Positions 1 through 64,000 of a DNA stretch of 64,000 nucleotides are shown here, in pieces (position 1 is the stretch's first letter; each line of letters opens with the position of its first letter). The DNA comes from Cellulomonas dongxiuzhuiae (lineage in GTDB: Bacteria; Actinomycetota; Actinomycetes; Actinomycetales; Cellulomonadaceae), in NCBI RefSeq assembly GCF_018623035.1, contig NZ_CP076023.1, forward strand, positions 2,976,001 through 3,040,000, written 5' to 3'. The position numbers were made by a program, and so were the translations under genes. Below the pieces are notes generated by a model that saw nothing but the letters and a program-made list of their open reading frames with translations, was not told where the DNA came from and ran no database searches.

Positions 1-481
1 GCGAGGTGATGATGCCCGCGACCGCGGCGGCCACCGACGACGTGAGGATGTCCCGGTTGTAGACGTGCATGAGCTCGTGGCCCAGGACGCCGCGCAGCTC
101 GCGCTCGTCGAGGATCGCCAGGATGCCGTCGGTGCAGCAGACCGCGGCGTGCTGCGGGTTGCGCCCCGTGGCGAACGCGTTCGGCGCCATCGTCGGCGAC
201 ACGTACAGCCGAGGCATGGGCTGGCGGGCCGCCGTCGACAGCTCACGCACGATCCGGTACATCACCGGCTGCTCGAGCTCGCTGACGGGCCGCGCGCGCA
301 TCGCGCGGATCGCGATCTTGTCGGAGTTCCAGTAGCTGTACGCCGTCATCGCCACGCCCAGCAGGGCGAAGAGCCACAGGTACCGTGCGCCCCCGACGAG
401 CCACCCGATCCCGAGCAGCACCACCCACAGGGCGCCGAACAGCGCCGCCGTCTTCAGCCCGTTGTAGTGCCGGTGCCCCAT
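1..481 (-). CDS. htpX: HtpX-type M48 zinc metalloprotease, 3' part missing (window edge)
   Basis: Only the first 160 codons are in the window; the gene runs off the left edge. Two hydrophobic segments (about residues 12-30 and 33-50) are followed by the zinc-binding motif HELMH at about residues 135-139, the active-site signature of membrane-bound M48 peptidases that degrade misfolded membrane proteins. The motif faces the cytoplasm in known HtpX. An AGGA-rich ribosome site lies just ahead of the ATG. The gene is on the same strand as fprA but separated from it by a strong hairpin, so it probably has its own promoter. In mycobacteria htpX lies next to a prenyl diphosphate synthase gene, as it nearly does here. 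Family assignment is firm; the C-terminal half cannot be judged. Confidence 0.93.
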   Translation of the reverse strand, partial: MGHRHYNGLKTAALFGALWVVLLGIGWLVGGARYLWLFALLGVAMTAYSYWNSDKIAIRAMRARPVSELEQPVMYRIVRELSTAARQPMPRLYVSPTMAPNAFATGRNPQHAAVCCTDGILAILDERELRGVLGHELMHVYNRDILTSSVAAAVAGIITS

Positions 482-586
482 GTGCGTTCCTCGTCCTCCC
501 CCACGTCCCACGTCGAGCGTGACATGCCTACCGGCAGAACGCCCGGTGCCCCGCGGACGTTCCCGTGCGGACGGCGCGTGGGCGCA

Positions 587-631
587 GCACGCAGGCCCCC
601 GGACGGGCGGACCGTCCGGGGGCCTGCGTGC
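587..631 (-). terminator. Perfect 20-bp hairpin after fprA
   Basis: Positions 587-606 pair perfectly with 612-631 around a 5-base loop. It starts 8 bases beyond the fprA stop codon and precedes htpX on the same strand, so it most likely terminates fprA transcription. There is no clear U-tract, as is usual in high-GC actinobacteria. Confidence 0.85.
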
Positions 632-638
632 GACGTGC

Positions 639-2024
639 TCAGTCCTGCGGGACCTCGCGCCCCAGCGCGACCGCGACCATGTGCTCGCGCGGGACGACCT
701 TGACGCGCTCCCGGCCGTGGGGCTCGCCCAGGGACCGCTCGTACGCGTCGAGGAGCTCCCAGCCGGACCACTCGATGGTGTCCGCTCCCCGCTGCGCGAG
801 GAAGTCGAGCACCGCCTGCGGGTCGCGCTCGGTCGCCGTGTAGAACGCCTCCCCCGCCGCCGCGACGTCCTCGCCGAGGTGACGGATCGTCTCCGAGGCG
901 TCCGACTTGGTGTGGCCGATGAGCCCGACCGGGCCGCGCTTGATCCACCCGGTCGCGTACACGCCCGGCAGGTGGTCGCCGTCGACGTCGAGGACGCGGC
1001 CCTCGCGGTTGGGGATGACCCCGGCGACGTCGTCGAACGGGATGTCCACGAGCGGCGAGCCGAAGTACCCGACCGCGCGGTAGACGGCCTGGACGGGCCA
1101 CTCGTGGAGCTGGCCGGTGCCGGTGACGTTGCCGTCGCCGTTGAGCGCCGTGCGCTCGGTGCGCAGGCCGACGACGTGGCCGTCCTCGCCGAGCACCTCG
1201 ACCGGCTTGTGCAGGAAGTGCAGGTGGATGCGGCGCGAGGCCGTGAGGTCCTCGGGCTCCTTGAGGGTCCAGTCCGTGAGCGTCTTGACGACCTGCTTGG
1301 TCTGGTTGCTCGAGTGGATCGCGGCCATCGAGCCCTCGTCGAACTCGAAGTCCTCGGGGTAGACGACCGTGTCGACGTCCGGCACGTGGCCGAGCTCGCG
1401 CAGCTCCAGCGGCGAGAACTTGGCCTGGGCCGGGCCACGACGCGCGAAGACGTGGACGTCGGTGACCGGGTTCGCCTTGAGGATGTCGTAGACGTTCTGC
1501 GGGAGCTCGGTGGGCAGCAGGTCGTCGGCGTGCTTGGCCAGGATGCGGGCCACGTCGAGCGCGACGTTGCCCGCGCCCAGCACGGCGACCTGCGTGGCCT
1601 CCAGGGGCCACGTGCGCGGCACGTCGGGGTGCCCGTCGTACCAGGAGACGAAGTCGGCGGCACCGTAGGAGCCCTCGAGGTCGATGCCCGGGATCGGCAG
1701 GTCCGCGTCGCGGATCGAGCCCGTGGAGAAGATGACCGCGTCGTAGAAGGTGCGCAGGTCGTCGAGCTTGAGGTCGGTCCCGTAGTCGACGTTCGCGAGC
1801 AGGCGGATGTCACCGCGCTCGAGCACCTTGTGCAGCGCGACGATGATCTGCTTGATCCGCGGGTGGTCGGGGGCCACGCCGTAGCGCACGAGGCCGAACG
1901 GTGCCGGGAGCCGCTCGAACAGGTCGATGCTGACGTCGAGGTCGGTCTTCGACAGGATGTCGGCCGCGTAGATGCCGGCCGGACCGGCGCCGACGATCGC
2001 GACGCGCAGGGTCGGGGTGCTCAC
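639..2024 (-). CDS. fprA: FprA-like FAD ferredoxin-NADP+ reductase
   Basis: A 461-residue enzyme of the adrenodoxin-reductase/glutathione-reductase fold that moves electrons between NADPH and ferredoxin in the cytosol. The N-terminus has the FAD dinucleotide motif GAGPAGIYAA, and a second nucleotide motif, GAGNVALDVAR, lies near residue 160, where NADPH binds. Length matches mycobacterial FprA (about 456). The GTG start at 2024 was chosen because it directly precedes the conserved STPTLRVAIVGAG segment and has a GGAAGG ribosome site upstream; a longer frame exists but would add a non-conserved basic tail. A TAGACT -10-like element at 2139-2144 (minus strand) could drive it. The electron partner is not encoded nearby. 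Confidence 0.93.
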   Translation of the reverse strand: MSTPTLRVAIVGAGPAGIYAADILSKTDLDVSIDLFERLPAPFGLVRYGVAPDHPRIKQIIVALHKVLERGDIRLLANVDYGTDLKLDDLRTFYDAVIFSTGSIRDADLPIPGIDLEGSYGAADFVSWYDGHPDVPRTWPLEATQVAVLGAGNVALDVARILAKHADDLLPTELPQNVYDILKANPVTDVHVFARRGPAQAKFSPLELRELGHVPDVDTVVYPEDFEFDEGSMAAIHSSNQTKQVVKTLTDWTLKEPEDLTASRRIHLHFLHKPVEVLGEDGHVVGLRTERTALNGDGNVTGTGQLHEWPVQAVYRAVGYFGSPLVDIPFDDVAGVIPNREGRVLDVDGDHLPGVYATGWIKRGPVGLIGHTKSDASETIRHLGEDVAAAGEAFYTATERDPQAVLDFLAQRGADTIEWSGWELLDAYERSLGEPHGRERVKVVPREHMVAVALGREVPQD

Positions 2025-2200
2025 GGGACCTGGTTGCCTTCCGCTGTGGGGAGCCCTCGCACGACGGGGCGTCCGGACGGAGGTGACGTCGCGCCACACG
2101 GCCGCGCCCCGCCGTCGGTGCGAGAGCAGTGCCTGCCAAGTCTAGGACGCGGGCACGCACCTGCTCGACGTCCACTCCACGATACGGACAGCCCACGATG

Positions 2201-2228
2201 TGGACAGCACGCGGACCCCGCCTAGAGT
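2201..2228 (+). promoter_or_regulatory. Promoter of rarD, leaderless type
   Basis: TGGACA (2201-2206) and TAGAGT (2223-2228) are separated by 16 bases. The -10 ends six bases before the GTG start, so transcription should begin at or next to the start codon. Confidence 0.6.
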
Positions 2229-2234
2229 CGCCGC

Positions 2235-3149
2235 GTGGACGCACCCGCCCCCGGTCGCCGCGGCGGCCTCGCCGCCGGCGTCGGCGCCTACGCGCTGTGG
2301 GGCGCCCTCCCCCTGTACTTCCCGCTGCTGACCCCCTCCGACCCGGTCGAGATCATCGCGCACCGCGTCGTGTGGTCGCTCCTGTTCTGCCTGGTCCTGC
2401 TGCAGGTCACCGGCACGTGGCGCCCCTTCGTCACGATCCTGCGGGACCGCGCGCTGCTCCTGCGGCTCACGCTCGCGGCCGTGCTCCTCGCGGTCAACTG
2501 GCTCGTGTTCGTCCACGGTGTGACCACCGGCCACGTCGTGGACGCGGCGCTGGGGTACTTCATCAACCCGCTCGTCACGATCGCGCTCGCGGTGGTCGTG
2601 CTCAAGGAGCGCCTGCGCACGGTGCAGTGGGTCGCGGTCGGCTGCGGCGTCGCCGCGGTCGTCGTGCTGTCGGTCGGCTACGGGCGCCTGCCGTGGATCG
2701 CCCTGGTGCTGGCGGGCAGCTTCGGCACCTACGGGCTCATCAAGAGCCGCGTCGGGCCGCGCGTCACCGCGCTGCCGGGACTGGCCGCCGAGACCACGGT
2801 CCTGGCGCCCGTCGCCGTGCTCTACCTCGTGTGGCTCCACGCCACGGGTGCCGGCACGTTCGCGCTCGACCTGCACGGCCTCGCGCTCGTCGGCACGGGC
2901 GTCCTCACGGCGGTGCCGCTGCTGCTGTTCAACTCGGCCGCGCGGCGCCTGCCGCTGACGACCGTGGGCCTGCTGCAGTACCTGGCACCGGTCCTGCAGC
3001 TGGCCATCGGCGTGCTGGTCGCGGGCGAGCAGATGCCCCCCGCCCGGTGGTGGGGCTTCGGGCTGGTGTGGCTCGCGCTCGTCGTGCTGACGGTGGACGG
3101 GCTGCGGCACTCGCGGCGGCCCTCGCCGCGCGCGCCGACCGCCGCCTGA
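2235..3149 (+). CDS. rarD: RarD/EamA-family transporter
   Basis: A 304-residue integral membrane protein with about ten hydrophobic segments in two homologous halves, the layout of the drug/metabolite transporter superfamily. The opening run, with YALWGALPLYFPLL followed by IIAHRVVWSL, is characteristic of the RarD branch (named for chloramphenicol sensitivity); the true substrate of these permeases is generally unknown. No Shine-Dalgarno is visible and the GTG sits six bases after a -10 element, so leaderless translation is likely. It converges with the FHA protein gene, leaving only 18 bases between the two stops. Family is firm, substrate unknown. Confidence 0.88.
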   Translation: MDAPAPGRRGGLAAGVGAYALWGALPLYFPLLTPSDPVEIIAHRVVWSLLFCLVLLQVTGTWRPFVTILRDRALLLRLTLAAVLLAVNWLVFVHGVTTGHVVDAALGYFINPLVTIALAVVVLKERLRTVQWVAVGCGVAAVVVLSVGYGRLPWIALVLAGSFGTYGLIKSRVGPRVTALPGLAAETTVLAPVAVLYLVWLHATGAGTFALDLHGLALVGTGVLTAVPLLLFNSAARRLPLTTVGLLQYLAPVLQLAIGVLVAGEQMPPARWWGFGLVWLALVVLTVDGLRHSRRPSPRAPTAA

Positions 3150-3167
3150 CGACGTCGCGTGCGGCCG

Positions 3168-4826
3168 TCAGTCGGCCTCGACGCGCGCCTCACGGTCGCC
3201 CAGGCGCACGGTCCAGCCGGCGCCGACGAGGGCCCGGGTGTTCGCCGGCAGCACGCGGGCCGTGCCCGCAGGGTCGATGACGACCGTGCCGTTGGTGGAG
3301 CCGCGGTCGCACACCCAGATGGCGGAGTCCTCGTCGGCCGTCGCCGCCTCGGGGCCGAACTCGGCGTGCACGCGCGAGAGCGACCGCGCGGCATCGCTCA
3401 GCACGACCACGTGCAGGATGTCCTGGCCGTCCTCGGCCCGTGGCCCACGGCCCACGAGGCCGCGACCCACGACGCGCACGCGCTCACCGGTGTCGAAGTG
3501 CAGCGCGAGGGTGCCGGTGCGGCGGCGCAGGGACTCCGGGTCCCGCACGCGCGTGTGCTCGAGCTCCGCGAGGTCCTCGTCCAGCGCGTGCGCCACGGCC
3601 TGCCCGGCGGCCGGACGCGCGCCGCCCTGCCCCGGGACCGCAGCGGGGGGCGGGGGCAGCAGATCGACCTCGGGCAGCCCGGCAGCGGGCCGCGGGGTGG
3701 CCCCGGCGGGCGCCGCGGGGACGAGGTCGGCGAGCGGGGGCGTCACGGGCGTCGTCGCCGACGCCGGCGGCGGCAGGACCGGGACGGCCGGCGGCGCGGG
3801 GGCGAAGAGGAAGTCGTCCACGGAGGCGTCGGGGGCAGGGGCGGCGGGGACGGGGGCGGTGGGGACGGCGGGACCCGAGGGCGCCGAGGGCGTCCACGGC
3901 CGCGCGGCGCCCTGCGGGCCGGCGGCCGCAGCGGGACGGGCCGGACGTGCGGACGACGCGTGCGCGTGCACCACCGTGGTGCCCGACGCCTTGTCGTGCC
4001 ACCCGCGACGGCGCGGACCGGAGTCCCACGCGGCCGAGGCTGCCACGACCCAGTTGCCGACGAGGCAGGCGAGGGTCCCCGCACCGACCACGAGCTGCCG
4101 GAGCAGCGCGCGCCAGACGCCCGGGACGCCGCCCGTGCGCTCGTCGACGGTCCGCAGGCCCATCAGGCGCGCCCCGAGCGTCGCCCCACCGAGGCCCTCC
4201 GCGAGCACCTGCGCGACGGCGACCAGCAGGCCCAGCAGCGCGGGCAGCAGCACCATCCCGCCGTCGGTGAGCCGGACCACGAGCAGCCCCACGCCGGCCG
4301 CGGCCGCCGCGGCGACGACGTCGATCGCGTACGCCAGCACGCGCGTCCCGACGGGCGGCGGGACGTCCGCGGCGCGCGACGGGGCGGGGCGCGTCGGTCG
4401 GGCCGAGGCCCGCACGTCACGCGCGGCCGCGGCCGCGTCGAAGGCGGCGGGCGGCGTCGGCACGGGCGGTGCGGGGAGCGGTGCAGCGCCGGGGAGCGGC
4501 GCGGGGCCCAGGGACGGGGCAGAACCCGTGAGCGGGGCGTCCGCGCGGTGCGACGAGGGTGGGCGCAGACCGCTCGCGGTGCCACCGGCAGGCGGTGAGG
4601 CCGCGGATGCGACGCTCTCCCGCGACGCGGTGCCGCCCGCGGCTGCCCGGCGCGCGGCCAGACCGCCCGCACGGGGGGCGTCGTCGTCGCCCGGGACGTC
4701 GTCGTCCTCCGTCGCGGGGCGCGCGATCAGCGGGACCCGGGCCCCGCAGACGGCGCAGGACTCGGCGTCGGGGGCGAGCGGCATGCCGCACGATGCGCAG
4801 CGCGGGGCCGAGGCGCGGGTGCTCAC
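3168..4826 (-). CDS. Zinc-ribbon / RDD membrane / FHA domain protein
   Basis: A 552-residue multidomain protein. Residues 8-29 hold two CxxC pairs (CASCG, CAVCG) typical of a zinc ribbon. A long Pro/Ala-rich linker leads to an RDD membrane domain around residues 150-270 (VGTRVLAYAIDVVA, then GLRTVDERTGG). After a second Pro/Ala linker comes a C-terminal FHA domain (about 450-552) with the GRG, SRVHAEF and GSTNG signature that binds phosphothreonine. It is 28 bases downstream of the PP2C phosphatase gene, so the pair probably forms a phospho-signalling unit. The GTG start is supported by GGAGGACC just upstream. The partner kinase is not in the window; membrane location and phosphopeptide binding are inferred from the domains. 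Confidence 0.85.
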   Translation of the reverse strand: MSTRASAPRCASCGMPLAPDAESCAVCGARVPLIARPATEDDDVPGDDDAPRAGGLAARRAAAGGTASRESVASAASPPAGGTASGLRPPSSHRADAPLTGSAPSLGPAPLPGAAPLPAPPVPTPPAAFDAAAAARDVRASARPTRPAPSRAADVPPPVGTRVLAYAIDVVAAAAAAGVGLLVVRLTDGGMVLLPALLGLLVAVAQVLAEGLGGATLGARLMGLRTVDERTGGVPGVWRALLRQLVVGAGTLACLVGNWVVAASAAWDSGPRRRGWHDKASGTTVVHAHASSARPARPAAAAGPQGAARPWTPSAPSGPAVPTAPVPAAPAPDASVDDFLFAPAPPAVPVLPPPASATTPVTPPLADLVPAAPAGATPRPAAGLPEVDLLPPPPAAVPGQGGARPAAGQAVAHALDEDLAELEHTRVRDPESLRRRTGTLALHFDTGERVRVVGRGLVGRGPRAEDGQDILHVVVLSDAARSLSRVHAEFGPEAATADEDSAIWVCDRGSTNGTVVIDPAGTARVLPANTRALVGAGWTVRLGDREARVEAD

Positions 4827-4854
4827 GGGCGGTCCTCCGGGGTCGGGTGCGCGG

Positions 4855-5622
4855 TCATCGTGCCACGTCGGCGCCCGTGGCCGCGCCCGGTTCCCGGGTG
4901 ACGGCCACCGCGTCCACGACCACGACGGTCACGTTGTCCTGCGCACCGGCGGCGAGCGCCTCGCGCACGAGGCGGTCGGCGGCGGCCCGCGGGTGCCGCT
5001 CGGTGCGCAGCACCGCCTGGACGCGCGCGTCGGACAGCGCCTCCGTCAGGCCGTCGGAGCACATCACCATGCGGTCGCCGGGGCTGACCGGGAACATCCG
5101 CAGGTCGGGGTCCACACGGGACGCGGCGCCGCCCAGCACCCGCGTCACGACGTGCCGCCGAGGGTGGCGCGCGGCGTCCTCGACCGCGACCAGCCCCTGC
5201 TCGACGAGCTCGGCCACCTCCGAGTGGTCCTGCGTGACCTGCTCGAGCATGCCGCCCGCCATGCGGTACGTGCGCGAGTCGCCGACGTTGAGGACGAGCC
5301 AGCACGGCACGCCCGCGTGCTCGGTGACGACGACACCCGTGAGCGTCGTCCCGGGACGCCGCTGCCCCTCCGCGGGCAGCTCCCGGACGGCGCTGTGGGC
5401 CTCGCGCACGACGCGCGTGACGTCGTCCATGGTCGGGGTCGTCCCGGCGAGCCGGGCCACGACGTCCACGGCGACGCGCGACGCGACCTCGCCGGCCTCG
5501 TGCCCACCCATGCCGTCGGCGACGAGGAACAACCCGTCCGACGCCGACGCCGTGTCCTCGTTGGTCTCCCGCGCCGCCTGGTCGGTGGCGACGCCGTACC
5601 GCAGCCGGACGCCCGCAACCAT
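4855..5622 (-). CDS. PP2C-family protein serine/threonine phosphatase
   Basis: A 255-residue metal-dependent phosphatase. All PP2C landmarks are present: R-x-x-NED near residue 20, DGMGGHEAG near 37, VGDSRTYR near 115, CSDGLTEAL near 190 and DNVTVVVVD near 235; the aspartates bind Mg/Mn. There is no membrane segment, so it is a short cytosolic form rather than the full-length membrane PstP type. It starts 13 bases after the prenyl synthase stop and ends 28 bases before the FHA protein gene, suggesting one transcript. It likely removes phosphates placed by Ser/Thr kinases, perhaps acting with the FHA protein; that pairing is inferred from position. Confidence 0.9.
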   Translation of the reverse strand: MVAGVRLRYGVATDQAARETNEDTASASDGLFLVADGMGGHEAGEVASRVAVDVVARLAGTTPTMDDVTRVVREAHSAVRELPAEGQRRPGTTLTGVVVTEHAGVPCWLVLNVGDSRTYRMAGGMLEQVTQDHSEVAELVEQGLVAVEDAARHPRRHVVTRVLGGAASRVDPDLRMFPVSPGDRMVMCSDGLTEALSDARVQAVLRTERHPRAAADRLVREALAAGAQDNVTVVVVDAVAVTREPGAATGADVAR

Positions 5623-5635
5623 CGCCGCTACCGCG

Positions 5636-6643
5636 TCACGACGCGCGGTCGACGAGGGCGTCGGCGAACGCGACCAGGGCGTCCTTCACGGCGCCGGGCG
5701 GCAGCGGCGCCAGCTCCGTGACGGCCTGGCGCGCCAGCTCGACGGCGCGACGGCGGGTGACGGCGACGACCTCGTGCTCACGCAGCGCTGCGACGGCGAC
5801 CGCGAGGTCGCCGTCGTCGCTCAGGTCGGAGTCCAGGAGCGCCACGACCTCCCGGTCGGCCGAGCCGGCAGGCCCCGACGCGGCACGCGAGCGCAGCAGC
5901 AGCGCCGGCATCGTCGGCACGCCCTCGCGCAGGTCGGTGCCGGGGGTCTTGCCGGTGACGGTGCCGTCGGAGGTGAGGTCGATGACGTCGTCCGCGAGCT
6001 GGAACGCGACGCCGATGGTCTCGCCGAACTGCGTGACCGTGCGCACCTCGTCCGGCCGGCAGCCGGCGAACATCGCACCGAACCGTGCGGAGGTCGCGAT
6101 GAGCGACGCCGTCTTGTCCGCGAGCACCTGGAGGTAATGCTCGACGGGGTCCTCGTCGGGCCGCGGCCCGACCGTCTCGTGGAGCTGCCCGAGGCACAGC
6201 CGCTCGAACGTCTGCGCCTGGATCCGCACGGCCTCCGGGCCGAGGCCCGAGACGATGGACGACGCGCGGGCGAACAGCAGGTCACCGGTGAGGATGGCCA
6301 CCGAGTTGCCCCACACCTCGTGCGCCGAGGGTGCCCCGCGGCGCAGCGGTGCGGAGTCCATGACGTCGTCGTGGTAGAGCGTCGCGAGGTGCGTGAGCTC
6401 GACGACGGCCGCGGCGTCGACGACCTCGCGCCGGTTGCCGTCGCCGAGCTCGGCCGTCAGGAGCGTCAGCAGCGGACGCAGCCGCTTGCCGCCGGCGTCG
6501 ACGAGGTGCCGGGACGCGTCGTGGGCGATCGGGTCGGCGTACGAGACCGCGTCACGCAGCAGCTCCTCGACGAGCCGGAGGCGCCCCGTGAGGCGCTCGG
6601 CGAGCGCGGCGTCGTGCAGGGGCAGGGCGAGGGCGGTCGTCAC
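5636..6643 (-). CDS. Long-chain polyprenyl diphosphate synthase
   Basis: A 335-residue trans-prenyltransferase that extends allylic diphosphates with isopentenyl diphosphate. The first Asp-rich motif reads LYHDDVMDSAPLRRG and the second QLADDVIDLTSD; both coordinate Mg-diphosphate. The residues before the first motif are small to medium, consistent with a long-chain product, here most likely the menaquinone side chain. Its homologue grcC1 sits beside menJ in mycobacteria; here the whole nuo operon lies between the two. Translation starts at a GTG six bases after TAGGTT, so it has its own leaderless promoter although it follows nuoN by only 97 bases. Exact chain length cannot be read from the sequence. 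Confidence 0.92.
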   Translation of the reverse strand: MTTALALPLHDAALAERLTGRLRLVEELLRDAVSYADPIAHDASRHLVDAGGKRLRPLLTLLTAELGDGNRREVVDAAAVVELTHLATLYHDDVMDSAPLRRGAPSAHEVWGNSVAILTGDLLFARASSIVSGLGPEAVRIQAQTFERLCLGQLHETVGPRPDEDPVEHYLQVLADKTASLIATSARFGAMFAGCRPDEVRTVTQFGETIGVAFQLADDVIDLTSDGTVTGKTPGTDLREGVPTMPALLLRSRAASGPAGSADREVVALLDSDLSDDGDLAVAVAALREHEVVAVTRRRAVELARQAVTELAPLPPGAVKDALVAFADALVDRAS

Positions 6644-6649
6644 AGCACG

Positions 6650-6655
6650 AACCTA
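6650..6655 (-). promoter_or_regulatory. -10 element of the prenyl synthase gene
   Basis: TAGGTT on the minus strand ends exactly six bases before the GTG start at 6643, the leaderless arrangement seen at several other genes here. No clear -35. Confidence 0.5.
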
Positions 6656-6740
6656 TCCGCACCACGGCCGCGGGAAGGAACCGAGGGGGCGTGATGTCCG
6701 GTCGCTCCCGGTCCGCCCCGTCGGCGCCGTCCGCGTCGGC

Positions 6741-8441
6741 TCACGGCAGCAGGACCGCCACCGACGCGATCGCGTCGAGCACGGGCGACGGCGCGACGCC
6801 GAGCACGACCGTGATCGCCGCGCACACCGCGACGGCGACGACCGTCAGACCCTCGCCACCCACCGCGACCGTGCGCGTGGTCCGCTCGGCCTCGGCCGTC
6901 GCGACCGCCACCGGGACACGGACCGGGTCGGCGCCGCCGGCCGGCGGCGCGGTGGTGCCGGACGCGAGCGAGGAGACCTCGGTGTGGTCCGCGTCGGTCC
7001 CGTCGTGGCTCTCCGTGAAGAACATGAGCACGATGATGCGGACGTAGAAGAACGCCGCCGCGGCCGAGGCGAGCACGCCGACCAGCGCCAGCTGCCACGC
7101 CCCGCCCTCCACCGCCGCGGAGAACACCGCGAACTTGCCGACGAAGCCCGCGGTGAGCGGGATGCCGGCGAACGACAGCAGGAAGAGCGTGAACGTGACG
7201 GCCACCACCGGGTGCGAGCGTCCCAGCCCCGCCCACTGCGGCAGGCGCGTGGCCTCGCCGAGCACGGCCGGGGCGCCGTCGGCGCCGGTGCCCTGCTCGC
7301 GCACGAGCGACACGAGCCCGAACGCGCCCACCGTGGCCGCGCCGTACGCCAGCAGGTAGAACAGCACGGCCGTGATGCCGGAGTCCTCGAGCGCGACGAC
7401 ACCCGTCAGGACGAAGCCGGCGTGCGCGATCGACGAGTACGCGAGCAGACGCTTGACGTCGGTCTGCACGAGGGCCGCGACCGTCCCGACGACCATCGTG
7501 AGGATCGCCACGACCCACAGGACGACCTCGAGGTCCCAGGCCATCCCCGGCAGCATGCCGTAGACGACGCGCAGCAGGGCGCCGAAGGCCGCGACCTTGG
7601 TGCAGGCGGCCATGAAGGCTGTCACGGGCGTCGGGGCGCCCTGGTAGACGTCGGGCGTCCACATGTGGAACGGCACCGCGCCGACCTTGAAGAACAGCCC
7701 GGCGAGCAGCAGCAGCGCACCGACGACGAGCAGGCCCTCGAGCCCGTTCGGCGTCGCGGTGGCCGCCGCGATGTCGGCGTACCGCAGCGAGCCGGCGTAG
7801 CCGTAGAGCAGGCCGATGCCGAACAGCATGACCGCCGAGATGAACGCGCCCAGCAGGAAGTACTTCATCGACGCCTCCTGCGACAGCAGGCGTCGGCGCC
7901 GACCCATGCCGGACAGCAGGTACAGCGGGAGCGAGAGCACCTCGAGCGCGACGAAGAGCGTCAGCAGGTCGGTCGTCGCGGGGAAGATCATCATGCCGCC
8001 GGTGGCGAACAGCAGGAGCGGGAAGACCTCGGTCTGCCGCAGGCCCTTGCTCCGCGCGAGCTCCTCGTAGTCCGAGCCCGGGACCGCGGCTGCGGACGGC
8101 GCGAACGCGTCCTCACCGCCCGCGACGCGGTCGGCGAAGATCAGCGTCGACAGCAGCGCGAGCAGCACGATCGTGGCCTGCAGCACGAGCGTCGGGCCGT
8201 CGACGACCAGCGAGCCGCCCAGCACGTCGGTGCCGCCCGTCCGCTCGACGCCCGACCACAGCGCGGCGACCGCCAGCAGCGCGCCGGCGAGCGACGCGAG
8301 GGTCAGGACGAGCTGCACGGTGCGGCGACGCGCGGCGGGCACGAACGCCTCGACCAGCACGCCGACGACGGCCGCCAGCAGCACGACCAGCACGGGGACC
8401 ATCGGCCCCCACGCGATCTCGGGGGCGGTGAAGCCGCTCAC
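6741..8441 (-). CDS. nuoN: NADH-quinone oxidoreductase subunit N
   Basis: A 566-residue antiporter-like membrane subunit of complex I, one of three proton-pumping modules in the membrane arm. Many hydrophobic helices are visible, with the family's conserved KVGAVPFHMWTPDVYQGAPTP segment (first part of the antiporter core) near residues 250-270. The last gene of the nuo run; its GTG start overlaps the nuoM stop by 4 bases (GTGA), implying coupled translation. It is longer than E. coli NuoN (about 485), partly through an insertion near residues 490-530 rich in Ser, Thr and Ala, before the final helix. Confidence 0.97.
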   Translation of the reverse strand: MSGFTAPEIAWGPMVPVLVVLLAAVVGVLVEAFVPAARRRTVQLVLTLASLAGALLAVAALWSGVERTGGTDVLGGSLVVDGPTLVLQATIVLLALLSTLIFADRVAGGEDAFAPSAAAVPGSDYEELARSKGLRQTEVFPLLLFATGGMMIFPATTDLLTLFVALEVLSLPLYLLSGMGRRRRLLSQEASMKYFLLGAFISAVMLFGIGLLYGYAGSLRYADIAAATATPNGLEGLLVVGALLLLAGLFFKVGAVPFHMWTPDVYQGAPTPVTAFMAACTKVAAFGALLRVVYGMLPGMAWDLEVVLWVVAILTMVVGTVAALVQTDVKRLLAYSSIAHAGFVLTGVVALEDSGITAVLFYLLAYGAATVGAFGLVSLVREQGTGADGAPAVLGEATRLPQWAGLGRSHPVVAVTFTLFLLSFAGIPLTAGFVGKFAVFSAAVEGGAWQLALVGVLASAAAAFFYVRIIVLMFFTESHDGTDADHTEVSSLASGTTAPPAGGADPVRVPVAVATAEAERTTRTVAVGGEGLTVVAVAVCAAITVVLGVAPSPVLDAIASVAVLLP

Positions 8442-9985
8442 TGGTCACTCCCTTCGGTACCGGCGGTGGTCGTCGCGGGCTGCACGTCGTCGACGCCGAG
8501 CTGCCCGACGCTCTCCTGCGCGGGCGGCCGGACCAGGTCGAGCGCCGGCCCGGGCACGAACCCGAGGACCAGCATGAGCGCGATGAGCGGCCCGACGACC
8601 CAGCGCTCGCGCGCGTCGACGTCGGTCATGGTCGCGAGCTCGGGCCGGACGGGTCCGGTGAACACGCGCTGGTAGAGCCACAGGACGTAGATCGCGGCGA
8701 GCACGACGCCGAGCGTCGCGACGACCGCTGCCGCCGGGTGACGCGCGAAGGTGCCGACGATGACGAGGAACTCGCTGACGAACGTCGAGAGCCCCGGCAG
8801 GGACAGGGCCGACAGGCCGACCACGAGGAACAGGCCGGCGAGCACCGGCACGACCTTCTGCAGGCCGCCGAAGTCGACGATCTGCTGCGAGCCGCGCCGC
8901 GCGGCGAGGAACCCGACGAGCAGGAACAGCGCACCCGTCGAGAGCCCGTGGTTGACCATGTAGAACGACGAGCCGGCGATCGAGGTCGACGTGAAGGCGA
9001 AGATCCCCAGGACGATGAACCCGAAGTGCGACACGGACGTGTAGGCGACCAGGCGCATCATGTCCTTCTGGCCGATGGCCAGCAGCGCCCCGTACAGGAT
9101 CGACACGACCGCGAGCACGATGATCACGGGAGCGGCCCAGCGGGACGCCGCCGGGAACAGCGGCAGGCACAGCGTGAGCATCCCGAACGTGCCGACCTTG
9201 TCGAGCACGCCGACCAGCAGCGTCGACGTCCCGGCCGGCGCCTGCTGCGCCGCGTCGGGCAGCCAGGTGTGCACGGGGAACATCGGCGCCTTGATGGCGA
9301 AGGCCAGGAAGAACGACAGGAACAGCCACTTCTCGACCGTCGGGTCGAGGTCGAGGCCGACGAGGTTCTCCACGAGGAAGCCCTCGGGACCGCCCGGGCC
9401 CTGCAGGTACAGCGCGATGACGCCCACGAGCATGACGAGCCCGCCGGCCAGCGAGTACAGCAGGAACTTCACGGCGGCGTAGCGCCGCTGGGCACCGCCG
9501 AACGCGCCGATCATGAAGTAGACGGGGATGAGCATCGCCTCGAAGACGACGTAGAACAGGAAGACGTCGCGCGCCGCGAACACCAGGACGATGAACGCCT
9601 CGAGCAGCAGGACGAGCGCCAGGTAGTGCCGCAACCGGTCGGTGGGACCGTCCGTGGAGCCCTGCTCGCGCCACGCCGCCAGCACCACCAGCGGCACCAG
9701 GACCACCGACATGCCGATCAGCGCGAGACCGACACCGTCGACGCCGAGCGCCCACGAGACCCCGAGCGCCGGGATCCAGGGCGCGGTCTCGACGAGCTGG
9801 TGGGCCGCGGCGTCGGCCGTGTCGAAGGCCGCGAAGGCCGCGACCGCGAGCAGGACCTCGGCGAGCGCGAACCCGAGCGCGACCGTCCGCGCACGCGCAC
9901 GGGCACCGGCGGGCAGCAGCCACAGGGCCGCGGCGCCGAGCAGCGGCAGCACCACCAGCGCGGTGAGCCAGGGGAAGTTCGACAT
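8438..9985 (-). CDS. nuoM: NADH-quinone oxidoreductase subunit M
   Basis: A 515-residue antiporter-like subunit of the complex I membrane arm. The conserved FFLAFAIKAPMFPVHTWLPDAAQQAP segment near residues 225-250 carries the essential lysine and histidine of the proton channel, and an earlier glutamate lies in FYVVFEAMLIP. Fourteen or so helices are expected. It starts 30 bases after the nuoL stop, with AGGAG upstream of the ATG, and ends overlapping nuoN. The C-terminal tail (about residues 490-515) is polar and variable. Confidence 0.97.
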   Translation of the reverse strand: MSNFPWLTALVVLPLLGAAALWLLPAGARARARTVALGFALAEVLLAVAAFAAFDTADAAAHQLVETAPWIPALGVSWALGVDGVGLALIGMSVVLVPLVVLAAWREQGSTDGPTDRLRHYLALVLLLEAFIVLVFAARDVFLFYVVFEAMLIPVYFMIGAFGGAQRRYAAVKFLLYSLAGGLVMLVGVIALYLQGPGGPEGFLVENLVGLDLDPTVEKWLFLSFFLAFAIKAPMFPVHTWLPDAAQQAPAGTSTLLVGVLDKVGTFGMLTLCLPLFPAASRWAAPVIIVLAVVSILYGALLAIGQKDMMRLVAYTSVSHFGFIVLGIFAFTSTSIAGSSFYMVNHGLSTGALFLLVGFLAARRGSQQIVDFGGLQKVVPVLAGLFLVVGLSALSLPGLSTFVSEFLVIVGTFARHPAAAVVATLGVVLAAIYVLWLYQRVFTGPVRPELATMTDVDARERWVVGPLIALMLVLGFVPGPALDLVRPPAQESVGQLGVDDVQPATTTAGTEGSDQ

Positions 9986-10015
9986 CAGTTCTCAGATCTC
10001 CTGTCGGCTCTTCGG

Positions 10016-12001
10016 TCAGCCGCGCACGGCGAGGACGACGACCGCCAGCGCGACGACGCCGACGACCATGACGGCGGCGTACGAGCGGGCGAACCCGTTC
10101 TGGACGCGGCGGACGACGTCACCGACGCCGACCGTCGCCCGGGCGACCCCGGTCACCGCACCGTCGACCACGGCCTTGTCGCCGTACACCAGCGACCGCG
10201 TGAGGTACTGGCCGGGTGCGACGAGCAGCGCGTCGTTGACGGCGTCCTGGTAGAGGTCGGCGCGGGCGGCGCGGGTGACCGCGGTGCCCAGGGGCGGCGT
10301 CACCGGCACGGTCGAGACCGCGTAGTGGCGCCACGCGAGGACGAGCCCGAGCGCCACGGCGACGAGCGTGAGCCCGATGAGGACCGGTACCGCGAGCACG
10401 GGCTCGCCGTGCTCGGCGTGCCCGACGGACGGCTCGAGCCACTCCACGAAGCCGACGCTCGAGAGCACCCAGCCCAGACCGACGGACCCGACCGCGAGCA
10501 CGATCATCGGCCACGTCATGAGCGCCGGGGACTCGTGCGGGTGCTGCTCGCTACCGTCCTTCTTCCTGCTCCAGCGCTTCTGCCCCTCGAACGTCATGAA
10601 GAACAGGCGGGACATGTAGAAGGCGGTGATGCCCGCGCCGATGAGCGCGACACTGCCGAAGACCCACGCGCGCCACGGCTGACCGTCGACGGGCACGAAC
10701 GCCGCCTCGATGATCTTGTCCTTGCTGAAGAACCCGGCGAAGGGCGGGATCCCGAGGATCGCGAGCCAGCCCGCCATGAACGTGAAGTACGTGATCTTCA
10801 TGTACCGGCCGAGGCCGCCGAAGCGCCGCATGTCGACCTGGTCGTCCATGCCGTGCATGACGGAGCCGGCACCGAGGAACATGCCGGCCTTGAAGAAGCC
10901 GTGCGTCACCAGGTGGAAGATCGCGAACGCGTAGCCGATGGGCCCGAGGCCGGCGGCCAGCACCATGTACCCGATCTGCGACATCGTCGAGGCGGCCAGC
11001 GCCTTCTTGATGTCGTCCTTGGCGCAGCCGACGATCGCCCCGAACAGCAGGGTGATCGCACCGACGATCGCGACGACGAGCTGGGCGGTCGGCGCCGCCG
11101 TGAACACGGCGCCCGACCGGATGATGAGGTACACGCCCGCGGTGACCATGGTCGCGGCGTGGATGAGCGCGGACACCGGCGTCGGGCCCGCCATCGCGTC
11201 ACCGAGCCAGGACTGCAGCGGGAACTGCGCCGACTTGCCGCACGCGGCGAGCAGGAGCATGAGGCCGATCGCGGTGAGCGTGCCCTGCGAGACGTCGCCG
11301 GACGCGGCACCCGCCTCGACCGTCGCGAAGTCCAGGCTGCCGAACGTCGCGAACAGCAGCCCCATCGCGATCAGGAGGCCGACGTCGCCGATGCGGTTGG
11401 CCACGAACGCCTTCTTCGCGGCGACCGCGTACGGCGTGTGGTGGTTCCAGAAGCCGATGAGCAGGTACGACGCGAGGCCGACGCCCTCCCAGCCGACGAA
11501 CAGCAGCACGTAGGAGTCCGCCAGGACCAGCAGCAGCATGGCCGCGACGAAGAGGTTGAGGTAGGCGAAGAACCGGCGCCGCGCCGCGTCGTGCTCCATG
11601 TACGCCACGGAGTACACGTGGATCAGGGTGCCGACGAAGGTCACGAGCAGGACGAACGTCAGCGACAGCGGGTCCACCCGCAGACCGGCGTCGATGCTCA
11701 GGGCACCCGCGTCCAGCCACGTGGCCAGGTGCACGTCGTGCACGCGCTGGCCGGCGGGCTGGCCGAGCACGGCCAGGAGCAGCACGACGCCGACGACGAA
11801 GGCGCCGGCCGAGGCGAGGACGCCGAGCCAGTGGCCCCACCGGTCGGCACGGCGGCCGAGCAGCAGGAGCACCGCGGCGGACAGCAGCGGCAGCGCGACG
11901 AGCCAGACGGCCGCCTGCCCGCCGCTCCACTCGGGGGCAGCGACGACCGGGTCGACCGCCGGCAGCACGGCAGGCGCGGTCAGGGAGATCAGGGTGTGCA
12001 C
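10016..12001 (-). CDS. nuoL: NADH-quinone oxidoreductase subunit L
   Basis: A 661-residue subunit, the most distal proton-pumping module of complex I, which also carries the long lateral helix. Recognisable segments are [19 protein letters not shown] near residue 170 and [31 protein letters not shown] near 255-285, containing the channel lysine and the family signature. The GTG start (11999-12001) has GAGGGGC just upstream and lies 10 bases after nuoK. A polar loop of charged residues ([15 protein letters not shown]) sits near residue 480, between helices. Confidence 0.97.
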
Positions 12002-12011
12002 GTGCTGCCCC

Positions 12012-12311
12012 TCAGCTCTTCAGCAGGTTGACGTCGTCGACCGACGCCGAGCGCCTGGTCCGGAAGATGGAGACGATGATCGCCAGACCGACGACCACCT
12101 CGGCCGCCGCGACGACCATGACGAAGAACGCGAGCACCTGGCCGGAGAGGTTGCCGTGCAGGCGCGCGAACGTCACGAGCAGCAGGTTGGTCGAGTTGAG
12201 CATGAGCTCGACGCCCATGAACACGATGATCGCGTTGCGCCGCAGCAGCACCGTGGTCGCGCCGATCGCGAACAGGATCGCGGCCAGCACCAGGTAGTGG
12301 GTGAGGCTCAC
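12012..12311 (-). CDS. nuoK: NADH-quinone oxidoreductase subunit K
   Basis: A 99-residue three-helix membrane subunit of complex I. The central segment [21 protein letters not shown] contains the conserved membrane glutamate of the proton path, and a second glutamate lies in [12 protein letters not shown]. Length equals the family norm (about 100). The GTG start overlaps the end of nuoJ by 4 bases, so the two are translationally coupled; a longer upstream frame exists but is merely the other reading of nuoJ. Confidence 0.96.
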
Positions 12312-13276
12312 CGGCCGTCCTCCTCGTCGTGGGTCGGGGCGTCGGTCGGCCGGTCCGCGGGGCCGTCCGGCCCGGCGACGGGGTCGTGCACGACGACCCC
12401 ACCGGCGACGGTGCCCTCCGGGCCCCCGACGTACTCGTCGTCGGACGTGAACGTGCCCGCGCCGATCGCCCAGCCGCCCGCGAGGACACGGTCGATGCGC
12501 GCCGCGTACTCGCGCGCGTCCGCCTCCTGCCCGCGCACGCGCAGCACGCGCGGCACGGAGCTCTCGAGCGGGGTGCCGTCCGGCAGCAGCGCCGGGACGT
12601 CCATGGCGTTGTGCCGGGCGTAGACGCCGGGCGCAGGCAGCGAGACCGGGTGCACGCCGTCGCGCAGGCGGCGCTCGGCGCGCTCGCGCTGGCCCACCTT
12701 CGGCACCAGGCGACCGCGGTGGGTGAGCACCAGGGCACCGAGCGCGGCGACGACCAGCAGGGCGCCGACAGCCTCCATGGCCAGCACGTGGTCGGCGAAG
12801 AGCAGGTGCGCGACGGCCTCGGGGTTCGACGGCGCGTTCGCCGCCGCGAGCCCGACCGGCGGGTCGTACGTGGCTCGTCCGACGACGCCGGCGAGCACGA
12901 CACCCAGCCCGAGGCCCGCGAGCACGCCGATCCAGCGCTGCCCGCGGATGGTCTCCACGAGCGAGTCCGAGCGGTCGACGCCGACGAGCATGAGGACGAA
13001 CAGGAAGAGCATCATCACGGCGCCGGTGTAGACGACGACCTGCACGACGCCGAGGAACTCGGCCCCCTGGGCGACGTACATGAACGCGAGCGAGATCATG
13101 ATGAAGATGACCGCCAGCGCCGCGTGCACGGCCTTGCGTGCCAGGAGCAGGCCCAGCGCCGCGAGCACCATGAGCGGCGCGAGGACCCAGAACAGCACGG
13201 CCTCGGCGGTGCTCGTCTGGCCGGAGTCCGTCAGCGCGCCGGCGGCAGCCGGCAGCGCGGTGAGCAGCGGGTTCAC
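12308..13276 (-). CDS. nuoJ: NADH-quinone oxidoreductase subunit J, with long C-terminal extension
   Basis: A 322-residue protein. The first 190 residues are the normal five-helix NuoJ, with [33 protein letters not shown] in helices 2-3, the region of the pi-bulge in known structures. The remaining 130 or so residues are hydrophilic, ending in a Pro/Asp/Thr-rich tail, which makes the protein longer than E. coli NuoJ (184). The GTG start at 13276 overlaps the nuoI stop by 4 bases and has a GGGGGG ribosome site. The extension should lie outside the membrane; its role is unknown. Confidence 0.95.
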
Positions 13277-14076
13277 CTGGCACCCCCCTGGCGGTGCGCG
13301 CCCGCCGTGATCGCGCGCTGCGCGAGACGCGTCTCGCCGAGGTCGGGGACCGTGGCGCCCTTCGCGGCGTTCTCGGGCAGCGTCGGGTCGTCCGGCCGGT
13401 GCTCCGTGACCCAGGCGACCTGGTCGTCCGTGACCCCGGTGACCTCGCCGCGGTAGTAGTCCGTGTCGGACGTCCCCTCGACCATCGGGTGCGGCGCGGC
13501 GAGCTGGCCCGAGCGCAGCGGCGCGAGCAGGTCCTGCTTCTCCCAGATCATCCCGGGGCGCGTCGGACCGGCGAGCTCGTACTCGTTGGTCATCGTCAGG
13601 GCGCGCGTGGGGCACGCCTCGATGCACAGGCCGCAGAAGATGCAGCGCAGGTAGTTGATCTGGTAGACGCGGCCGTACCGCTCCCCCGGCGAGAACTGCG
13701 CGTCCGGGGTGTTGTCGCCGCCCTCGACGTAGATCGCGTCCGCGGGGCACGCCCACGCGCACAGCTCGCAGCCGATGCACTTCTCGAGGCCGTCGGCGTA
13801 GCGGTTGAGCTGGTGCCGGCCGTGGTAGCGCGGCTTGGTGGGCACCTGCTCGCGCGGGTACTGCTCCGTCACCGTGGGCTTGAACATGTTCGCGAACGTC
13901 ACGCCGAAGCCGGCCACGGGCGCGAGCAGCTCGCTCAGGCCCGAGCGCTTCTCGATGAGCGACTCGTACTCGGACGACGGGCGGTCGACGGCCCCGCCCG
14001 TGCGCGGCGTGGGCTGCACCTGGCCACCGGGCGCGGACGCGCCGGGCGCGGGCCTCTTCTTGCGCTGCTCAGCCAC
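13273..14076 (-). CDS. nuoI: NADH-quinone oxidoreductase subunit I (two 4Fe-4S clusters)
   Basis: A 267-residue ferredoxin-like subunit of the complex I connecting region. Two 4Fe-4S motifs are complete: [12 protein letters not shown] and [12 protein letters not shown]; these carry clusters N6a and N6b toward the quinone site. About 50 residues precede the conserved core and about 100 follow it, longer than in E. coli (180). The GTG start lies inside the end of nuoH (8-base overlap), and the stop overlaps nuoJ. Confidence 0.96.
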
Positions 14077-15445
14077 CGCGCACCTCCAGCGGGGTCTCGG
14101 GTTCGGACGGGTCGTCGGCGGCGGTCGCCGCGAGGCGGCGCTGCGCGCGGGGGGACGGGGGCAGGACCTGCCCCGGCAGCGGCGGCACCGGGTAGCCGTC
14201 GGCGAAGGGGTCGAAGTCCTGCGGCTCCGTGGGCTCGGGCGCCGGCTCGGGCTTCTTCTCCGGCACCAGGAAGGAGAGCACGAGGCCCACCACGACGACG
14301 CCCGCGAGCCCGAACAGCAGCGTGCGCAGGTCGACGTCCCACAGCTGGCGCGCGGCCTGCACGAGCGTCACGCACACGACCCAGACGAGGGCCGCCGGGA
14401 TGAGGATCTTCCAGCCGATCTTCATGAACTGGTCGTAGCGGAAGCGCAGCACCGAGCCGCGGATCCACACGAACAGGAACATGAACAGCCAGACCTTGGC
14501 GACGAACCACAGGACGGGCCACCAGCCGGTGTTGAACATGCCGTCGTTGATGGCCGAGATCGGCCACGGGGCGCGCCAGCCGCCGAAGAACAGCGTGGTG
14601 GCGACCGCCGACACGTTGAGCATGTTGATGTACTCGGCGAGGAAGAACCACGCGAACTTCATCGACGAGTACTCGGTGGTGTACCCGCCGACGAGCTCGC
14701 CCTCGGCCTCGGGCAGGTCGAACGGCAGGCGGTTGGTCTCGCCGACCATCGAGATGACGTAGATGACGAACGCGGGCAGCAGCGGCAGGAACCACCACAT
14801 CTGCGTCTGGGAGTTGACGATCTGCGACGTCGACATCGACCCGGCCATGATGAACACGCTCACCAGGGACAGGCCCATCGCGAGCTCGTAGGAGATGACC
14901 TGCGCCGTCGAGCGGACACCGCCGAGCAGCGGGTACGTCGAGTTGGAGGACCAGCCGCCCAGGACGATGCCGTACACGCCGACCGCCGCGCACGCCAGGA
15001 TGTACAGGACGGCCACCGAGAAGTCGGTGAGCTGCAGCGGCGTGACGACCCCGAAGATGCTCACCTCGGGCCCGAACGGGATGACCGCGTACACCAGCAG
15101 CGAGCACAGCACCGCGATCATCGGCGCGAGGATGTAGACGAGCTTGTCCGCCGCCCGGACGGTGACGTCCTCCTTGACCAGGAGCTTCATGGCGTCCGCG
15201 AGCGACTGCAGCAGGCCGAGCGGCCCGTGCACGTTGGGCCCGGGGCGCAGCTGCATGCGTCCCACGACCCGCCGCTCGAACCAGATGGCGATGAGGACGC
15301 TGGTCAGCAGGAACACGATGATCGCGACGGCCTTGAGCAGCCACACCCAGAACACGTCCTGGCTGAAGTCCGCCGAGACCGCGCCGACCGTCCCGTCACC
15401 GACCGCGCTCGGCAGCGCACCCAGCGCCGTGGCCAGCCCGCTCAT
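14069..15445 (-). CDS. nuoH: NADH-quinone oxidoreductase subunit H
   Basis: A 458-residue membrane subunit that forms most of the quinone-binding chamber. The conserved segments are present: [18 protein letters not shown] near residue 45, [30 protein letters not shown] near 240 with its cluster of essential glutamates, and [18 protein letters not shown] near 335. The last 65 residues are a Pro-rich cytoplasmic tail not found in E. coli NuoH (325 residues). The ATG overlaps the nuoG stop (ATGA). The frame could extend further upstream, but only into nuoG coding sequence. Confidence 0.96.
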
Positions 15446-18096
15446 GCCCGCTCCTCCTCGTCCACGCGGACGCCGGCGACGGCCTCCGCGGTGTCCCCGG
15501 TCAGCCCGGAGCCTGCGTGCGCCGTGACGCCCGGGGCGTCGCTGCGGCCCGCGGGAGCGAGCCGGACGACCGTGCCGCCGACCCCGCCGAGCACGTCGCG
15601 CACCGCGGCACCCCGGGGGTTCGTCGGGAGCCACACGACGTGGTCGGCCATGTCGGTGACCTGCACGGCTGCCGTGACGGTGCCGCGGTCCGTGCTGACG
15701 GCCACGTCGTCGCCGTCGGCGAGACCGGCCGCCTGCGCGGTCACCGGCGAGACGCGCGCGACCGGCTGCTTGGCAGTGCCGGCCAGGTACGGCTCACCGT
15801 CCTGCAGGCGACCGGCGTCGAGCAGCTGGTGCCATGTCGCGAGCACCGCGTGACCCGGGGGCACCGCGGGCGGTTCGGCCGGGCTCGTCGCGGGCTGCTC
15901 GACACGGCCGCCGTCCCAGCCGCCGAGCTGGTCCAGCTCGGCGTGCACGTCCGCCAGCGTGAGCAGACCGAGGTCGGCCCCCATGGCGTCGGCCAGCCGG
16001 TCCAGCACGCGGAAGTCGGACAGGTGGGTCGTCGTGAGCACCTGCGCGAACGGGCGCGGACGCCCCTCCCAGGTGACGAACGTGCCGGCCTTCTCGACCG
16101 GCGGCGCCACGGGGAGCACGACGTCCGCGCGGTCGGTGACCTCGCTGCGCCGCACCTCGAGCGAGACGAGGAAGGGCACGGCGTCGAGCGCGGCCCGGGC
16201 GAGCACCGGGTCCGCGTGGTCGGCGGGGTCCACACCACCGACGACGAGCGCCCCGAGCCGACCGGCCGCGGCGGCGGCGAGGATCTCGTCCGCGCTGCGA
16301 CCCGGCGTCGTGGGCAGGTCGTCGACGCCCCAGACGGCGGCCACGTCGACGCGCGCCGACGGGTCGGCGACCGGACGCCCGCCCGGCAGCAGCGTCGGCA
16401 GCGTGCCGGCCTCGATCGCACCGCGCTCACCGGCACGCCGCGGGATCCACGCGACGCGTGCCCCCGTGCGCTCCGCGAGTCGCAGCACCGCGGTCAGGGC
16501 ACCGGGCACCGTCGCGGCACGCTCGCCGACGAGGATGACGGAGCCCTCGGCGCCGAGCGCGTCGGCGGTCGCGCCGAGCACGTCGTCCGCGCCGGTCGTG
16601 ATCGCGTCGAGCACCTCGGGCTCGGTGCCCGGTGCGGCGGCCAGGAGCGTGCCGTCGAGCCGCTCGATGCCGCGGCTCGCCAGGGCGGCGACCGCGAAGA
16701 CCCGGGTGCGACCGGCGACGACCGACGAGCGCAGGCGCAGGAAGGCGATGCCGCCCTCCTCCTCGGGCTCGTACCCGACGCACAGCACGGCCGGTGCGGC
16801 GACCAGGTCGCCGAACGTCACCCGCAGCGTGCGACCCGCGACGTGGTGACCGAGGAAGGTCTCCTCCTCCGCCGAGTGCGGACGCGCGCGGTGGTCGACG
16901 TCGTTGGTGCCGAGCACGGTGCGCGCGAGCTTGGAGTACGCGTAGGCGTCCTCGAGCGTGAGCCGCCCGCCGGGCAGCACGCCCACGGTCGCGCCCCGCA
17001 GCCCGGCGGCCGCCGTGTCCAGCGCCTCGGTCCACGAGCACGGCTCGAGCTCGCCCCGCGTGCCGTCGGCCAGCGGCCGGCGCACGAGCGGCGTCGTGAC
17101 GCGGTCGGGGGCGGACTGCCAGTGGAACGCGAACCGGTCCTTGTCGGTGATCCACTCCTGGTTGACCGCCGGGTCGTCGCCCGCGAGGCGCCGCAGCACC
17201 ACGCCGCGCCGGTGGTCGACACGGATCGCGGACCCGTTGGCGTCGTGCTCGGCGATCGACGCCGCCGACACGAGGTCGAACGGCCGCGAGCGGAACCGGT
17301 AGGCCGCCGACGTCAGCGCGCCGACCGGGCAGATCTGCACGGTGTTGCCGGAGAAGTACGACGCGAACGGCCGGCCGCTCGTGTCGAGCGTGGACGCACC
17401 CACGGGCGCGTCGCCCGCGAAGCCCAGCACCCGGGTGTCGAACGTGCCGATCTGCTGCGCCGCGCCCCGCTTCTGCAGGTCGATCCACACGTCGCCCGCG
17501 ATCTCCTCGGAGAACCGCGTGCAGCGCTGGCACAGGATGCACCGCTCACGGTCGAGCAGGACCTGCGTCGAGATCGCGATCGGCTTGGGGAACGTGCGCT
17601 TGACGTCGACGAACCGCGTCGCGGCGCGCCCGTTGCTCATCGCCTGGTTCTGCAGGGGGCACTCGCCGCCCTTGTCGCAGACCGGGCAGTCGAGCGGGTG
17701 GTTGATGAGCAGCAGCTCCATGACGCCGTGCTGCGCCTTGTCGGCCTCGGGCGACGTGTGCTGCGTCTTGACCTGCATGCCGGGCGTCGCCTCGAGGGTG
17801 CAGGACGCCTGCGGCTTGGGCATCTTGGCGACGTTGCCGTCACGCCCGGGCGCCCACACCTCGACGAGGCACTGGCGGCAGGCACCGGCGGGCGCGAGCA
17901 GCGGGTGGTCGCAGAAGCGCGGGATCTGGATGCCGAGCTGCTCGGCGGCACGGATGACGAGCGTGCCCTTCGGCACGGTCGTCTCGATGCCGTCGACGGT
18001 GAACGTCACCGTCGCCGCCGGCTCGGGCGCCACGGTGGGCGGCGCGGCCGGCACCAGCGGTGTCGTGTCGGTGGGCCTCGGGGTCGTGGTGGTCAT
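15442..18096 (-). CDS. nuoG: NADH-quinone oxidoreductase subunit G
   Basis: An 884-residue iron-sulfur subunit of the peripheral arm. The N-terminal ferredoxin-like domain has RFCDHPLL and CRQCLVEV cysteines (2Fe-2S), then [13 protein letters not shown] and [10 protein letters not shown] (4Fe-4S clusters). The C-terminal two thirds resemble a molybdopterin oxidoreductase domain, as in all NuoG, with low-complexity Ala-rich stretches. About 35 residues of Thr/Pro-rich sequence precede the ferredoxin domain. The ATG at 18096 overlaps the nuoF stop by 4 bases. Confidence 0.96.
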
Positions 18097-19427
18097 GCGT
18101 GCACCCCCGCCAGCTGCGTGCTGCGACGCGGCGTGTAGTCGAAGAGCGAGCTGCGCTCGGGCGGGAACAGGACGTCGGCCGGCGTGTGCGTGCCCGCCTC
18201 GAACTCCTCCCGGAAGTACTGGATGGCGCTGGTGACGGGACTCGTCGCACCGTCGCCGAGCGCGCAGAAGGCGCGGCCGAGGATGTTGTCGCACAGGTCG
18301 AGCAGCAGGTCGATGTCGGAGGGCGTGCCCTGACCGGCCTCGAGCCGCGACATGATCTGCTCCAGCCAGAACGTGCCCTCGCGGCAGGGCGTGCACTTGC
18401 CGCAGGACTCGTGCTTGTAGAACTGGATCCAGCGCGACACGGCCTTCACGACCGACGTCGTCTCGTCGAAGATCTGCAGCGCGCGCGTGCCCAGCATGGA
18501 GCCGGCCTTGCCGACGGACTCGTAGTCGAGGGGCACGTCGAGGTGCTCCGCGGTGAAGATCGGCGTCGAGGAGCCCCCGGGCGTCCAGAACTTCAGCTCG
18601 TGCCCCTCGCGCACACCGCCCGCCATGTCGAGCAGCTCGCGCAGCGTGATGCCCAGCGGGGCCTCGTACTGGCCGGGCCGCGTGACGTGGCCCGACAGCG
18701 AGAACAGGCCGTGACCGGCGGAGCGCTCGGTGCCCATCGAGGTGAACCAGTCGGCGCCGCCGACGAGGATGCCGGGCACCGACGCGACGGACTCGACGTT
18801 GTTGACGACGGTCGGCCGCGCGTACAGACCTGCCACGGCGGGGAACGGCGGCTTCAGGCGCGGCTGGCCGCGCAGGCCCTCGAGGGAGTCGAGCAGCGCC
18901 GTCTCCTCGCCGCAGATGTAGGCGCCGGCACCGGCGTGCACGGTGATCTCGAGGTCGAAGCCCGACCCGAGGATGTCGGTGCCCAGGTAACCGGCCTCGC
19001 GCGCCTCACGGACGGCCTCGAGCAGCCGGCGGTAGACGTGCAGGACCTCGCCCCGCACGTAGATGAACGCGTGGTGGCAGCCGATCGCGTAGGACGTGAT
19101 GATCACGCCCTCGATGAGGTCCTGCGGGCTCGCCAGCATCAGCGGGATGTCCTTGCAGGTGCCCGGCTCCGACTCGTCGGCGTTGACGACGAGGTAGCGG
19201 GGCCCACCGTCGGGCGCGGGCAGGAAGCCCCACTTCATGCCCGTCGGGAAGCCCGCCCCGCCGCGGCCGCGCAGCCCGGAGTCCTTCACCGCCGTCACGA
19301 CGTCGGCCGGCGCCATGCCCAGCGCGCGGCGCAGACCGCGGTAGCCGCCGTCGGCCTCGTACCGGTCGAGCTTCCACGACCGGTCCGCGTCCCAGTGCGC
19401 GGACAGCACGGGGGTCAGGGTCGTCAT
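18093..19427 (-). CDS. nuoF: NADH-quinone oxidoreductase subunit F (NADH/FMN site)
   Basis: A 444-residue flavoprotein that oxidises [22 protein letters not shown] near residue 50 binds NADH/FMN, and the C-terminal [12 protein letters not shown] near 350 with a later cysteine (CALGD) holds the N3 4Fe-4S cluster. Length matches the family. An ideal AAGGAG ribosome site is six to seven bases before the ATG, and the start overlaps the nuoE stop by one base (TGATG). Confidence 0.97.
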
Positions 19428-20308
19428 CACGACTCCTTCGCGTCGTCGGACTTCTGCTTGCGCTGCTCGCCGGCGGGCGAGACGTCGGCCGGCGTCGTCG
19501 GGGCCCGGTCGGCGCTGGACTGCGCCTCGCCGGCCTCCGGCTCGCCGTGGCTCGCGCCGCTCGTGGCCACGCGCTCGTCGGCGTCGAACGACGGTGCCGT
19601 CCAGCCGCGCTCGCGCGCCAGCTCGGTGCCGCGCACGGTCGCCGGACCGGCACCCACGCCCTCGTCGGCGCGGCCGTCGGGGAAGCCCGCCAGGACGCGG
19701 CTCATCTCCTTGAACGTGCAGACCGACGACGCCCCGCGCGTCGGCGCGACGGGCGCACCCTCGACGAGCCGGTCGACGACGTCCACGGCCGAGGCCGGCG
19801 TCTGGTTGTCGAAGAACTCCCAGTTGACCATCACGACGGGCGCGTAGTCGCAGGCCGCGTTGCACTCGATGCGCTCGAGCGTGATCGCGCCGTCGCCGGT
19901 CGTCTCGTCGTGCCCGATCCCGAGGTGCGCGCTGAGCTCCTCCCAGATCGCGTCACCGCCCATGACCGCGCACAGCGTGTTGGTGCACACGCCCACCGTG
20001 TAGGTGCCGTTGGGGTGCCGCTTGTACTGCGTGTAGAAGGTCGCGACCGCGGAGACCTCGGCGGTCGAGATGCCCAGCGTCGCGGCGCAGAACGCGATGC
20101 CGCGCGGGCTGACGTAGCCGTCCTCCGCCTGCACCAGGTGCAGCATCGGCAGCAGCGCCGAACGCGCCTGCGGGTACCGCGCGATGATCTCCTGCGCGTC
20201 GGCCGTCAGGCGGGCGCGCGTCGCGTCGTCGAAGCCCGTGGCGTGCCGCTCCCCCGGGGTCCGGCCGTGGTCGTGGGGCGCCGGGGCGCCCGCGTGCTCG
20301 ACGGACAT
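19427..20308 (-). CDS. nuoE: NADH-quinone oxidoreductase subunit E, with C-terminal extension
   Basis: A 293-residue thioredoxin-fold subunit carrying the off-path 2Fe-2S cluster N1a. The four ligands are seen in VCTNTLCAVMGG and IECNAACDYAPV. The core (about residues 30-200) matches E. coli NuoE (166 residues). The last 90 residues are hydrophilic, rich in Ala, Glu, Pro and Lys, and have no counterpart in short NuoE proteins. The ATG shares one base with the nuoD stop. Confidence 0.96.
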   Translation of the reverse strand: MSVEHAGAPAPHDHGRTPGERHATGFDDATRARLTADAQEIIARYPQARSALLPMLHLVQAEDGYVSPRGIAFCAATLGISTAEVSAVATFYTQYKRHPNGTYTVGVCTNTLCAVMGGDAIWEELSAHLGIGHDETTGDGAITLERIECNAACDYAPVVMVNWEFFDNQTPASAVDVVDRLVEGAPVAPTRGASSVCTFKEMSRVLAGFPDGRADEGVGAGPATVRGTELARERGWTAPSFDADERVATSGASHGEPEAGEAQSSADRAPTTPADVSPAGEQRKQKSDDAKES

Positions 20309-21660
20309 CAGCGGTCCACCCCTCCCAGCACCGGGTCGATCGACGCGACGGCGACGACGACGTCGGCGATCTGCCCGCCCTCGCACATCATCGAGACGGC
20401 CTGCAGGTTGTTGAACGACGGGTCGCGGAAGTGCGCCCGGTACGGCTTGGTGCCGCCGTCGGAGACCAGGTGGACGCCCAGCTCGCCGCGCGGGTGCTCG
20501 ACGGTCTGGAAGACCTGGCCCGCCGGCACGCGGAAGCCCTCGGTGACCAGCTTGAAGTGGTGGATCAGGGCCTCCATGGAGGTACCCATGATCTCCTTGA
20601 TGTGGTCCAGCGAGTTGCCCATGCCGTCGGTCCCGATGGCGAGCTGCGCGGGCCACGCGATCTTCTTGTCGGCGACCATCACGGGCCCCGGCTTCGCGAG
20701 CCGCTCGAGGCACTGCTCGACGATCCGCATCGACTGGTAGCACTCCTCGATGCGCACCAGCAGGCGCGCCCACGAGTCGGCCGCGTCCTGCGTCGGGACG
20801 TCGAAGTCGTACGTCTCGTACCCGCAGTACGGGTCGGTCTTGCGCACGTCGTACGGCAGGCCGGTCGCGCGCAGCAGCGGACCCGTGACGCCCAGCGACA
20901 TGCAGGCCGCGAGGCTGAGCGCCCCGACGTCCTTCATGCGCGCCTGCAGGATGGGGTTGGCCAGCATGAGGTCCTCGAGCTGGCGGAAGTAGCCGCGGAC
21001 CGTGGTCATGGCCTCGCGCACCGAGTCGATGGCGCCCGGGGGCACGTCCTGCGCGACCCCGCCCGGGCGGATGTACGCGTGGTTCATGCGCAGGCCGGAG
21101 ATCAGCTCGAAGACCTTGAGGATCTCCTCGCGGGCCGTGAAGCCCAGGATCATGATCGTCGTCGCGCCGAGCTCGTTGCCGCCCGTCGCCAGGAAGACCA
21201 GGTGCGAGGAGATGCGGTTGAGCTCCATCATCAGCACGCGGATGACCGAGGCGCGCTCGGGCACGTCGTCGGTGATGCCGAGGAGCTTCTCCACCGCGAG
21301 GCAGTAGGCCGCCTCCTGGAACAGCGGGGCGACGTAGTCCATGCGGGTGCAGAACGTCACGCCCTGGGTCCAGGTGCGGTACTCCATGTTCTTCTCGATG
21401 CCCGTGTGGAGGTAGCCGATGCCAGCCCGGGCCTCGGTGACGGTCTCGCCGTCGATCTCGAGCATGAGGCGCAGCACGCCGTGCGTCGACGGGTGCTGCG
21501 GGCCCATGTTGACGACGATGCGCTCCTCGCCGAGGCGAGCGGCCTCCTCGGCGATGTCGGACCAGTCGCCGCCCGAGGCCTCGAACGAGGGCACGCCCTG
21601 CGTCTCGTCCAGCGGGACGTGGCGGGTCGCGTGGGGGGTCTGTGAGGTGGGAGCGGTCAT
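20308..21660 (-). CDS. nuoD: NADH-quinone oxidoreductase subunit D
   Basis: A 450-residue 49-kDa-type subunit that lines the quinone pocket with NuoB. The hallmark [23 protein letters not shown] lies near residues 50-70; its histidine and a later tyrosine contact the quinone headgroup in known structures. [15 protein letters not shown] and [10 protein letters not shown] are further family segments. The C-terminus ends [11 protein letters not shown], typical of the family. It overlaps nuoC and nuoE by one base each (TGATG). Confidence 0.97.
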
Positions 21661-22613
21661 CAGCTGTACGACCTCCGCTGGTCCGGGGGCGGGATGGTCG
21701 CGCCCTTGTACTCGACCGGGATCCCGCCGAGGGGGTAGTCCTTGCGCTGCGGGTGGCCCGGCCAGTCGTCGGGCATCTCGATGCGCGCCAGGCCGGGGTG
21801 GCCGTCGAACACGATCCCGAAGAAGTCCCAGGTCTCGCGCTCGTGCCAGTCGTTGGCGGGGTAGACCGCCACGGTCGAGGGGATGTGGGGGTCGCCCTCG
21901 GGTGCCGCGACCTCGAGCCGCAGGCGGCGGCCGTGGGTCACCGACACCACGTGGTACACCGCGTGCAGCTCGCGTCCGGCGTCGTGCGGGAAGTGGACCC
22001 CGGAGACCCCGAGCGAGAGCTCGAAGCGCAGGTCGGGGTCGTCGCGCAGCGCCTGGACGACCTCGACGAGGTGCTCGCGCGCGACCTCCAGCGTGAGCTC
22101 GCCGCGGTCGACCACGACGGCCTCGACCGCGTGCGCGAAGCCGGTGCCGGACTCGTCGAGGACCTCGGTGAGGACGTCGACGACCTCGTCGAACCAGCCG
22201 CCGTACGGACGCTCGCTGGGGCCGGGCATCGCGACGGTCCGCACGAGACCGCCGAAGCCCGAGGTGTCGCCCGTGCCGGCCACACCGAACATGCCGGTGC
22301 GGACGTCGACGATGTCGAGGGGCGTGCGCGGGCCCGTCGGGTCGGGACCCGCCGGGAGGTTCTGGGACCCCGCCTCGAGGGCTGCCGCGCTCGTGCGCTG
22401 CGTCCCGGCCGGTGCGGGCTCGCCCGGCTTGACCGCGGCCGACGCGTCCGCCTTCTCGGCGGTGGGCTTGGTGCCCTCGGTCGGCCGGTCGGCCGCGGGG
22501 GACGTCGCGTCCTCGGGCGGCGTCGACACCGCGGCGGGCTTGGTGCCCGTCGTGGGGTCCGTGCCCTCGCCCGGCGTCGCGTCCTGCTCGGGCTGCGTGC
22601 CCTCGTCGCTCAT
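21660..22613 (-). CDS. nuoC: NADH-quinone oxidoreductase subunit C, with disordered N-terminus
   Basis: A 317-residue 30-kDa-type subunit. The conserved core is in the C-terminal half: [47 protein letters not shown]. The first 90 residues are rich in Thr, Pro, Glu and Ala with repeated GTKP/GTDP-like motifs and are probably disordered; M. tuberculosis and E. coli forms are arranged differently. The ATG overlaps the nuoB stop (ATGA), which fixes the start and shows the extension is real coding sequence. Confidence 0.95.
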
Positions 22614-23161
22614 CGCAGCAGTCCCGTCATGTGCGACGTGGGGGTCGCGGCCATCGCGGCCTCCTGCGCCTTGCGCGCGGCCTCCTGGCGGTTGACGCCC
22701 AGCGGCTGGTCCTGGATCTGCTGGTGGAGCGCGAGGATCGCGTGCAGCAGCATCTCGGGGCGCGGCGGGCAGCCGGGCAGGTAGATGTCCACGGGGACGA
22801 TGTGGTCGACCCCCTGCACGATCGCGTAGTTGTTGAACATGCCGCCGGACGACGCGCACACGCCCATCGACAGCACCCACTTGGGGCCGGCCATCTGGTC
22901 GTAGACCTGGCGGACGACGGGCGCCATCTTCTGGCTCACGCGGCCGGCCACGATCATGAGGTCGGACTGGCGCGGCGACGCGCGGAAGACCTCCATGCCG
23001 AAGCGGGAGATGTCGAACCGGCTCGTGCCGGCCGCCATCATCTCGATCGCGCAGCACGCGAGCCCGAACGTGACGGGCCACAGCGAGGCCTTGCGGAAGT
23101 AGCCGACGAGGTCCTCGACCGTCGTCAGCAGGAAGCCCGAGGGCGCTTCCTCGATGCCCAT
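22610..23161 (-). CDS. nuoB: NADH-quinone oxidoreductase subunit B (cluster N2)
   Basis: A 183-residue subunit that holds N2, the last 4Fe-4S cluster before quinone. The adjacent cysteines are in [12 protein letters not shown]; the other ligands are a cysteine in [10 protein letters not shown] and one in [11 protein letters not shown]. The N-terminal amphipathic stretch touches the membrane in known structures. Length is normal for the family. It is followed after a 4-base overlap by nuoC and separated from nuoA by 75 bases. Confidence 0.97.
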
Positions 23162-23236
23162 GTCAGCTCCTCCTCGAAGTCGGTCGGCTGCGCGTCGTGG
23201 CAGCGGTGGGGCCCGGTCGTGCGGGTCCGTGCACGG

Positions 23237-23599
23237 TCAGTCCCACTCCAGGCCGCCGCGCTTCCACTCGTAGACGAACGGCACCGTGATGATCAGCAGG
23301 AACGCCATCATCGCCACGAGGCCGAACGTCGCGAGCTCCGCGAATCCGACGGCCCAGGGGTAGAGGAAGACGACCTCGATGTCGAAGATGATGAAGGTCA
23401 TCGCGACCAGGTAGTACTTGATCGGGAAGCGCCCGCCGCCGATGGCGTGGGGCGTGGGCTCGATGCCGCACTCGTAGGCCTCGAGCTTCGCGCGGTTGTA
23501 CCGCTTGGGTCCGAGGATCGCGCTCGCGCCGACCCCACCGAGGGCGAGGACGGCCGCGATCCCGATCATCACCAGGAGCGGGACGTACGGGTTGCTCAT
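23237..23599 (-). CDS. nuoA: NADH-quinone oxidoreductase subunit A
   Basis: A 120-residue three-helix membrane subunit and the first gene of the nuo run. The conserved loop KLEAYECGIEPT contains the cysteine that changes exposure between active and resting enzyme; IKYYLVAMTFIIFDIEVVFLYPWAV is helix 2 with its conserved acidic residues. GAGGAGGA lies upstream of the ATG. Only 69 bases separate it from the menJ stop on the same strand, and no obvious promoter was seen in that gap, so menJ and nuo may be cotranscribed. Confidence 0.97.
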   Translation of the reverse strand: MSNPYVPLLVMIGIAAVLALGGVGASAILGPKRYNRAKLEAYECGIEPTPHAIGGGRFPIKYYLVAMTFIIFDIEVVFLYPWAVGFAELATFGLVAMMAFLLIITVPFVYEWKRGGLEWD

Positions 23600-23668
23600 C
23601 GAGCGGTCCTCCTCGTCGAAGACGTCCGGCCGGGCCGGCCCTGCGTCGCGTTGGTCATGCTCGCTGCC

Positions 23669-24970
23669 TCAGGCATCCGGCGCCAGCCGGGCGAGCGCGG
23701 AGATGACGCGGTCGACCACGTCGCCGCCGCGAGGTTCGTAGGAGTCGGACAGCAGCTTGAGCACGAACTTCATGAGCAGCGGGCGCGGCAGCCCGTAGCG
23801 CGTGCACAGGTGCATGACCTGGGGGTGCTCGATGAGGCGCACGAACACCCGGCCGAGCGTGTAGTACCCGCCGAGGTCGTCCTTCATGCGCTGCTGGTAC
23901 GTCGCGAGCGCCCGTTCCCGGCCGGCGGCCGAACCGCGCGCCAGACCCTGCGCGATCGCGTCCGCCGCGACCCTACCGGCCTGCAGCCCGTAGGCGATGC
24001 CCTCGCCGTTGAAGGGGCTGATCATGCCCGCGGAGTCGCCCGCGAGCAGGAGGCCGTCGGCGTACAGCGGGCCGCGGTTGAAGCCCATCGGGAGCGCCGC
24101 ACCGCGCACGGGCGCGACCTGGTTGTCGGGCGTGAACTCCCACTCGCGCGGCGCGTTGGCCATCCAGCGGGAGAAGAGGTCCTTGTAGTCGACCTTGGTC
24201 GCCGCGGCGGTGGAGCTCACCGAGCCCAGGCCGACGTTCGCGGTGCCGTCGCCGAGCGAGAAGATCCAGCCGTACCCGGGCATGAGGTTCGAGGCCCCGG
24301 GCGCACCGTCCCACAGCTCGAGGTGCGACTCCATCCACGGGTCGTCGTGGCGCGGGGTGCGGAAGTACGTGCGGACCGCGACGCCCATCGGGCGGTCGTC
24401 GCGCTTCACGCGTCCGACGGCGGTCGCGAGCCGCGCGGAGACGCCGTCGGCGGCGATGACGACGGGTGCGCGGTACTCGACCTCGGCACCCGCGTCCACG
24501 GTGCGCCGACCGTCGGCCGCGACGGGCCGCGCCCGCACACCGACGACGCGGCCGGTGCGCTCGTCACGCACGGGCGCCGTGACCGACGTGCCCTCGAGGA
24601 GCTTGGCGCCCGCGGCGCGGGCGTGCTCGGCGAGCGTCTGGTCGAAGGACGTGCGTGCGCGGGCCAGGCCGTAGGACGGGTAGCTCGACAGCTCGGGCCA
24701 CGGCAGCTCGATCCGGTGGCCGCCGCCGATGACGCGCAGGCCCGCGTTGCGGATCCAGCCGTCCTGCTCGCGGATCGGCACACCCATGCGCACCAGCTCG
24801 GCGACCGCACGCGGGGTCAGGCCGTCGCCGCAGATCTTGTCGCGCGGGAACGTCGCCTTCTCCAGCAGGAGGACGTCGAGCCCCGCGGCCGCGCAGTGGT
24901 AGGCGGCGGAGGACCCTGCCGGACCGGCGCCGACGACGATGACGTCCGCGTCATCGACCGCTCCGACCAC
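23669..24970 (-). CDS. menJ: MenJ-like menaquinone side-chain reductase (geranylgeranyl reductase family)
   Basis: A 433-residue flavoprotein that saturates one or more isoprene units, in this setting most likely of the menaquinone tail, as shown for mycobacterial MenJ. VIVVGAGPAGSSAAYHC at residues 10-26 binds FAD, KICGDGLTPRAV is the family's conserved loop, and LLAGDSAGMISPFNGEGIAYGL near residue 290 is the second FAD contact. The GTG start has a GGGGTGG ribosome site. It heads the nuo strand block, 69 bases before nuoA, and a near-consensus Rex operator lies 15-30 bases upstream of the start. Plant-type chlorophyll or archaeal lipid roles are unlikely here because all neighbours are quinone genes. 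Confidence 0.92.
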   Translation of the reverse strand: MVGAVDDADVIVVGAGPAGSSAAYHCAAAGLDVLLLEKATFPRDKICGDGLTPRAVAELVRMGVPIREQDGWIRNAGLRVIGGGHRIELPWPELSSYPSYGLARARTSFDQTLAEHARAAGAKLLEGTSVTAPVRDERTGRVVGVRARPVAADGRRTVDAGAEVEYRAPVVIAADGVSARLATAVGRVKRDDRPMGVAVRTYFRTPRHDDPWMESHLELWDGAPGASNLMPGYGWIFSLGDGTANVGLGSVSSTAAATKVDYKDLFSRWMANAPREWEFTPDNQVAPVRGAALPMGFNRGPLYADGLLLAGDSAGMISPFNGEGIAYGLQAGRVAADAIAQGLARGSAAGRERALATYQQRMKDDLGGYYTLGRVFVRLIEHPQVMHLCTRYGLPRPLLMKFVLKLLSDSYEPRGGDVVDRVISALARLAPDA

Positions 24971-24984
24971 CGTGCCACCCCACT

Positions 24985-25000
24985 TGTGACGTTGTTCACG
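24985..25000 (-). promoter_or_regulatory. Candidate Rex operator ahead of menJ-nuo
   Basis: The plus-strand sequence TGTGACGTTGTTCACG matches 10 of the 13 fixed positions of the actinobacterial Rex site TGTGAACNNNTTCACA, including both GTGA and TCAC half-sites. It lies just downstream of the -10 of the menJ promoter and 15 bases before the start codon, where a bound repressor would block transcription. Rex itself is encoded at 45357-46106. Confidence 0.65.
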
Positions 25001-25013
25001 TGCAACCCCGGCG

Positions 25014-25042
25014 AGTGTAACCAGCGCCTCGGAGCCTGTCTG
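25014..25042 (-). promoter_or_regulatory. Promoter of menJ (and probably nuo)
   Basis: On the minus strand CAGACA (25042-25037) and TACACT (25019-25014) are separated by 17 bases. The predicted start of transcription is about 37 bases upstream of the menJ start codon and about ten bases before the Rex-like operator. Confidence 0.55.
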
Positions 25043-25230
25043 CGAAGGCTTGGCTTACCTCAGCCGCGGCCCGGGCCGAACGTCCCGGGGACGCACGGCC
25101 ACCAGCGCCGCCGACCACCTCGCGACGCCGTACGTCCGCGCACCGCGGGACGCGCCGTGCTCATCCTGCCCCCGCCCCGCGAGGCCCCCCGACGGGGGTG
25201 GTGCACCGCACGGTCGCCCGCCCGGCGGGG

Positions 25231-25923
25231 TCAGGGACGGGTCGCGCGGTGCAGGGCGACGATCCCGCCGGAGAGGTTGCGGAAGGCCACCTTGTCCCAC
25301 CCGGCGTCCCGCACCAGGAGGCCGAGCTCGCGCTGGTCGGGCCAGCTGCGGATGGACTCGGCGAGGTACACGTAGGCGTCCGGCTCCTTGGACACCGCGC
25401 GCGCCACGGGCGGCAGGGCGCGCATGAGGTAGTTCGTGTAGACCGTGCGGAACGGCGCGAACGTCGGCCGGGAGAACTCGCACACGACCATGCGCCCCCC
25501 CGGGCGCGTGACGCGCAGCAGCTCGCGCAGCGCCGCGTCGACGTCGGAGACGTTGCGCAGGCCGAACGACATCGTCACGGCGTCGAAGGACTCGTCGGCG
25601 AACGGCAGGTGCAGCGCGTCACCCGCCACGAACGGCAGGTCGGGGCGGCGGCGCCGGCCGACGCGCAGCATGCCCGTCGACAGGTCGCACGGCACGACGT
25701 GCACACCCGCGTCGGCGAGCGGCTCGCTCGACGTCCCCGTGCCGGCGGCGAGGTCGAGCACCGTCTCGCCGCGCTCGGCGCCGAGCGCGGCGAGCGTGGC
25801 CCTGCGCCACGCCCGGTCCTGCCCGAGGGAGATGACGTCGTTCGTGAGGTCGTACCGGTGCGCGACCGCGTCGAACATGGCGGCGACGTCGCGGGGGTCC
25901 TTGTCGAGGGCGGCGCGAGGCAT
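25231..25923 (-). CDS. menG: Demethylmenaquinone methyltransferase
   Basis: A 230-residue SAM-dependent methyltransferase of the UbiE/MenG family, catalysing the last ring methylation to menaquinone. Class-I motifs: [15 protein letters not shown] near residue 55 (SAM binding), [20 protein letters not shown] near 115, and [19 protein letters not shown] near 140, with NVSD and EFSRP typical of the family. The start at [10 protein letters not shown] was chosen because the family begins a few residues before [16 protein letters not shown]; a longer frame adds only non-conserved sequence. Divergent from the TRM11-like gene. A 260-base gap containing the menJ promoter follows its stop. Confidence 0.95.
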
Positions 25924-26036
25924 GCGCCCATGGTCGCAGGTCCGCGCCGCGGGCCGCGCACCGTGCTCGGGTAGCGTGCGCCGTGGGCCCGGCGTCGGCC
26001 GGGCCGCAGAGCCGACCCCCGGGGGCGTCACCACCC

Positions 26037-27086
26037 ATGCCGCAGTACGCGATCCTCGTCCAGCCCTCGGCGAACCGGGTCTACTCGCAGCAGGCCGCGC
26101 GTCTCGTGCGCAACGAGCTGCTCGCCCTCGACGAGCTGCTCCTCGACGGCCGCGTCGGAGCGCGTGGTGGGCCCGTCGAGCGCACGATCGGCGGTGTCCC
26201 GTACCTCGTCGTCGACGCGCCGGACCTCGCGGCCGACGACCTGCGCGTGGTCGCCAACCTGTCCTCGCTGTTCGCGCTGTTCGAGCTGCGGGACGACGGC
26301 GCGCTGCTGCCCGTCGACCTGCAGCGGCTCGACCGCTACGACGACGACCTCCTGACGATCCTCAAGTACGTGGGCAAGACGAACGAGCAGCTCACGCGGC
26401 TCCTGCTCAACCTCACCGCGGCGGCCGCGCTGCCGCTCGACGGCTTCCTCGGCTCGCGCGTGCGCGTCCTCGACCCGGTGTGCGGGCGCGGGACGACGCT
26501 CAACCAGGCGCTCATGTACGGCTGGGACGCGTACGGCGTCGACGTCGACCGCCGCGACGTCGAGGCCTACACGGCGTTCGCGGCGCGGTGGTTGCAGGAC
26601 AAGCGGCTCAAGCACCGGTCGAGCTCGAGCCGCGTCCGGGTCGCCGGCGCCAAGCTGGGGCGACGCACGACCTTCGAGCTCGCCGCGACCAAGGACGAGT
26701 ACCGGGCGGGCGACGTGCAGACGCTCGAGATCACCCAGGGCGACACGCTCGACACCGACCGGATGTACCGCGCCGGGTTCTTCGACGTCGTCGTCGCGGA
26801 CGCCCCGTACGGCATCCAGCACGGCTCGGTAACGGGCCCGCGCACACCGTCGCGCTCGCCGCGCGACCTGCTGACCGACGCGATCCCCGTGTGGACGCGC
26901 GTGCTGCGCCGCGGCGGGGCGATGGGCCTGGCGTGGAACACCAAGGTGCTGCCCCGCGAGGACCTCGTCGCGATGCTCGAGGACGCCGGGCTCGAGCCGC
27001 TGGAGGACGCCCCGTTCCTGGGGCTCTCCCACCGCGTCGACCAGGCGATCGAGCGCGACGTCGTCGTGGCGCGCAAGCCCCGCTGA
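26037..27086 (+). CDS. TRM11-like SAM-dependent methyltransferase
   Basis: A 349-residue protein. The N-terminal half ([17 protein letters not shown]...) is conserved in a group of actinobacterial proteins related to TRM11/THUMP RNA methyltransferases; the C-terminal half is a class-I methyltransferase with [15 protein letters not shown] near residue 145 and [10 protein letters not shown] near 255 (the DxPY catalytic motif that favours base N-methylation). It probably methylates tRNA or another nucleic acid; the target is unknown. The ATG at 26037 matches where homologues begin. An alternative GTG at 25983, five bases after TAGCGT (25972-25977), would add 18 low-complexity residues in a leaderless message. 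Confidence 0.82.
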
Positions 27087-27145
27087 AGCCTGGGCTGAGA
27101 CGAGCGTCGCACGCCGCTCGACGCGGTCGGCGCCCGTCGAGGGCC

Positions 27146-27151
27146 TACCCT
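27146..27151 (+). promoter_or_regulatory. -10 element of menF
   Basis: TACCCT ends eight bases before the ATG at 27160, leaving almost no leader and no room for a ribosome site. Confidence 0.4.
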
Positions 27152-27159
27152 GGGCGGCG

Positions 27160-28485
27160 ATGAGCACGTCGCCGAGCACCCCCGTCACCGGTGGCGTCCC
27201 CCGCCCCCTGGTGGTCCGCACCGTCCCGTGCGACCTGCCCGCGGGCGCCGTGCCGGACGCCGACGACCTGCTGGACCTCCTGGGTCCCGACGCCCCGCTC
27301 GCATGGGTGCGCCGCGGCGACGGGCTCGTGGCGTGGGGCGAGGCCGCCCGCATCGAGGTGCACGGCGCCGACCGGTTTGCCGACGCCGAGCGGGCCTGGC
27401 GGCAGCTCCTGGAGCACGCGATCGTCCGCGACGAGGTGCGGCTGCCCGGCACGGGGCCGATCGCGTTCGGGTCCTTCGCGTTCGACGACGACTCCCCCGC
27501 GGGCGGCGTGGTCGTCGTGCCGCGCGTCGTCGTGGGACGACGCGACGGACGCGCGTGGCTGACGACCCTGAGCGCGCCGGGCGAGCTCGGTCCCCTGCCT
27601 CGCCTGCGCGACGTCGCGCCGCGGCACGTCCCGCCGGCCGCACCCGGCGAGGTCACCTACACCGACGGCGCGGTCGACGCCGAGAGCTGGCTCGACGTGG
27701 TCGCGCGCGGCGTCGCCGCGATCCGCTCGGGCGAGGTCGAGAAGGTCGTGCTCGCGCGCGACGTGCACGCGCGCACGCAGCACCCGCTGGACGTGCGCTG
27801 GGCGCTGCACCGGCTCGCCGACCGGTACCGGTCGTGCTGGACCTTCAGCGTGGACGGCATGATCGGGGCGACGCCCGAGCTGCTGGTCCGCTCGGAGCGG
27901 GGGCTCGTCACGTCCCGCGTGCTCGCCGGCACGATCCGGCGCACGGGCGACGACGACGCCGACATGGGTCGCGCCGCGATCCTCGCGCACTCGTCGAAGG
28001 ACCTCGAGGAGCACGAGTACGCCGTGACGTCGGTCGCGCGGGCGCTCGCGCCGTTCTGCTCGTCGTCCAACGTGCCCGACCTGCCGTTCGTCCTGCCGCT
28101 GCCCAACGTCCTGCACCTCGCGTCCGACGTCACGGGCGTCCTGACGGCACCGCAGGGCGACGACGCGCACCCCTCGTCCCTGGCACTGGCCGCCGCGCTG
28201 CACCCGACGGCGGCGGTGTGCGGCACCCCCACGCAGGCCGCACGCGCTCTCATCACCCGCATCGAGGGCATGGACCGCGGTCGGTACGCCGGCCCGGTCG
28301 GCTGGTTCGGCGCGGACGGCGACGGCGAGTGGGGCATCGCGCTGCGCTGCGCGGAGGTCGACCGCGACGACCCCCGCCGGCTGCGCCTGTTCGCCGGCTG
28401 CGGCGTCGTCGCCGCGTCCGACCCCGCCGCCGAGCTGGCGGAGTCGCGCGCGAAGCTCGACCCCATGCGGCACGCGCTGTCCTGA
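27160..28485 (+). CDS. menF: Isochorismate synthase (menaquinone branch)
   Basis: A 441-residue chorismate-utilising enzyme that converts chorismate to isochorismate, the entry step of menaquinone synthesis. Family segments: SGEVEKVVLARDVHA near residue 195 (catalytic lysine region), EEHEYAVTSVARAL near 285, HPTAAVCGTP near 350, and GRYAGPVGWFGADGDGEWGIALRCAE near 370 to 395 with the Mg-binding glutamates. The setting among men genes favours the MenF role over a siderophore EntC role. Transcription converges with htrA, and two hairpins lie between the two genes. Confidence 0.93.
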   Translation: MSTSPSTPVTGGVPRPLVVRTVPCDLPAGAVPDADDLLDLLGPDAPLAWVRRGDGLVAWGEAARIEVHGADRFADAERAWRQLLEHAIVRDEVRLPGTGPIAFGSFAFDDDSPAGGVVVVPRVVVGRRDGRAWLTTLSAPGELGPLPRLRDVAPRHVPPAAPGEVTYTDGAVDAESWLDVVARGVAAIRSGEVEKVVLARDVHARTQHPLDVRWALHRLADRYRSCWTFSVDGMIGATPELLVRSERGLVTSRVLAGTIRRTGDDDADMGRAAILAHSSKDLEEHEYAVTSVARALAPFCSSSNVPDLPFVLPLPNVLHLASDVTGVLTAPQGDDAHPSSLALAAALHPTAAVCGTPTQAARALITRIEGMDRGRYAGPVGWFGADGDGEWGIALRCAEVDRDDPRRLRLFAGCGVVAASDPAAELAESRAKLDPMRHALS

Positions 28486-28528
28486 GGCCCCGCGGCCGGT
28501 CCTGCCCCCGTGCGCCAGGGTGCACGAG

Positions 28529-28566
28529 GGCCCGCCGCGGGAGGGGGGGTGCCCACGGCGGGCCCG
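28529..28566. terminator. Hairpin between menF and htrA (first)
   Basis: A 10-bp perfect inverted repeat (28529-28538 with 28557-28566) around an 18-base G-rich loop, 43 bases after the menF stop. Confidence 0.6.
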
Positions 28567-28596
28567 TGCCTGCACCGCGCGCGACGGCGCGGTGCT

Positions 28597-28626
28597 CGGG
28601 CGCGGCCCCCGTGGGGGCCGCGCCCG
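28597..28626. terminator. Hairpin between menF and htrA (second)
   Basis: Positions 28597-28610 and 28613-28626 pair perfectly (14 bp, very tight loop). It lies 10 bases beyond the htrA stop, so it can end transcription from both sides. Confidence 0.75.
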
Positions 28627-28635
28627 GGTCTGTCG

Positions 28636-30276
28636 TCAGCCCTGGTCCTGCTGCTGCTGCAGCCACTCCCAGAACTGGTCGGGCGTCATGCCGCCCGGCA
28701 TCGTGCCCTGGCCGTCGTCCTGACCCTGACCGCCCTGGCCCTGGTCACCCTGGCCCTGGTCGCCCTGGCCCGGCTGCTGGCCGGTCGCGGCGTCGTCGGG
28801 ACGCGTCGCGAGCGTGACGTCCAGCTCGATCGCCCTGCCGTCCCGCACGACGGTCAGCGTGGCGTCGTCACCCGAGGCCATCGCGCGGACGAACGCGGTG
28901 AGCGACTCGGCGCCGCCGACCGGCTCGTCGCCGATCGCGACGATCACGTCGCCCGGCTGCAGCCCGGCCTGCGCGGCGGGCGAGCCCTCGGTGACGGACT
29001 CGACCACGGCGCCGCGGCGCGTGATCCCGTCGGCCGTGGCGGTGCCGTCGGACAGCGTGACCCCGAGGAAGGCGTGCTCGGCCTGCCCGTCGTCGATGAG
29101 CTGGTCCGCGATGGTCTTGGCGAGGTTCACGGGGATCGCGAAGCCCAGGCCGATGGACCCGGACTGCTGGCTCAGCGTGGCGATCGACGACGTGATGCCG
29201 ATGACCCGGCCGCTCGCGTCGAACAGCGGACCACCGGAGTTGCCCGGGTTGATCGCGGCGTCGACCTGGATCGCGTTGGTCACGGCGCCGGCGCTGCCGT
29301 CCTCGCCCTGCGTGGAGACCGGACGGTCGACCGCCGAGACGATGCCGGTGGTCACGGTGTTGGCCAGGCCCAGGGGGTTGCCGACGGCCATGACCGGCTC
29401 GCCCACCGTCACGTCGTCGGAGTTGCCGAGGGCCGCGGCCTCGAGGTCGTCGGGGGCGTCGAGGAGCCGCACGACCGCCAGGTCCGTGCTGACGTCGGTG
29501 CCGACGATCTCGCCCTCCAGGATCCGTCCGTCGGTGAGGGTCACCTGGACGTTGCCCTGCGCACCGGAGACCACGTGGTCGTTGGTCAGGACGAGCCCGG
29601 AGTCGTCGATGATGACGCCCGACCCCTGGCCCCCGCCGGCCTGCGTCTGCACCTGGATCGCGACGACGGACGCCTGCACGGCGGCCGCGACGCGCTGCCA
29701 GTCCGGGGCCTTGGCGCTCGACCCGGCGACGGGGACCTCGTCGTTCTCCGAGCGCCCGAGGTCCGTCAACGACGCGACGCGGTCCGACGAGCCGGACCCG
29801 TCGCCGTCGAGCAGACCGAGGGTCGCGACCGAGCCACCACCGACCAGCAGCCCGACGACCGCGGCCGACGCGATCCACGCCCAGGCGCGCGAGCTCGTGC
29901 GGCGCTCGGGGGCGGGCGGCGCACCCCACGGGTCGGACGGCGGCACGGCACCCGGCGGCCGGCCCGGGCCGGGCGCGGCGCCGGACGCGGCACCGGGAGC
30001 GTGGCCCGCCGGCCCGTGGCCGGTCGGGGTGCCGCCGCCGACGCCCGCGGCGACGGGCTGGCGCGCGGCACGCTGGGCCGCCTCGTAGCGGGCCCACTGC
30101 TGAGCGGGCGTGTCGCGGGTCGCGGCCCCGGCGGACGGACCGCTCGGGCCGGAGGCCTGCGGAGCGTGGGCTGCGGGCAGCGGCTCGGTGACGCCGTCTG
30201 CGGGCAGCGGGGCGGTCGGCTCGGCGTCGGGTCCGGGGACGTGCCCGGAGCGCCGCGGCTCGGGAGTGGTGGTCAT
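28636..30276 (-). CDS. HtrA/DegP-like membrane-anchored serine protease with PDZ domain
   Basis: A 546-residue protease. A 180-residue cytoplasmic Pro/Ala-rich region precedes one membrane helix (WIASAAVVGLLVGGGSVATLGLL), putting the protease outside the cell. The catalytic triad is visible: His in LTNDHVVSG, Asp in STDLAVVRL, Ser in NPGNSGGPLFD. One PDZ domain follows (GAVVESVTEGSPAAQAGLQPGDVIVAIG). The C-terminus is odd: residues about 498-524 repeat Gln, Gly and Asp, and the protein ends in a Trp/Gln motif, FWEWLQQQQDQG. AAGGAGG sits just before the ATG. It likely handles misfolded envelope proteins and follows menD by 98 bases on the same strand. Confidence 0.92.
   Translation of the reverse strand: MTTTPEPRRSGHVPGPDAEPTAPLPADGVTEPLPAAHAPQASGPSGPSAGAATRDTPAQQWARYEAAQRAARQPVAAGVGGGTPTGHGPAGHAPGAASGAAPGPGRPPGAVPPSDPWGAPPAPERRTSSRAWAWIASAAVVGLLVGGGSVATLGLLDGDGSGSSDRVASLTDLGRSENDEVPVAGSSAKAPDWQRVAAAVQASVVAIQVQTQAGGGQGSGVIIDDSGLVLTNDHVVSGAQGNVQVTLTDGRILEGEIVGTDVSTDLAVVRLLDAPDDLEAAALGNSDDVTVGEPVMAVGNPLGLANTVTTGIVSAVDRPVSTQGEDGSAGAVTNAIQVDAAINPGNSGGPLFDASGRVIGITSSIATLSQQSGSIGLGFAIPVNLAKTIADQLIDDGQAEHAFLGVTLSDGTATADGITRRGAVVESVTEGSPAAQAGLQPGDVIVAIGDEPVGGAESLTAFVRAMASGDDATLTVVRDGRAIELDVTLATRPDDAATGQQPGQGDQGQGDQGQGGQGQDDGQGTMPGGMTPDQFWEWLQQQQDQG
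28702..28785 (-). repeat. Gln-Gly-Asp coding repeat in htrA
   Basis: Imperfect tandem units encoding GQGDQG/GQGGQG lie near the end of the protease gene. The plus strand reads as repeated CCCTGGCCCTGGTC-like blocks. Such slippage-prone repeats may vary in copy number between strains. Confidence 0.7.
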
Positions 30277-30374
30277 GGCTGCCTCCTTGTCGACTCCCAT
30301 CACACCCCCTCGTGCTGGGATCGGCCTCTCAGGAACCTGGGAGCTTCCTGTGGAACTCGCAGCGAGGTGCGCGC

Positions 30375-32318
30375 TCAGGACAACGGGGACAACGCCTTGT
30401 CGACCGCGGCGGCGACCTCGACCTCGAGCCGCTCGACCAGGGACCGGCGGTGCGCACGGTCCACGCGCACCTCGACCACGCTGGTCCCCGTCCCGGGTGC
30501 GGCGAGCGCGGGCAGCAGACCGTCGGTGTCGACGACCCGCGTGTGCCGTACGCCGTACGCCGCGCACAGCGCCGCGACGTCCACCCCGTGCGGTGTCGCG
30601 AACACCCGCTCGAACACCTCGGCCCGCTCCGGCGCGCCGTGCTCCAGCGTCGCGAACACCGAGCCGCCGTCGTCGTTGGCGACAACGATCTGCAGGTTCA
30701 CCGACGGCTCCGCCGGACCCCGCAGCAGGCCACCCACGTCGTGCAGGAACGTCACGTCACCCAGGTAGGCCCGCACGCGCCGGGTCGGCAGCGCGAGCGC
30801 GACTCCCGTCGCGGTCGCGATGGTGCCGTCGATCCCGGCCAGGCCGCGGTTGGCCAGCACGAGGGGTGCCAGGTCCCACCGCGCGACGAGATCGAGGTCG
30901 CGCACGGGGTTCGAGGCACCGACGACCAGCACGTCGTCCGGCGCGCTGGCCCGCGCCACGGCGCGCGCCAGCGCCCAGCCGCTGACCCGGGGACCGCTGC
31001 GCGAGCGGCGCGCGTCCTCCGGGGTGTCGAGGACACCGTCGAGCACGTCCTGGGTGGCCGCGTCGGCCGTGCGCCACGCGTCGAGCCAGCCGGCGGGGGC
31101 GCCGACCTTGCCCTGCCGCATGCGCGACGGCACCTCGAGCAGCACCTGGGACGCGTTGCGTACGGCGTCGGGCCAGTCCGCGCCGCGGGGCGCGACGACG
31201 AGCACGTCGACGTCGGGACGCCCCAGCAGGGCCTGCACGGGCCGGGTGAGCGTGGGACGGCCGAGCACGACGACGCGACCGACGCGGCCACCGAGCCGCT
31301 CGTCGGCCAGCAGGAGCCGGTAGGCACCGACCGCGTTCGGTCCCTGCCGCGCACCCGACGACGGCTCGGCCAGCAGCGGCCAGCCGTTCGCCTCGGCGAG
31401 GCGCGCTGCCCCGGGCCCGGCGCCGTCGCCCGCGACGACGACCGTGGGCACCGCGCCGCGGGCCCGCCGCGGGGCCCGTGCGCGGTCGTCCCCCGCGTCG
31501 TCGACCAGGTCGACGACGAGCGGCAGGGCACCGGTCGCGGCAGCCACGTGCTCCGCCGGCTGGGCGCGCGTGGTGACCTGCGACAGGCCCGCCTCGGCGG
31601 GTACCGGCCATGGCTCGGCGCCCGGCACGAGCGGGTCGCGGAACGCGAGGTTGAGGTGCACGGGCCCCGGGTCGCCCGTGCGGGCGCCGGTCGCCGCGGC
31701 CAGCGCGCGCGACACCGTGCGGCGCAGGTCGCGGTCCTCGCCGGGCAGCCCGCCGGGCGCCGGCACGTCGACCACGAGGCGCACGGCGGACGCGAACATC
31801 TGCGGCTGCTCGGTCGTCTGGTTCGCGCCCGTGCCGCGCAGCTCGTGGGGGCGGTCGGCCGTGAGCAGGACGAGCGGCAGACCCGCGTGGTGCGCCTCGA
31901 GGACCGCGGGATGCAGGTTCGCCACCGCCGTGCCGGAGGTCGTGACGACCGCGACGGGGCGCGCGGGCGACGGGCCACGCTCGCCCGCGTGCACGGACGC
32001 CTTGGCCAGGCCCAGGGCCAGGAACCCGGCGTCCCGCTCGTCGATGCGCACGTGCAGCCGCAGCGCGGGCGCACCCGCGGGGCGCTCGTCGTCCGGGAGG
32101 GCCGCGTCGGCGAGCGCGTACGCCAGCGGGGCGCTGCGCGACCCGGGAGCCAGCACGACGTCCCGCACGCCGAGGGCCGCGAGCGCCTGCACCAGGACGC
32201 GTGCGGCCGCGACGGCCGGCGACGGCGGCGGGCCGGCGGCGCGTGCCGGGCCCGCCGGCGTGCGGCGCCGGCGGCGCACGGGCGGGTCCTCGGGCGGGGG
32301 CGTCACGCCCGCCATCAT
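30375..32318 (-). CDS. menD: SEPHCHC synthase MenD
   Basis: A 647-residue thiamine-diphosphate enzyme that joins isochorismate and 2-oxoglutarate in the first committed step of menaquinone synthesis. Landmarks: VVLAPGSRSAPLAYAL near residue 60, TTSGTAVANLHPAV near 130, DRPHELRGTGANQTTEQ near 155, and GDVTFLHDVGGLL near 535, the diphosphate/Mg motif. About 40 residues of Pro/Arg-rich sequence precede the core. Two adjacent ATGs (32318 and 32315) are possible; both overlap the menC stop (by 4 bases or 1 base), so translation is coupled to menC. Longer than E. coli MenD (556), partly through low-complexity insertions. Confidence 0.95.
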   Translation of the reverse strand: MMAGVTPPPEDPPVRRRRRTPAGPARAAGPPPSPAVAAARVLVQALAALGVRDVVLAPGSRSAPLAYALADAALPDDERPAGAPALRLHVRIDERDAGFLALGLAKASVHAGERGPSPARPVAVVTTSGTAVANLHPAVLEAHHAGLPLVLLTADRPHELRGTGANQTTEQPQMFASAVRLVVDVPAPGGLPGEDRDLRRTVSRALAAATGARTGDPGPVHLNLAFRDPLVPGAEPWPVPAEAGLSQVTTRAQPAEHVAAATGALPLVVDLVDDAGDDRARAPRRARGAVPTVVVAGDGAGPGAARLAEANGWPLLAEPSSGARQGPNAVGAYRLLLADERLGGRVGRVVVLGRPTLTRPVQALLGRPDVDVLVVAPRGADWPDAVRNASQVLLEVPSRMRQGKVGAPAGWLDAWRTADAATQDVLDGVLDTPEDARRSRSGPRVSGWALARAVARASAPDDVLVVGASNPVRDLDLVARWDLAPLVLANRGLAGIDGTIATATGVALALPTRRVRAYLGDVTFLHDVGGLLRGPAEPSVNLQIVVANDDGGSVFATLEHGAPERAEVFERVFATPHGVDVAALCAAYGVRHTRVVDTDGLLPALAAPGTGTSVVEVRVDRAHRRSLVERLEVEVAAAVDKALSPLS

Positions 32319-33271
32319 GCCCGAGCCCGCACGGCCGCGAGCCGCGCGTCCCAGCGCGCCACGAGCGACGGCGGCGCGGCGGCGGCACGCAGCAGCGCCG
32401 CGCTCGGGACGGGCCGCCGGACGTCGATCGCGCCGTCGCGCGGCAGGAGCGGGTCCGGCACGAGGTCGTCGGCCAGCAGAGCCGCGGTGGCGAGGCCGCA
32501 CGCGTACGGCAGCTCCGGCAGCGCGGCGGCCAGCGCGAGACCGGCGGCGAGCCCGACGGACGACTCGAGCGCCGACGACACGACCACGGGGAGTCCGGCC
32601 TGCTCGGCGAGCCGCAGGCACGCGCGCACCCCGCCGAGCGGCTGCACCTTGAGGACGATGACGTCGGCGGCGTGCCGGCGCACCACCTCGAGCGGGTCGT
32701 CGGTGCGCCGCACCGCCTCGTCCGCCGCGAGCGGCACGTGCGTGCGGCGGCGCAGCGCGACGAGGTCGTCGACCCCGGGCACGGGCTGCTCGGCGTACTC
32801 GAGGCCGCCGGCGGCACGGTCGAGGGCCGCGAGCCGCTCGGTCGCGGTGTCCACGTCCCAGGCGGCGTTGGCGTCGATGCGGATCGCGCCGTGGGGCCCC
32901 AGCGCGTCGCGCACGGCCTCGAGGCGGGCCTCGTCGGCGCCCGTGGGCTGCCCCGGCTCGGCGACCTTGACCTTGGCGGTGCGGCACCCGCCGGACCCGG
33001 TCACGATGCGGTGCGCGTGCTCGGGGTCGACGGCCGGGACGGTGACGTTCACGGGGACGTGCGTGCGCACGGCGGCCGGCCACCCCTCGTCGGCGGCCTC
33101 GCGCGCCGCGCGCCACCAGCGCACCGCGGCGTCGTCGTCGTAGTCCCAGAACGGGCTGAACTCACCCCACCCCGCGTCGCCGCGCACCAGGACGCCGTCC
33201 CGCCGCGTCAGACCGCGGAACCGCGTGCGCAGGGGCACGTCCCACACGACCACGTCCGGCTCGGCGCCCAT
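32315..33271 (-). CDS. menC: o-Succinylbenzoate synthase
   Basis: A 318-residue enolase-superfamily enzyme that dehydrates SHCHC to o-succinylbenzoate. The two catalytic lysines lie in TAKVKVAEPG near residue 130 and VLKVQPLGG near 225, with metal ligands in IRIDANAAW near 160, EYAEQP near 187 and LAADEAVR near 210. It matches actinobacterial MenC in length (about 320). The ATG is six bases downstream of TAGCCT, so the menC-menD message is probably leaderless. Divergent from menB with 87 bases between. Confidence 0.95.
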   Translation of the reverse strand: MGAEPDVVVWDVPLRTRFRGLTRRDGVLVRGDAGWGEFSPFWDYDDDAAVRWWRAAREAADEGWPAAVRTHVPVNVTVPAVDPEHAHRIVTGSGGCRTAKVKVAEPGQPTGADEARLEAVRDALGPHGAIRIDANAAWDVDTATERLAALDRAAGGLEYAEQPVPGVDDLVALRRRTHVPLAADEAVRRTDDPLEVVRRHAADVIVLKVQPLGGVRACLRLAEQAGLPVVVSSALESSVGLAAGLALAAALPELPYACGLATAALLADDLVPDPLLPRDGAIDVRRPVPSAALLRAAAAPPSLVARWDARLAAVRARA

Positions 33272-33277
33272 CGTCCC

Positions 33278-33283
33278 AGGCTA
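33278..33283 (-). promoter_or_regulatory. -10 element of menC-menD
   Basis: TAGCCT on the minus strand, exactly six bases before the menC ATG at 33271. Confidence 0.55.
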
Positions 33284-33346
33284 TGCCGCCCGTGCCGCAC
33301 CGCCGACCGGGCGCGGGCCGGCGGCGGGTGTCGGTCGCGGCCTCGT

Positions 33347-33352
33347 TAGGGT
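33347..33352 (+). promoter_or_regulatory. -10 element of menB
   Basis: TAGGGT, exactly six bases before the menB GTG at 33359; paired with the divergent menC promoter 63 bases away. Confidence 0.55.
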
Positions 33353-33358
33353 GGTCCG

Positions 33359-34342
33359 GTGAGTGAGAACGGTGGCCCTGCCCCCCTGCCCGTGCGCGTC
33401 TCGGAGACGTTCGACCCGACGCGCTGGCGCGACGTGGAGGGCTTCGAGCACCTCACCGACGTCACCTACCACCGCGGACGGGCGCGCCCCACGGCGGAGC
33501 AGCGCGCGGCGGGCGCGCTCGAGCGGGACCTGCCGGTCGTACGGGTCGCGTTCCACCGTCCCGAGGTGCGCAACGCGTTCCGGCCGCACACGGTCGACGA
33601 GCTCTACGGCGTCCTCGACCACGCGCGCACGACGTCCGACGTGGGGACCGTGCTGCTCACGGGCAACGGACCGTCCCCCAAGGACGGCGGCTGGGCGTTC
33701 TGCTCGGGCGGGGACCAGCGCATCCGGGGCCGCGACGGCTACCGGTACGCCGACGGCGACACCGCCGCGGCCGTCGACCCGGCGCGTGCGGGGAGGCTGC
33801 ACATCCTCGAGGTGCAGCGGCTGCTGCGCACGATGCCCAAGGTGGTCGTCGCCCTCGTCAACGGCTGGGCCGCAGGCGGCGGGCACTCGCTGCACGTCGT
33901 CGCGGACCTCACGATCGCGAGCCGCGAGCACGCGAGGTTCATGCAGACCGACGCGAACGTCGGGTCCTTCGACGGCGGGTACGGCTCCGCGCTCCTGGCG
34001 CGTCAGGTCGGTCAGAAGCGGGCGCGGGAGATCTTCTTCCTGGCGCGCGAGTACTCGGCCGACGACGCGCTCGCGTGGGGGGCCGTCAACGACGTCGTCG
34101 CGCACGGCGACCTCGAGGAGGCCGGCCTGGAGTACGCGCGCATCGTGGCGACCAAGTCGCCGCAGGCGGTGCGGATGCTGAAGTTCGCGTTCAACCTCGC
34201 CGACGACGGCCTGGCGGGCCAGCAGGTGTTCGCCGGCGAGGCGACCCGCCTGGCGTACATGACGGACGAGGCCGTCGAGGGGCGCGACGCGTTCCTGCAG
34301 CGCCGCGACCCGGACTGGTCCGGGTTCCCGTACGCGTACTGA
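33359..34342 (+). CDS. menB: 1,4-Dihydroxy-2-naphthoyl-CoA synthase
   Basis: A 327-residue crotonase-fold enzyme that cyclises o-succinylbenzoyl-CoA. The oxyanion-hole segment FCSGGDQRIRGRDGYRYADGD lies near residues 115-135, and VNGWAAGGGHSLHVVADLTIASREHA near 165 to 190; TDANVGSFDGGYGSALLARQVG near 205 carries the catalytic region with the Asp and Gly-rich turn. The C-terminus ends FPYAY, as in other MenB. The GTG start follows a -10 by six bases and no ribosome site is visible. Confidence 0.96.
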   Translation: MSENGGPAPLPVRVSETFDPTRWRDVEGFEHLTDVTYHRGRARPTAEQRAAGALERDLPVVRVAFHRPEVRNAFRPHTVDELYGVLDHARTTSDVGTVLLTGNGPSPKDGGWAFCSGGDQRIRGRDGYRYADGDTAAAVDPARAGRLHILEVQRLLRTMPKVVVALVNGWAAGGGHSLHVVADLTIASREHARFMQTDANVGSFDGGYGSALLARQVGQKRAREIFFLAREYSADDALAWGAVNDVVAHGDLEEAGLEYARIVATKSPQAVRMLKFAFNLADDGLAGQQVFAGEATRLAYMTDEAVEGRDAFLQRRDPDWSGFPYAY

Positions 34343-34413
34343 GGGCCGCGCGAGGTCGGCCGACGTCCCGCAGGGGCGCGGTTCGTGCGCGACCGGTGGT
34401 CGGGCGGCCGGCG

Positions 34414-34605
34414 TCAGTCGGTGCCCACCCAGGACGTGAGGTCGATGAGCGTGGCGACGACGGCGCCGCCCCCGACGAGCAGCGCGACGAGGACCACGCC
34501 CGCGACGACGACGGCGACCGCCGAGCGCACCGAGTGGTCCTCGGCGTCACGACGGGGGGCACCTGCGGGTGGGACGGAGGCGGGGAGCGGGGTGTGTGCG
34601 GCCAT
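34414..34605 (-). CDS. Small membrane protein, unrecognised
   Basis: A 63-residue product with a polar N-terminal half and one hydrophobic segment near the C-terminus (SAVAVVVAGVVLVALLVGGGAVVATLI), ending TSWVGTD. I do not recognise a family. The ATG at 34605 was chosen because upstream sequence contains a strong hairpin (34623-34659), making the longer frame unlikely. The ribosome site is weak (GGTGG). It lies alone on the minus strand after the DUF3048 gene and converges with menB. Confidence 0.45.
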   Translation of the reverse strand: MAAHTPLPASVPPAGAPRRDAEDHSVRSAVAVVVAGVVLVALLVGGGAVVATLIDLTSWVGTD

Positions 34606-34622
34606 GCCACCAGCGTCGTCCG

Positions 34623-34659
34623 GGACCGTCCCGCGGGGCATCGCCCCACGGGACGGTCC
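34623..34659 (-). terminator. Hairpin after the DUF3048 gene
   Basis: Seventeen-base arms (34623-34639 and 34643-34659) pair with a single mismatch around a 3-base loop. It lies 125 bases past the DUF3048 stop and just upstream of the small membrane protein start. Confidence 0.65.
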
Positions 34660-34783
34660 GTGCGGCCCGGCGTCAGCCCGCAGGTAGCACGGTCTCCACC
34701 GTGGGGAGGACCCCGCCGCACGCGGTTGTCCGCCCCAGGTATCGCAACGGACCACCGCGGCCGTCAGGAGGCCGGCAGGAAGG

Positions 34784-35884
34784 TCAGGAGACCGTCAGCG
34801 AGCCCGAGCCGGCCGGGACCAGCTCGACCCAGGTGTTGCCGGGCGCTAGCTGTGCCTGCGACCCGTCGGGCAGCAGCAGCCGCATCGGCTGGTCCTGCGC
34901 GTCCTTCTGCCACCGAGCCGCGACCGTCTTGCCACCCGACGCGATGACCGCGTCCCCGGAGCCGACGAGCTCGTACGTGGGGACGGGGGCACCGCCCTGC
35001 GCGCCGAAGGGCGTGTTGGGGTGGGGGGCCGTGACGGCGACGACGTTGACCGCCGACAGCCGGTTCCCGCTCGCCGCCGTCGCCGGCGCGGAGCCCTCCG
35101 AGCGCAGCCACGTCCCGCTGGCCGCGTCCCACGTCCAGACGGGCTGCGACTGGCCGGACAGGCGGAACGACAGCGTCGCGGCCGGGCTGCCGGCCGTCGC
35201 GGCGGCGGCCCGGTCCGCGCTGCGCGCGAACCCGAACTGCTCCGGCGGCGCCGTGCGCCCCGGCTCGGCGATGCCCCACCAGGTGCTCAGCGAGCCGTAG
35301 ACGTTGTGCGGCGCCGACCGCGTCCTGATGCGCTGGAGCCCCGGGGCGCCCGCGTCGTGCGAGATCTCCTGCACGCCCGACGCGGCCACGAGGTCGAGGA
35401 TGCCGGGCTGCCCGCCCGAGAAGGCGAGCATCCCGCCCAGCGGCGCGACGATCAGCGGGTCCATCGGACGCACGGACCGGATGGGCCCGACCTCCTGCGG
35501 CGCCTGCGAGTGGAACACGGCGACGAGCCGCGAGACCTCGAACTCGACGATCGTCTCCCAGACGACGTCGGCCTGGTCCAGCCCGGACTGCGGGCGCGCG
35601 ACCGCGGTGTTCTCGATCTTCACCGCGATCGCAGGACGCGGGTCGGGGGTGCCCGCGACGCCCGTCAGCGGCCACGTCGGCGGCACCTCGGGTGCGGGCA
35701 CGGCCTGCTTGTCGGCGACGACGTCGGCACGGGCCGTCACCGTCGGCGCGGGCGAGCTCGTCGCCGGCGAGCCGCACGCCGCGAGCGCGAGGAGCGCGCA
35801 GGCCGTCAGCGCACCGGACCGCGCCCGCCACCTGCGGGCCGGGACCGTGCGCGTCGAGCCCCTGCGTGCCACCGTCGCTGCCAT
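34784..35884 (-). CDS. DUF3048 domain lipoprotein
   Basis: A 366-residue secreted lipoprotein. The signal peptide has a basic start, a hydrophobic core and the lipobox LALAAC, so the mature protein should be lipid-anchored outside the membrane. The mature region matches DUF3048 (YerB-like): RPAIAVKIENTAVARPQSGLDQADVVWE, then FHSQAPQEVGPIRSVRPMDPLI, and a C-terminal ARWQKDAQDQPMRLL segment. The function of this family is unknown. GGGAG is upstream of the ATG at 35884; a longer frame starts 96 bases earlier without support. Divergent from menE. Confidence 0.88.
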   Translation of the reverse strand: MAATVARRGSTRTVPARRWRARSGALTACALLALAACGSPATSSPAPTVTARADVVADKQAVPAPEVPPTWPLTGVAGTPDPRPAIAVKIENTAVARPQSGLDQADVVWETIVEFEVSRLVAVFHSQAPQEVGPIRSVRPMDPLIVAPLGGMLAFSGGQPGILDLVAASGVQEISHDAGAPGLQRIRTRSAPHNVYGSLSTWWGIAEPGRTAPPEQFGFARSADRAAAATAGSPAATLSFRLSGQSQPVWTWDAASGTWLRSEGSAPATAASGNRLSAVNVVAVTAPHPNTPFGAQGGAPVPTYELVGSGDAVIASGGKTVAARWQKDAQDQPMRLLLPDGSQAQLAPGNTWVELVPAGSGSLTVS

Positions 35885-36089
35885 CGTCGCTCCCGTCCCC
35901 CGCCGCCGCGGCGATCTGCCACCGCGTGATCCGGTCGCGCCGGGCGGGACCCCGCCCGGGCCTGCTGGATCGCGGGACACTCTACGACGCCTGCCTCCGC
36001 ACCCGCGCTCACCGCCCCGATCGGCTCCGTGCGCCGCCGCGTCGACGCAACGCCCCCGATCCGCGGCGCGGGGCGCGGGGCGGACGACC

Positions 36090-36095
36090 TACGCT
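36090..36095 (+). promoter_or_regulatory. -10 element of menE
   Basis: TACGCT, exactly six bases before the GTG at 36102; this spacing supports that start over the upstream GTG at 36096. Confidence 0.5.
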
Positions 36096-36101
36096 GTGCG
36101 G

Positions 36102-37253
36102 GTGAACCGGCCGCTGCGCGACGTGCCCGCGGACGCGCAGGACCTCGTCCGCGCACTGCCCGCGGCGCTGGACGGCACGGGCCCCGCGGTGCGGGCGCTC
36201 GACGACGCCTCGCCCGGTCGCCCGGTCCACGTGCCGACCGACGTGGCGCTCGTCGTGCGGACGTCCGGCTCGACCGGCCACCCCCGCGACGTCATGCTCT
36301 CGGCCGACGCCCTGCGCGCGTCGGCCGACGCGACCGCGGCACGCCTCGGCGGGCCGGGCTCCTGGTTCCTGGCGCTCCCCGTGCACCACGTGGCGGGGCT
36401 GCAGGTGCTCGTGCGCGCGCTGCTCGCGGGCCGCGGGCTCGCGATTCTCCCCGCCGGCCCCTTCCGTGCCCCGACGTTCGCGCAGGTCGTCCGCGCGGAG
36501 ACCGCCGGCCCCGGACCGCACTACACGTCCCTGGTCCCCACGCAGCTCGTGCGCGTGCTCGACGACCCGGACGCCACGGCCGCGACGCGGGCCTTCGACG
36601 CGGTCCTCGTGGGCGGCGCCGCGTGCCCGCCGTCGCTGCTGGCGCGCGCGCACGCCGCCGGGCTGCGCGTCGTGACGACCTACGGCATGACCGAGACGTG
36701 CGGCGGCTGCGTCTACGACGGGCGCGCCCTGGACGGCGTCACGGTGGCCGTGGACGCCGAGCAGCGCGTGTCCCTCGCGGGCCCCGTCCTCGCGACCGGC
36801 TACCTGCACCGCCCCGACCTGGACGCCACCGCGTTCGCCACCAGCGGCGGCCGCCGCTGGCTGCGCACGTCCGACCGCGGGCGGGTCGACGACGGCGTCC
36901 TGCACGTCCTGGGACGGCTCGACGACGTCCTGGTCACCGGCGGGGTCAAGGTCGACCCGCTCGCGGTCGAGGAGGTCGTCGCCGGGCTGCCGGGCGTGCG
37001 CGAGGTGTGCGTCGTCGGCGTGGCCGACCAGCACTGGGGGCAGTCGGTCGTCGCCGTCGTCGTGACGCAGGACGGGACGGCGCCACCGCTGACGGCGCTG
37101 CGCACCGCCGTCGCCTCCGTGCTGGGGCCGGCCAGCGCGCCCCGCCAGGTCCTCGCCGTCGACGCGCTGCCCCTGCGGGGGCCCGGCAAGGCGGACCGCC
37201 GCGCCGTCGCGCGGCTCGCGACCGAGCTGATGACCCGGCCCCCGGCCACCTGA
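36102..37253 (+). CDS. menE: o-Succinylbenzoate-CoA ligase, short form
   Basis: A 383-residue AMP-forming ligase that activates o-succinylbenzoate with CoA. The ATP loop is VVRTSGSTGHPRDVML near residue 50, the adenylate motif TYGMTETCGGCVYDG near 190, and the hinge LGRLDDVLVTGGVKVDP near 270, followed by a C-terminal GPGKADRR lysine. It is shorter than E. coli MenE (451) because the N-terminal domain is trimmed, a known form in actinobacteria. It is followed after 50 bases by menA, probably in one transcript. Confidence 0.92.
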   Translation: MNRPLRDVPADAQDLVRALPAALDGTGPAVRALDDASPGRPVHVPTDVALVVRTSGSTGHPRDVMLSADALRASADATAARLGGPGSWFLALPVHHVAGLQVLVRALLAGRGLAILPAGPFRAPTFAQVVRAETAGPGPHYTSLVPTQLVRVLDDPDATAATRAFDAVLVGGAACPPSLLARAHAAGLRVVTTYGMTETCGGCVYDGRALDGVTVAVDAEQRVSLAGPVLATGYLHRPDLDATAFATSGGRRWLRTSDRGRVDDGVLHVLGRLDDVLVTGGVKVDPLAVEEVVAGLPGVREVCVVGVADQHWGQSVVAVVVTQDGTAPPLTALRTAVASVLGPASAPRQVLAVDALPLRGPGKADRRAVARLATELMTRPPAT

Positions 37254-37303
37254 CCCGCCCCGCGTCCGACCGGACGCGCTCCCCCCTGACGAACAGGAGC
37301 ACG

Positions 37304-38173
37304 ATGGCCACCGCCTCCGAATGGCTCGCCGGTGCGCGTCCGCGCACGCTGCCCGCCGCCGTCGCCCCCGTGCTCGTCGGGACCGGCGCGGCGGCGCAGG
37401 TCGACGCCGCGCACGCCGGCCGGGCCCTGCTCGCCGCAGGCATCGGCCTCGCGCTGCAGATCGCGGTCAACTTCGCCAACGACTACTCCGACGGCGTGCG
37501 CGGCACCGACGTGAACCGGGTGGGACCGCTGCGCCTCACGGCGTCCGGGACCGCACCGCCGCACCAGGTGCGCAACGCCGCCTTCCTCGCGATCGCGGTC
37601 GCGTGCGCCCTGGGCATGTGGCTGATCGTGCTGACGAGCGCGTGGTGGCTCATCGCCGTCGGCGTGCTGTGCGTCGTCGGCGCGTGGACGTACACGGGCG
37701 GCAAGCGGCCGTACGGGTACATGGGGCTCGGGGAGGTCGGGGTGTTCGTCTTCTTCGGCCTCGTCGCCGTGCTCGGCACGACGTACACGCAGGCGGGGTA
37801 CGTGACGTGGCCCGCCGTGCTGGGGGCCGTGGCGATCGGGCTCCTCGCGTGCGCGCTGCTGATGGTCAACAACCTGCGCGACGTGCCGACCGACGTCCTG
37901 GCCGGCAAGCGCACGCTCGCGGTGCGCATCGGCGACCGCCGCGCACGCCGCCTGTACGCCGTGATGGTCCTGCTGCCCATGCTGCTCGGCGCGCTGTGCG
38001 CCTTCGCGGCGCCGTGGTCGCTGCTCGTCCTGCTGCTGCTGGCGCCCGCCGCGATCCTGGCCGGCGGGGTGCTCGCGGGGGCCCGGGGCATCGCGCTCGT
38101 CCCGGTGCTCGGCGGTACCGGTCTGCTCGAGCTCGCGTTCGGCATGCTGCTCGGGCTCGGCCTCGCGGTCTGA
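37304..38173 (+). CDS. menA: 1,4-Dihydroxy-2-naphthoate prenyltransferase
   Basis: A 289-residue integral membrane enzyme of the UbiA superfamily that attaches the polyprenyl tail to dihydroxynaphthoate. The first Asp motif is NFANDYSDGVRGTDVNR near residue 50 and the second NNLRDVPTDVLAGKRTLAV near 190; about nine hydrophobic helices surround them. AGGAG lies eight bases before the ATG, so unlike its neighbours it has a normal ribosome site, as expected for a second gene in an operon. Its lipid donor would come from the synthase at 5636-6643. Confidence 0.96.
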   Translation: MATASEWLAGARPRTLPAAVAPVLVGTGAAAQVDAAHAGRALLAAGIGLALQIAVNFANDYSDGVRGTDVNRVGPLRLTASGTAPPHQVRNAAFLAIAVACALGMWLIVLTSAWWLIAVGVLCVVGAWTYTGGKRPYGYMGLGEVGVFVFFGLVAVLGTTYTQAGYVTWPAVLGAVAIGLLACALLMVNNLRDVPTDVLAGKRTLAVRIGDRRARRLYAVMVLLPMLLGALCAFAAPWSLLVLLLLAPAAILAGGVLAGARGIALVPVLGGTGLLELAFGMLLGLGLAV

Positions 38174-38181
38174 GGTCGGGC

Positions 38182-38460
38182 CTACCGGTCGGGCGTGCCG
38201 TCGGCGGCCGCGTCCTCGGCGGCCGCGTCCTCGCGGGCGCGGGCCCCGAGGCCGCCGCTGCCGCGGCGCTGCGCGGCGCGCTCCGCGAGGTGCACCGCGG
38301 CGGCGTCGCGCTGCCGCGGCAGCAGGACGTAGGACAGCCCCCACGCGATCACGGCGGCGAGGACGGGGGCGAGCCACGAGCGCAGCCCCGCCCACCAGAG
38401 CAGACCGGTGGCGGCGAGGAAGAGGGCGGCGCGCAGCAGGGAGTAGACGACGACGGGCAC
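38182..38460 (-). CDS. DUF4229 family small membrane protein
   Basis: A 92-residue protein with two hydrophobic helices (YSLLRAALFLAATGLLWWAG and LAPVLAAVIAWGLSYVLL) and a polar, Ala/Glu/Asp-rich tail, the pattern of the actinobacterial DUF4229 family. Function unknown. The GTG at 38460 is six bases after TACGCT; a GGGGGA that could act as ribosome site occupies the same six bases. It ends 8 bases from the menA stop in convergent orientation. In several actinobacteria DUF4229 and a PLDc_N protein flank menA or ccs genes, as here. Confidence 0.75.
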   Translation of the reverse strand: MPVVVYSLLRAALFLAATGLLWWAGLRSWLAPVLAAVIAWGLSYVLLPRQRDAAAVHLAERAAQRRGSGGLGARAREDAAAEDAAADGTPDR

Positions 38461-38466
38461 TCCCCC

Positions 38467-38472
38467 AGCGTA
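38467..38472 (-). promoter_or_regulatory. -10 element of the DUF4229 gene
   Basis: TACGCT on the minus strand, exactly six bases before the GTG at 38460. Confidence 0.5.
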
Positions 38473-38490
38473 GGCGCCCGCCGTCCCGTC

Positions 38491-38496
38491 TAGGGT
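38491..38496 (+). promoter_or_regulatory. -10 element of the PLDc_N gene
   Basis: TAGGGT, exactly six bases before the GTG at 38503; forms a divergent pair with the DUF4229 promoter. Confidence 0.55.
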
Positions 38497-38502
38497 GGAC
38501 AG

Positions 38503-38874
38503 GTGCTCAGGTACCTGCCGATCGTCCTCGTCGTCGCCTTCGCCGTCTACTGCGTCTTCGACGTCCTGGGCAGTGACGCCCGCGCGCGGCGCGGGCTGCC
38601 CGTCCCGCTGTGGCTGCTGCTCGTCGTGCTGGTCCCCGTCGTCGGCGGCGTGGTCTGGCTCGTCGTGAGCCGCGGCACCCCGCAGACGGGGGCAGCGGGT
38701 CCGCGCGGCGGTGGGCCGGTCGCGCCCGACGACGACCCCGAGTTCCTGTTCCGGCTCGACCAGGAGCGCCGGCGGCGCGAGCGGCAGGACGGTGCGCAGG
38801 ACCAGGGCCCGGACGACGACCACGTCGACGGCACCGGCCCTGCCGGGACGACGGACGGCACGCCGTCCTCCTGA
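38503..38874 (+). CDS. PLDc_N-domain small membrane protein
   Basis: A 123-residue protein with two N-terminal helices (YLPIVLVVAFAVYCVFDVL, then [20 protein letters not shown]) that match the phospholipase D nuclease N-terminal (PLDc_N) domain, followed by a polar tail of charged residues including PEFLFRLDQERRRRE. No nuclease or phospholipase domain follows, so enzymatic activity is not expected. The GTG follows a -10 element by six bases. It converges with ccsB. Confidence 0.8.
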   Translation: MLRYLPIVLVVAFAVYCVFDVLGSDARARRGLPVPLWLLLVVLVPVVGGVVWLVVSRGTPQTGAAGPRGGGPVAPDDDPEFLFRLDQERRRRERQDGAQDQGPDDDHVDGTGPAGTTDGTPSS

Positions 38875-38944
38875 GACGCTCGAGCCCACCTCACGACCTG
38901 CGCACCACGGGCACCCGCGGCGGACCGCGGCCGGCGCTGGTGGC

Positions 38945-39958
38945 TCAGAGCCCCGAGTACGAGTGGTTGCCGGGGATGAACAGGTTGACGACCGTGAAGT
39001 TGGCGAGCACGACGCCGTAGGCGACGAACACGAGGTACGCGGCGCGGCGTCCCGCCCAGCCGCGCGTCGTGCGGGCGTGCAGGTAGGCGGCGTACACCAC
39101 CCACGTGACGAACGTGCCGACCTCCTTGGGGTCCCAGCCCCAGTACCGGCCCCACGCCTCCTCGGCCCAGATCGAGCCGCCGATGAGGGTCAGCGTCCAC
39201 AGCACGAAGGCGACCGCGTGCTGGCGGAAGGCCGAGGCCTCGAGCCGTCGCGCGTCGGGCACCTGCTCGAGCCAGGCGAAGGCCGGCCCGGTGACGCGTG
39301 CCCCCTGGAACGCCTGCCGTACGCCGTCGAGCCGCGACCAGGGCTGCTCGAGCCGCGACCGGCCCTCCTCACGGGCACCGCGCAGGACCTGCAGGACGGT
39401 CGTCGCGAACCCCACGGTCGAGATGCCGGTGGCGATGATCGCGACGCCCACGTGGATGACCAGCCAGTACCGCTGCAGCGCCGGCTGGACCGCGTCCGCC
39501 TGCACGTGCAGCGTGTTCAGCGCCAGGACGAGCCCCAGCACCGCGATGCCGGACACGACCACCCCGACGAAGGCGATGGGCCGGCGACGCTGCTGGACGA
39601 CGAGCGCGACGAGCGCGCAGAACGTCCCGACGATCGTGAACTCGTACATGTTCGCGGTCGGCCAGCGCCCGGCGGCGACACCGCGCAGCACGATGCCGAC
39701 GAGCAGCAGCAGGGTCCCGAGCGCGAGGGTCGAGCGCGCGATCCCCGCGGCGCGGCCCGCCGGCGACACAGCCGTCGTGCCGCCCGCGGGCGACTCCGCG
39801 GCGGTGCCGCCCCCGACGCCGACGGGCACCCGCGCCGTGCGGGCGGCCTGGGCCGCCTCGGTGATCCGCGCGAGCTCGACCGCGTAGGCGATCAGCGTGA
39901 TGGTCAACGCGGTCGCCGCCGACCAGACGAACAGGTCGCTCAGCTCGGCGACGGTCAT
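38945..39958 (-). CDS. ccsB: Cytochrome c biogenesis protein CcsB/ResC (haem exporter-ligase subunit)
   Basis: A 337-residue integral membrane protein of system II cytochrome c maturation. The WWD-like haem motif is seen as WAEEAWGRYWGWDPKEVGTFVTWVVYAAYLHAR near residue 260 to 290, with conserved histidines in flanking helices (RYWLVIHVGVAI and the terminal GNHSYSGL). It carries haem across the membrane with ResB and attaches it to apocytochrome c. The ATG overlaps the resB stop (ATGA). An Ala/Gly-rich insertion follows the first helix. Confidence 0.93.
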   Translation of the reverse strand: MTVAELSDLFVWSAATALTITLIAYAVELARITEAAQAARTARVPVGVGGGTAAESPAGGTTAVSPAGRAAGIARSTLALGTLLLLVGIVLRGVAAGRWPTANMYEFTIVGTFCALVALVVQQRRRPIAFVGVVVSGIAVLGLVLALNTLHVQADAVQPALQRYWLVIHVGVAIIATGISTVGFATTVLQVLRGAREEGRSRLEQPWSRLDGVRQAFQGARVTGPAFAWLEQVPDARRLEASAFRQHAVAFVLWTLTLIGGSIWAEEAWGRYWGWDPKEVGTFVTWVVYAAYLHARTTRGWAGRRAAYLVFVAYGVVLANFTVVNLFIPGNHSYSGL

Positions 39959-41751
39959 GTCGTGCCCTCCTGCGGGGTGTCGGGCGCGGTCGTGCCGGGC
40001 CCGGTCGTGTCGGGCACGGTCGTGCCGGGCCCGGTCGTGTCGTCGTGCACGTCGGACGCGGTCGACGGGGCCATCGACGCCTCGAGCACCTCCGCGAGCA
40101 CGCGGTCGAGCTCGGGCTGGAGGCCCACGTCGTCGCCGCGAGCGAGCCCGGCGGCGCTCACCACTGTAGCCGCGGTGCCGGGACCTTCGTCCGGGGCGCC
40201 GGGCGTCGCGCGCACCCACAGCCGGCGGCGGGGCGCGAACAGCGACGCCATGAGCCCGGCCACCGCGAGCAGCGCGAACGTGAGCACCCACGCGAGCGAC
40301 GGGTCGTGGCGCAGGTCGAGCGCGACGAACCGCGGCAGGGCGTCGAACGTCAGGGTGCCCAGCCCGTCGGGCAGCTCGACCGTCTCACCGGGTCGGACGT
40401 AGAGCGTCACCGCGTCCCCGGCCTCGTCGACGGCCTGCTCCATGCGCGACTCGTCGAGCCGGTACACGTTCTGCGGCACGCCGGTGTCGAGCCCGAGGTT
40501 GCCCTTCCACACCGACAGCACGAGCAGCGGGTCCTCGGGCTGCGGGTCGACCGAGCGCCACAGGCCCGGGGCGGGCTCGACGGCCGTCGGCAGGAGGAAG
40601 CCGTCGAGGCCGATCTGCGGCTGGTCGCCGGAGACGTCGGGCACCTTGATCACGCCTTTCGACGTGTACACCTCGTCCCGCGGGAGGAACGGCACGGGGC
40701 CCGAGAACGCGACCTCGCCGGCGGCGTCGCGCACCGTGACCGCGGGCGCGTAGCCGTTGCCCTGGAGGTACACCTTGGCGCCGCCCGCCACCGTCGGGTG
40801 GTTGACCTTGACCGTGCGCTGCTCGGGCTCCTGCCCGGGCTCGGTGACCGTCACGTGCGCGGTGAAGTCGCGGGACTGCAGCGTCTCGGGGTCGAACCGG
40901 GCCTCGAACTCGTCGAGGCGCATCGTGAACGGCACCAGGTCGGCGGGGTCGAACGCGGTCCCGCGCTCGAACGTGTCGTACGACGCCTGCACGTTGGCGA
41001 ACCCGGTGCCCTGCACGACGATCGCCTGACCGCGGTAGTGCAGCATCTGGCCGGTCGCCACGGCGACGAGCAGCCCGAGCAGCGCGAGGTGGAACACGAG
41101 GTTGCCGGTCTCGCGCAGGTAGCCGCGCTCGGCGGACACCGACCAGGTCCCCGCACCCTCGTCGTGCACGTCGACGCGGAACGCCGGCACGCCGATCCGG
41201 CGACGGCGCAGGACGGCCGCCGCGCGCTCCGCGACGACCTGCGGTGCGGCGTCGGACGTCCCGGCACCCTGCGCCGGGAAGCGGCCGAACCGGCGCGGCG
41301 TGCGCGGCGGGCGGCCGCGCAACGCCGCCGCGTGCACGCGGACGCGGGGCACGATGCAGCCGACGAGGGACACGAACAGCAGCAGGTAGACGGCCGAGAA
41401 CCAGACCGAGGCGTAGACGTCGAAGAAGCCGAGCCGGTCGAGCCACGGCCCGGTCGACGGGTGCTCGGCGACGTAGGCCGCGACGCCCGCGGGGTCCTGC
41501 GGCCGCTGCGGGAACATGGTGCCGGGCACGGCCGCCACCGCGAGCAGCACGAGCAGCAGCAGCGCGACGCGCATGCTCGTGAGCTGGCGCCACGCCCAGC
41601 GCAGCCAGCCCAGCGCGCCGATGGCGGGCAGCGCGCTGTCCGTGCCCTGCGCGTCGGGGGTCCGCTGGGCACCGCCGTCGCTGAACGCGTCGTCGAGGCC
41701 CTCCGGGCGGTACGCGGTCCGGGGGGCGCCGGGCGTCGGGTCGCCGCTCAC
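39955..41751 (-). CDS. resB: Cytochrome c biogenesis protein ResB
   Basis: A 598-residue membrane protein, the large partner of CcsB. After an acidic N-terminus, helices begin at [26 protein letters not shown], the typical ResB start; a third helix ([22 protein letters not shown]) leads into a 250-residue outside domain, and a last helix ([28 protein letters not shown]) follows. The C-terminal tail ends in repeated DTTGPGTT units, encoded by a 30-base tandem repeat. The GTG start overlaps the ccdA stop by 4 bases (GTGA). Confidence 0.93.
39977..40042 (+). repeat. 30-base tandem repeat at the 3' end of resB
   Basis: Two 30-base units (39977-40006 and 40007-40036) differ at one base, followed by the start of a third. 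On the minus strand they encode alternating [20 protein letters not shown] at the end of ResB. Confidence 0.85.
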
Positions 41752-42656
41752 AGCGCGGGCACGAACGGGTCGCCGCCGGTCAGGACGCCCTGCAGCCAGG
41801 CCGCCCACGCGCCCCACGCGCCGGTGAGCAGCGCGAGGCCCAGCACGACGAGGACGGCGCCGCCGGTGCGCTGCACGGCGAGCCTGTGCCGCCGCAGCCA
41901 CGCCAGCGCGCGCTGCGACCGCTGCAGGCCGAGCCCGACGAGGACGAAGGGCAGCCCCAGCCCGAGGCAGAACGCGGCCGCGAGCAGCGCGCCGCGTCCC
42001 GCGGAGCCGCCGGTGAGGGACAGCGTGAGGATCGCCGCGAGCGTGGGGCCGATGCAGGGGGTCCAGCCCAGGCCGAACGCGACCCCGAGCAGCGGCGCAC
42101 CCCACACGCCGGCGCGCGGCGCGAGCCGCAGGCGCCGCTCGCGCGCGAGGAACGGCACGGCACCGAGGAACGCGAGGCCGAGCACGACGGTCAGCGCGCC
42201 GAGCACGCGGCTCACCGGGTCCTGCCACTGCCACAGGGCGGCGCCGAGCGAGCCCGCGAGCGCCCCGAAGGCGATGAAGACCGCGGAGAACCCGGCGACG
42301 AAGAGCGAGACGCCGAGCGCGAGGGTGCGCCGACCGGCCGGCCGGCGCAGCGGCACCGCGTCGCCGACCGGCGGGAGCGCCACGGGCGCGACGTGCGGGG
42401 TGCGGGCGATCTCCGGGCGTACGCCGGTCCGGACCACGTCGGTCGCGTCGACGATGCCGAGCTGCGCACCCGGCGTGCGGCGCGGTCCGCCGCCGACCAG
42501 GCCCCCGAGCAGCCCGAGGTACCCCGGGACGAGCGGCAGCACGCAGGGTGACGCGAACGACACGAGGCCGGCGAGCAGCGCGACCGGCACGGCGAGCAGC
42601 AGGGAGCCGTCGGCGACGGTCGAGCCGACGCCGAGCGCGACCAGGCCGGCACTCAC
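41748..42656 (-). CDS. ccdA: Cytochrome c biogenesis protein CcdA (thiol-disulfide electron carrier)
   Basis: A 302-residue member of the DsbD membrane-domain family that passes reductant from cytosolic thioredoxin to ResA outside the membrane. The two redox cysteines are in [16 protein letters not shown] near residue 40 and [16 protein letters not shown] near 185. A polar loop of about 70 residues after the first helix is unusually long. The GTG overlaps the resA stop and the stop overlaps resB, giving tight translational coupling. Confidence 0.95.
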
Positions 42657-43261
42657 GCTGCCTCCTCGGCGAGCAGCTCCTCGACGAGCGAGCGCAGCGT
42701 CGAGGGCTCGACGAGCCCGAGCACGCGCGCGGCGACCCTGCCCTCGCGGTCGAGCAGGACGGTCGTGGGCACCGCGTTGACGGGCACGACGCCCTGGAGC
42801 GCGGCGATCGCGCCGCCGCCGGTGTCGTCGAGCGAGGGGTAGGGCACCTCGAGCTGCCGCTGGAAGGCCTGGGCGGCGCCCGCGGCGTCGCGGCTGTTGA
42901 TGCCCAGCACGTGGAGGCCCTGGTCGGCGTAGTCGGTGGCCACCGCCGCGAGGTCCGGGGCCTCGGCGCGGCACGGGGGGCACGCGGCGTACCAGGTGTT
43001 GAGCAGCACGACGTCCCCGCGCCACTGCGCGAGGTCGTGCGTCGTGCCCTCGTAGTCCGTGCCGGTGATCTCGAGCGGCCCGAGCCGGTCGGCGGCGGGC
43101 CACGTCGTGGTGGACCCGTCGCCGGACTGGTAGCCCTGGTCCACGACGTCCTGCGGGGTGCCGCGGCCGTCGTCCGCGCAGCCGCCCAGGACGAGCGCGA
43201 GCGCGGTGCCCGCGGTCAGCAGGGCGAGGACGGCGCGCGGCCGGGCGGGGCGTCGGCGCAC
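42653..43261 (-). CDS. resA: ResA-like thioredoxin lipoprotein
   Basis: A 202-residue TlpA/ResA-family reductase. The signal peptide ends in a lipobox (LVLGGC), so the protein is probably lipid-anchored outside the cell. The active site [15 protein letters not shown] near residue 88 has the CxxC pair that reduces apocytochrome c cysteines before haem attachment. A cis-proline segment [11 protein letters not shown] lies near 160. The GTG start sits one base past the stop of the histidine phosphatase gene upstream, so all five genes form one operon. Confidence 0.93.
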
Positions 43262-43262
43262 G

Positions 43263-43919
43263 TCAGGCTCCGGAGACGGCCGAGGCCCCGGGCAGCAGGG
43301 CGGCGGCGGGCTCGCCGTAGCCGACCCCGACGAGCGTGTCGTCCTCGAACCGCAGGGACGTGAGGGACGCGAGCGAGCACTGCCGGCGCCGGGGGTCGTG
43401 CCACAGCCGACGGTTCTCGAGCGCGAGGCGCGTCACCCAGATCGGCAGCTGGTGGCTGACGAGGACGGCCTCGTGGCCGCGCGCGGCGGCGCGGGCCGCG
43501 TCCACCGCGGCGAGCATGCGGTCGACCTGCTCGGCGTACGGCTCGCCCCACGACGGGCGGAACGGGTTGCGCAGGTGGGGCCAGTGCTCGGGGTGGCGCA
43601 GCGAGCCGTCGCCGACACCGAACCGCTGGCCCTGGAAGTGGTTCTCGGCCTCGATGAGCCGGTCGTCCGTGCCGACGGCGAGCCCGAAGCCCGCGGCGAT
43701 GGGTGCGGCCGTCTCCTGCGCCCGCTGCAGCGGGGACGCGGTGACGACGACGACGTCGCGGCGGGGCGCGTCCTGCTCACCGGCGAGCGTCCGGGCGACG
43801 AGCTCGGCCATCTGCTGGCCGCGCTCGGAGAGCCGGTAGCCGGGCAGCCTGCCGTAGAGCAGGCCCTCGGGATTGTGGACCTCACCGTGCCGCAGCAGGT
43901 GGACCGTCGTGGCGACCAT
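43263..43919 (-). CDS. Histidine phosphatase (phosphoglycerate mutase-like)
   Basis: A 218-residue phosphatase of the histidine acid phosphatase clan. The catalytic LLRHGEVHNPEG motif is at residues 8-19, SPLQRAQETA near 75 holds the second arginine, and VLVSHQLPIW near 165 has the second histidine. Substrate is unknown; it is probably not the glycolytic mutase. It heads the resA-ccdA-resB-ccsB operon, the same position as Rv0525 before Rv0526-Rv0529 in M. tuberculosis. GACACT six bases before the ATG could be a weak -10 of leaderless type. Confidence 0.88.
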   Translation of the reverse strand: MVATTVHLLRHGEVHNPEGLLYGRLPGYRLSERGQQMAELVARTLAGEQDAPRRDVVVVTASPLQRAQETAAPIAAGFGLAVGTDDRLIEAENHFQGQRFGVGDGSLRHPEHWPHLRNPFRPSWGEPYAEQVDRMLAAVDAARAAARGHEAVLVSHQLPIWVTRLALENRRLWHDPRRRQCSLASLTSLRFEDDTLVGVGYGEPAAALLPGASAVSGA

Positions 43920-43962
43920 GCGCACAGTGTCGCAAAGTCTCCTGGGTGCCCGGTCCGCGTCC

Positions 43963-44580
43963 TCAGGCGGGCGGTGCGGGCGAGGTGCCGCCCGCCGGCG
44001 GGCCCGCGGGCCCGCGCAGGTGCTCGACGACGACCTGCATGGCGGCACCGAGCGCCGCGAGCTGCTCGTCGTCGAGGACGTCCACGAGGTGGGCACGGAC
44101 GGACTCCACGTGCCCGGGGGCGGCGTCGACGAGCACCTGCCACCCGTGCTCGGTGAGCACGCAGTTCACGCCGCGCGCGTCGTCGCGCGCGGGCTCGCGG
44201 CGGACGATCCCGTCGCGCTCCATGCGGGCCACGGTGTGGGTGAGCCGGCTGCGCGAGTGCGCGAGGTCGTCGGCCAGCTCGGACATCCGCAGCGCGCGGC
44301 CGGGCGCCTCCGACAGCCGGACCAGCACCTCGTACTCCCCCAGCGACAGGCCGCTGCCGTCGTCGAGCTCGCGGGCGAGGACGTCGAAGAGCAGGGCGGT
44401 GCCGTCGCGGAACGCGCGCCACTGGCGCTGCTGCGGCTCGCTCAGCCAGCGCACGCCTGCGTCCTGCGGGGGCTCGTCCTGCGCGTCCTGCGCCTGCCGT
44501 GCGACCGTCGACGCAGGGTCACGCGGGGCAGCAGGCTCGTCGTCGGTCCGGCGATCGGCGGTCGTGCTGCGGGTCGGCAC
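43963..44580 (-). CDS. MarR-family transcriptional regulator
   Basis: A 205-residue regulator with a MarR winged-helix domain: LSLGEYEVLVRLSEAPGRALRMSELADDLAHSRSRLTHTVARMERDGIVRREPARDDARG near residues 80-140. Such proteins bind as dimers to palindromic operators and usually respond to small ligands or oxidants. The first 45 residues are a disordered Asp/Arg-rich extension. The GTG at 44580 was chosen over a further upstream start because AGGAGG lies seven bases ahead of it. Divergent from yceI; it probably controls yceI and itself through the palindrome at 44653-44667. Confidence 0.88.
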   Translation of the reverse strand: MPTRSTTADRRTDDEPAAPRDPASTVARQAQDAQDEPPQDAGVRWLSEPQQRQWRAFRDGTALLFDVLARELDDGSGLSLGEYEVLVRLSEAPGRALRMSELADDLAHSRSRLTHTVARMERDGIVRREPARDDARGVNCVLTEHGWQVLVDAAPGHVESVRAHLVDVLDDEQLAALGAAMQVVVEHLRGPAGPPAGGTSPAPPA

Positions 44581-44652
44581 GTCGTCCTCCTGGTGTGAGG
44601 GGGTTGCGGCTCGCACCCCACTGTAGTAGAAAGATCAACAACACATACTTGT

Positions 44653-44667
44653 CGAATCAACGATTCG
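44653..44667. promoter_or_regulatory. Palindrome in the MarR/YceI divergent region
   Basis: CGAATC-AAC-GATTCG, a perfect 6-bp inverted repeat with a 3-base centre, in the only AT-rich patch nearby (about 44625-44667). Its size and place between the divergent genes fit a MarR operator. Confidence 0.5.
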
Positions 44668-44692
44668 CTCGCGCCCGACCACGGAGGACCCC

Positions 44693-45238
44693 ATGACCGC
44701 GCTCCCCACCGGCCTCACCGCCGGCACCTGGAACATCGACCCCTCGCACACGGAGGCGTCCTTCACCGTCCGCCACGCGGGCATCTCCAAGGTCCGGGGC
44801 ACCGTCGCGGTGACCTCCGGCGTCCTCACCGTCGGCGAGGACCTCGAGTCGTCGTCCGTCGCCGTCACGCTCGACCCCGCGACCGTCAACACGGGTGACG
44901 CCAACCGCGACGGGCACCTCAAGAGCAACGACTTCTTCGAGGTCGAGACGCATGGCGAGTGGACGTTCACGTCGACCGCGATCCGCACGTCCGGCAAGGA
45001 CCACGTCATCGTCGGCGACCTGACGATCCACGGCATCACGCGCGAGGTCGAGCTCGAGACCGAGTTCAACGGCTCGGCCGTCGACCCCTTCGGCAACACC
45101 CGCGCGGGCTTCGAGGCCAAGGTCACCATCTCGCGCAAGGACTTCGGCCTGACGTGGAACGCCGCGCTCGAGACGGGCGGCGTGCTCGTCGCCGACAAGG
45201 TGCGCATCGACCTGGACGTCTCCGCCATCAAGGCCTGA
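44693..45238 (+). CDS. YceI-family lipid-binding protein
   Basis: A 181-residue lipocalin-like protein of the YceI family, which bind isoprenoid or fatty chains in a beta barrel. Family segments: GTWNIDPSHTEASFTVRHAGISKVRGT at the N-terminus, LKSNDFFEVETH near 85 and GDLTIHGITREVELETEF near 105 to 125. There is no signal peptide, so it is cytosolic here, unlike E. coli YceI. GGAGG lies upstream of the ATG. In this quinone-rich neighbourhood a role in binding a polyprenyl quinone or its precursors is possible but unproven. Confidence 0.92.
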   Translation: MTALPTGLTAGTWNIDPSHTEASFTVRHAGISKVRGTVAVTSGVLTVGEDLESSSVAVTLDPATVNTGDANRDGHLKSNDFFEVETHGEWTFTSTAIRTSGKDHVIVGDLTIHGITREVELETEFNGSAVDPFGNTRAGFEAKVTISRKDFGLTWNAALETGGVLVADKVRIDLDVSAIKA

Positions 45239-45274
45239 CGCACCCCGCCGCTCACCGGCGGCCCGCACGTCCCT

Positions 45275-45307
45275 GCGAGGGCGCGACCGCACCGGTCGCG
45301 TCCTCGC
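45275..45307. terminator. Bidirectional hairpin between yceI and rex
   Basis: Fourteen-base arms (45275-45288 and 45294-45307) pair with one G-U wobble around a 5-base loop. It lies between two convergent genes and can serve both. Confidence 0.75.
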
Positions 45308-45356
45308 GGCGCGCGCGTCGCACCCCGCGTCGGCGGCACCCGGCCGGCTGCGCGAC

Positions 45357-46106
45357 TCACGACGCACCGCCCCCGACGCTGCGCGCACGGTCGTGGAACG
45401 CCAGGATCTGCAGCTCGGACGCGACGTCCACCGCCCGCACGTCCACGTGCGCGGGGACGCGCAGCGCACGCGGAGCGAACGTGAGGATCCCGACCACGCC
45501 GGCCGCGACGAGCTCGTCGCACACGCGCTGCGCGACCGCGGCCGGGGTCGTCAGCACCGCGATCGTCGCCCCCGTCCGGTGCACGACCGTCCGCAGGTCG
45601 TCGGCGTGCTCGACCTCCAGGCCCGCCACCGTCGTGCCGACCACCGACGGGTCCGTGTCGACCAGCCCCACCAGGACGAAGCCGCGCTCCGCGATGCCCG
45701 CGTAGTTCGCGAGCGCGTGCCCCAGGTTGCCCACCCCGACGAGCAGCACGCGCCGCACGTCCGCCAGGCCCAGCACCACCGTGATCTGCTCGCGCAGGTG
45801 CCCCACGTCGTAGCCGACGCCGCGGCGGCCGTACGACCCCAGGAACGACAGGTCCTTGCGCAGCTGCGCCGGCGTCACGCCGGCCCGCGCCGCGAGCTCC
45901 TCGGACGACGTCAGGACGGCACCGTCGGACGCCGTCGCCTCCAGCGCACGCAGGTAGCCCGGCAGCCGACCGACCGTCGCGGGCGGCACCGGCTGCCCGT
46001 CACGACCGGCACGCCCGTCGCCGGCACGTCGCCCAGCGGTGCGCCGATCGTCCACACGACCCTCCGTACGCCGCGCGCCGGGCACGGCCCCGGCGCCAGG
46101 TGTCAC
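45357..46106 (-). CDS. rex: Redox-sensing transcriptional repressor Rex
   Basis: A 249-residue repressor that binds DNA when NADH is low and lets go when NADH is high. The N-terminal winged helix contains LTSSEELAARAGVTPAQLRKDLSFLGSYGRRGVGYDV near residues 65 to 100; the NADH-binding Rossmann fold has LLVGVGNLGHALANY near 120 and a GLVDTDP acidic turn. About 40 Arg/Gly-rich residues precede the domain. It starts 3 bases after the glutaredoxin stop. In Streptomyces Rex controls nuo, cyd and its own hem operon; here the hem genes are missing, but a Rex-like operator precedes menJ-nuo. Confidence 0.95.
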   Translation of the reverse strand: MTPGAGAVPGARRTEGRVDDRRTAGRRAGDGRAGRDGQPVPPATVGRLPGYLRALEATASDGAVLTSSEELAARAGVTPAQLRKDLSFLGSYGRRGVGYDVGHLREQITVVLGLADVRRVLLVGVGNLGHALANYAGIAERGFVLVGLVDTDPSVVGTTVAGLEVEHADDLRTVVHRTGATIAVLTTPAAVAQRVCDELVAAGVVGILTFAPRALRVPAHVDVRAVDVASELQILAFHDRARSVGGGAS

Positions 46107-46109
46107 ACG

Positions 46110-46388
46110 CTAGGGCCTGCCGCCCCCCGGAGCGAGGGCGCGCCGCAGGCGCGCCTCGTCGATCCGCCAGTACCCACGGCGCACGCCGTCCACGTCGACG
46201 ACCGGCACCATCTCGCCCAGCTCGTCCGCCAGGACGCGCCCGTCGGGCCCCGGCACGTCCACGTCGACCTCGGCCCACGTCGCGCCCACGTCCGCGCACA
46301 CCCGCTCGACGAGCGCACGCGCCACGTCGCACAGGTGGCAGCCGGCACGCCCGTAGAGCACCACGCGGGCCGTCGTCGTCTCGCTCAC
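46110..46388 (-). CDS. Glutaredoxin-like protein
   Basis: A 92-residue thioredoxin-fold protein with CHLCDVAR (CxxC) near residue 17 and a cis-proline region MVPVVDVDG near 60, matching the actinobacterial glutaredoxin/DUF836 group (Rv0508-like). The GTG at 46388 is preferred; it lies eight bases after TAGCGT (46402-46397). A TTG at 46397 would overlap that element. It is cotranscribed with rex, suggesting a shared redox role. Confidence 0.85.
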   Translation of the reverse strand: MSETTTARVVLYGRAGCHLCDVARALVERVCADVGATWAEVDVDVPGPDGRVLADELGEMVPVVDVDGVRRGYWRIDEARLRRALAPGGGRP

Positions 46389-46458
46389 GAGGCCCAACGC
46401 TAGACCGCCACGCCGACCACGCCCCGGTCGGGTTCGCCACGCGCGCCGCCCCGCTCGT

Positions 46459-46464
46459 TAGAGT
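46459..46464 (+). promoter_or_regulatory. -10 element of the HAD phosphatase gene
   Basis: TAGAGT, exactly six bases before the ATG at 46471; the divergent glutaredoxin promoter lies 57 bases away. Confidence 0.55.
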
Positions 46465-46470
46465 GGCCGG

Positions 46471-47337
46471 ATGCACGCTGGGGACGGATCGGACGAGCGC
46501 GCCGTCGTCGCCGCGACCGTCGAGACGCCGCGCGCCGCGCTGGTCCCCGACGACACGCGCGTCGCCGCGTTCTTCGACGTCGACAACACGATCATCCGCG
46601 GGGCCAGCTCGTTCCACCTGGCCGTGGGGCTGTACCGCCGGGGCTTCTTCCGCAACTTCGACCTCGTCCGGTTCGCCGTGCAGCAGGCCCGCTACCGGGT
46701 GTTCGGGGAGGACCGCGACCAGATCGACGAGCTGCGCACGCGCGCCCTGGACATCATGCGTGGGCGCTCCGTCGCCGAGGTCACCGCGGTCGCCGAGGAC
46801 GTCTACGACGAGGTCCTGAGCCTGCGCATCTACCCCGGCACGCGCGCGCTGCTCGACGCGCACCTGGCCGAGGGGCACGCCGTGTGGCTCGTCACCGCGA
46901 CCCCCGTGGAGATCGGCGAGCTCATCGCGCGCCGCCTCGGCGCGTCCGGCGCGCTGGGCACCGTCGCCGAGCACGAGGACGGGTTCTACACCGGCCGGCT
47001 GGTGGGCGACCTGCTGCACGGCGAGGCCAAGGCGAGCGCCGTCCGTGCGCTGGCGCTGCGCGAGGGGTACGACCTGCGCGCGTGCCACGCGTACGGCGAC
47101 TCGACGAACGACGTGCCGATCCTGTCGACCGTCGGGCACCCGTGCGCCATCAACCCCGACGGGCGGCTGCGCCGGCACGCCGCCGAGGTGGGCTGGCCCG
47201 TGCGCGAGTTCCGGTCGCGACGCCGCCAGGCCCGGCGCGGCGTCAACGCCGCGAGCCTCGCCGGGGTCGCCTGGGCGGTGGCCGTGGTGGTGCGCGCCGT
47301 GAGCCGCTCGATCCGACGACGGGTCGGGGCAGGATGA
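46471..47337 (+). CDS. HAD-superfamily (subfamily IB) phosphatase, SerB1-like
   Basis: A 288-residue hydrolase. Motif I is FFDVDNTIIRGASS near residue 33 (nucleophile Asp), motif II is the Thr in WLVTATPVEIG near 140, and motif III/IV is ACHAYGDSTNDVPIL near 207. It resembles phosphoserine phosphatase-like SerB1 of mycobacteria, but the substrate is not certain. A C-terminal basic and hydrophobic stretch (AGVAWAVAVVVRAVSRSIRRR) may bind the membrane. The ATG is six bases after TAGAGT. The downstream GNAT gene overlaps its stop (ATGA). Confidence 0.88.
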   Translation: MHAGDGSDERAVVAATVETPRAALVPDDTRVAAFFDVDNTIIRGASSFHLAVGLYRRGFFRNFDLVRFAVQQARYRVFGEDRDQIDELRTRALDIMRGRSVAEVTAVAEDVYDEVLSLRIYPGTRALLDAHLAEGHAVWLVTATPVEIGELIARRLGASGALGTVAEHEDGFYTGRLVGDLLHGEAKASAVRALALREGYDLRACHAYGDSTNDVPILSTVGHPCAINPDGRLRRHAAEVGWPVREFRSRRRQARRGVNAASLAGVAWAVAVVVRAVSRSIRRRVGAG

Positions 47338-47879
47338 CGGCCCGGACCAGGTGGGCCGTGCGGACCGCCCGGCCGCAGGACGCGACCGCGCTCGCCGAGC
47401 TCGCCGCGGTCACGTTCCCCCTGGCGTGCCCGCCGGGCTCGACCGCGCAGGACCAGCAAGCCTTCCTCGCGGCGCACCTGAGCGCCGAGCGGTTCGTCGA
47501 GCACACGTCCGCCGCGGACCGTGCGGTCCTGGTCACCGCGACGCCCGACGACGAGCTCCTGGGCTACACGGTGCTCGTGACCGGGGAGCCCGCCGACGAG
47601 GACGCCCGCGCCGCCGTGCACATCCGTCCCGCCGTCGAGCTCTCCAAGTGCTACGTCCACCCCGACCACCACGGGGCGGGGGTGGCGTCCGCGCTGCTGC
47701 GCACGTCGTTCGAACACGCCCGCGCCCTCGGCGGCATGGGCATGTGGCTGGGCGTCAACCAGCACAACGCCCGCGCGCAGGCCTTCTACGCGCGCGAGGG
47801 CTTCGCGGTCGTCGGGGTCAAGCACTTCCGCGTCGGGTCGCGCCTCGAGGACGACTACGTGCTGGAGCGCCCGCTCTGA
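47334..47879 (+). CDS. GNAT-family N-acetyltransferase
   Basis: A 181-residue acetyltransferase. The acetyl-CoA loop is in VELSKCYVHPDHHGAGVASALLRTSFEHAR near residues 100 to 130, and LGVNQHNARAQAFYAREGFAVVGVKHFRVG near 140 to 165 is the typical C-terminal part. The acceptor is unknown. It overlaps the HAD phosphatase stop by 4 bases, so the two are translated together. It converges with the alpha-galactosidase gene. Confidence 0.9.
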   Translation: MTARTRWAVRTARPQDATALAELAAVTFPLACPPGSTAQDQQAFLAAHLSAERFVEHTSAADRAVLVTATPDDELLGYTVLVTGEPADEDARAAVHIRPAVELSKCYVHPDHHGAGVASALLRTSFEHARALGGMGMWLGVNQHNARAQAFYAREGFAVVGVKHFRVGSRLEDDYVLERPL

Positions 47880-47912
47880 CGCGTCCGGTCGGGACGACGC
47901 CCGGGGCGGGTG

Positions 47913-49259
47913 TCAGCCGGGTGCGTCGGGCCCGACGGGGTCGAGGGCGACCCAGCGCACGCCGTGCGACGGCACGTCGAGCGTGAGCCGACCCCCCGGC
48001 TCGGCGGTCGGCTCCGGCGGTGGCAGCGGGTCGCCCGACCACAGGTCGCGCACGGTCCAGCCGCGTACCGCTGCCGCGTCCCCCACGAGACCCGAGAGCG
48101 GCAGCCGCTGCGTGCGGGTGCCCGTGCCCGTCCAGAACACGGCGACGTAGCGGGTCGCCCCGGTGGCGCAGCGTGCCGACCACACGACGACCTCGCCGTC
48201 GTCGGCCGGCTCGCGCAGGAGCTCGCGGCCGTCGGTGGCGGTGCGCAGGACGTGCCCGACGGCGGGCGTGGTCAGCAGCGCGACGGTCGCGGCGTCGGAC
48301 GTCGGCAGGTCGCCGCCCATCATGAGCGGCGAGCGCGCCATGACCCACAGCGTCAGCAGCGTGCGCTGCTCGTCGGGCGTCAGGCGCGACGCGCGGTCCT
48401 CGCCGCGCTCGGCGCGGATGCCGATGCGTCCGAGCGGCAGCATGTCGGCGTCGGCCCACCCGCCGGGCTGCTGGAACGGCGCCCAGCGCGCGAGCCGCGC
48501 GAAGTTCGCGTGCACGTCCTCCCAGCGGTCCCAGAGGTCGTCGCACACGCGCCACATCTGGGCGTGCGCGCGCAGCACCGGAAGGTGCGCGGTCGACAGC
48601 GCGGTGCCGGGTGACAGCGACAGCACGATCTGGCGCCCGGAGCGCTCGATCGCGCGGGACCACGCCGTGACGGCGTCGGCGTGGAACGGCGCGAGCATGT
48701 CGTCGACCTTGACGAGGTCGACGCCCCACGACGCGAGCTGCGCGACGAGGCCGTCGAGCCAGGTCTGCGCGGCGGGGTGCGCGTGGTCGAGCCCGTACAT
48801 GTGACCGTTCCAGGCGCAGGTCGACGACGTGTCGGCGATGTCGGCGGTGGTGACCGGGCCGCCCGACGGCGCGCTGTCGGCGCCCGCCACGGGCAGGCGC
48901 GCCGCGACCGCGCGGCGCGGGATGCCCCGCAGCACGTGGACGCCGAACCGCAGACCCATCGCGTGCACCTGCGCGGCGAGGTCGGCGAACCCGCGCCCGC
49001 CGGCGGCGGACGGGAAGCGTCCGGGTGCCGGCTGGGGGTAGCCGTTGCCGTCGAGGACGAGGTCGGCGTCCTGCGTGTAGCCGTGAGGACGTGCGTCGGG
49101 GTCGGACCAGTCGATGTCGACCACGACCGTGTCCCAGCCGTGGGGCAGCAGCCGCTCGGCCATGAAGCGCGCGTTGGCCAGCACCTCGGCCTCGGTGACG
49201 GTCGTGCCGTAGCAGTCCCAGCTGTTCCACCCCATCGGAGGGGTGAGTGCCCATGTCAT
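47913..49259 (-). CDS. Glycoside hydrolase family 27 alpha-galactosidase-like enzyme
   Basis: A 448-residue (beta/alpha)8 glycosidase. The family's opening TPPMGWNSWDCYGTTVTE is at residues 6-23; VVVDIDWSDPDA near 48, SWGVDLVKVDDML near 180 (probable nucleophile Asp) and MWRVCDDLWDRWED near 235 (probable acid/base Asp) follow, with a C-terminal beta-sandwich. No signal peptide, so it is cytosolic and would act on imported oligosaccharides, yet no transporter is nearby. Release of alpha-galactose is the family norm; alpha-N-acetylgalactosaminidase or a related activity is possible. The LacI gene just upstream and an operator-like site 14 bases before the ATG suggest substrate induction. Confidence 0.88.
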   Translation of the reverse strand: MTWALTPPMGWNSWDCYGTTVTEAEVLANARFMAERLLPHGWDTVVVDIDWSDPDARPHGYTQDADLVLDGNGYPQPAPGRFPSAAGGRGFADLAAQVHAMGLRFGVHVLRGIPRRAVAARLPVAGADSAPSGGPVTTADIADTSSTCAWNGHMYGLDHAHPAAQTWLDGLVAQLASWGVDLVKVDDMLAPFHADAVTAWSRAIERSGRQIVLSLSPGTALSTAHLPVLRAHAQMWRVCDDLWDRWEDVHANFARLARWAPFQQPGGWADADMLPLGRIGIRAERGEDRASRLTPDEQRTLLTLWVMARSPLMMGGDLPTSDAATVALLTTPAVGHVLRTATDGRELLREPADDGEVVVWSARCATGATRYVAVFWTGTGTRTQRLPLSGLVGDAAAVRGWTVRDLWSGDPLPPPEPTAEPGGRLTLDVPSHGVRWVALDPVGPDAPG

Positions 49260-49272
49260 GCACGGCTCCAGT

Positions 49273-49286
49273 CGACGTCGTTGTAG
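49273..49286 (-). promoter_or_regulatory. LacI-type operator before the alpha-galactosidase gene
   Basis: On the minus strand CTACAACGACGTCG; 12 of 14 bases match the perfect palindrome at 50448-50461 in front of the LacI gene. Confidence 0.6.
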
Positions 49287-49315
49287 GGGGACATCTCCAC
49301 CGCCCGGCGGCGGCG

Positions 49316-50392
49316 TCATGCGCCTGCGTGCTCACCCAGGGTGGACTGGCGCGGCACGACGGCGAAGTCGGGGACGACCTGCTGGAACGGCCCGCCGTCA
49401 CCGGCCGCCCCGATGCGCGCGGCCAGCAGGTCGACGGCCGTCTGCGCGATCTGGTCCCGGCCGGGGCGGACGGTCGACAGGGTCGGCGACGAGTAGGCGG
49501 TCTCCTCGATGTCGTCGAAGCCGATGACCGCGATCTGCCCGGGCACGTCGATGCGACGCAGGTGCAGGGTGTGCAGCGCGCCCAGCGCGAGCACGTCGTT
49601 GAGCCCGAACACCGCGTCGATGCCGAGGTCGGCGTCGAGCAGGCGTGCCATGGTCTCGGCGCCCGCGGGGCGCCGCCACGGGCCGGCCTCGCCGACCAGC
49701 CGCGGGTCGAACGGCACACCATTCTCCGCGAGCGCAGCGGCGTAGCCCTGCACGCGCAGCGCCGCGGAGCCGACCGTCTCCCCCGGGTGCGCGCCGACCA
49801 CCGCGATGCGGCGACGCCCCAGGTCCAGCAGGTGCTGGGTCGCGGCCCTGGCGGCCTCCACGTTGCTCATCGTCACGTGGTCGGCAGGTCCGCCGAAGAT
49901 CCGCTCGCCGAGCAGCACCATGGGGTGGCCGATGCCGTCGAGCTCGTGCACGTCGTCGGGGCCCAGCGCCAGCGGCGAGTAGATGAGGCCGTCGGTGAAC
50001 TGCCGCCGCTGACCCCGCAGCACCTCCAGCTCGCGCTCCCGCACCGCACCCGTCTGCTCGATCAGGACGGTGAGCCCCCGCGCCTCGGCCGCGCGGATGA
50101 CGGAGTCCGCCAGCTCGGCGAAGTACGGCAGCGACAGCTCGGGCAGGGCCAGGCCGACGAGCCCGGTGCGCCCGCTGCGCAGGTTCCGCGCCGTGACGTT
50201 GACGTGGTAACCGAGCTCGTCGATCGCGTGCTGGACCCTCTCGCGCGTCGTGTCGCGGATGTACGGGTACCCGTTGACGACGTTCGACACGGTCTTGATG
50301 GAGACGCCGGCGCGGGCGGCCACCTCGTGCATCGTCACCGCACCGTTGCGTCGTCGGTTCACCGTGCCGCCTCGTCGCTCGTCGTCGCTCAT
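49316..50392 (-). CDS. LacI-family transcriptional regulator of the galactosidase gene
   Basis: A 358-residue repressor. The helix-turn-helix is VTMHEVAARAGVSIKTVSNVVNGYPYIRDTTRERV at residues 19-53, followed by the hinge LRSGRTGLVGLALPELSLPYF and a periplasmic-binding-protein-like sugar domain. The hydrolase gene 56 bases downstream is the clear target. A perfect 14-base operator palindrome lies 56 bases before its ATG, pointing to self-control. Effector unknown, probably a galactoside. Confidence 0.92.
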   Translation of the reverse strand: MSDDERRGGTVNRRRNGAVTMHEVAARAGVSIKTVSNVVNGYPYIRDTTRERVQHAIDELGYHVNVTARNLRSGRTGLVGLALPELSLPYFAELADSVIRAAEARGLTVLIEQTGAVRERELEVLRGQRRQFTDGLIYSPLALGPDDVHELDGIGHPMVLLGERIFGGPADHVTMSNVEAARAATQHLLDLGRRRIAVVGAHPGETVGSAALRVQGYAAALAENGVPFDPRLVGEAGPWRRPAGAETMARLLDADLGIDAVFGLNDVLALGALHTLHLRRIDVPGQIAVIGFDDIEETAYSSPTLSTVRPGRDQIAQTAVDLLAARIGAAGDGGPFQQVVPDFAVVPRQSTLGEHAGA

Positions 50393-50447
50393 CGCCGCGC
50401 CGCCGGGTCACGGCCCTCGAGCACCGGGCCGACGGGCACGTCGGACA

Positions 50448-50461
50448 CTACATCGTTGTAG
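50448..50461. promoter_or_regulatory. LacI-type operator, perfect palindrome
   Basis: CTACATCGTTGTAG: the 5-base arms CTACA/TGTAG are perfect. It lies 56 bases upstream of the LacI ATG, and a second copy lies before the alpha-galactosidase gene. Confidence 0.7.
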
Positions 50462-50490
50462 AGGACGAATGACGTCCTGCGGACACACGT

Positions 50491-50516
50491 CGGGCCCGGT
50501 CGTCCGACCGGGCCCG
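50491..50516 (-). terminator. Hairpin after the bS22 gene
   Basis: Positions 50491-50502 and 50505-50516 pair perfectly (12 bp, tight loop), 34 bases beyond the stop of the bS22 gene on the minus strand. Confidence 0.75.
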
Positions 50517-50549
50517 TGGTGCACTGCGCGCCGACGAGCGGCGCTCAGC

Positions 50550-50648
50550 TCACTTCTTGTTACGACGCTGGTGGCGCGTCTTGCGCAGCAGCTTGCGGTG
50601 CTTCTTCTTCGCCATGCGCTTGCGACGCTTCTTGATGACGGAGCCCAT
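50550..50648 (-). CDS. Ribosomal small-subunit protein bS22 (AURKAIP1/COX24 domain)
   Basis: A 32-residue, extremely basic protein (KKRRKRMAKKKHRKLLRKTRHQRRNKK) identical in style to the actinobacterial bS22 found at the interface of mycobacterial ribosomes (Rv0500B). The ATG at 50648 has GAGGAC upstream; a longer frame is spurious. It lies downstream of the BldC-like gene as in other actinobacteria. Its tiny size means it is easily missed by gene finders. Confidence 0.92.
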   Translation of the reverse strand: MGSVIKKRRKRMAKKKHRKLLRKTRHQRRNKK

Positions 50649-50822
50649 AGCGGTCCTCACTCGTGTCCGGTCGCGACCCGACATGGCCGCGAGTTGGTGG
50701 TCGATCGACGCGCGGTGCGCATCGGGTCCACCCGAATCACCCACGCACGCAGAAGTCCGAGCACCCACACTACGCGATCACGCGCCGCGACCGCGAACTC
50801 CGACCCCGCGAGGCACGAGCGC

Positions 50823-51059
50823 TCAGGAGGAGCGGCGCCCCTCGCCGAAGGCCTCGGGCTCGACCGTGGCCGACGAGCGCAGGTACGCGTCGAGCGCGTC
50901 CTGCGGCACCCGGAACGAGCGTCCGACGCGCACGGCGGGCAGCTCCCCCGCGTGCACCAGCCGGTACACGGTCATCCGCGAGACGCGCATGAGCTCCGCG
51001 ACCTCGACGACCGTGAGGAAACGCACGCGGCCCTGCGACCCGCCCCGCTCCTCGTCCAT
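50823..51059 (-). CDS. BldC-like/excisionase-type MerR-fold DNA-binding protein
   Basis: A 78-residue DNA-binding protein with a winged helix of the BldC/excisionase type: FLTVVEVAELMRVSRMTVYRLVHAGELPAVRVGRSFRVPQDALDAYL at about residues 14 to 60. The ATG at 51059 was chosen because AGGAGGG lies nine bases ahead of it; a GTG at 51101 is a possible longer start. It matches Rv0500A in M. tuberculosis in both fold and place next to bS22 and proC. Its targets are unknown. Confidence 0.87.
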   Translation of the reverse strand: MDEERGGSQGRVRFLTVVEVAELMRVSRMTVYRLVHAGELPAVRVGRSFRVPQDALDAYLRSSATVEPEAFGEGRRSS

Positions 51060-51213
51060 GCTCCGGCCCTCCTGCTGGCCGGGCGCGCCGGCGTCGCTCA
51101 CCCGACGTGCCGGGTGCTGGCCTCACAGTAGTGGCGCGTGTGACGGGTGGGAAAGGGGAGACACCCGCCCGGCCCACCGACGCGCGCGCACGGCCGCGGC
51201 GACCCGCGCGCGG

Positions 51214-52434
51214 TCAGTCGAGGTCCGGATCCAGCCCCAGGGACGGGAAGACGGCTCCGCGCGTCGCGCGGATCGCGCGGTCGACGTCGTCCGCGGGGTC
51301 GTACCCGGTCGACCACGGCTTGAACGTGGCCGGGGCGTCGTCCGTCATCAGCGCCACGGCCTGGCGTCCGTACCGCTGCCGGACGACGTCCAGCCACACC
51401 GGTGGCACGGGCGTGGCGGGGTCGACCGGGCGGTGAGCCGCGACCCCCAGCAGGTGCGCCCATGCGCGCGGGACGACGTCGAGGATCGCGTAACCGCCGC
51501 CGCCCAGCGCGACCCACCGCCCGTCGCACACCTCGTGCGCCAGGTCGTGCAGCAGCGTCGAGGCGAGGAGCTGGGCGTCGACCGACACGCGCAGCGTCGC
51601 CAGCGGGTCCATGAGGTGCGTGTCGCAGCCGTGCTGGGTGACCAGGACGTCGGGGGCGAAGTCGCGCACCACGGCGGGCACCACCGCGTCGATCGCCCGC
51701 AACCACCCCGCGTCACCGGTGCGCGACGGCAGCGCGACGTTGACGGCGGTCCCGTCGGCGTGCGGGCCCCCGGTCTCCGTCGGGTACCCCGTGCCGGGGA
51801 ACAGCGCGTGACCCGTCTCGTGCACCGACACCGTCAGGACACGCGGGTCGTCCCAGAACACCGCCTGCACGCCGTCGCCGTGGTGCGCGTCCACGTCGAC
51901 GTACGCCACACGCTGCGCACCGGCCGCCAGCAGCTCGCGGATCGCGACCGCGGCGTCGTTGTAGACGCAGAACCCCGACGCCGCGCCGGGGCGCGCGTGG
52001 TGCAGCCCGCCGCCGACGTTGACGGCGTGCTCGGCACGGCCCTGCCACACCGCCAGCGCCGCGTCGACCGTCCCCGCGACGACGCGGGCCGCCGCGTCGT
52101 GCATCTGGGGGAACACCGGGTCGTCGCGCGTGCCCAGGCCACGGACGAGGTCGGGCACCCCGTGCTCCGCCGCGGCGTGCACGGCGGCGACGTACTCGGG
52201 GTCGTGCACCGTCGTGAGCAGCGCGTCGGGCGCGGGCTCGGCGCCCACCACCTCGACCTCGGGCTCCTCGAGGATGCCCAGCTGCGCCGCGAGCGCGATC
52301 GTCAGGTCGATGCGGTCGGACGTCATGGGGTGGCCGAACCCGAAGTCGTAGGCGAGCAGCTCGGTCGACCACACCACCCGCGCCGTCACAGGACGGCGGC
52401 CGGTCGCCGTGGGTCGCCCGTCGCTGGCCGTCAT
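51214..52434 (-). CDS. acuC: Class I deacetylase, AcuC-like
   Basis: A 406-residue histone-deacetylase-fold enzyme. Family motifs: FGHPMTSDRI near residue 36, GGGLHHARPGAASGFCVYND near 145, AYVDVDAHHGDGVQAVF near 180 with the zinc ligands, and SVHETGHALFPGTG near 203. In Bacillus AcuC deacetylates and reactivates acetyl-CoA synthetase; the same role is likely here. AcuC, bS22 and proC are often neighbours in actinobacteria. Divergent from trkH with 117 bases between. Confidence 0.9.
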   Translation of the reverse strand: MTASDGRPTATGRRPVTARVVWSTELLAYDFGFGHPMTSDRIDLTIALAAQLGILEEPEVEVVGAEPAPDALLTTVHDPEYVAAVHAAAEHGVPDLVRGLGTRDDPVFPQMHDAAARVVAGTVDAALAVWQGRAEHAVNVGGGLHHARPGAASGFCVYNDAAVAIRELLAAGAQRVAYVDVDAHHGDGVQAVFWDDPRVLTVSVHETGHALFPGTGYPTETGGPHADGTAVNVALPSRTGDAGWLRAIDAVVPAVVRDFAPDVLVTQHGCDTHLMDPLATLRVSVDAQLLASTLLHDLAHEVCDGRWVALGGGGYAILDVVPRAWAHLLGVAAHRPVDPATPVPPVWLDVVRQRYGRQAVALMTDDAPATFKPWSTGYDPADDVDRAIRATRGAVFPSLGLDPDLD

Positions 52435-52551
52435 GGGGTCACCGTCCCACCGGCGCGGCGCACGTGTCGACCTGGCGGGCCGTGGCGGGTCAACCCGGGC
52501 GCCGCGTGCCAGAGTGTGCCTGTCGGCACGACGGGAGCAGCGGGAGGTCGG

Positions 52552-53925
52552 ATGGCAGCGGGGCCCGGCCTGCTGTGGCGTGCGCGCGAGTACGTCGACC
52601 GGTCGGCACGTCAGTCCCCCGCCCGTCTCGCGCTCGGCGTGTTCGCCCTCGTCATCGCCGTGATCACGGCGCTGCTGTCGGCGCCCTGGGCGACGGCGCA
52701 CGGCGAGCGCGCGCCGTTCGTCGACGCGCTGTTCACCGCGACGTCCGCCACGACGGTGACCGGGCTCGTCGTCGTCCCGACCGGCGAGTACTGGTCCGGC
52801 TGGGGGCTGGCCGTCATCCTGCTCGCCATCAAGATCGGCGGCCTGGGCGTCATGACGCTCGCGTCGCTGCTGGGGATGGCGGTCTCGCGGCGCATCGGCC
52901 TGACCCAGCGCCTCCTGGTGTCGTCCGAGACCAAGGTCACCCGGCTGGGCGAGGTCGGGTCGCTGGTCCGCACGGTCATCGTGACCTCGACGGCGCTCGA
53001 GCTCGTCATCGCGATCGCGCTGTTCCCGCGACTCCTCGTCCATGGTGAGCCGGTGCCCACAGCCGCCTGGCACGCGGGGTTCTACGCGGTCTCGGCGTTC
53101 AACAACGCGGGGTTCGTGCCGACCCCGGATGGCCTCGCGCCGTTCGTGTCCGACTGGTGGATGCTGCTGCCGATCATCATCGGGGTGTTCATCGGGTCCC
53201 TCGGCTTCCCGGTCATCCTCAACGTCGCGCACCACCTGCGTCAGCCCCGCCGCTGGAACCTGCACTCCAAGCTGACGCTGACGACCAGCCTCGGGCTCGT
53301 CGTCTTCGGGTCCGTCGTCGTCGCGGCGTTCGAGTGGACCAACCCGGGCACGTTCCGTCCCCTCGACCCCGGCGGCACGGCACTCGCGTCGCTGTTCGCC
53401 GGTGTCATGCCCCGATCCGGCGGGTTCTCGACCGTGGACGTCGGCCAGATGCACGAGGGCACGTGGCTGCTCCTCGACGCCCTGATGTTCGTCGGCGGCG
53501 GGTCCGCGTCCACCGCGGGCGGCATCAAGGTCACGACGCTCGCCGTCATGCTGCTGGCGATCGTCGCCGAAGGCCGCGGCGACCGCGACGTCGAGGCGTT
53601 CGGCCGACGCATCCCGCGCGAGACGCTGCAGGTGGCGATCGCCGTCAGCTTCGTCTCCGCGACCATCGTGCTGATCGCCTCGCTGCTGCTGCTCGCGATG
53701 ACAGGGCTCACCCTGGACCGCATCCTGTTCGAGACGATCTCCGCGTTCGCGACGTGCGGCCTGACGACCGGCATCACCGCGACGCTGCCGCCGCCGGCGA
53801 AGTACGTCCTCGTCGTGCTCATGTTCATCGGCCGGACCGGCACGATGACGCTTGCCGCGGCGCTCGCGCTGCGCAACCGTCGTCGCGTCATCCGCTACCC
53901 GGAGGAGAGGCCCATCGTTGGCTGA
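52552..53925 (+). CDS. TrkH-type potassium uptake channel subunit
   Basis: A 457-residue membrane protein with four membrane-pore-membrane repeats of the Trk/Ktr family. The selectivity filters are TSATTVTGLVV near residue 65, SAFNNAGF near 182, MPRSGGFSTVD near 285 and FATCGLTTGI near 400, each with the conserved glycine; GSASTAGGIKV near 320 is the hinge region. It imports K+ with help of the cytosolic TrkA. GGGAGG lies 6 to 11 bases before the ATG. The trkA start lies inside the end of this gene. Confidence 0.94.
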   Translation: MAAGPGLLWRAREYVDRSARQSPARLALGVFALVIAVITALLSAPWATAHGERAPFVDALFTATSATTVTGLVVVPTGEYWSGWGLAVILLAIKIGGLGVMTLASLLGMAVSRRIGLTQRLLVSSETKVTRLGEVGSLVRTVIVTSTALELVIAIALFPRLLVHGEPVPTAAWHAGFYAVSAFNNAGFVPTPDGLAPFVSDWWMLLPIIIGVFIGSLGFPVILNVAHHLRQPRRWNLHSKLTLTTSLGLVVFGSVVVAAFEWTNPGTFRPLDPGGTALASLFAGVMPRSGGFSTVDVGQMHEGTWLLLDALMFVGGGSASTAGGIKVTTLAVMLLAIVAEGRGDRDVEAFGRRIPRETLQVAIAVSFVSATIVLIASLLLLAMTGLTLDRILFETISAFATCGLTTGITATLPPPAKYVLVVLMFIGRTGTMTLAAALALRNRRRVIRYPEERPIVG

Positions 53926-54625
53926 GAACCTGCGCGCGAGCGGCGGCGAGCCCCGCACCGCGCCCCGCACCCCGAAGAAGGACCAGGGCGTCCTGGTGAT
54001 CGGCCTGGGTCGCTTCGGCTCGTCCATCGCGGCCACGCTGGACCGGCTCGGTCAGGACGTGCTCGCGGTCGAGCGCAACCCCGAGCTCGTCGCCCAGTGG
54101 GCCGGCCGGATCCCGCTGGTCGAGGCCGACGCGGTGAACCCCGACGCCCTCGAGCAGCTCGGTGCGCGCGAGTTCCCCGTCGCGGTCGTCGGTGTCGGCT
54201 CCTACCTCGAGGCGTCGGTGCTCATCACCGGCAACCTCGTCGACATCGGCGTGCCGCAGATCTGGGCCAAGGCCATCAGCTCCGAGCACGCACGCATCCT
54301 GCAGCGCATCGGCGCCCACCACGTGGTGCTGCCCGAGGCCGACGCCGGGTCCCGCGTCGCCCACCTCGTGAGCGGCAAGATGCTCGACTACATCGAGGTC
54401 GAGGACGGGTTCACGGTCGTGAAGATGCGACCCCCGAAGGAGACGCAGGGGTTCACGATCGCGCAGTCCAAGGTGCGCGAGCGCTACGGCGTGACGATCA
54501 TCGGTGTGAAGTCACCCGGCATCGACTTCCAGTACGCGACGCCGGAGACGCGCATCTCGGCCAACGACCTCATCATCGTCGGAGGGCACGCCGACCTGCT
54601 CGAACGCTTCGCCGCGCGCCCCTGA
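53918..54625 (+). CDS. TrkA/KtrA-type potassium channel regulator (TTG start)
   Basis: A 235-residue RCK protein that gates TrkH. After a 25-residue polar tail comes the NAD-binding KDQGVLVIGLGRFGSSIAATL near residue 25 to 45, with the acidic end of strand 2 at AVERNPE; the second half is a TrkA-C domain (FTVVKMRPPKETQGFTI ...). The start is a TTG at 53918, eight bases inside trkH, supported by GGAGGAGAGG upstream; the next in-frame upstream start would lie deep in trkH with no conservation. Coupled translation with trkH gives fixed subunit ratio. Confidence 0.92.
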   Translation: MAENLRASGGEPRTAPRTPKKDQGVLVIGLGRFGSSIAATLDRLGQDVLAVERNPELVAQWAGRIPLVEADAVNPDALEQLGAREFPVAVVGVGSYLEASVLITGNLVDIGVPQIWAKAISSEHARILQRIGAHHVVLPEADAGSRVAHLVSGKMLDYIEVEDGFTVVKMRPPKETQGFTIAQSKVRERYGVTIIGVKSPGIDFQYATPETRISANDLIIVGGHADLLERFAARP

Positions 54626-54645
54626 GCACGCGCGCGACCCGCACC

Positions 54646-54705
54646 GCCGCAGTTCCGCACGCCGCAGTTCCGCACGCCGCAGTTCCGCACGCCGCAGTTC
54701 CGCAC
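54646..54705 (+). repeat. Four perfect 15-base tandem repeats
   Basis: GCCGCAGTTCCGCAC is repeated four times without change (54646-54660, 54661-54675, 54676-54690, 54691-54705) in the 101-base gap between trkA and ppk2. The last copy ends 21 bases before the ppk2 ATG, so all four lie in its leader or promoter. Confidence 0.97.
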
Positions 54706-54726
54706 TCGGCACCCGAGGAGACCGCC

Positions 54727-55761
54727 ATGGCAAAGGGCTCGAAGAAGAAGAAGAAGGACAAGAGCAAGAACGAGGACAAGAAGAAGCACGACGTGAAGCC
54801 CGCGCGGAAGGCAGCCGCCAAGAACGCCGAGAAGGCGGCTGCGAAGGCGGCCAAGGCGGACCGCAAGGCAGCCGAGAAGGCGGCTGCTGCCCACGAGGCC
54901 GCCGCCGCGGGGCTCCTCGCGCGGCGTGACGCCGTGGCGGACCTGCTGCGCGTCGCCCCGGGGTTCCGGCTCGCGGACGTCGACACGGGTGCGACGCCGG
55001 GCTTCGACGGGTCGCGCCGCGACGGTGAGGCCGCGCTCGCCGCGGTCGGCGCCGAGCTGTCCGACCTGCAGGAGCGTCTCTTCGCGCACGGCCGTACCGG
55101 CGGGACGAGGTCCGTGCTGCTCGTCCTGCAGGGGCTGGACACGGCCGGCAAGGGCGGCATCGTGCGCCACGTGGTCGGGCTGGTCGACCCCCAGGGCGTG
55201 GCGCTGCGCTCGTTCGGGGTCCCGACGCCCGAGGAGCGTCGCCACCACTTCCTGTGGCGGATCCGTCGTGCGCTGCCCCGCGGCGGCATGATCGGCGTCT
55301 TCGACCGCTCGCACTACGAGGACGTGCTCGTGGCGCGCGTCGACGACCTGGTCGCGCCGGAGGTGTGGGAGCGGCGCTTCGACGAGATCAACCGGTTCGA
55401 GGCCCAGGCCGCGGCGGCGGGGGCCACGATCGTCAAGGTCGCGCTGTGGGTCTCGCCCGACGAGCAGTACCGGCGGCTGCGCGAGCGGCTCGAGCGCCCG
55501 GACAAGCTGTGGAAGTACGACCCGACGGACGTCGACGTCCGCCTCAGGCGGCCGGCGTACGAGGCGGCCTACCAGGAGGTCCTCGACCGGACGAGCACCG
55601 AGGTCGCGCCCTGGTACGTCGTGCCGGCGGACAGCAAGTGGTACGCCCGGCTGGCCGTCAGTGCGCTGCTGCACCAGGCGCTGGCCGGCCTCCAGCTCGA
55701 CTGGCCGCCCGCCGACTACGACGTCGATGCGGAGCTGGCCCGGCTGGACGCGACCCGCTGA
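54727..55761 (+). CDS. ppk2: PPK2-family polyphosphate:nucleotide phosphotransferase
   Basis: A 344-residue kinase that moves phosphate between polyphosphate and nucleotides. The P-loop is LVLQGLDTAGKGGIVRHVVG near residue 138, the second motif is GVFDRSHYEDVLVARV near 195, and LERPDKLWKYDPTDVD near 257 is the lid region. The first 65 residues are an unusual lysine-alanine-rich extension (KKKKKDKSKNEDKKKHD, then AAAKAAKADRK) not needed for the fold; it could bind polyphosphate or DNA. The ATG is preceded by GAGGAGACC. Four 15-base repeats fill the leader. Confidence 0.93.
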   Translation: MAKGSKKKKKDKSKNEDKKKHDVKPARKAAAKNAEKAAAKAAKADRKAAEKAAAAHEAAAAGLLARRDAVADLLRVAPGFRLADVDTGATPGFDGSRRDGEAALAAVGAELSDLQERLFAHGRTGGTRSVLLVLQGLDTAGKGGIVRHVVGLVDPQGVALRSFGVPTPEERRHHFLWRIRRALPRGGMIGVFDRSHYEDVLVARVDDLVAPEVWERRFDEINRFEAQAAAAGATIVKVALWVSPDEQYRRLRERLERPDKLWKYDPTDVDVRLRRPAYEAAYQEVLDRTSTEVAPWYVVPADSKWYARLAVSALLHQALAGLQLDWPPADYDVDAELARLDATR

Positions 55762-55802
55762 GGCACGGCGGCGGGCGGGACGCCGTGCCCCGCCCGCCGC
55801 CG
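55762..55802. terminator. Alternative hairpins between ppk2 and the next gene
   Basis: Two overlapping stems are possible: 55762-55770 with 55781-55789 (9 bp), and 55766-55779 with 55789-55802 (14 bp, perfect). They lie directly between two convergent stop codons and can end both transcripts. Confidence 0.75.
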
Positions 55803-55803
55803 C

Positions 55804-56247
55804 TCAGGACCCGTCGGACGCGTGCCGCTGGTGCGGCAGCTCGCCGCGCGGCATCACGCAGTGGCGCACGCCGCCGCGCACGGGACCGCCCGCACGCGCG
55901 GCGCTGGCGCTCCACCGCCCGACCGTCCCGAGCGCCGGGGCGGTGAGGGGCGCGCCGGCAGCGGGGGTCGCCCGCGGGGCCGGCCCCACGCAGTGCGGGG
56001 CGCTGCGCTGCACGGGGACGGACGGCGCGACGCGCACGACGGGGCGCACGGTGCGGACGACGGGCGCGGCGGGGCGCGGACGGTCGAGGCGCGGGTAGAT
56101 CAGGCCCGCGACGCCGGCGAGGACGACCACGAGGACACCGGGCACCACGTGGTCGTCGACGCCGGTGACGACGCCGGTGGAGATGAGGACGAGACCGGCG
56201 GCGACGAGCACCGTCGTGACCGCTCGGCGCAGGAAAGTGAACATCAT
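55804..56247 (-). CDS. Two-helix membrane protein, unrecognised
   Basis: A 147-residue protein with two hydrophobic helices at the N-terminus (AVTTVLVAAGLVLISTGVV and VVPGVLVVVLAGVAGLIY) followed by a basic, Pro/Ala/Arg-rich tail of about 90 residues that contains two cysteines (PHCVGP and RHCVMP). I recognise no family. AAGGAG lies just before the first of two adjacent ATGs (56247 and 56244). It lies 71 bases after the repeat-containing secreted protein on the same strand and may be its partner. Confidence 0.65.
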   Translation of the reverse strand: MMFTFLRRAVTTVLVAAGLVLISTGVVTGVDDHVVPGVLVVVLAGVAGLIYPRLDRPRPAAPVVRTVRPVVRVAPSVPVQRSAPHCVGPAPRATPAAGAPLTAPALGTVGRWSASAARAGGPVRGGVRHCVMPRGELPHQRHASDGS

Positions 56248-56318
56248 CGAGCTCCTTGCCTGTGGACCGGGGTGCCCCGGAGGGCGAGGGACGACGCGCG
56301 CGGCGTGCGTCCGTCCGG

Positions 56319-57470
56319 TCAGGCAGGGCTCGGAAGGTCGCACGAGGGCGCTGCGGGCCCGGCGACGTGGGCGGCGGCCGTCGTCGCCGCGGACGCGACG
56401 ACGACGGGTGACCGACCGGACGCCGGACCGGCACCCGGCCCCGCCCGCGGTGTGACCGACCCGGTGCCGGGTGCGGCGCGGTCCGCGAGCGACACGACCG
56501 ACGCGGCTGCGACAGCGCGCTGCGGGGGCGCGGTCGCCGTGACGGCGGCAGCGGCGACGGCGACGTGGCCGCCCGCGACGTACGTGGTGACCGTGACGAC
56601 GGCGGGCGCCTCGGGCTGCGGACCGGTCGGTCCGGGGGCGGGGTGCCAGGGCGTCTGACGGGTCGCCGGCTCGGCGGCCGGCACGGAGACCACCGCCGAG
56701 AGGGCAGCGGCGGCGTCCGGCTCCCCGCCGGGCTCGAACCGGTCCGCCTCGGCACCGGGGGCGACGCTCTGCGGCGGCGGGCCGAGCTCGCGCCGGTGCT
56801 CGCCCGCGTCGCGCGACTGACGCACGATCCAGGCCGCCGCGTCGATGGGCGTCATGCCCGTCGTCGCGGCGCGGTCGAGGACGGTCGGGGGTGCGGGGGC
56901 TGCGGTGCCGTCGACGGTCGTCGTCGCCCGGGTCTCGGCGCCGGTCCCGGTGGTCTTGTCCGCACCGGCCGGCGCGGTCCTCTCGGTCCCCGTCCGCGTG
57001 ACGTCCTTGGTGACGGTCTCGACCGGCTCCACCGGTGGCGCCACGGCATCGACCGGTTCCGCCGGTTCCACCGGTTCCACCGGCTCCACCGGGTCCACAG
57101 GTTCCACCGGCTCCACCGGGTCCACCGGGTCGACCGGCTCGACCAGGTCCACCGGCTCGACCGGTTCCACCGGGTCGACCGGCTCCACCGGCTCGACCGG
57201 CTCGACCGGGTCCACCGGCTCGGTCGCGTCCGCGCTGTCGGCCGCTGGTGCGGGCGCCGCCGCGGCGTTCGGCGACGCCACGGTATCGAGGACGGCGGAG
57301 GCGACGTCCGCCGGTGCGAGCTGCGCGCCCGAGCCCTGGGGGGCCACGTCCTCGGCCGAGGCGGACGACGCCGTCACGAGCTGCAGGATGACCAGCAGGA
57401 GGCCGCCCAGAGCGGCCATGAGCACACGGAGCACCCAGGTCTCCGCTCGCCCCCGCCGCTGCGCGTGCAT
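56319..57470 (-). CDS. Secreted or membrane-anchored protein with acidic Pro repeats, unrecognised
   Basis: A 383-residue protein with no family I know. Residues 1-39 are a signal peptide or anchor: basic start, hydrophobic core ([19 protein letters not shown]) and a likely cleavage after SSASA. Residues about 84-140 are 19 tandem EPV/DPV tripeptides, an extended acidic proline-rich stalk. The second half has one moderately ordered patch ([27 protein letters not shown]) and otherwise low-complexity Ala/Pro/Val sequence. GGGGGAGGG precedes the ATG at 57470. A cell-wall spanning or surface stalk is the best guess from composition only. Confidence 0.7.
57051..57222 (-). repeat. 9-base tandem array encoding 19 EPV/DPV tripeptides
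   Basis: About 19 imperfect copies of a 9-base unit (GGNTCNACC on the plus strand) lie in frame within the unrecognised secreted protein. Units vary mostly at wobble positions and Glu/Asp, with one DLV and one EPA variant. Confidence 0.9.
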
Positions 57471-57488
57471 CCCGGACCCTCCCCCGGT

Positions 57489-57539
57489 GCGCGTCTGCCG
57501 TAGACGCGCGTGGGGCAAGTATGCGACCTGAATGCCCCA
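57489..57539 (-). promoter_or_regulatory. Leader hairpin and bracketed -10 of the secreted protein gene
   Basis: Two inverted repeats lie just upstream of the ATG at 57470. The first (57489-57496 with 57502-57509, 8 bp, 5-base loop) lies in the expected mRNA leader. The second, TGGGGCA (57511-57517) with TGCCCCA (57533-57539), encloses a CATACT -10-like element at 57523-57518. This could be an operator over the promoter plus a stabilising or regulatory hairpin. Confidence 0.4.
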
Positions 57540-57707
57540 AAGGCACGGGATTGGGCCATTCGGTGGATTTTCGCCCGACCGGGTGAGTTGTCGACGTCCG
57601 CGCCGATCCGGTCGACCACGTCGTCCCCGGGTAGAAGCTGCCCGCACCGGGGTCGCTGCACGTCGAGCCGGCGCCCGGACATGACGCGACCGCCTGCGAC
57701 CGCTCCG

Positions 57708-57812
57708 TCAGGGGCTGCTCAGCACCGCGTCGACGACCACGATGAGCAGGGCTCCCGCCGAGGCGAGGAAGGCCCGCACCGCCCAGACCAGCGTCCGTGT
57801 GTGAGTCCGCAC
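57708..57812 (-). CDS. Possible 34-residue small membrane protein
   Basis: A short frame starting with GTG at 57812 encodes 34 residues with a basic start (MRTHTRTLVWAVRAF) and a hydrophobic second half (LASAGALLIVVVDAVL). AAGGGAG lies eight bases ahead of the GTG, and a TAGCGT -10-like element is at 57861-57856 on the same strand. No homologue is known to me. The combination of ribosome site, promoter and helix makes it more likely than chance, but it remains tentative. Confidence 0.42.
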   Translation of the reverse strand: MRTHTRTLVWAVRAFLASAGALLIVVVDAVLSSP

Positions 57813-57954
57813 GACGACGCTCCCTTCTGCACGTCACCGTTGACGCGCTGAGACGACGCTACGTCCACCCAGGTTCCGTCCGCATCACCACGCGGGGTGA
57901 AGTCGCACGTCAGCGGCCGTTCTGCCGGTTTAGCCGGTACTGCGGTGAGCGGCC

Positions 57955-58000
57955 CGCGCCGACGCCGAGGGGGCGACGGGCCCCCCTCGGCGTCGGCGCG
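57955..58000 (-). terminator. Perfect 19-bp hairpin after araA
   Basis: Positions 57955-57973 pair perfectly with 57982-58000 around an 8-base loop, 8 bases beyond the araA stop. It ends the araBDA transcript. Confidence 0.88.
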
Positions 58001-58007
58001 TCAGGCG

Positions 58008-59516
58008 TCAGAAGCCCTGCGCGACCCGGTAGTACACCTGGTTCCAGCGCACCTGGTCGGCGAACCCGCGCCGCGTCGTCGCCTCGTCGATGACGAGCAG
58101 CTCGGTGCGCGCCAGCTCGGCGAAGATCTCCCACGCCTCGATGCCCACGGCCGTCGTCAGCACTGTGTGGTGCGCACCGCCCGCGGTGAGCCAGCACTCG
58201 GACGACGTCGTGAAGTCCGGGCGGGGCTCCCACACGGCGCGGGCGACGGGCAGGTGCGGCAGGTCGGCCGTCGGCGGGACCACGTCGACGACGTTGGCCG
58301 TCAGGCGGAACCGCTCCCGCATGTCCGCCAGCGAGACGACGACACCGGGGCCCGGGTCGGTGTCGAACACCATGCGGACCGGGTCCTCCTTGCCGCCGAT
58401 GCCCAGCGGGTGGATCTCCACGCGGGGCTTCGACGTCGTGAGGGTGGGGCAGATCTCGAGCATGTGCGCGCCGAGGATCTTCTCCGCACCGGGCGTCAGG
58501 TCGTACGTGTAGTCCTCCATGAGCGACGCGCCGCCGGGCAGCCCGGCACCCATCACCTTGGCGACGCGCACCAGCACGGCCGTCTTCCAGTCGCCCTCGG
58601 CGCCGAACCCGTAGCCCTTGGCCATGAGCCGCTGCACGGCCAGGCCGGGCAGCTGGCGCAGGTCGCCGAGGTCCTCGAAGTTCGTCGTGAACGCCTTGGC
58701 GTCCCGCTCGGTGAGGAAGCCCTCGATCGCGATCTCCTGCCGGGCCGCGTAGCGCAGCGACTCGTGCCGCTCGCCGCCCGCGCGCAGCTCGGGGACGACG
58801 TCGTACAGCTCCTCGTACTGCGCGACGAGCGCGTCGATCGCCGCGTCGTCGACGGCCGCGACCGCGGCGACCAGGTCGTTGACGGCCCACGTGTTGACGG
58901 ACACGCCCAGGCGGATCTCCGCCTCGGTCTTGTCGCCCTCCGTGACGGCGACGTTGCGCATGTTGTCGCCGAAGCGCACGAGGTTGAGGTCCTGCGCGGC
59001 CTGCCAGCCGGCCGACGCGCGCACCCACGTGCCGACGCGGGCGGTGACGGCCGGGTTCGACACGTGGCCGGACACCGTGGTGCGGGCCAGGCCCAGGCGC
59101 GTCGCGATGTACGCGTACTCGCGGTCACCGTGCGCGGCCTGGTTGAGGTTCATGAAGTCGAAGTCGATCGTGTCCCACGGCAGCTCGACGTTGGCCTGCG
59201 TGTGCAGGTGCAGCAGCGGCTTGCGCAGCAGGTCCAGGCCGGTGATCCACATCTTGGCCGGGCTGAACGTGTGCATCCACGTGATGACGCCCAGCACGCG
59301 GTCGTCGGCGTTGGCGTCCAGCACCGCGCGGCGGATGGAGTCCGAGTCCTTGAGGACCGGCTTCCAGACGACCCTCGCCGGGACGTCACCCGACGCGTCG
59401 AGCGCCGCGGCGACCTCCTGCGACTGCGCCGCGACCTGCTGCAGCGTCTCCTCGCCGTACAGGTCCTGCGAACCGGTGAGGAACCAGATCTCCTGGTCGG
59501 GGTAGGCCTTGCTCAT
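58008..59516 (-). CDS. araA: L-Arabinose isomerase
   Basis: A 502-residue isomerase converting L-arabinose to L-ribulose in the cytosol, with Mn as cofactor. Diagnostic segments are [17 protein letters not shown] at residues 9-25, [15 protein letters not shown] near 85, [28 protein letters not shown] near 118 to 145 and [17 protein letters not shown] near 310, which together carry the metal-binding Glu and His. Length equals E. coli AraA (500). AAGGAG lies just before the ATG; the gene ends the ara operon. Confidence 0.97.
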
Positions 59517-59541
59517 CGTGGTTCTCCTTCGTGGCCCAGCA

Positions 59542-60252
59542 TCAGTGCTGGCCGTAGACGTTCTGGTAGCGGGCGTACAGCGAGTTGACGTCGCTCTGCG
59601 CGATCGGCAGCGGCTCGCCGAGCTGCCGGCTGATGTGGACGGTCCGCGCGACCTCCTCGACCATGACCGCGGCCTTGACCGCGGCCTTGGCGTCCTTGCC
59701 GATCGTGAACGGGCCGTGGTTGCGCATGAGGACCGCGGGGCTGCGCGAGTCGCGCAGCGTCTCGACGATCCCCCGGCCGATCGAGTCGTCACCGATGAGC
59801 GCGAACGGGCCCACGGGGATGTCGCCGCCGAACTCGTCGGCCATCATCGTCAGCACGCAGGGCACGGGCTCGGCGCGGGCCGCCCACGCGGTCGCGTAGG
59901 TCGAGTGCGTGTGCACGACGCCACCCACGTGGGGCATGTGGGTGTAGACGTACGCGTGCGCGGCGGTGTCGGACGACGGGGCACGCGTGCCCTCGACGAG
60001 GTTCCCCTCCAGGTCGCACACGACCATCGACTCGGGCGTCAGCTCGTCGTACGTCACGCCCGACGGCTTGATGACGAGCAGGTCGCGCTCGCTCGGGCCC
60101 GCGGGGTCGACGACGACGCGCTGCGACACGTTGCCCGCCGTCCACACCACCAGACCCCACCGCGGCAGCTCGGCGTGCAGCCGGCTGACCTGCTCGCGCG
60201 CGCGGGCGACCGCGTCGCGCACCTCGGGGGCGTACTCGTCCAGGGCGGTCAT
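59542..60252 (-). CDS. araD: L-Ribulose-5-phosphate 4-epimerase
   Basis: A 236-residue class II aldolase-fold epimerase that links arabinose to the pentose phosphate pathway. Zinc ligands are in [15 protein letters not shown] near residue 100 (two histidines) and [11 protein letters not shown] near 170 (third histidine); [19 protein letters not shown] near 50 binds phosphate. Length matches E. coli AraD (231). TGGAGGTG precedes the ATG. It lies between araB (104 bases upstream) and araA (25 bases downstream). Confidence 0.96.
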
Positions 60253-60356
60253 CCGCACCTCCAGGTTCGGGGCCCGCGTCGTGCGGGCGGTCGGGACCGG
60301 CGTCGGGGCGCCGGTGGGGCGGGCGCAGGTGCGCGCGGCCCGGTACTGCTCGACGC

Positions 60357-61976
60357 TCAGAGCGCCTCGGTCGCGGCGCGCTCCACGGCGAGGCCGTCCG
60401 CGTAGCGCTCGAGCCAGGTGGCGTAGCCGGCGACGTCGGCCGCGTCGGGCTCGACGACGTCGATCTCGGCGTCGGCGAACACGCGCGTCGACAGGTAGGT
60501 GCCCAGGTCGTCCGCGGCGCCGCTCGCGACGTACGCGGCGAGCACCGCGATGCCCCACGCGCCGCCCTCACCGGCGGTGCGACCCACCGCGACGGGCGTG
60601 TCGACGGCCGCCGCGAGCAGCCGCTGCGCGACGCCCGCGGTCCGGAACAGGCCGCCGTGCGCGAACATCGTGTCGACCTCGACGCCCTCGGCGACGAGGA
60701 TCCGCAGACCCAGGCTGAGGGTGCCGAACGCCGCGTACACCTGGGTGCGCACGAAGTTGCCGAGCGTGAGGCGGCTGTCCGGCGTCCGCACGATCAGGGG
60801 GCGTCCCTCGTCGAGGCCCGTGATCGGCTCGCCCGAGAGGTAGTTGTACGCGAGCAGCCCGCCGCCGTCGGCGTCGCCCTCGAGCGCCTCACGCAGCAGG
60901 ACGCCGAACACCTCGTCGGCGCCCGCGTCGGACCCGAGCGCGGTGGCGAAGCGGCCGAAGACGCCCGCCCACTCCCCGAGCTCGCTCGCCCCGTTGTTGC
61001 AGTGGACCATCGCCACCAGGTCGCCCGCGGGCGTCGTGACGAGGTCGATCTCGTGGTGCACCTGGGCGAGCGGCTTCTCGAGCACGACCATCGCGAAGAT
61101 GCTGGTGCCGACGCTGATGTTGGCGGTGCGCGGCGCGACGGACGCGGTCGCCACCATGCCGGTGCCGGCGTCGCCCTCGGGCGGGCACAGGGGCGCACCG
61201 GCACGCAGCGTGCCGGTCGGGTCGAGCAGCGCGGCACCCTCGTCGGTGAGGCGGCCGGCCTCCTGGCCCGCGACGAGCACCTCGGGCAGGAGGTCGACGA
61301 GCCGCGCGACCGGCAGCCGGCCCGCGGTGTGCGCGTCGAAGCGCGCGAGCAGGTCGGCGTCGTAGTCACGCGTCACGGGGTCGACCGGGAACATGCCGGA
61401 CGCGTCGCCGACGCCGATGACCTTGCGACCCGTCAGGCGCCAGTGCACGTACCCGGCGAGGGTCGTCACGAACCGCACGTCGGGCACGTGCGGCTCAGCG
61501 TCCAGGACGGCCTGGTGCAGGTGCGCGACGGACCAGCGCAGCGGGATGTTGTACCCGAGCAGCTCGGTGAGCTCGGCCGCGGCCGCACCGGTGGACGTGT
61601 TGCGCCACGTCCGGAAAGGCACGAGCAGCTCGTCGTCGGCGTCGAAGGCGAGGTAGCCGTGCATCATCGCGGACACGCCCAGGGCGGCGACGGACGTGGG
61701 GCGCACGCCGTGGCGCCGCTCGGTGTCGGCCAGCAGGTCCGCCACCGCGGCGCGCAGCCCGTGCCACACGGCGTCGAGCGGGTACGTCCACGTCCGGTCG
61801 ACGTACTGGTTCTCCCACGCGTGGCCGCCGGAGGCGAGCGGCACGTGGTCCTCGCCGACGAGGACCGCCTTGATGCGCGTGGAGCCGAGCTCGATGCCGA
61901 GGACCGCTCGGCCCTGCGCGAGCGTCTCGCGTGCTGCCGCGCGGCGGGCGTCCGCGTCGTCGTGGTGCTGCGCCAT
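60357..61976 (-). CDS. araB: FGGY-family kinase, probably ribulokinase
   Basis: A 539-residue sugar kinase. The N-terminal phosphate motif is VLGIELGSTRIKAVLVG near residue 27 to 42; ANISVGTSIFAMVV and HGGLFRTAGVAQRLLAAAVDTPVAVG carry the ATP- and sugar-domain signatures of FGGY kinases, followed by GEGGAWGIAVLAAYV. Placement with araD and araA points to phosphorylation of L-ribulose. It starts as the first structural gene of the operon, 115 bases after araR, with a LacI-type site in the gap. AGGGAG lies upstream of the ATG. It differs from classical E. coli AraB in sequence, a common actinobacterial form. Confidence 0.88.
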   Translation of the reverse strand: MAQHHDDADARRAAARETLAQGRAVLGIELGSTRIKAVLVGEDHVPLASGGHAWENQYVDRTWTYPLDAVWHGLRAAVADLLADTERRHGVRPTSVAALGVSAMMHGYLAFDADDELLVPFRTWRNTSTGAAAAELTELLGYNIPLRWSVAHLHQAVLDAEPHVPDVRFVTTLAGYVHWRLTGRKVIGVGDASGMFPVDPVTRDYDADLLARFDAHTAGRLPVARLVDLLPEVLVAGQEAGRLTDEGAALLDPTGTLRAGAPLCPPEGDAGTGMVATASVAPRTANISVGTSIFAMVVLEKPLAQVHHEIDLVTTPAGDLVAMVHCNNGASELGEWAGVFGRFATALGSDAGADEVFGVLLREALEGDADGGGLLAYNYLSGEPITGLDEGRPLIVRTPDSRLTLGNFVRTQVYAAFGTLSLGLRILVAEGVEVDTMFAHGGLFRTAGVAQRLLAAAVDTPVAVGRTAGEGGAWGIAVLAAYVASGAADDLGTYLSTRVFADAEIDVVEPDAADVAGYATWLERYADGLAVERAATEAL

Positions 61977-62053
61977 CGCGTGCTGCTCCCTCTCCGGGCC
62001 TCGTCGCCCGGGGTCGTGCTCACGGCCGGGTCGGAGCGATCCGGCATCGGTCG

Positions 62054-62069
62054 ATGTTAACGATCACAT
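62054..62069. promoter_or_regulatory. Candidate AraR (LacI-type) operator before araB
   Basis: ATGTTAACGATCACAT is a near-palindrome (6 of 8 positions match between the halves) and stands out as AT-rich. It lies 78 bases upstream of araB, just after the araR stop. Confidence 0.6.
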
Positions 62070-62091
62070 GGCGCGGAAGCCAACCTCCGGA

Positions 62092-63177
62092 TCACGCGCC
62101 ACCGCCCTGCGCGCCGGGGCCCTCCACGGACGCCGACGACCGGCGCACGACGAGCTCCGGCGCGATCGACTGCTGCGTCGGCTCTCCCCCCGTGAGCGCG
62201 TCGACGACGGCCTGCACCGCACGCCGGCCCAGCTCGTCGAACCCCTGCCGCACCGTGGTCAGCGGCGGCGCGTAGAACGCCGTGCCGGGCTCGTCGTCGA
62301 ACCCGACGACCGCGACGTCCTGCGGCACGCGGACACCGGCCTGACCGAGTGCCGCGAGCAGCCCGAGCGCCAGCTGGTCGTTGGCGGCGAACACCGCCTC
62401 CGGCAGCCCCGTGCGCACCAGCTCGAGGCCCGCCGCGTACCCGTCGGCGGCGGACCACCCGTCCGCACGGTGCGCCTCCCCCGTGGCCCCGGCCGCCTCG
62501 AGCGCGTCGCGCCATCCCCGCAGCCGGTCACGCGCGTCGTACCACTCCTGCGGCCCGGCGACGTGGAGCACCGAGGCACGCCCCGACGCCAGCAGGTGCT
62601 CGGTCGCCAGGCGCCCGCCCGCCACCTGGTCGACCGACACGGTCGGCACGTCCACGCCCGCGCGACCCGACGAGACGAGCACGGCCGGGACGGGCACGTG
62701 CACGCCGCTCACGGCGTCGACCGTCCCGCTGCGCGGTGCGACCACGACGACGCCGTCGACGCCCTGCGCGAGGAAGTGCTCGACGGCGGCGACGACCTCC
62801 TCGCCGCTGAACGCGCGCAGCGTCGCGACCGACACGTAGAAGCCCGCGTCGCGCGCCGCCTGCTCGAACGCCACGAGCGTGCTCGTGGGCCCGAACAGCG
62901 CGGTGGCGGGCGTGATGACGCCGAGCGTGCCGGTGCGGCGCGTGACCAGGGCCCGGGCGGCGAGGTTGGGCCGGTACCCGAGCGTCGCGATCGCCTCGAG
63001 CACGCGCTCGCGCGTCGTGGGCCGCACGCTCGGGTGCGCGTTGAGCACCCGGGAGACCGTCTGGTGGCTGACGCCCGCGAGCGCGGCCACGTCGTTCATC
63101 GCCGGGGGGCGGCCGTCGCGCGAGCGGCGCGTCGCGGCCGGGCGTCCGGCCCCCGTGGGGCGAGGGTCCACGGTCAC
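62092..63177 (-). CDS. araR: LacI-family regulator of the arabinose operon
   Basis: A 361-residue repressor. After a basic N-terminal tail the helix-turn-helix is AMNDVAALAGVSHQTVSRVLNAHPSVRPTTRERV near residues 26-60, then the hinge LAARALVTRRTGTLGVI and a sugar-binding domain. It lies directly upstream of araB and is the obvious candidate to control araBDA through the site at 62054-62069; the ligand is probably arabinose or a derivative. The GTG start is only 4 bases after the proC stop, so proC read-through may supply some expression. It is unrelated to E. coli AraC; the araR name is by role. Confidence 0.87.
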   Translation of the reverse strand: MTVDPRPTGAGRPAATRRSRDGRPPAMNDVAALAGVSHQTVSRVLNAHPSVRPTTRERVLEAIATLGYRPNLAARALVTRRTGTLGVITPATALFGPTSTLVAFEQAARDAGFYVSVATLRAFSGEEVVAAVEHFLAQGVDGVVVVAPRSGTVDAVSGVHVPVPAVLVSSGRAGVDVPTVSVDQVAGGRLATEHLLASGRASVLHVAGPQEWYDARDRLRGWRDALEAAGATGEAHRADGWSAADGYAAGLELVRTGLPEAVFAANDQLALGLLAALGQAGVRVPQDVAVVGFDDEPGTAFYAPPLTTVRQGFDELGRRAVQAVVDALTGGEPTQQSIAPELVVRRSSASVEGPGAQGGGA

Positions 63178-63181
63178 GGGG

Positions 63182-64000
63182 TCAGCCGGCGCCGAGCTCG
63201 CGCGAGCGCTCGGCGGCGGCCCGCACCCCCGCGACCAGACCCGCGCGCACCGCGTGCGCGTCGAGGGCGGCGACGCCCGCGACCGTGGTGCCGCCGGGCG
63301 AGGAGACCCGCTCCCGCAGGACCGCGGGGTGGTCGCCCGTCTGCGCGACCATCGCGGCCGAGCCCTCGACGGTCGCGACGGCGAGCCGTGAAGCCAGGTC
63401 CCGCGGCAGGCCGAGCAGCACGCCCGCCTCGGCCAGCGCGTCGATGACGTAGAACACGTACGCGGGACCGGACCCCGACAGGGCCGTCACCGCGTCCAGG
63501 TGCTTCTCGGCGACCCGCTCGACCAGGCCCGTCGCCGCGAGCATGCGCTCGACCAGCGCGAGGTGCTCCTCACCGGCGGCGCGGCCCGGGGCGATCGCGC
63601 TCGCACCCTTGCCGACGAGGGCCGGCGTGTTCGGCATGACCCGCACGACGGGCGTGCCCGCGGGCAGCGCGTCCTCGTACGTGCGCAGCGGGACGCCGGC
63701 CGCGACGCTGACCACGAGCGTCCCGGCGCGCAGCGCGGGCGCGATGTCCGCGAGGGCGGCCGGTACGACGTCCGGCTTGACGGCGAGCAGGACGACGTCC
63801 GCGGCCGCGACGGCGTCCCGGTTGCCGGCTGTCCGCACGTCGTGCTGCTGCGCGAGCGCCTCGGCCCGTCCGGCGTCCTGGTCCGCGACGGTCACGCGGT
63901 CCCCCGGCCAGCCGCCCGTGCGCAGGGCTGCCACGAGCGTGCCGCCCATGACCCCGCCGCCGAGCACCGCCACCGCGGGCCGTGCCCCCGTGTCCTGCGT
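63182..64000 (-). CDS. proC: Pyrroline-5-carboxylate reductase, 5' end missing (window edge)
   Basis: The last step of proline synthesis. 272 codons are visible, open to the right edge with no stop; the true start lies beyond it, so the internal GTG at 63973 is not the start. VAVLGGGVMGGTLVAAL is the NADPH-binding fold near the N-terminus, VVRVMPNTPALVGKGASAI lies mid-protein, and TALSGSGPAYVFYVIDALAEAG near the C-terminal domain is the family signature, with VSSPGGTTVAGVAALD at the end. It is the Rv0500 counterpart; the HTH/bS22 pair that normally follows is 12 kb away here. Confidence 0.95.
   Translation of the reverse strand, partial: TQDTGARPAVAVLGGGVMGGTLVAALRTGGWPGDRVTVADQDAGRAEALAQQHDVRTAGNRDAVAAADVVLLAVKPDVVPAALADIAPALRAGTLVVSVAAGVPLRTYEDALPAGTPVVRVMPNTPALVGKGASAIAPGRAAGEEHLALVERMLAATGLVERVAEKHLDAVTALSGSGPAYVFYVIDALAEAGVLLGLPRDLASRLAVATVEGSAAMVAQTGDHPAVLRERVSSPGGTTVAGVAALDAHAVRAGLVAGVRAAAERSRELGAG

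Follow-up and report, generated by a model that had tools for sequence, protein, structure and literature searches.

Conserved Rex-type palindrome, probably an operator, in the promoter region of the menJ-nuo genes of Cellulomonas dongxiuzhuiae

Rex is known to control nuo in Streptomyces, as the preliminary description of the locus studied here had stated; in S. avermitilis, the nuoA1-N1 operon is under Rex control (PMC5355995). In Saccharopolyspora erythraea, IdeR was found by EMSA to bind the nuo promoter at a half site (PMC8464063; also PMC10317159), and the former paper makes no mention of Rex. Tn5 insertions in ggr, nuoA, nuoJ, and nuoG of Actinomyces oris share one class of mutants with weak coaggregation (PMC5478893). 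The actinobacterial Rex literature that we found is Streptomyces work, and our literature search, made mostly without subscription papers, found neither menJ (geranylgeranyl reductase) under Rex nor a Rex box and an iron box at one promoter. Here, we describe a palindrome at 24984-25001 of a 64,000-nucleotide stretch of C. dongxiuzhuiae DNA (the whole stretch is called the window below) that, judging from sequence comparisons, is very probably an operator for Rex within the promoter of a joint menJ-nuo operon.

The genes of the locus lie on the minus strand. The demethylmenaquinone methyltransferase gene menG/ubiE (25231..26034; NF001241, 385.7 bits against a cut-off of 327) is located upstream of a menJ-like gene for a geranylgeranyl reductase family flavoprotein, a putative menaquinone-tail reductase (23669..24970; TIGR02032, 248.3 bits against a cut-off of 158.8). 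The 260-nt gap between them holds, in the order of transcription, an iron-box-like palindrome, a -35 element, a -10 element, and the Rex-type palindrome, which stops 13 nt 5' of the GTG start codon of menJ (25001-24984). A 69-nt gap (23600..23668), in which we found no Rex palindrome and in which the promoter/terminator scan gave no match, separates menJ from nuoA, the first complex I gene (23237..23599; NF005922 above its cut-off). The predicted operon continues with nuoB, nuoC, and nuoD (20308..23161; annotation and profile matches), so that the reductase frame and nuoA to nuoD follow one another on one strand as previously proposed; the present nuo annotation covers nuoA to nuoD. On the opposite strand near menG, a chorismate-binding enzyme (PF00425) is encoded at 27160-28485, possibly for a menaquinone or siderophore entry step.

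The name menJ is based on the gene context and the TIGR02032 superfamily match, no other protein of the genome exceeding the TIGR02032 cut-off; with the MenJ equivalog model NF045655, for which the cut-off is 700, the reductase reaches only 248.7 bits. A menaquinone role is supported by the menG and nuo neighbours. Cellulomonas contains partly saturated MK-9.

A rex gene was expected in the same window and is located there (45357..46106, minus strand), 20 kb from menJ and on its strand. Its product contains the winged-helix N-terminal domain PF06971 (61.5 bits) and the Rossmann domain PF02629 (71.6 bits), both above their cut-offs, and matched eight PDB sequences, all of them Rex proteins, one being filed as an AT-rich DNA-binding protein. 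We take PDB entry 2dt5 to be a Rex. PMC8836258 gives twelve residues of Thermotoga maritima Rex that contact DNA; in an alignment read by eye, 11 of them are the same here, including the Arg48/Lys49 pair, and Lys43 is replaced by Thr. Nine rex regions were searched for a Rex site of at least 9/12: six (L203-L208) have one each, including the published Streptomyces type, and none was found in the regions of two relatives (L201 and L202) or in that of C. dongxiuzhuiae itself (45357-46700 of the window).

The candidate operator (24984..25001, minus strand) reads ACGTGAACAACGTCACAA on the minus strand and TTGTGACGTTGTTCACGT on the plus strand. It contains the 16-base site that had been pointed out at 24985-25000 (TGTGACGTTGTTCACG on the plus strand), for which we obtained the same agreement with TGTGAACNNNTTCACA on the plus strand (10 of 13 fixed bases) and a match at 11 of 13 on the minus strand. 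Compared with the TTGTGAA-N4-TTCACAA-type ROP pattern, from which published sites depart by at most 3 bases, it has mismatches at 3 of 14 positions. Directly before it, the well-spaced promoter of the preliminary description can be read from the sequence (25014..25042, minus strand): -35 CAGACA at 25042-25037, a spacer of 17 nt, and -10 TACACT at 25019-25014. A simple sigma-70/terminator scan of 22400-25400 gave no match and did not list this CAGACA/TACACT pair. Transcription would start near 25007, ~7 nt after the -10 element, so that the palindrome would occupy approximately +6 to +23. The palindrome begins 12 to 13 nt after the conserved -10 element, i.e., in or near the promoter core, as is the case for ROP sites.

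The palindrome was then sought in relatives, using at least 10/12 matches to TTGTGA-N6-TCACAA as the threshold and 1600 shuffled 400-nt upstream regions as the background. In the named set, comprising the best 80 of 121 relatives found, the DNA upstream of menJ was read in all 80 loci; the closest named relative of the reductase found is from Cellulomonas avistercoris (99% identical). The class-wide set comprises 114 genomes, own genome aside, in which MenJ was matched at an E value of 1.3e-134 or below; the menJ upstream DNA was read in 89 of these, and Rex was searched in 80. The palindrome precedes menJ in 62 of the 80 named loci (best 80 of 121) and in 67 of the 80 class genomes, compared with 0.4% of the shuffles, and it is also present in all nine class genomes outside the Rex search, which belong to one genus (f22/g40). 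Many of the sites from outside Cellulomonas, e.g., TTGTGAAGTTGTTCACAA and TCGTGAAGGAATTCACAA, are textbook Rex sites. Of 139 sites (62 from the best 80 of 121 named relatives, 76 class-wide, and that of the window), 135 have a TANRNT-type -10 element 6 to 20 nt 5' of the palindrome, compared with 3% in shuffles.

The presence of the palindrome follows that of rex. A search for the N-terminal domain of Rex in 40 of the named genomes gave matches above the cut-off in 22, and the palindrome was found in 22/22 genomes with Rex and in 0/18 without; the other 40 named loci (of the best 80 of 121 relatives), which were outside this search, all have the palindrome. The 18 Rex-less genomes are five Actinomycetaceae, Ruania, ten that are Propionibacteriaceae-like, and two MAGs near Cellulomonas (L036 and L056), and three genomes counted among them (G019, G027, and G039) have a Rex match below the family cut-off. 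L036, in which no rex was detected, retains a -35/-10 region that can be aligned but has lost the palindrome. The two MAGs, having neither a Rex match nor the operator, may represent a natural loss experiment, although the absence of rex could also reflect their incompleteness. In the class-wide set, Rex was detected in 78 of the 80 genomes. In one of the two exceptions, G046, menJ adjoins nuoA and the palindrome is absent; the other, G196, has the palindrome in an assembly of 1310 contigs, its three genus mates in the set having Rex. A tree of 59 reductases supports four independent changes of rex; with random pairings, the palindrome changed in the same way in 3.5 of these and in the opposite way in none (p 0.125). 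The association of rex with the palindrome is strong, and the independent events behind it are few.

The palindrome also follows the nuo genes. In the 78 Rex-positive class genomes, nuoA begins at most 700 nt downstream of menJ in 67, and 66 of these 67, from 21 families, have the palindrome; in the 11 with no nuoA at this position, it was never found ahead of menJ (0/11). Genome G102 has Rex and menJ beside nuoA, yet no Rex palindrome of at least 9/12 was found there in 8 kb. Three of the 11 unlinked genomes have no NuoA match or only a weak, distant one. The other eight form one genus (f21/g26), with menJ 1.8 to 6.7 kb from nuoA, that we call Streptomyces-like because their operators are identical to the published Streptomyces one: in 3/3 of these genomes read that far, TTGTGACCTGCTTCACAT, identical to the S. 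avermitilis nuoA1 operator, lies shortly before nuoA. The operator thus tracks the head of the nuo unit, and menJ is covered where it forms that head. This raises the question of whether Rex acts in effect on complex I, with menJ carried along as a passenger first gene and menaquinone saturation unchanged. The 0/11 at menJ in the unlinked Rex genomes and the placement of the operator before nuoA in the three Streptomyces-like genomes both favour such a view. Against this, the menG-menJ-nuo order is old and common, and, leaving chemistry aside, in 66 of the 67 Rex genomes with linkage, menJ stands between operator and nuo and is followed by no conserved promoter. We give the passenger explanation somewhat less than even weight.

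The gaps between menJ and nuoA bear on the same point. Among 81 loci (the best 80 of 121 named relatives and the window), nuoA was seen downstream of menJ in 79, and the contig ends in the other two. The 79 gaps measure 0 to 148 nt (median, 57); none of them contains a Rex palindrome (0/79), and a -10-like hexamer occurs in one. A conserved second promoter ahead of nuoA, the feature named beforehand as counting against a joint unit, was not found among these 79 gaps. As the palindrome follows a conserved -10 element and these gaps lack any such palindrome, one Rex-repressed menJ-nuo operon is likely, and so is the predicted cotranscription of menJ and nuo. Overall, the comparison favours the Rex operator, promoter, and menJ-nuo unit first proposed, through the co-occurrence with rex, the erosion of the site where rex went undetected, the tracking of nuo linkage, and gaps that are free of further Rex palindromes and nearly free of -10 elements.

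A site of this shape could also be read by CRP/GlxR, the cAMP receptor, which would couple nuo to carbon status and not to NADH. The palindrome matches 10 of 11 positions of the CRP consensus, a CRP-type gene is present, and further perfect TGTGA-N6-TCACA sites occur in the genome. At G000:C1:3556066-3556184, a TGTGA-N6-TCACA site and a Rex-like site stand 100 nt from each other, between divergent and transporter-like frames. However, A7 and T12, by which the Rex consensus is distinguished from that of CRP, persist in 91 of the 94 sites obtained by symmetrising the 47 unique class-wide ones. In the named set (best 80 of 121), both are kept in 15 of the 62 sites and one of them in 47; the S. 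avermitilis nuoA1 operator likewise keeps one (PMC5355995). We also searched 41 genomes (the 40 named ones and G046) for a CRP orthologue, with the CRP-type gene of C. dongxiuzhuiae as the query. Nine of the 19 Rex-less genomes have one (E 3e-79 or better) and none of these has the palindrome, whereas Sanguibacter suaedae (G015), a Rex genome in which CRP found no match at 1e-20, carries a perfect palindrome, so that among these 41 genomes no conservation with CRP irrespective of Rex was seen. CRP is no explanation for the conservation, and we regard it as quite improbable as the reader of the site, although it could bind there additionally.

By its match to the consensus alone, the palindrome is at chance level: the window contains 3 matches to TGTGAACNNNTTCACA with no more than 3 mismatches, where 2.85 are expected. 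The 3.98-Mb genome has 7 places within 3 mismatches of TTGTGAANNNNTTCACAA, compared with 2 for a reversed control. Consensus scans of the window, tried as an arbiter, did not distinguish a Rex site from a CRP site or from a chance match. A matrix was built from the 47 unique class-wide sites, genome G124 being represented by a weaker tied site although TCGTGAAGAAATTCACGA is also present there. With this matrix, the palindrome ranks first in the window with a score of 19.9 (the next scores 7.7), compared with 20.8 for the footprinted S. avermitilis nuoA1 site; the matrix alone separates poorly from CRP, an ideal CRP-like site scoring 17.8. The significance of the palindrome thus comes from its conservation across relatives and not from the match, and a functionless chance palindrome, for all that 2.85 matches of such quality are expected in the window, is practically incompatible with its presence in 62/80 named loci (best 80 of 121 relatives) and 67/80 class genomes against 0.4% of shuffles.

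None of the other six near-consensus places in the genome could be shown to be a classical Rex target, two of them having been viewed only briefly; this and the lack of a site of at least 9/12 at rex itself weigh against the Rex reading. One, at 3556167, lies at the start of the transporter-like frame mentioned above, with the divergent frame on its opposite side. The best Rex consensus match of the genome (TTGTGAACTCCTTCACCC, 2 mismatches; G000:C1:1936-1953) is found ~400 nt past an ORF whose translation, named by eye, looks like DnaA, possibly near the origin.

An IdeR/DtxR-like iron box that does not appear in the preliminary description directly abuts the -35 element on its upstream side (25044..25062, minus strand; TGAGGTAAGCCAAGCCTTC). 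It belongs to the 19-bp TTAGGTTAGSCTAACCTAA-type palindromes, matches TWAGGTWAGSCTWACCTWA at 15 of 19 positions with W allowed, and is the best match in the window; in ten window shuffles, one strand each, the best match was 12 or 13 of 19. Having 4 mismatches, it falls outside our genome scan for iron boxes, which allowed 3. The two best iron boxes of the genome precede the genes for a periplasmic binding protein (PF01497) and a siderophore-interacting protein, and two DtxR-type genes score above the cut-off. In the named set (best 80 of 121 relatives), 42 of the 62 sites have an iron box of at least 13/19, ~46 to 55 nt before the operator, compared with 0.7% in shuffles; this set is mostly one Cellulomonas-rich clade, so that these occurrences are not independent. 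In the class set, an iron box of at least 13/19 accompanies 3/3 sites in families f4 and f33 and 0/73 others, i.e., it is clade-bound. The box suggests a joint input of NADH and iron at the menJ-nuo promoter.

We infer from these comparisons Rex binding, repression, a single transcript, and a possible effect on menaquinone saturation. When NAD+ dominates, a Rex dimer would sit just downstream of the transcription start and block RNA polymerase. A build-up of NADH, when the acceptor is short or NADH oxidation is too slow, would free Rex and allow complex I to be made along with the quinone-tail reductase, extending NADH sensing to quinone chemistry. In the Cellulomonas-rich clade, iron supply would probably be a second input to complex I, which is rich in iron-sulfur clusters, because of the IdeR/DtxR-like box directly upstream of the -35 element. 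A broader proposal, which we put forward tentatively and think rather unlikely as a whole, is a two-input promoter (Rex for NADH/NAD+ and IdeR/DtxR for iron) that governs how much complex I is made and, by way of the reductase linked to it, how far the menaquinone pool reduced by complex I is saturated, with tail chemistry being redox-adjusted across actinobacteria and Streptomyces being an uncoupled lineage. Under this arrangement, high NADH should raise menJ together with complex I, and perhaps menaquinone saturation as well, and iron would probably act at this promoter too.

Several described systems share parts of this arrangement. The A. oris ubiE-ggr-nuo genes (PMC5478893) form the same neighbourhood; unlike here, the five Actinomycetaceae genomes examined, A. 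oris itself not among them, have neither Rex nor the operator. MenJ of Mycobacterium tuberculosis, a menaquinone reductase (cited in PMC9686282), is of the same flavoprotein superfamily and menaquinone context, whereas the present reductase stays below the NCBIfam MenJ equivalog cut-off. S. erythraea nuo also has an iron regulator at a complex I promoter; binding to a half site was observed there, whereas the fuller box seen here, a sequence match of 15/19, is accompanied by a candidate Rex operator (PMC8464063). The closest counterpart is S. avermitilis nuoA1-N1, which shares Rex, a complex I operon, and an operator (TTGTGACCTGCTTCACAT) that closely resembles the present one, down to the imperfect half site; the footprint there covers -42 to -16, before nuoA, whereas the operator predicted here lies downstream of the transcription start and ahead of menJ (PMC5355995). 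In the Streptomyces-like genomes (8/8 read), menJ is remote from nuoA and has no operator, unlike here. Rex at nuo in Streptomyces and IdeR at nuo in S. erythraea are thus each already published, and the extension to menJ is a variant of unexpectedly wide distribution: in our sample, an operator heading a quinone reductase and complex I unit is the common arrangement, found in 21 families, and the Streptomyces-like genomes are the exception.
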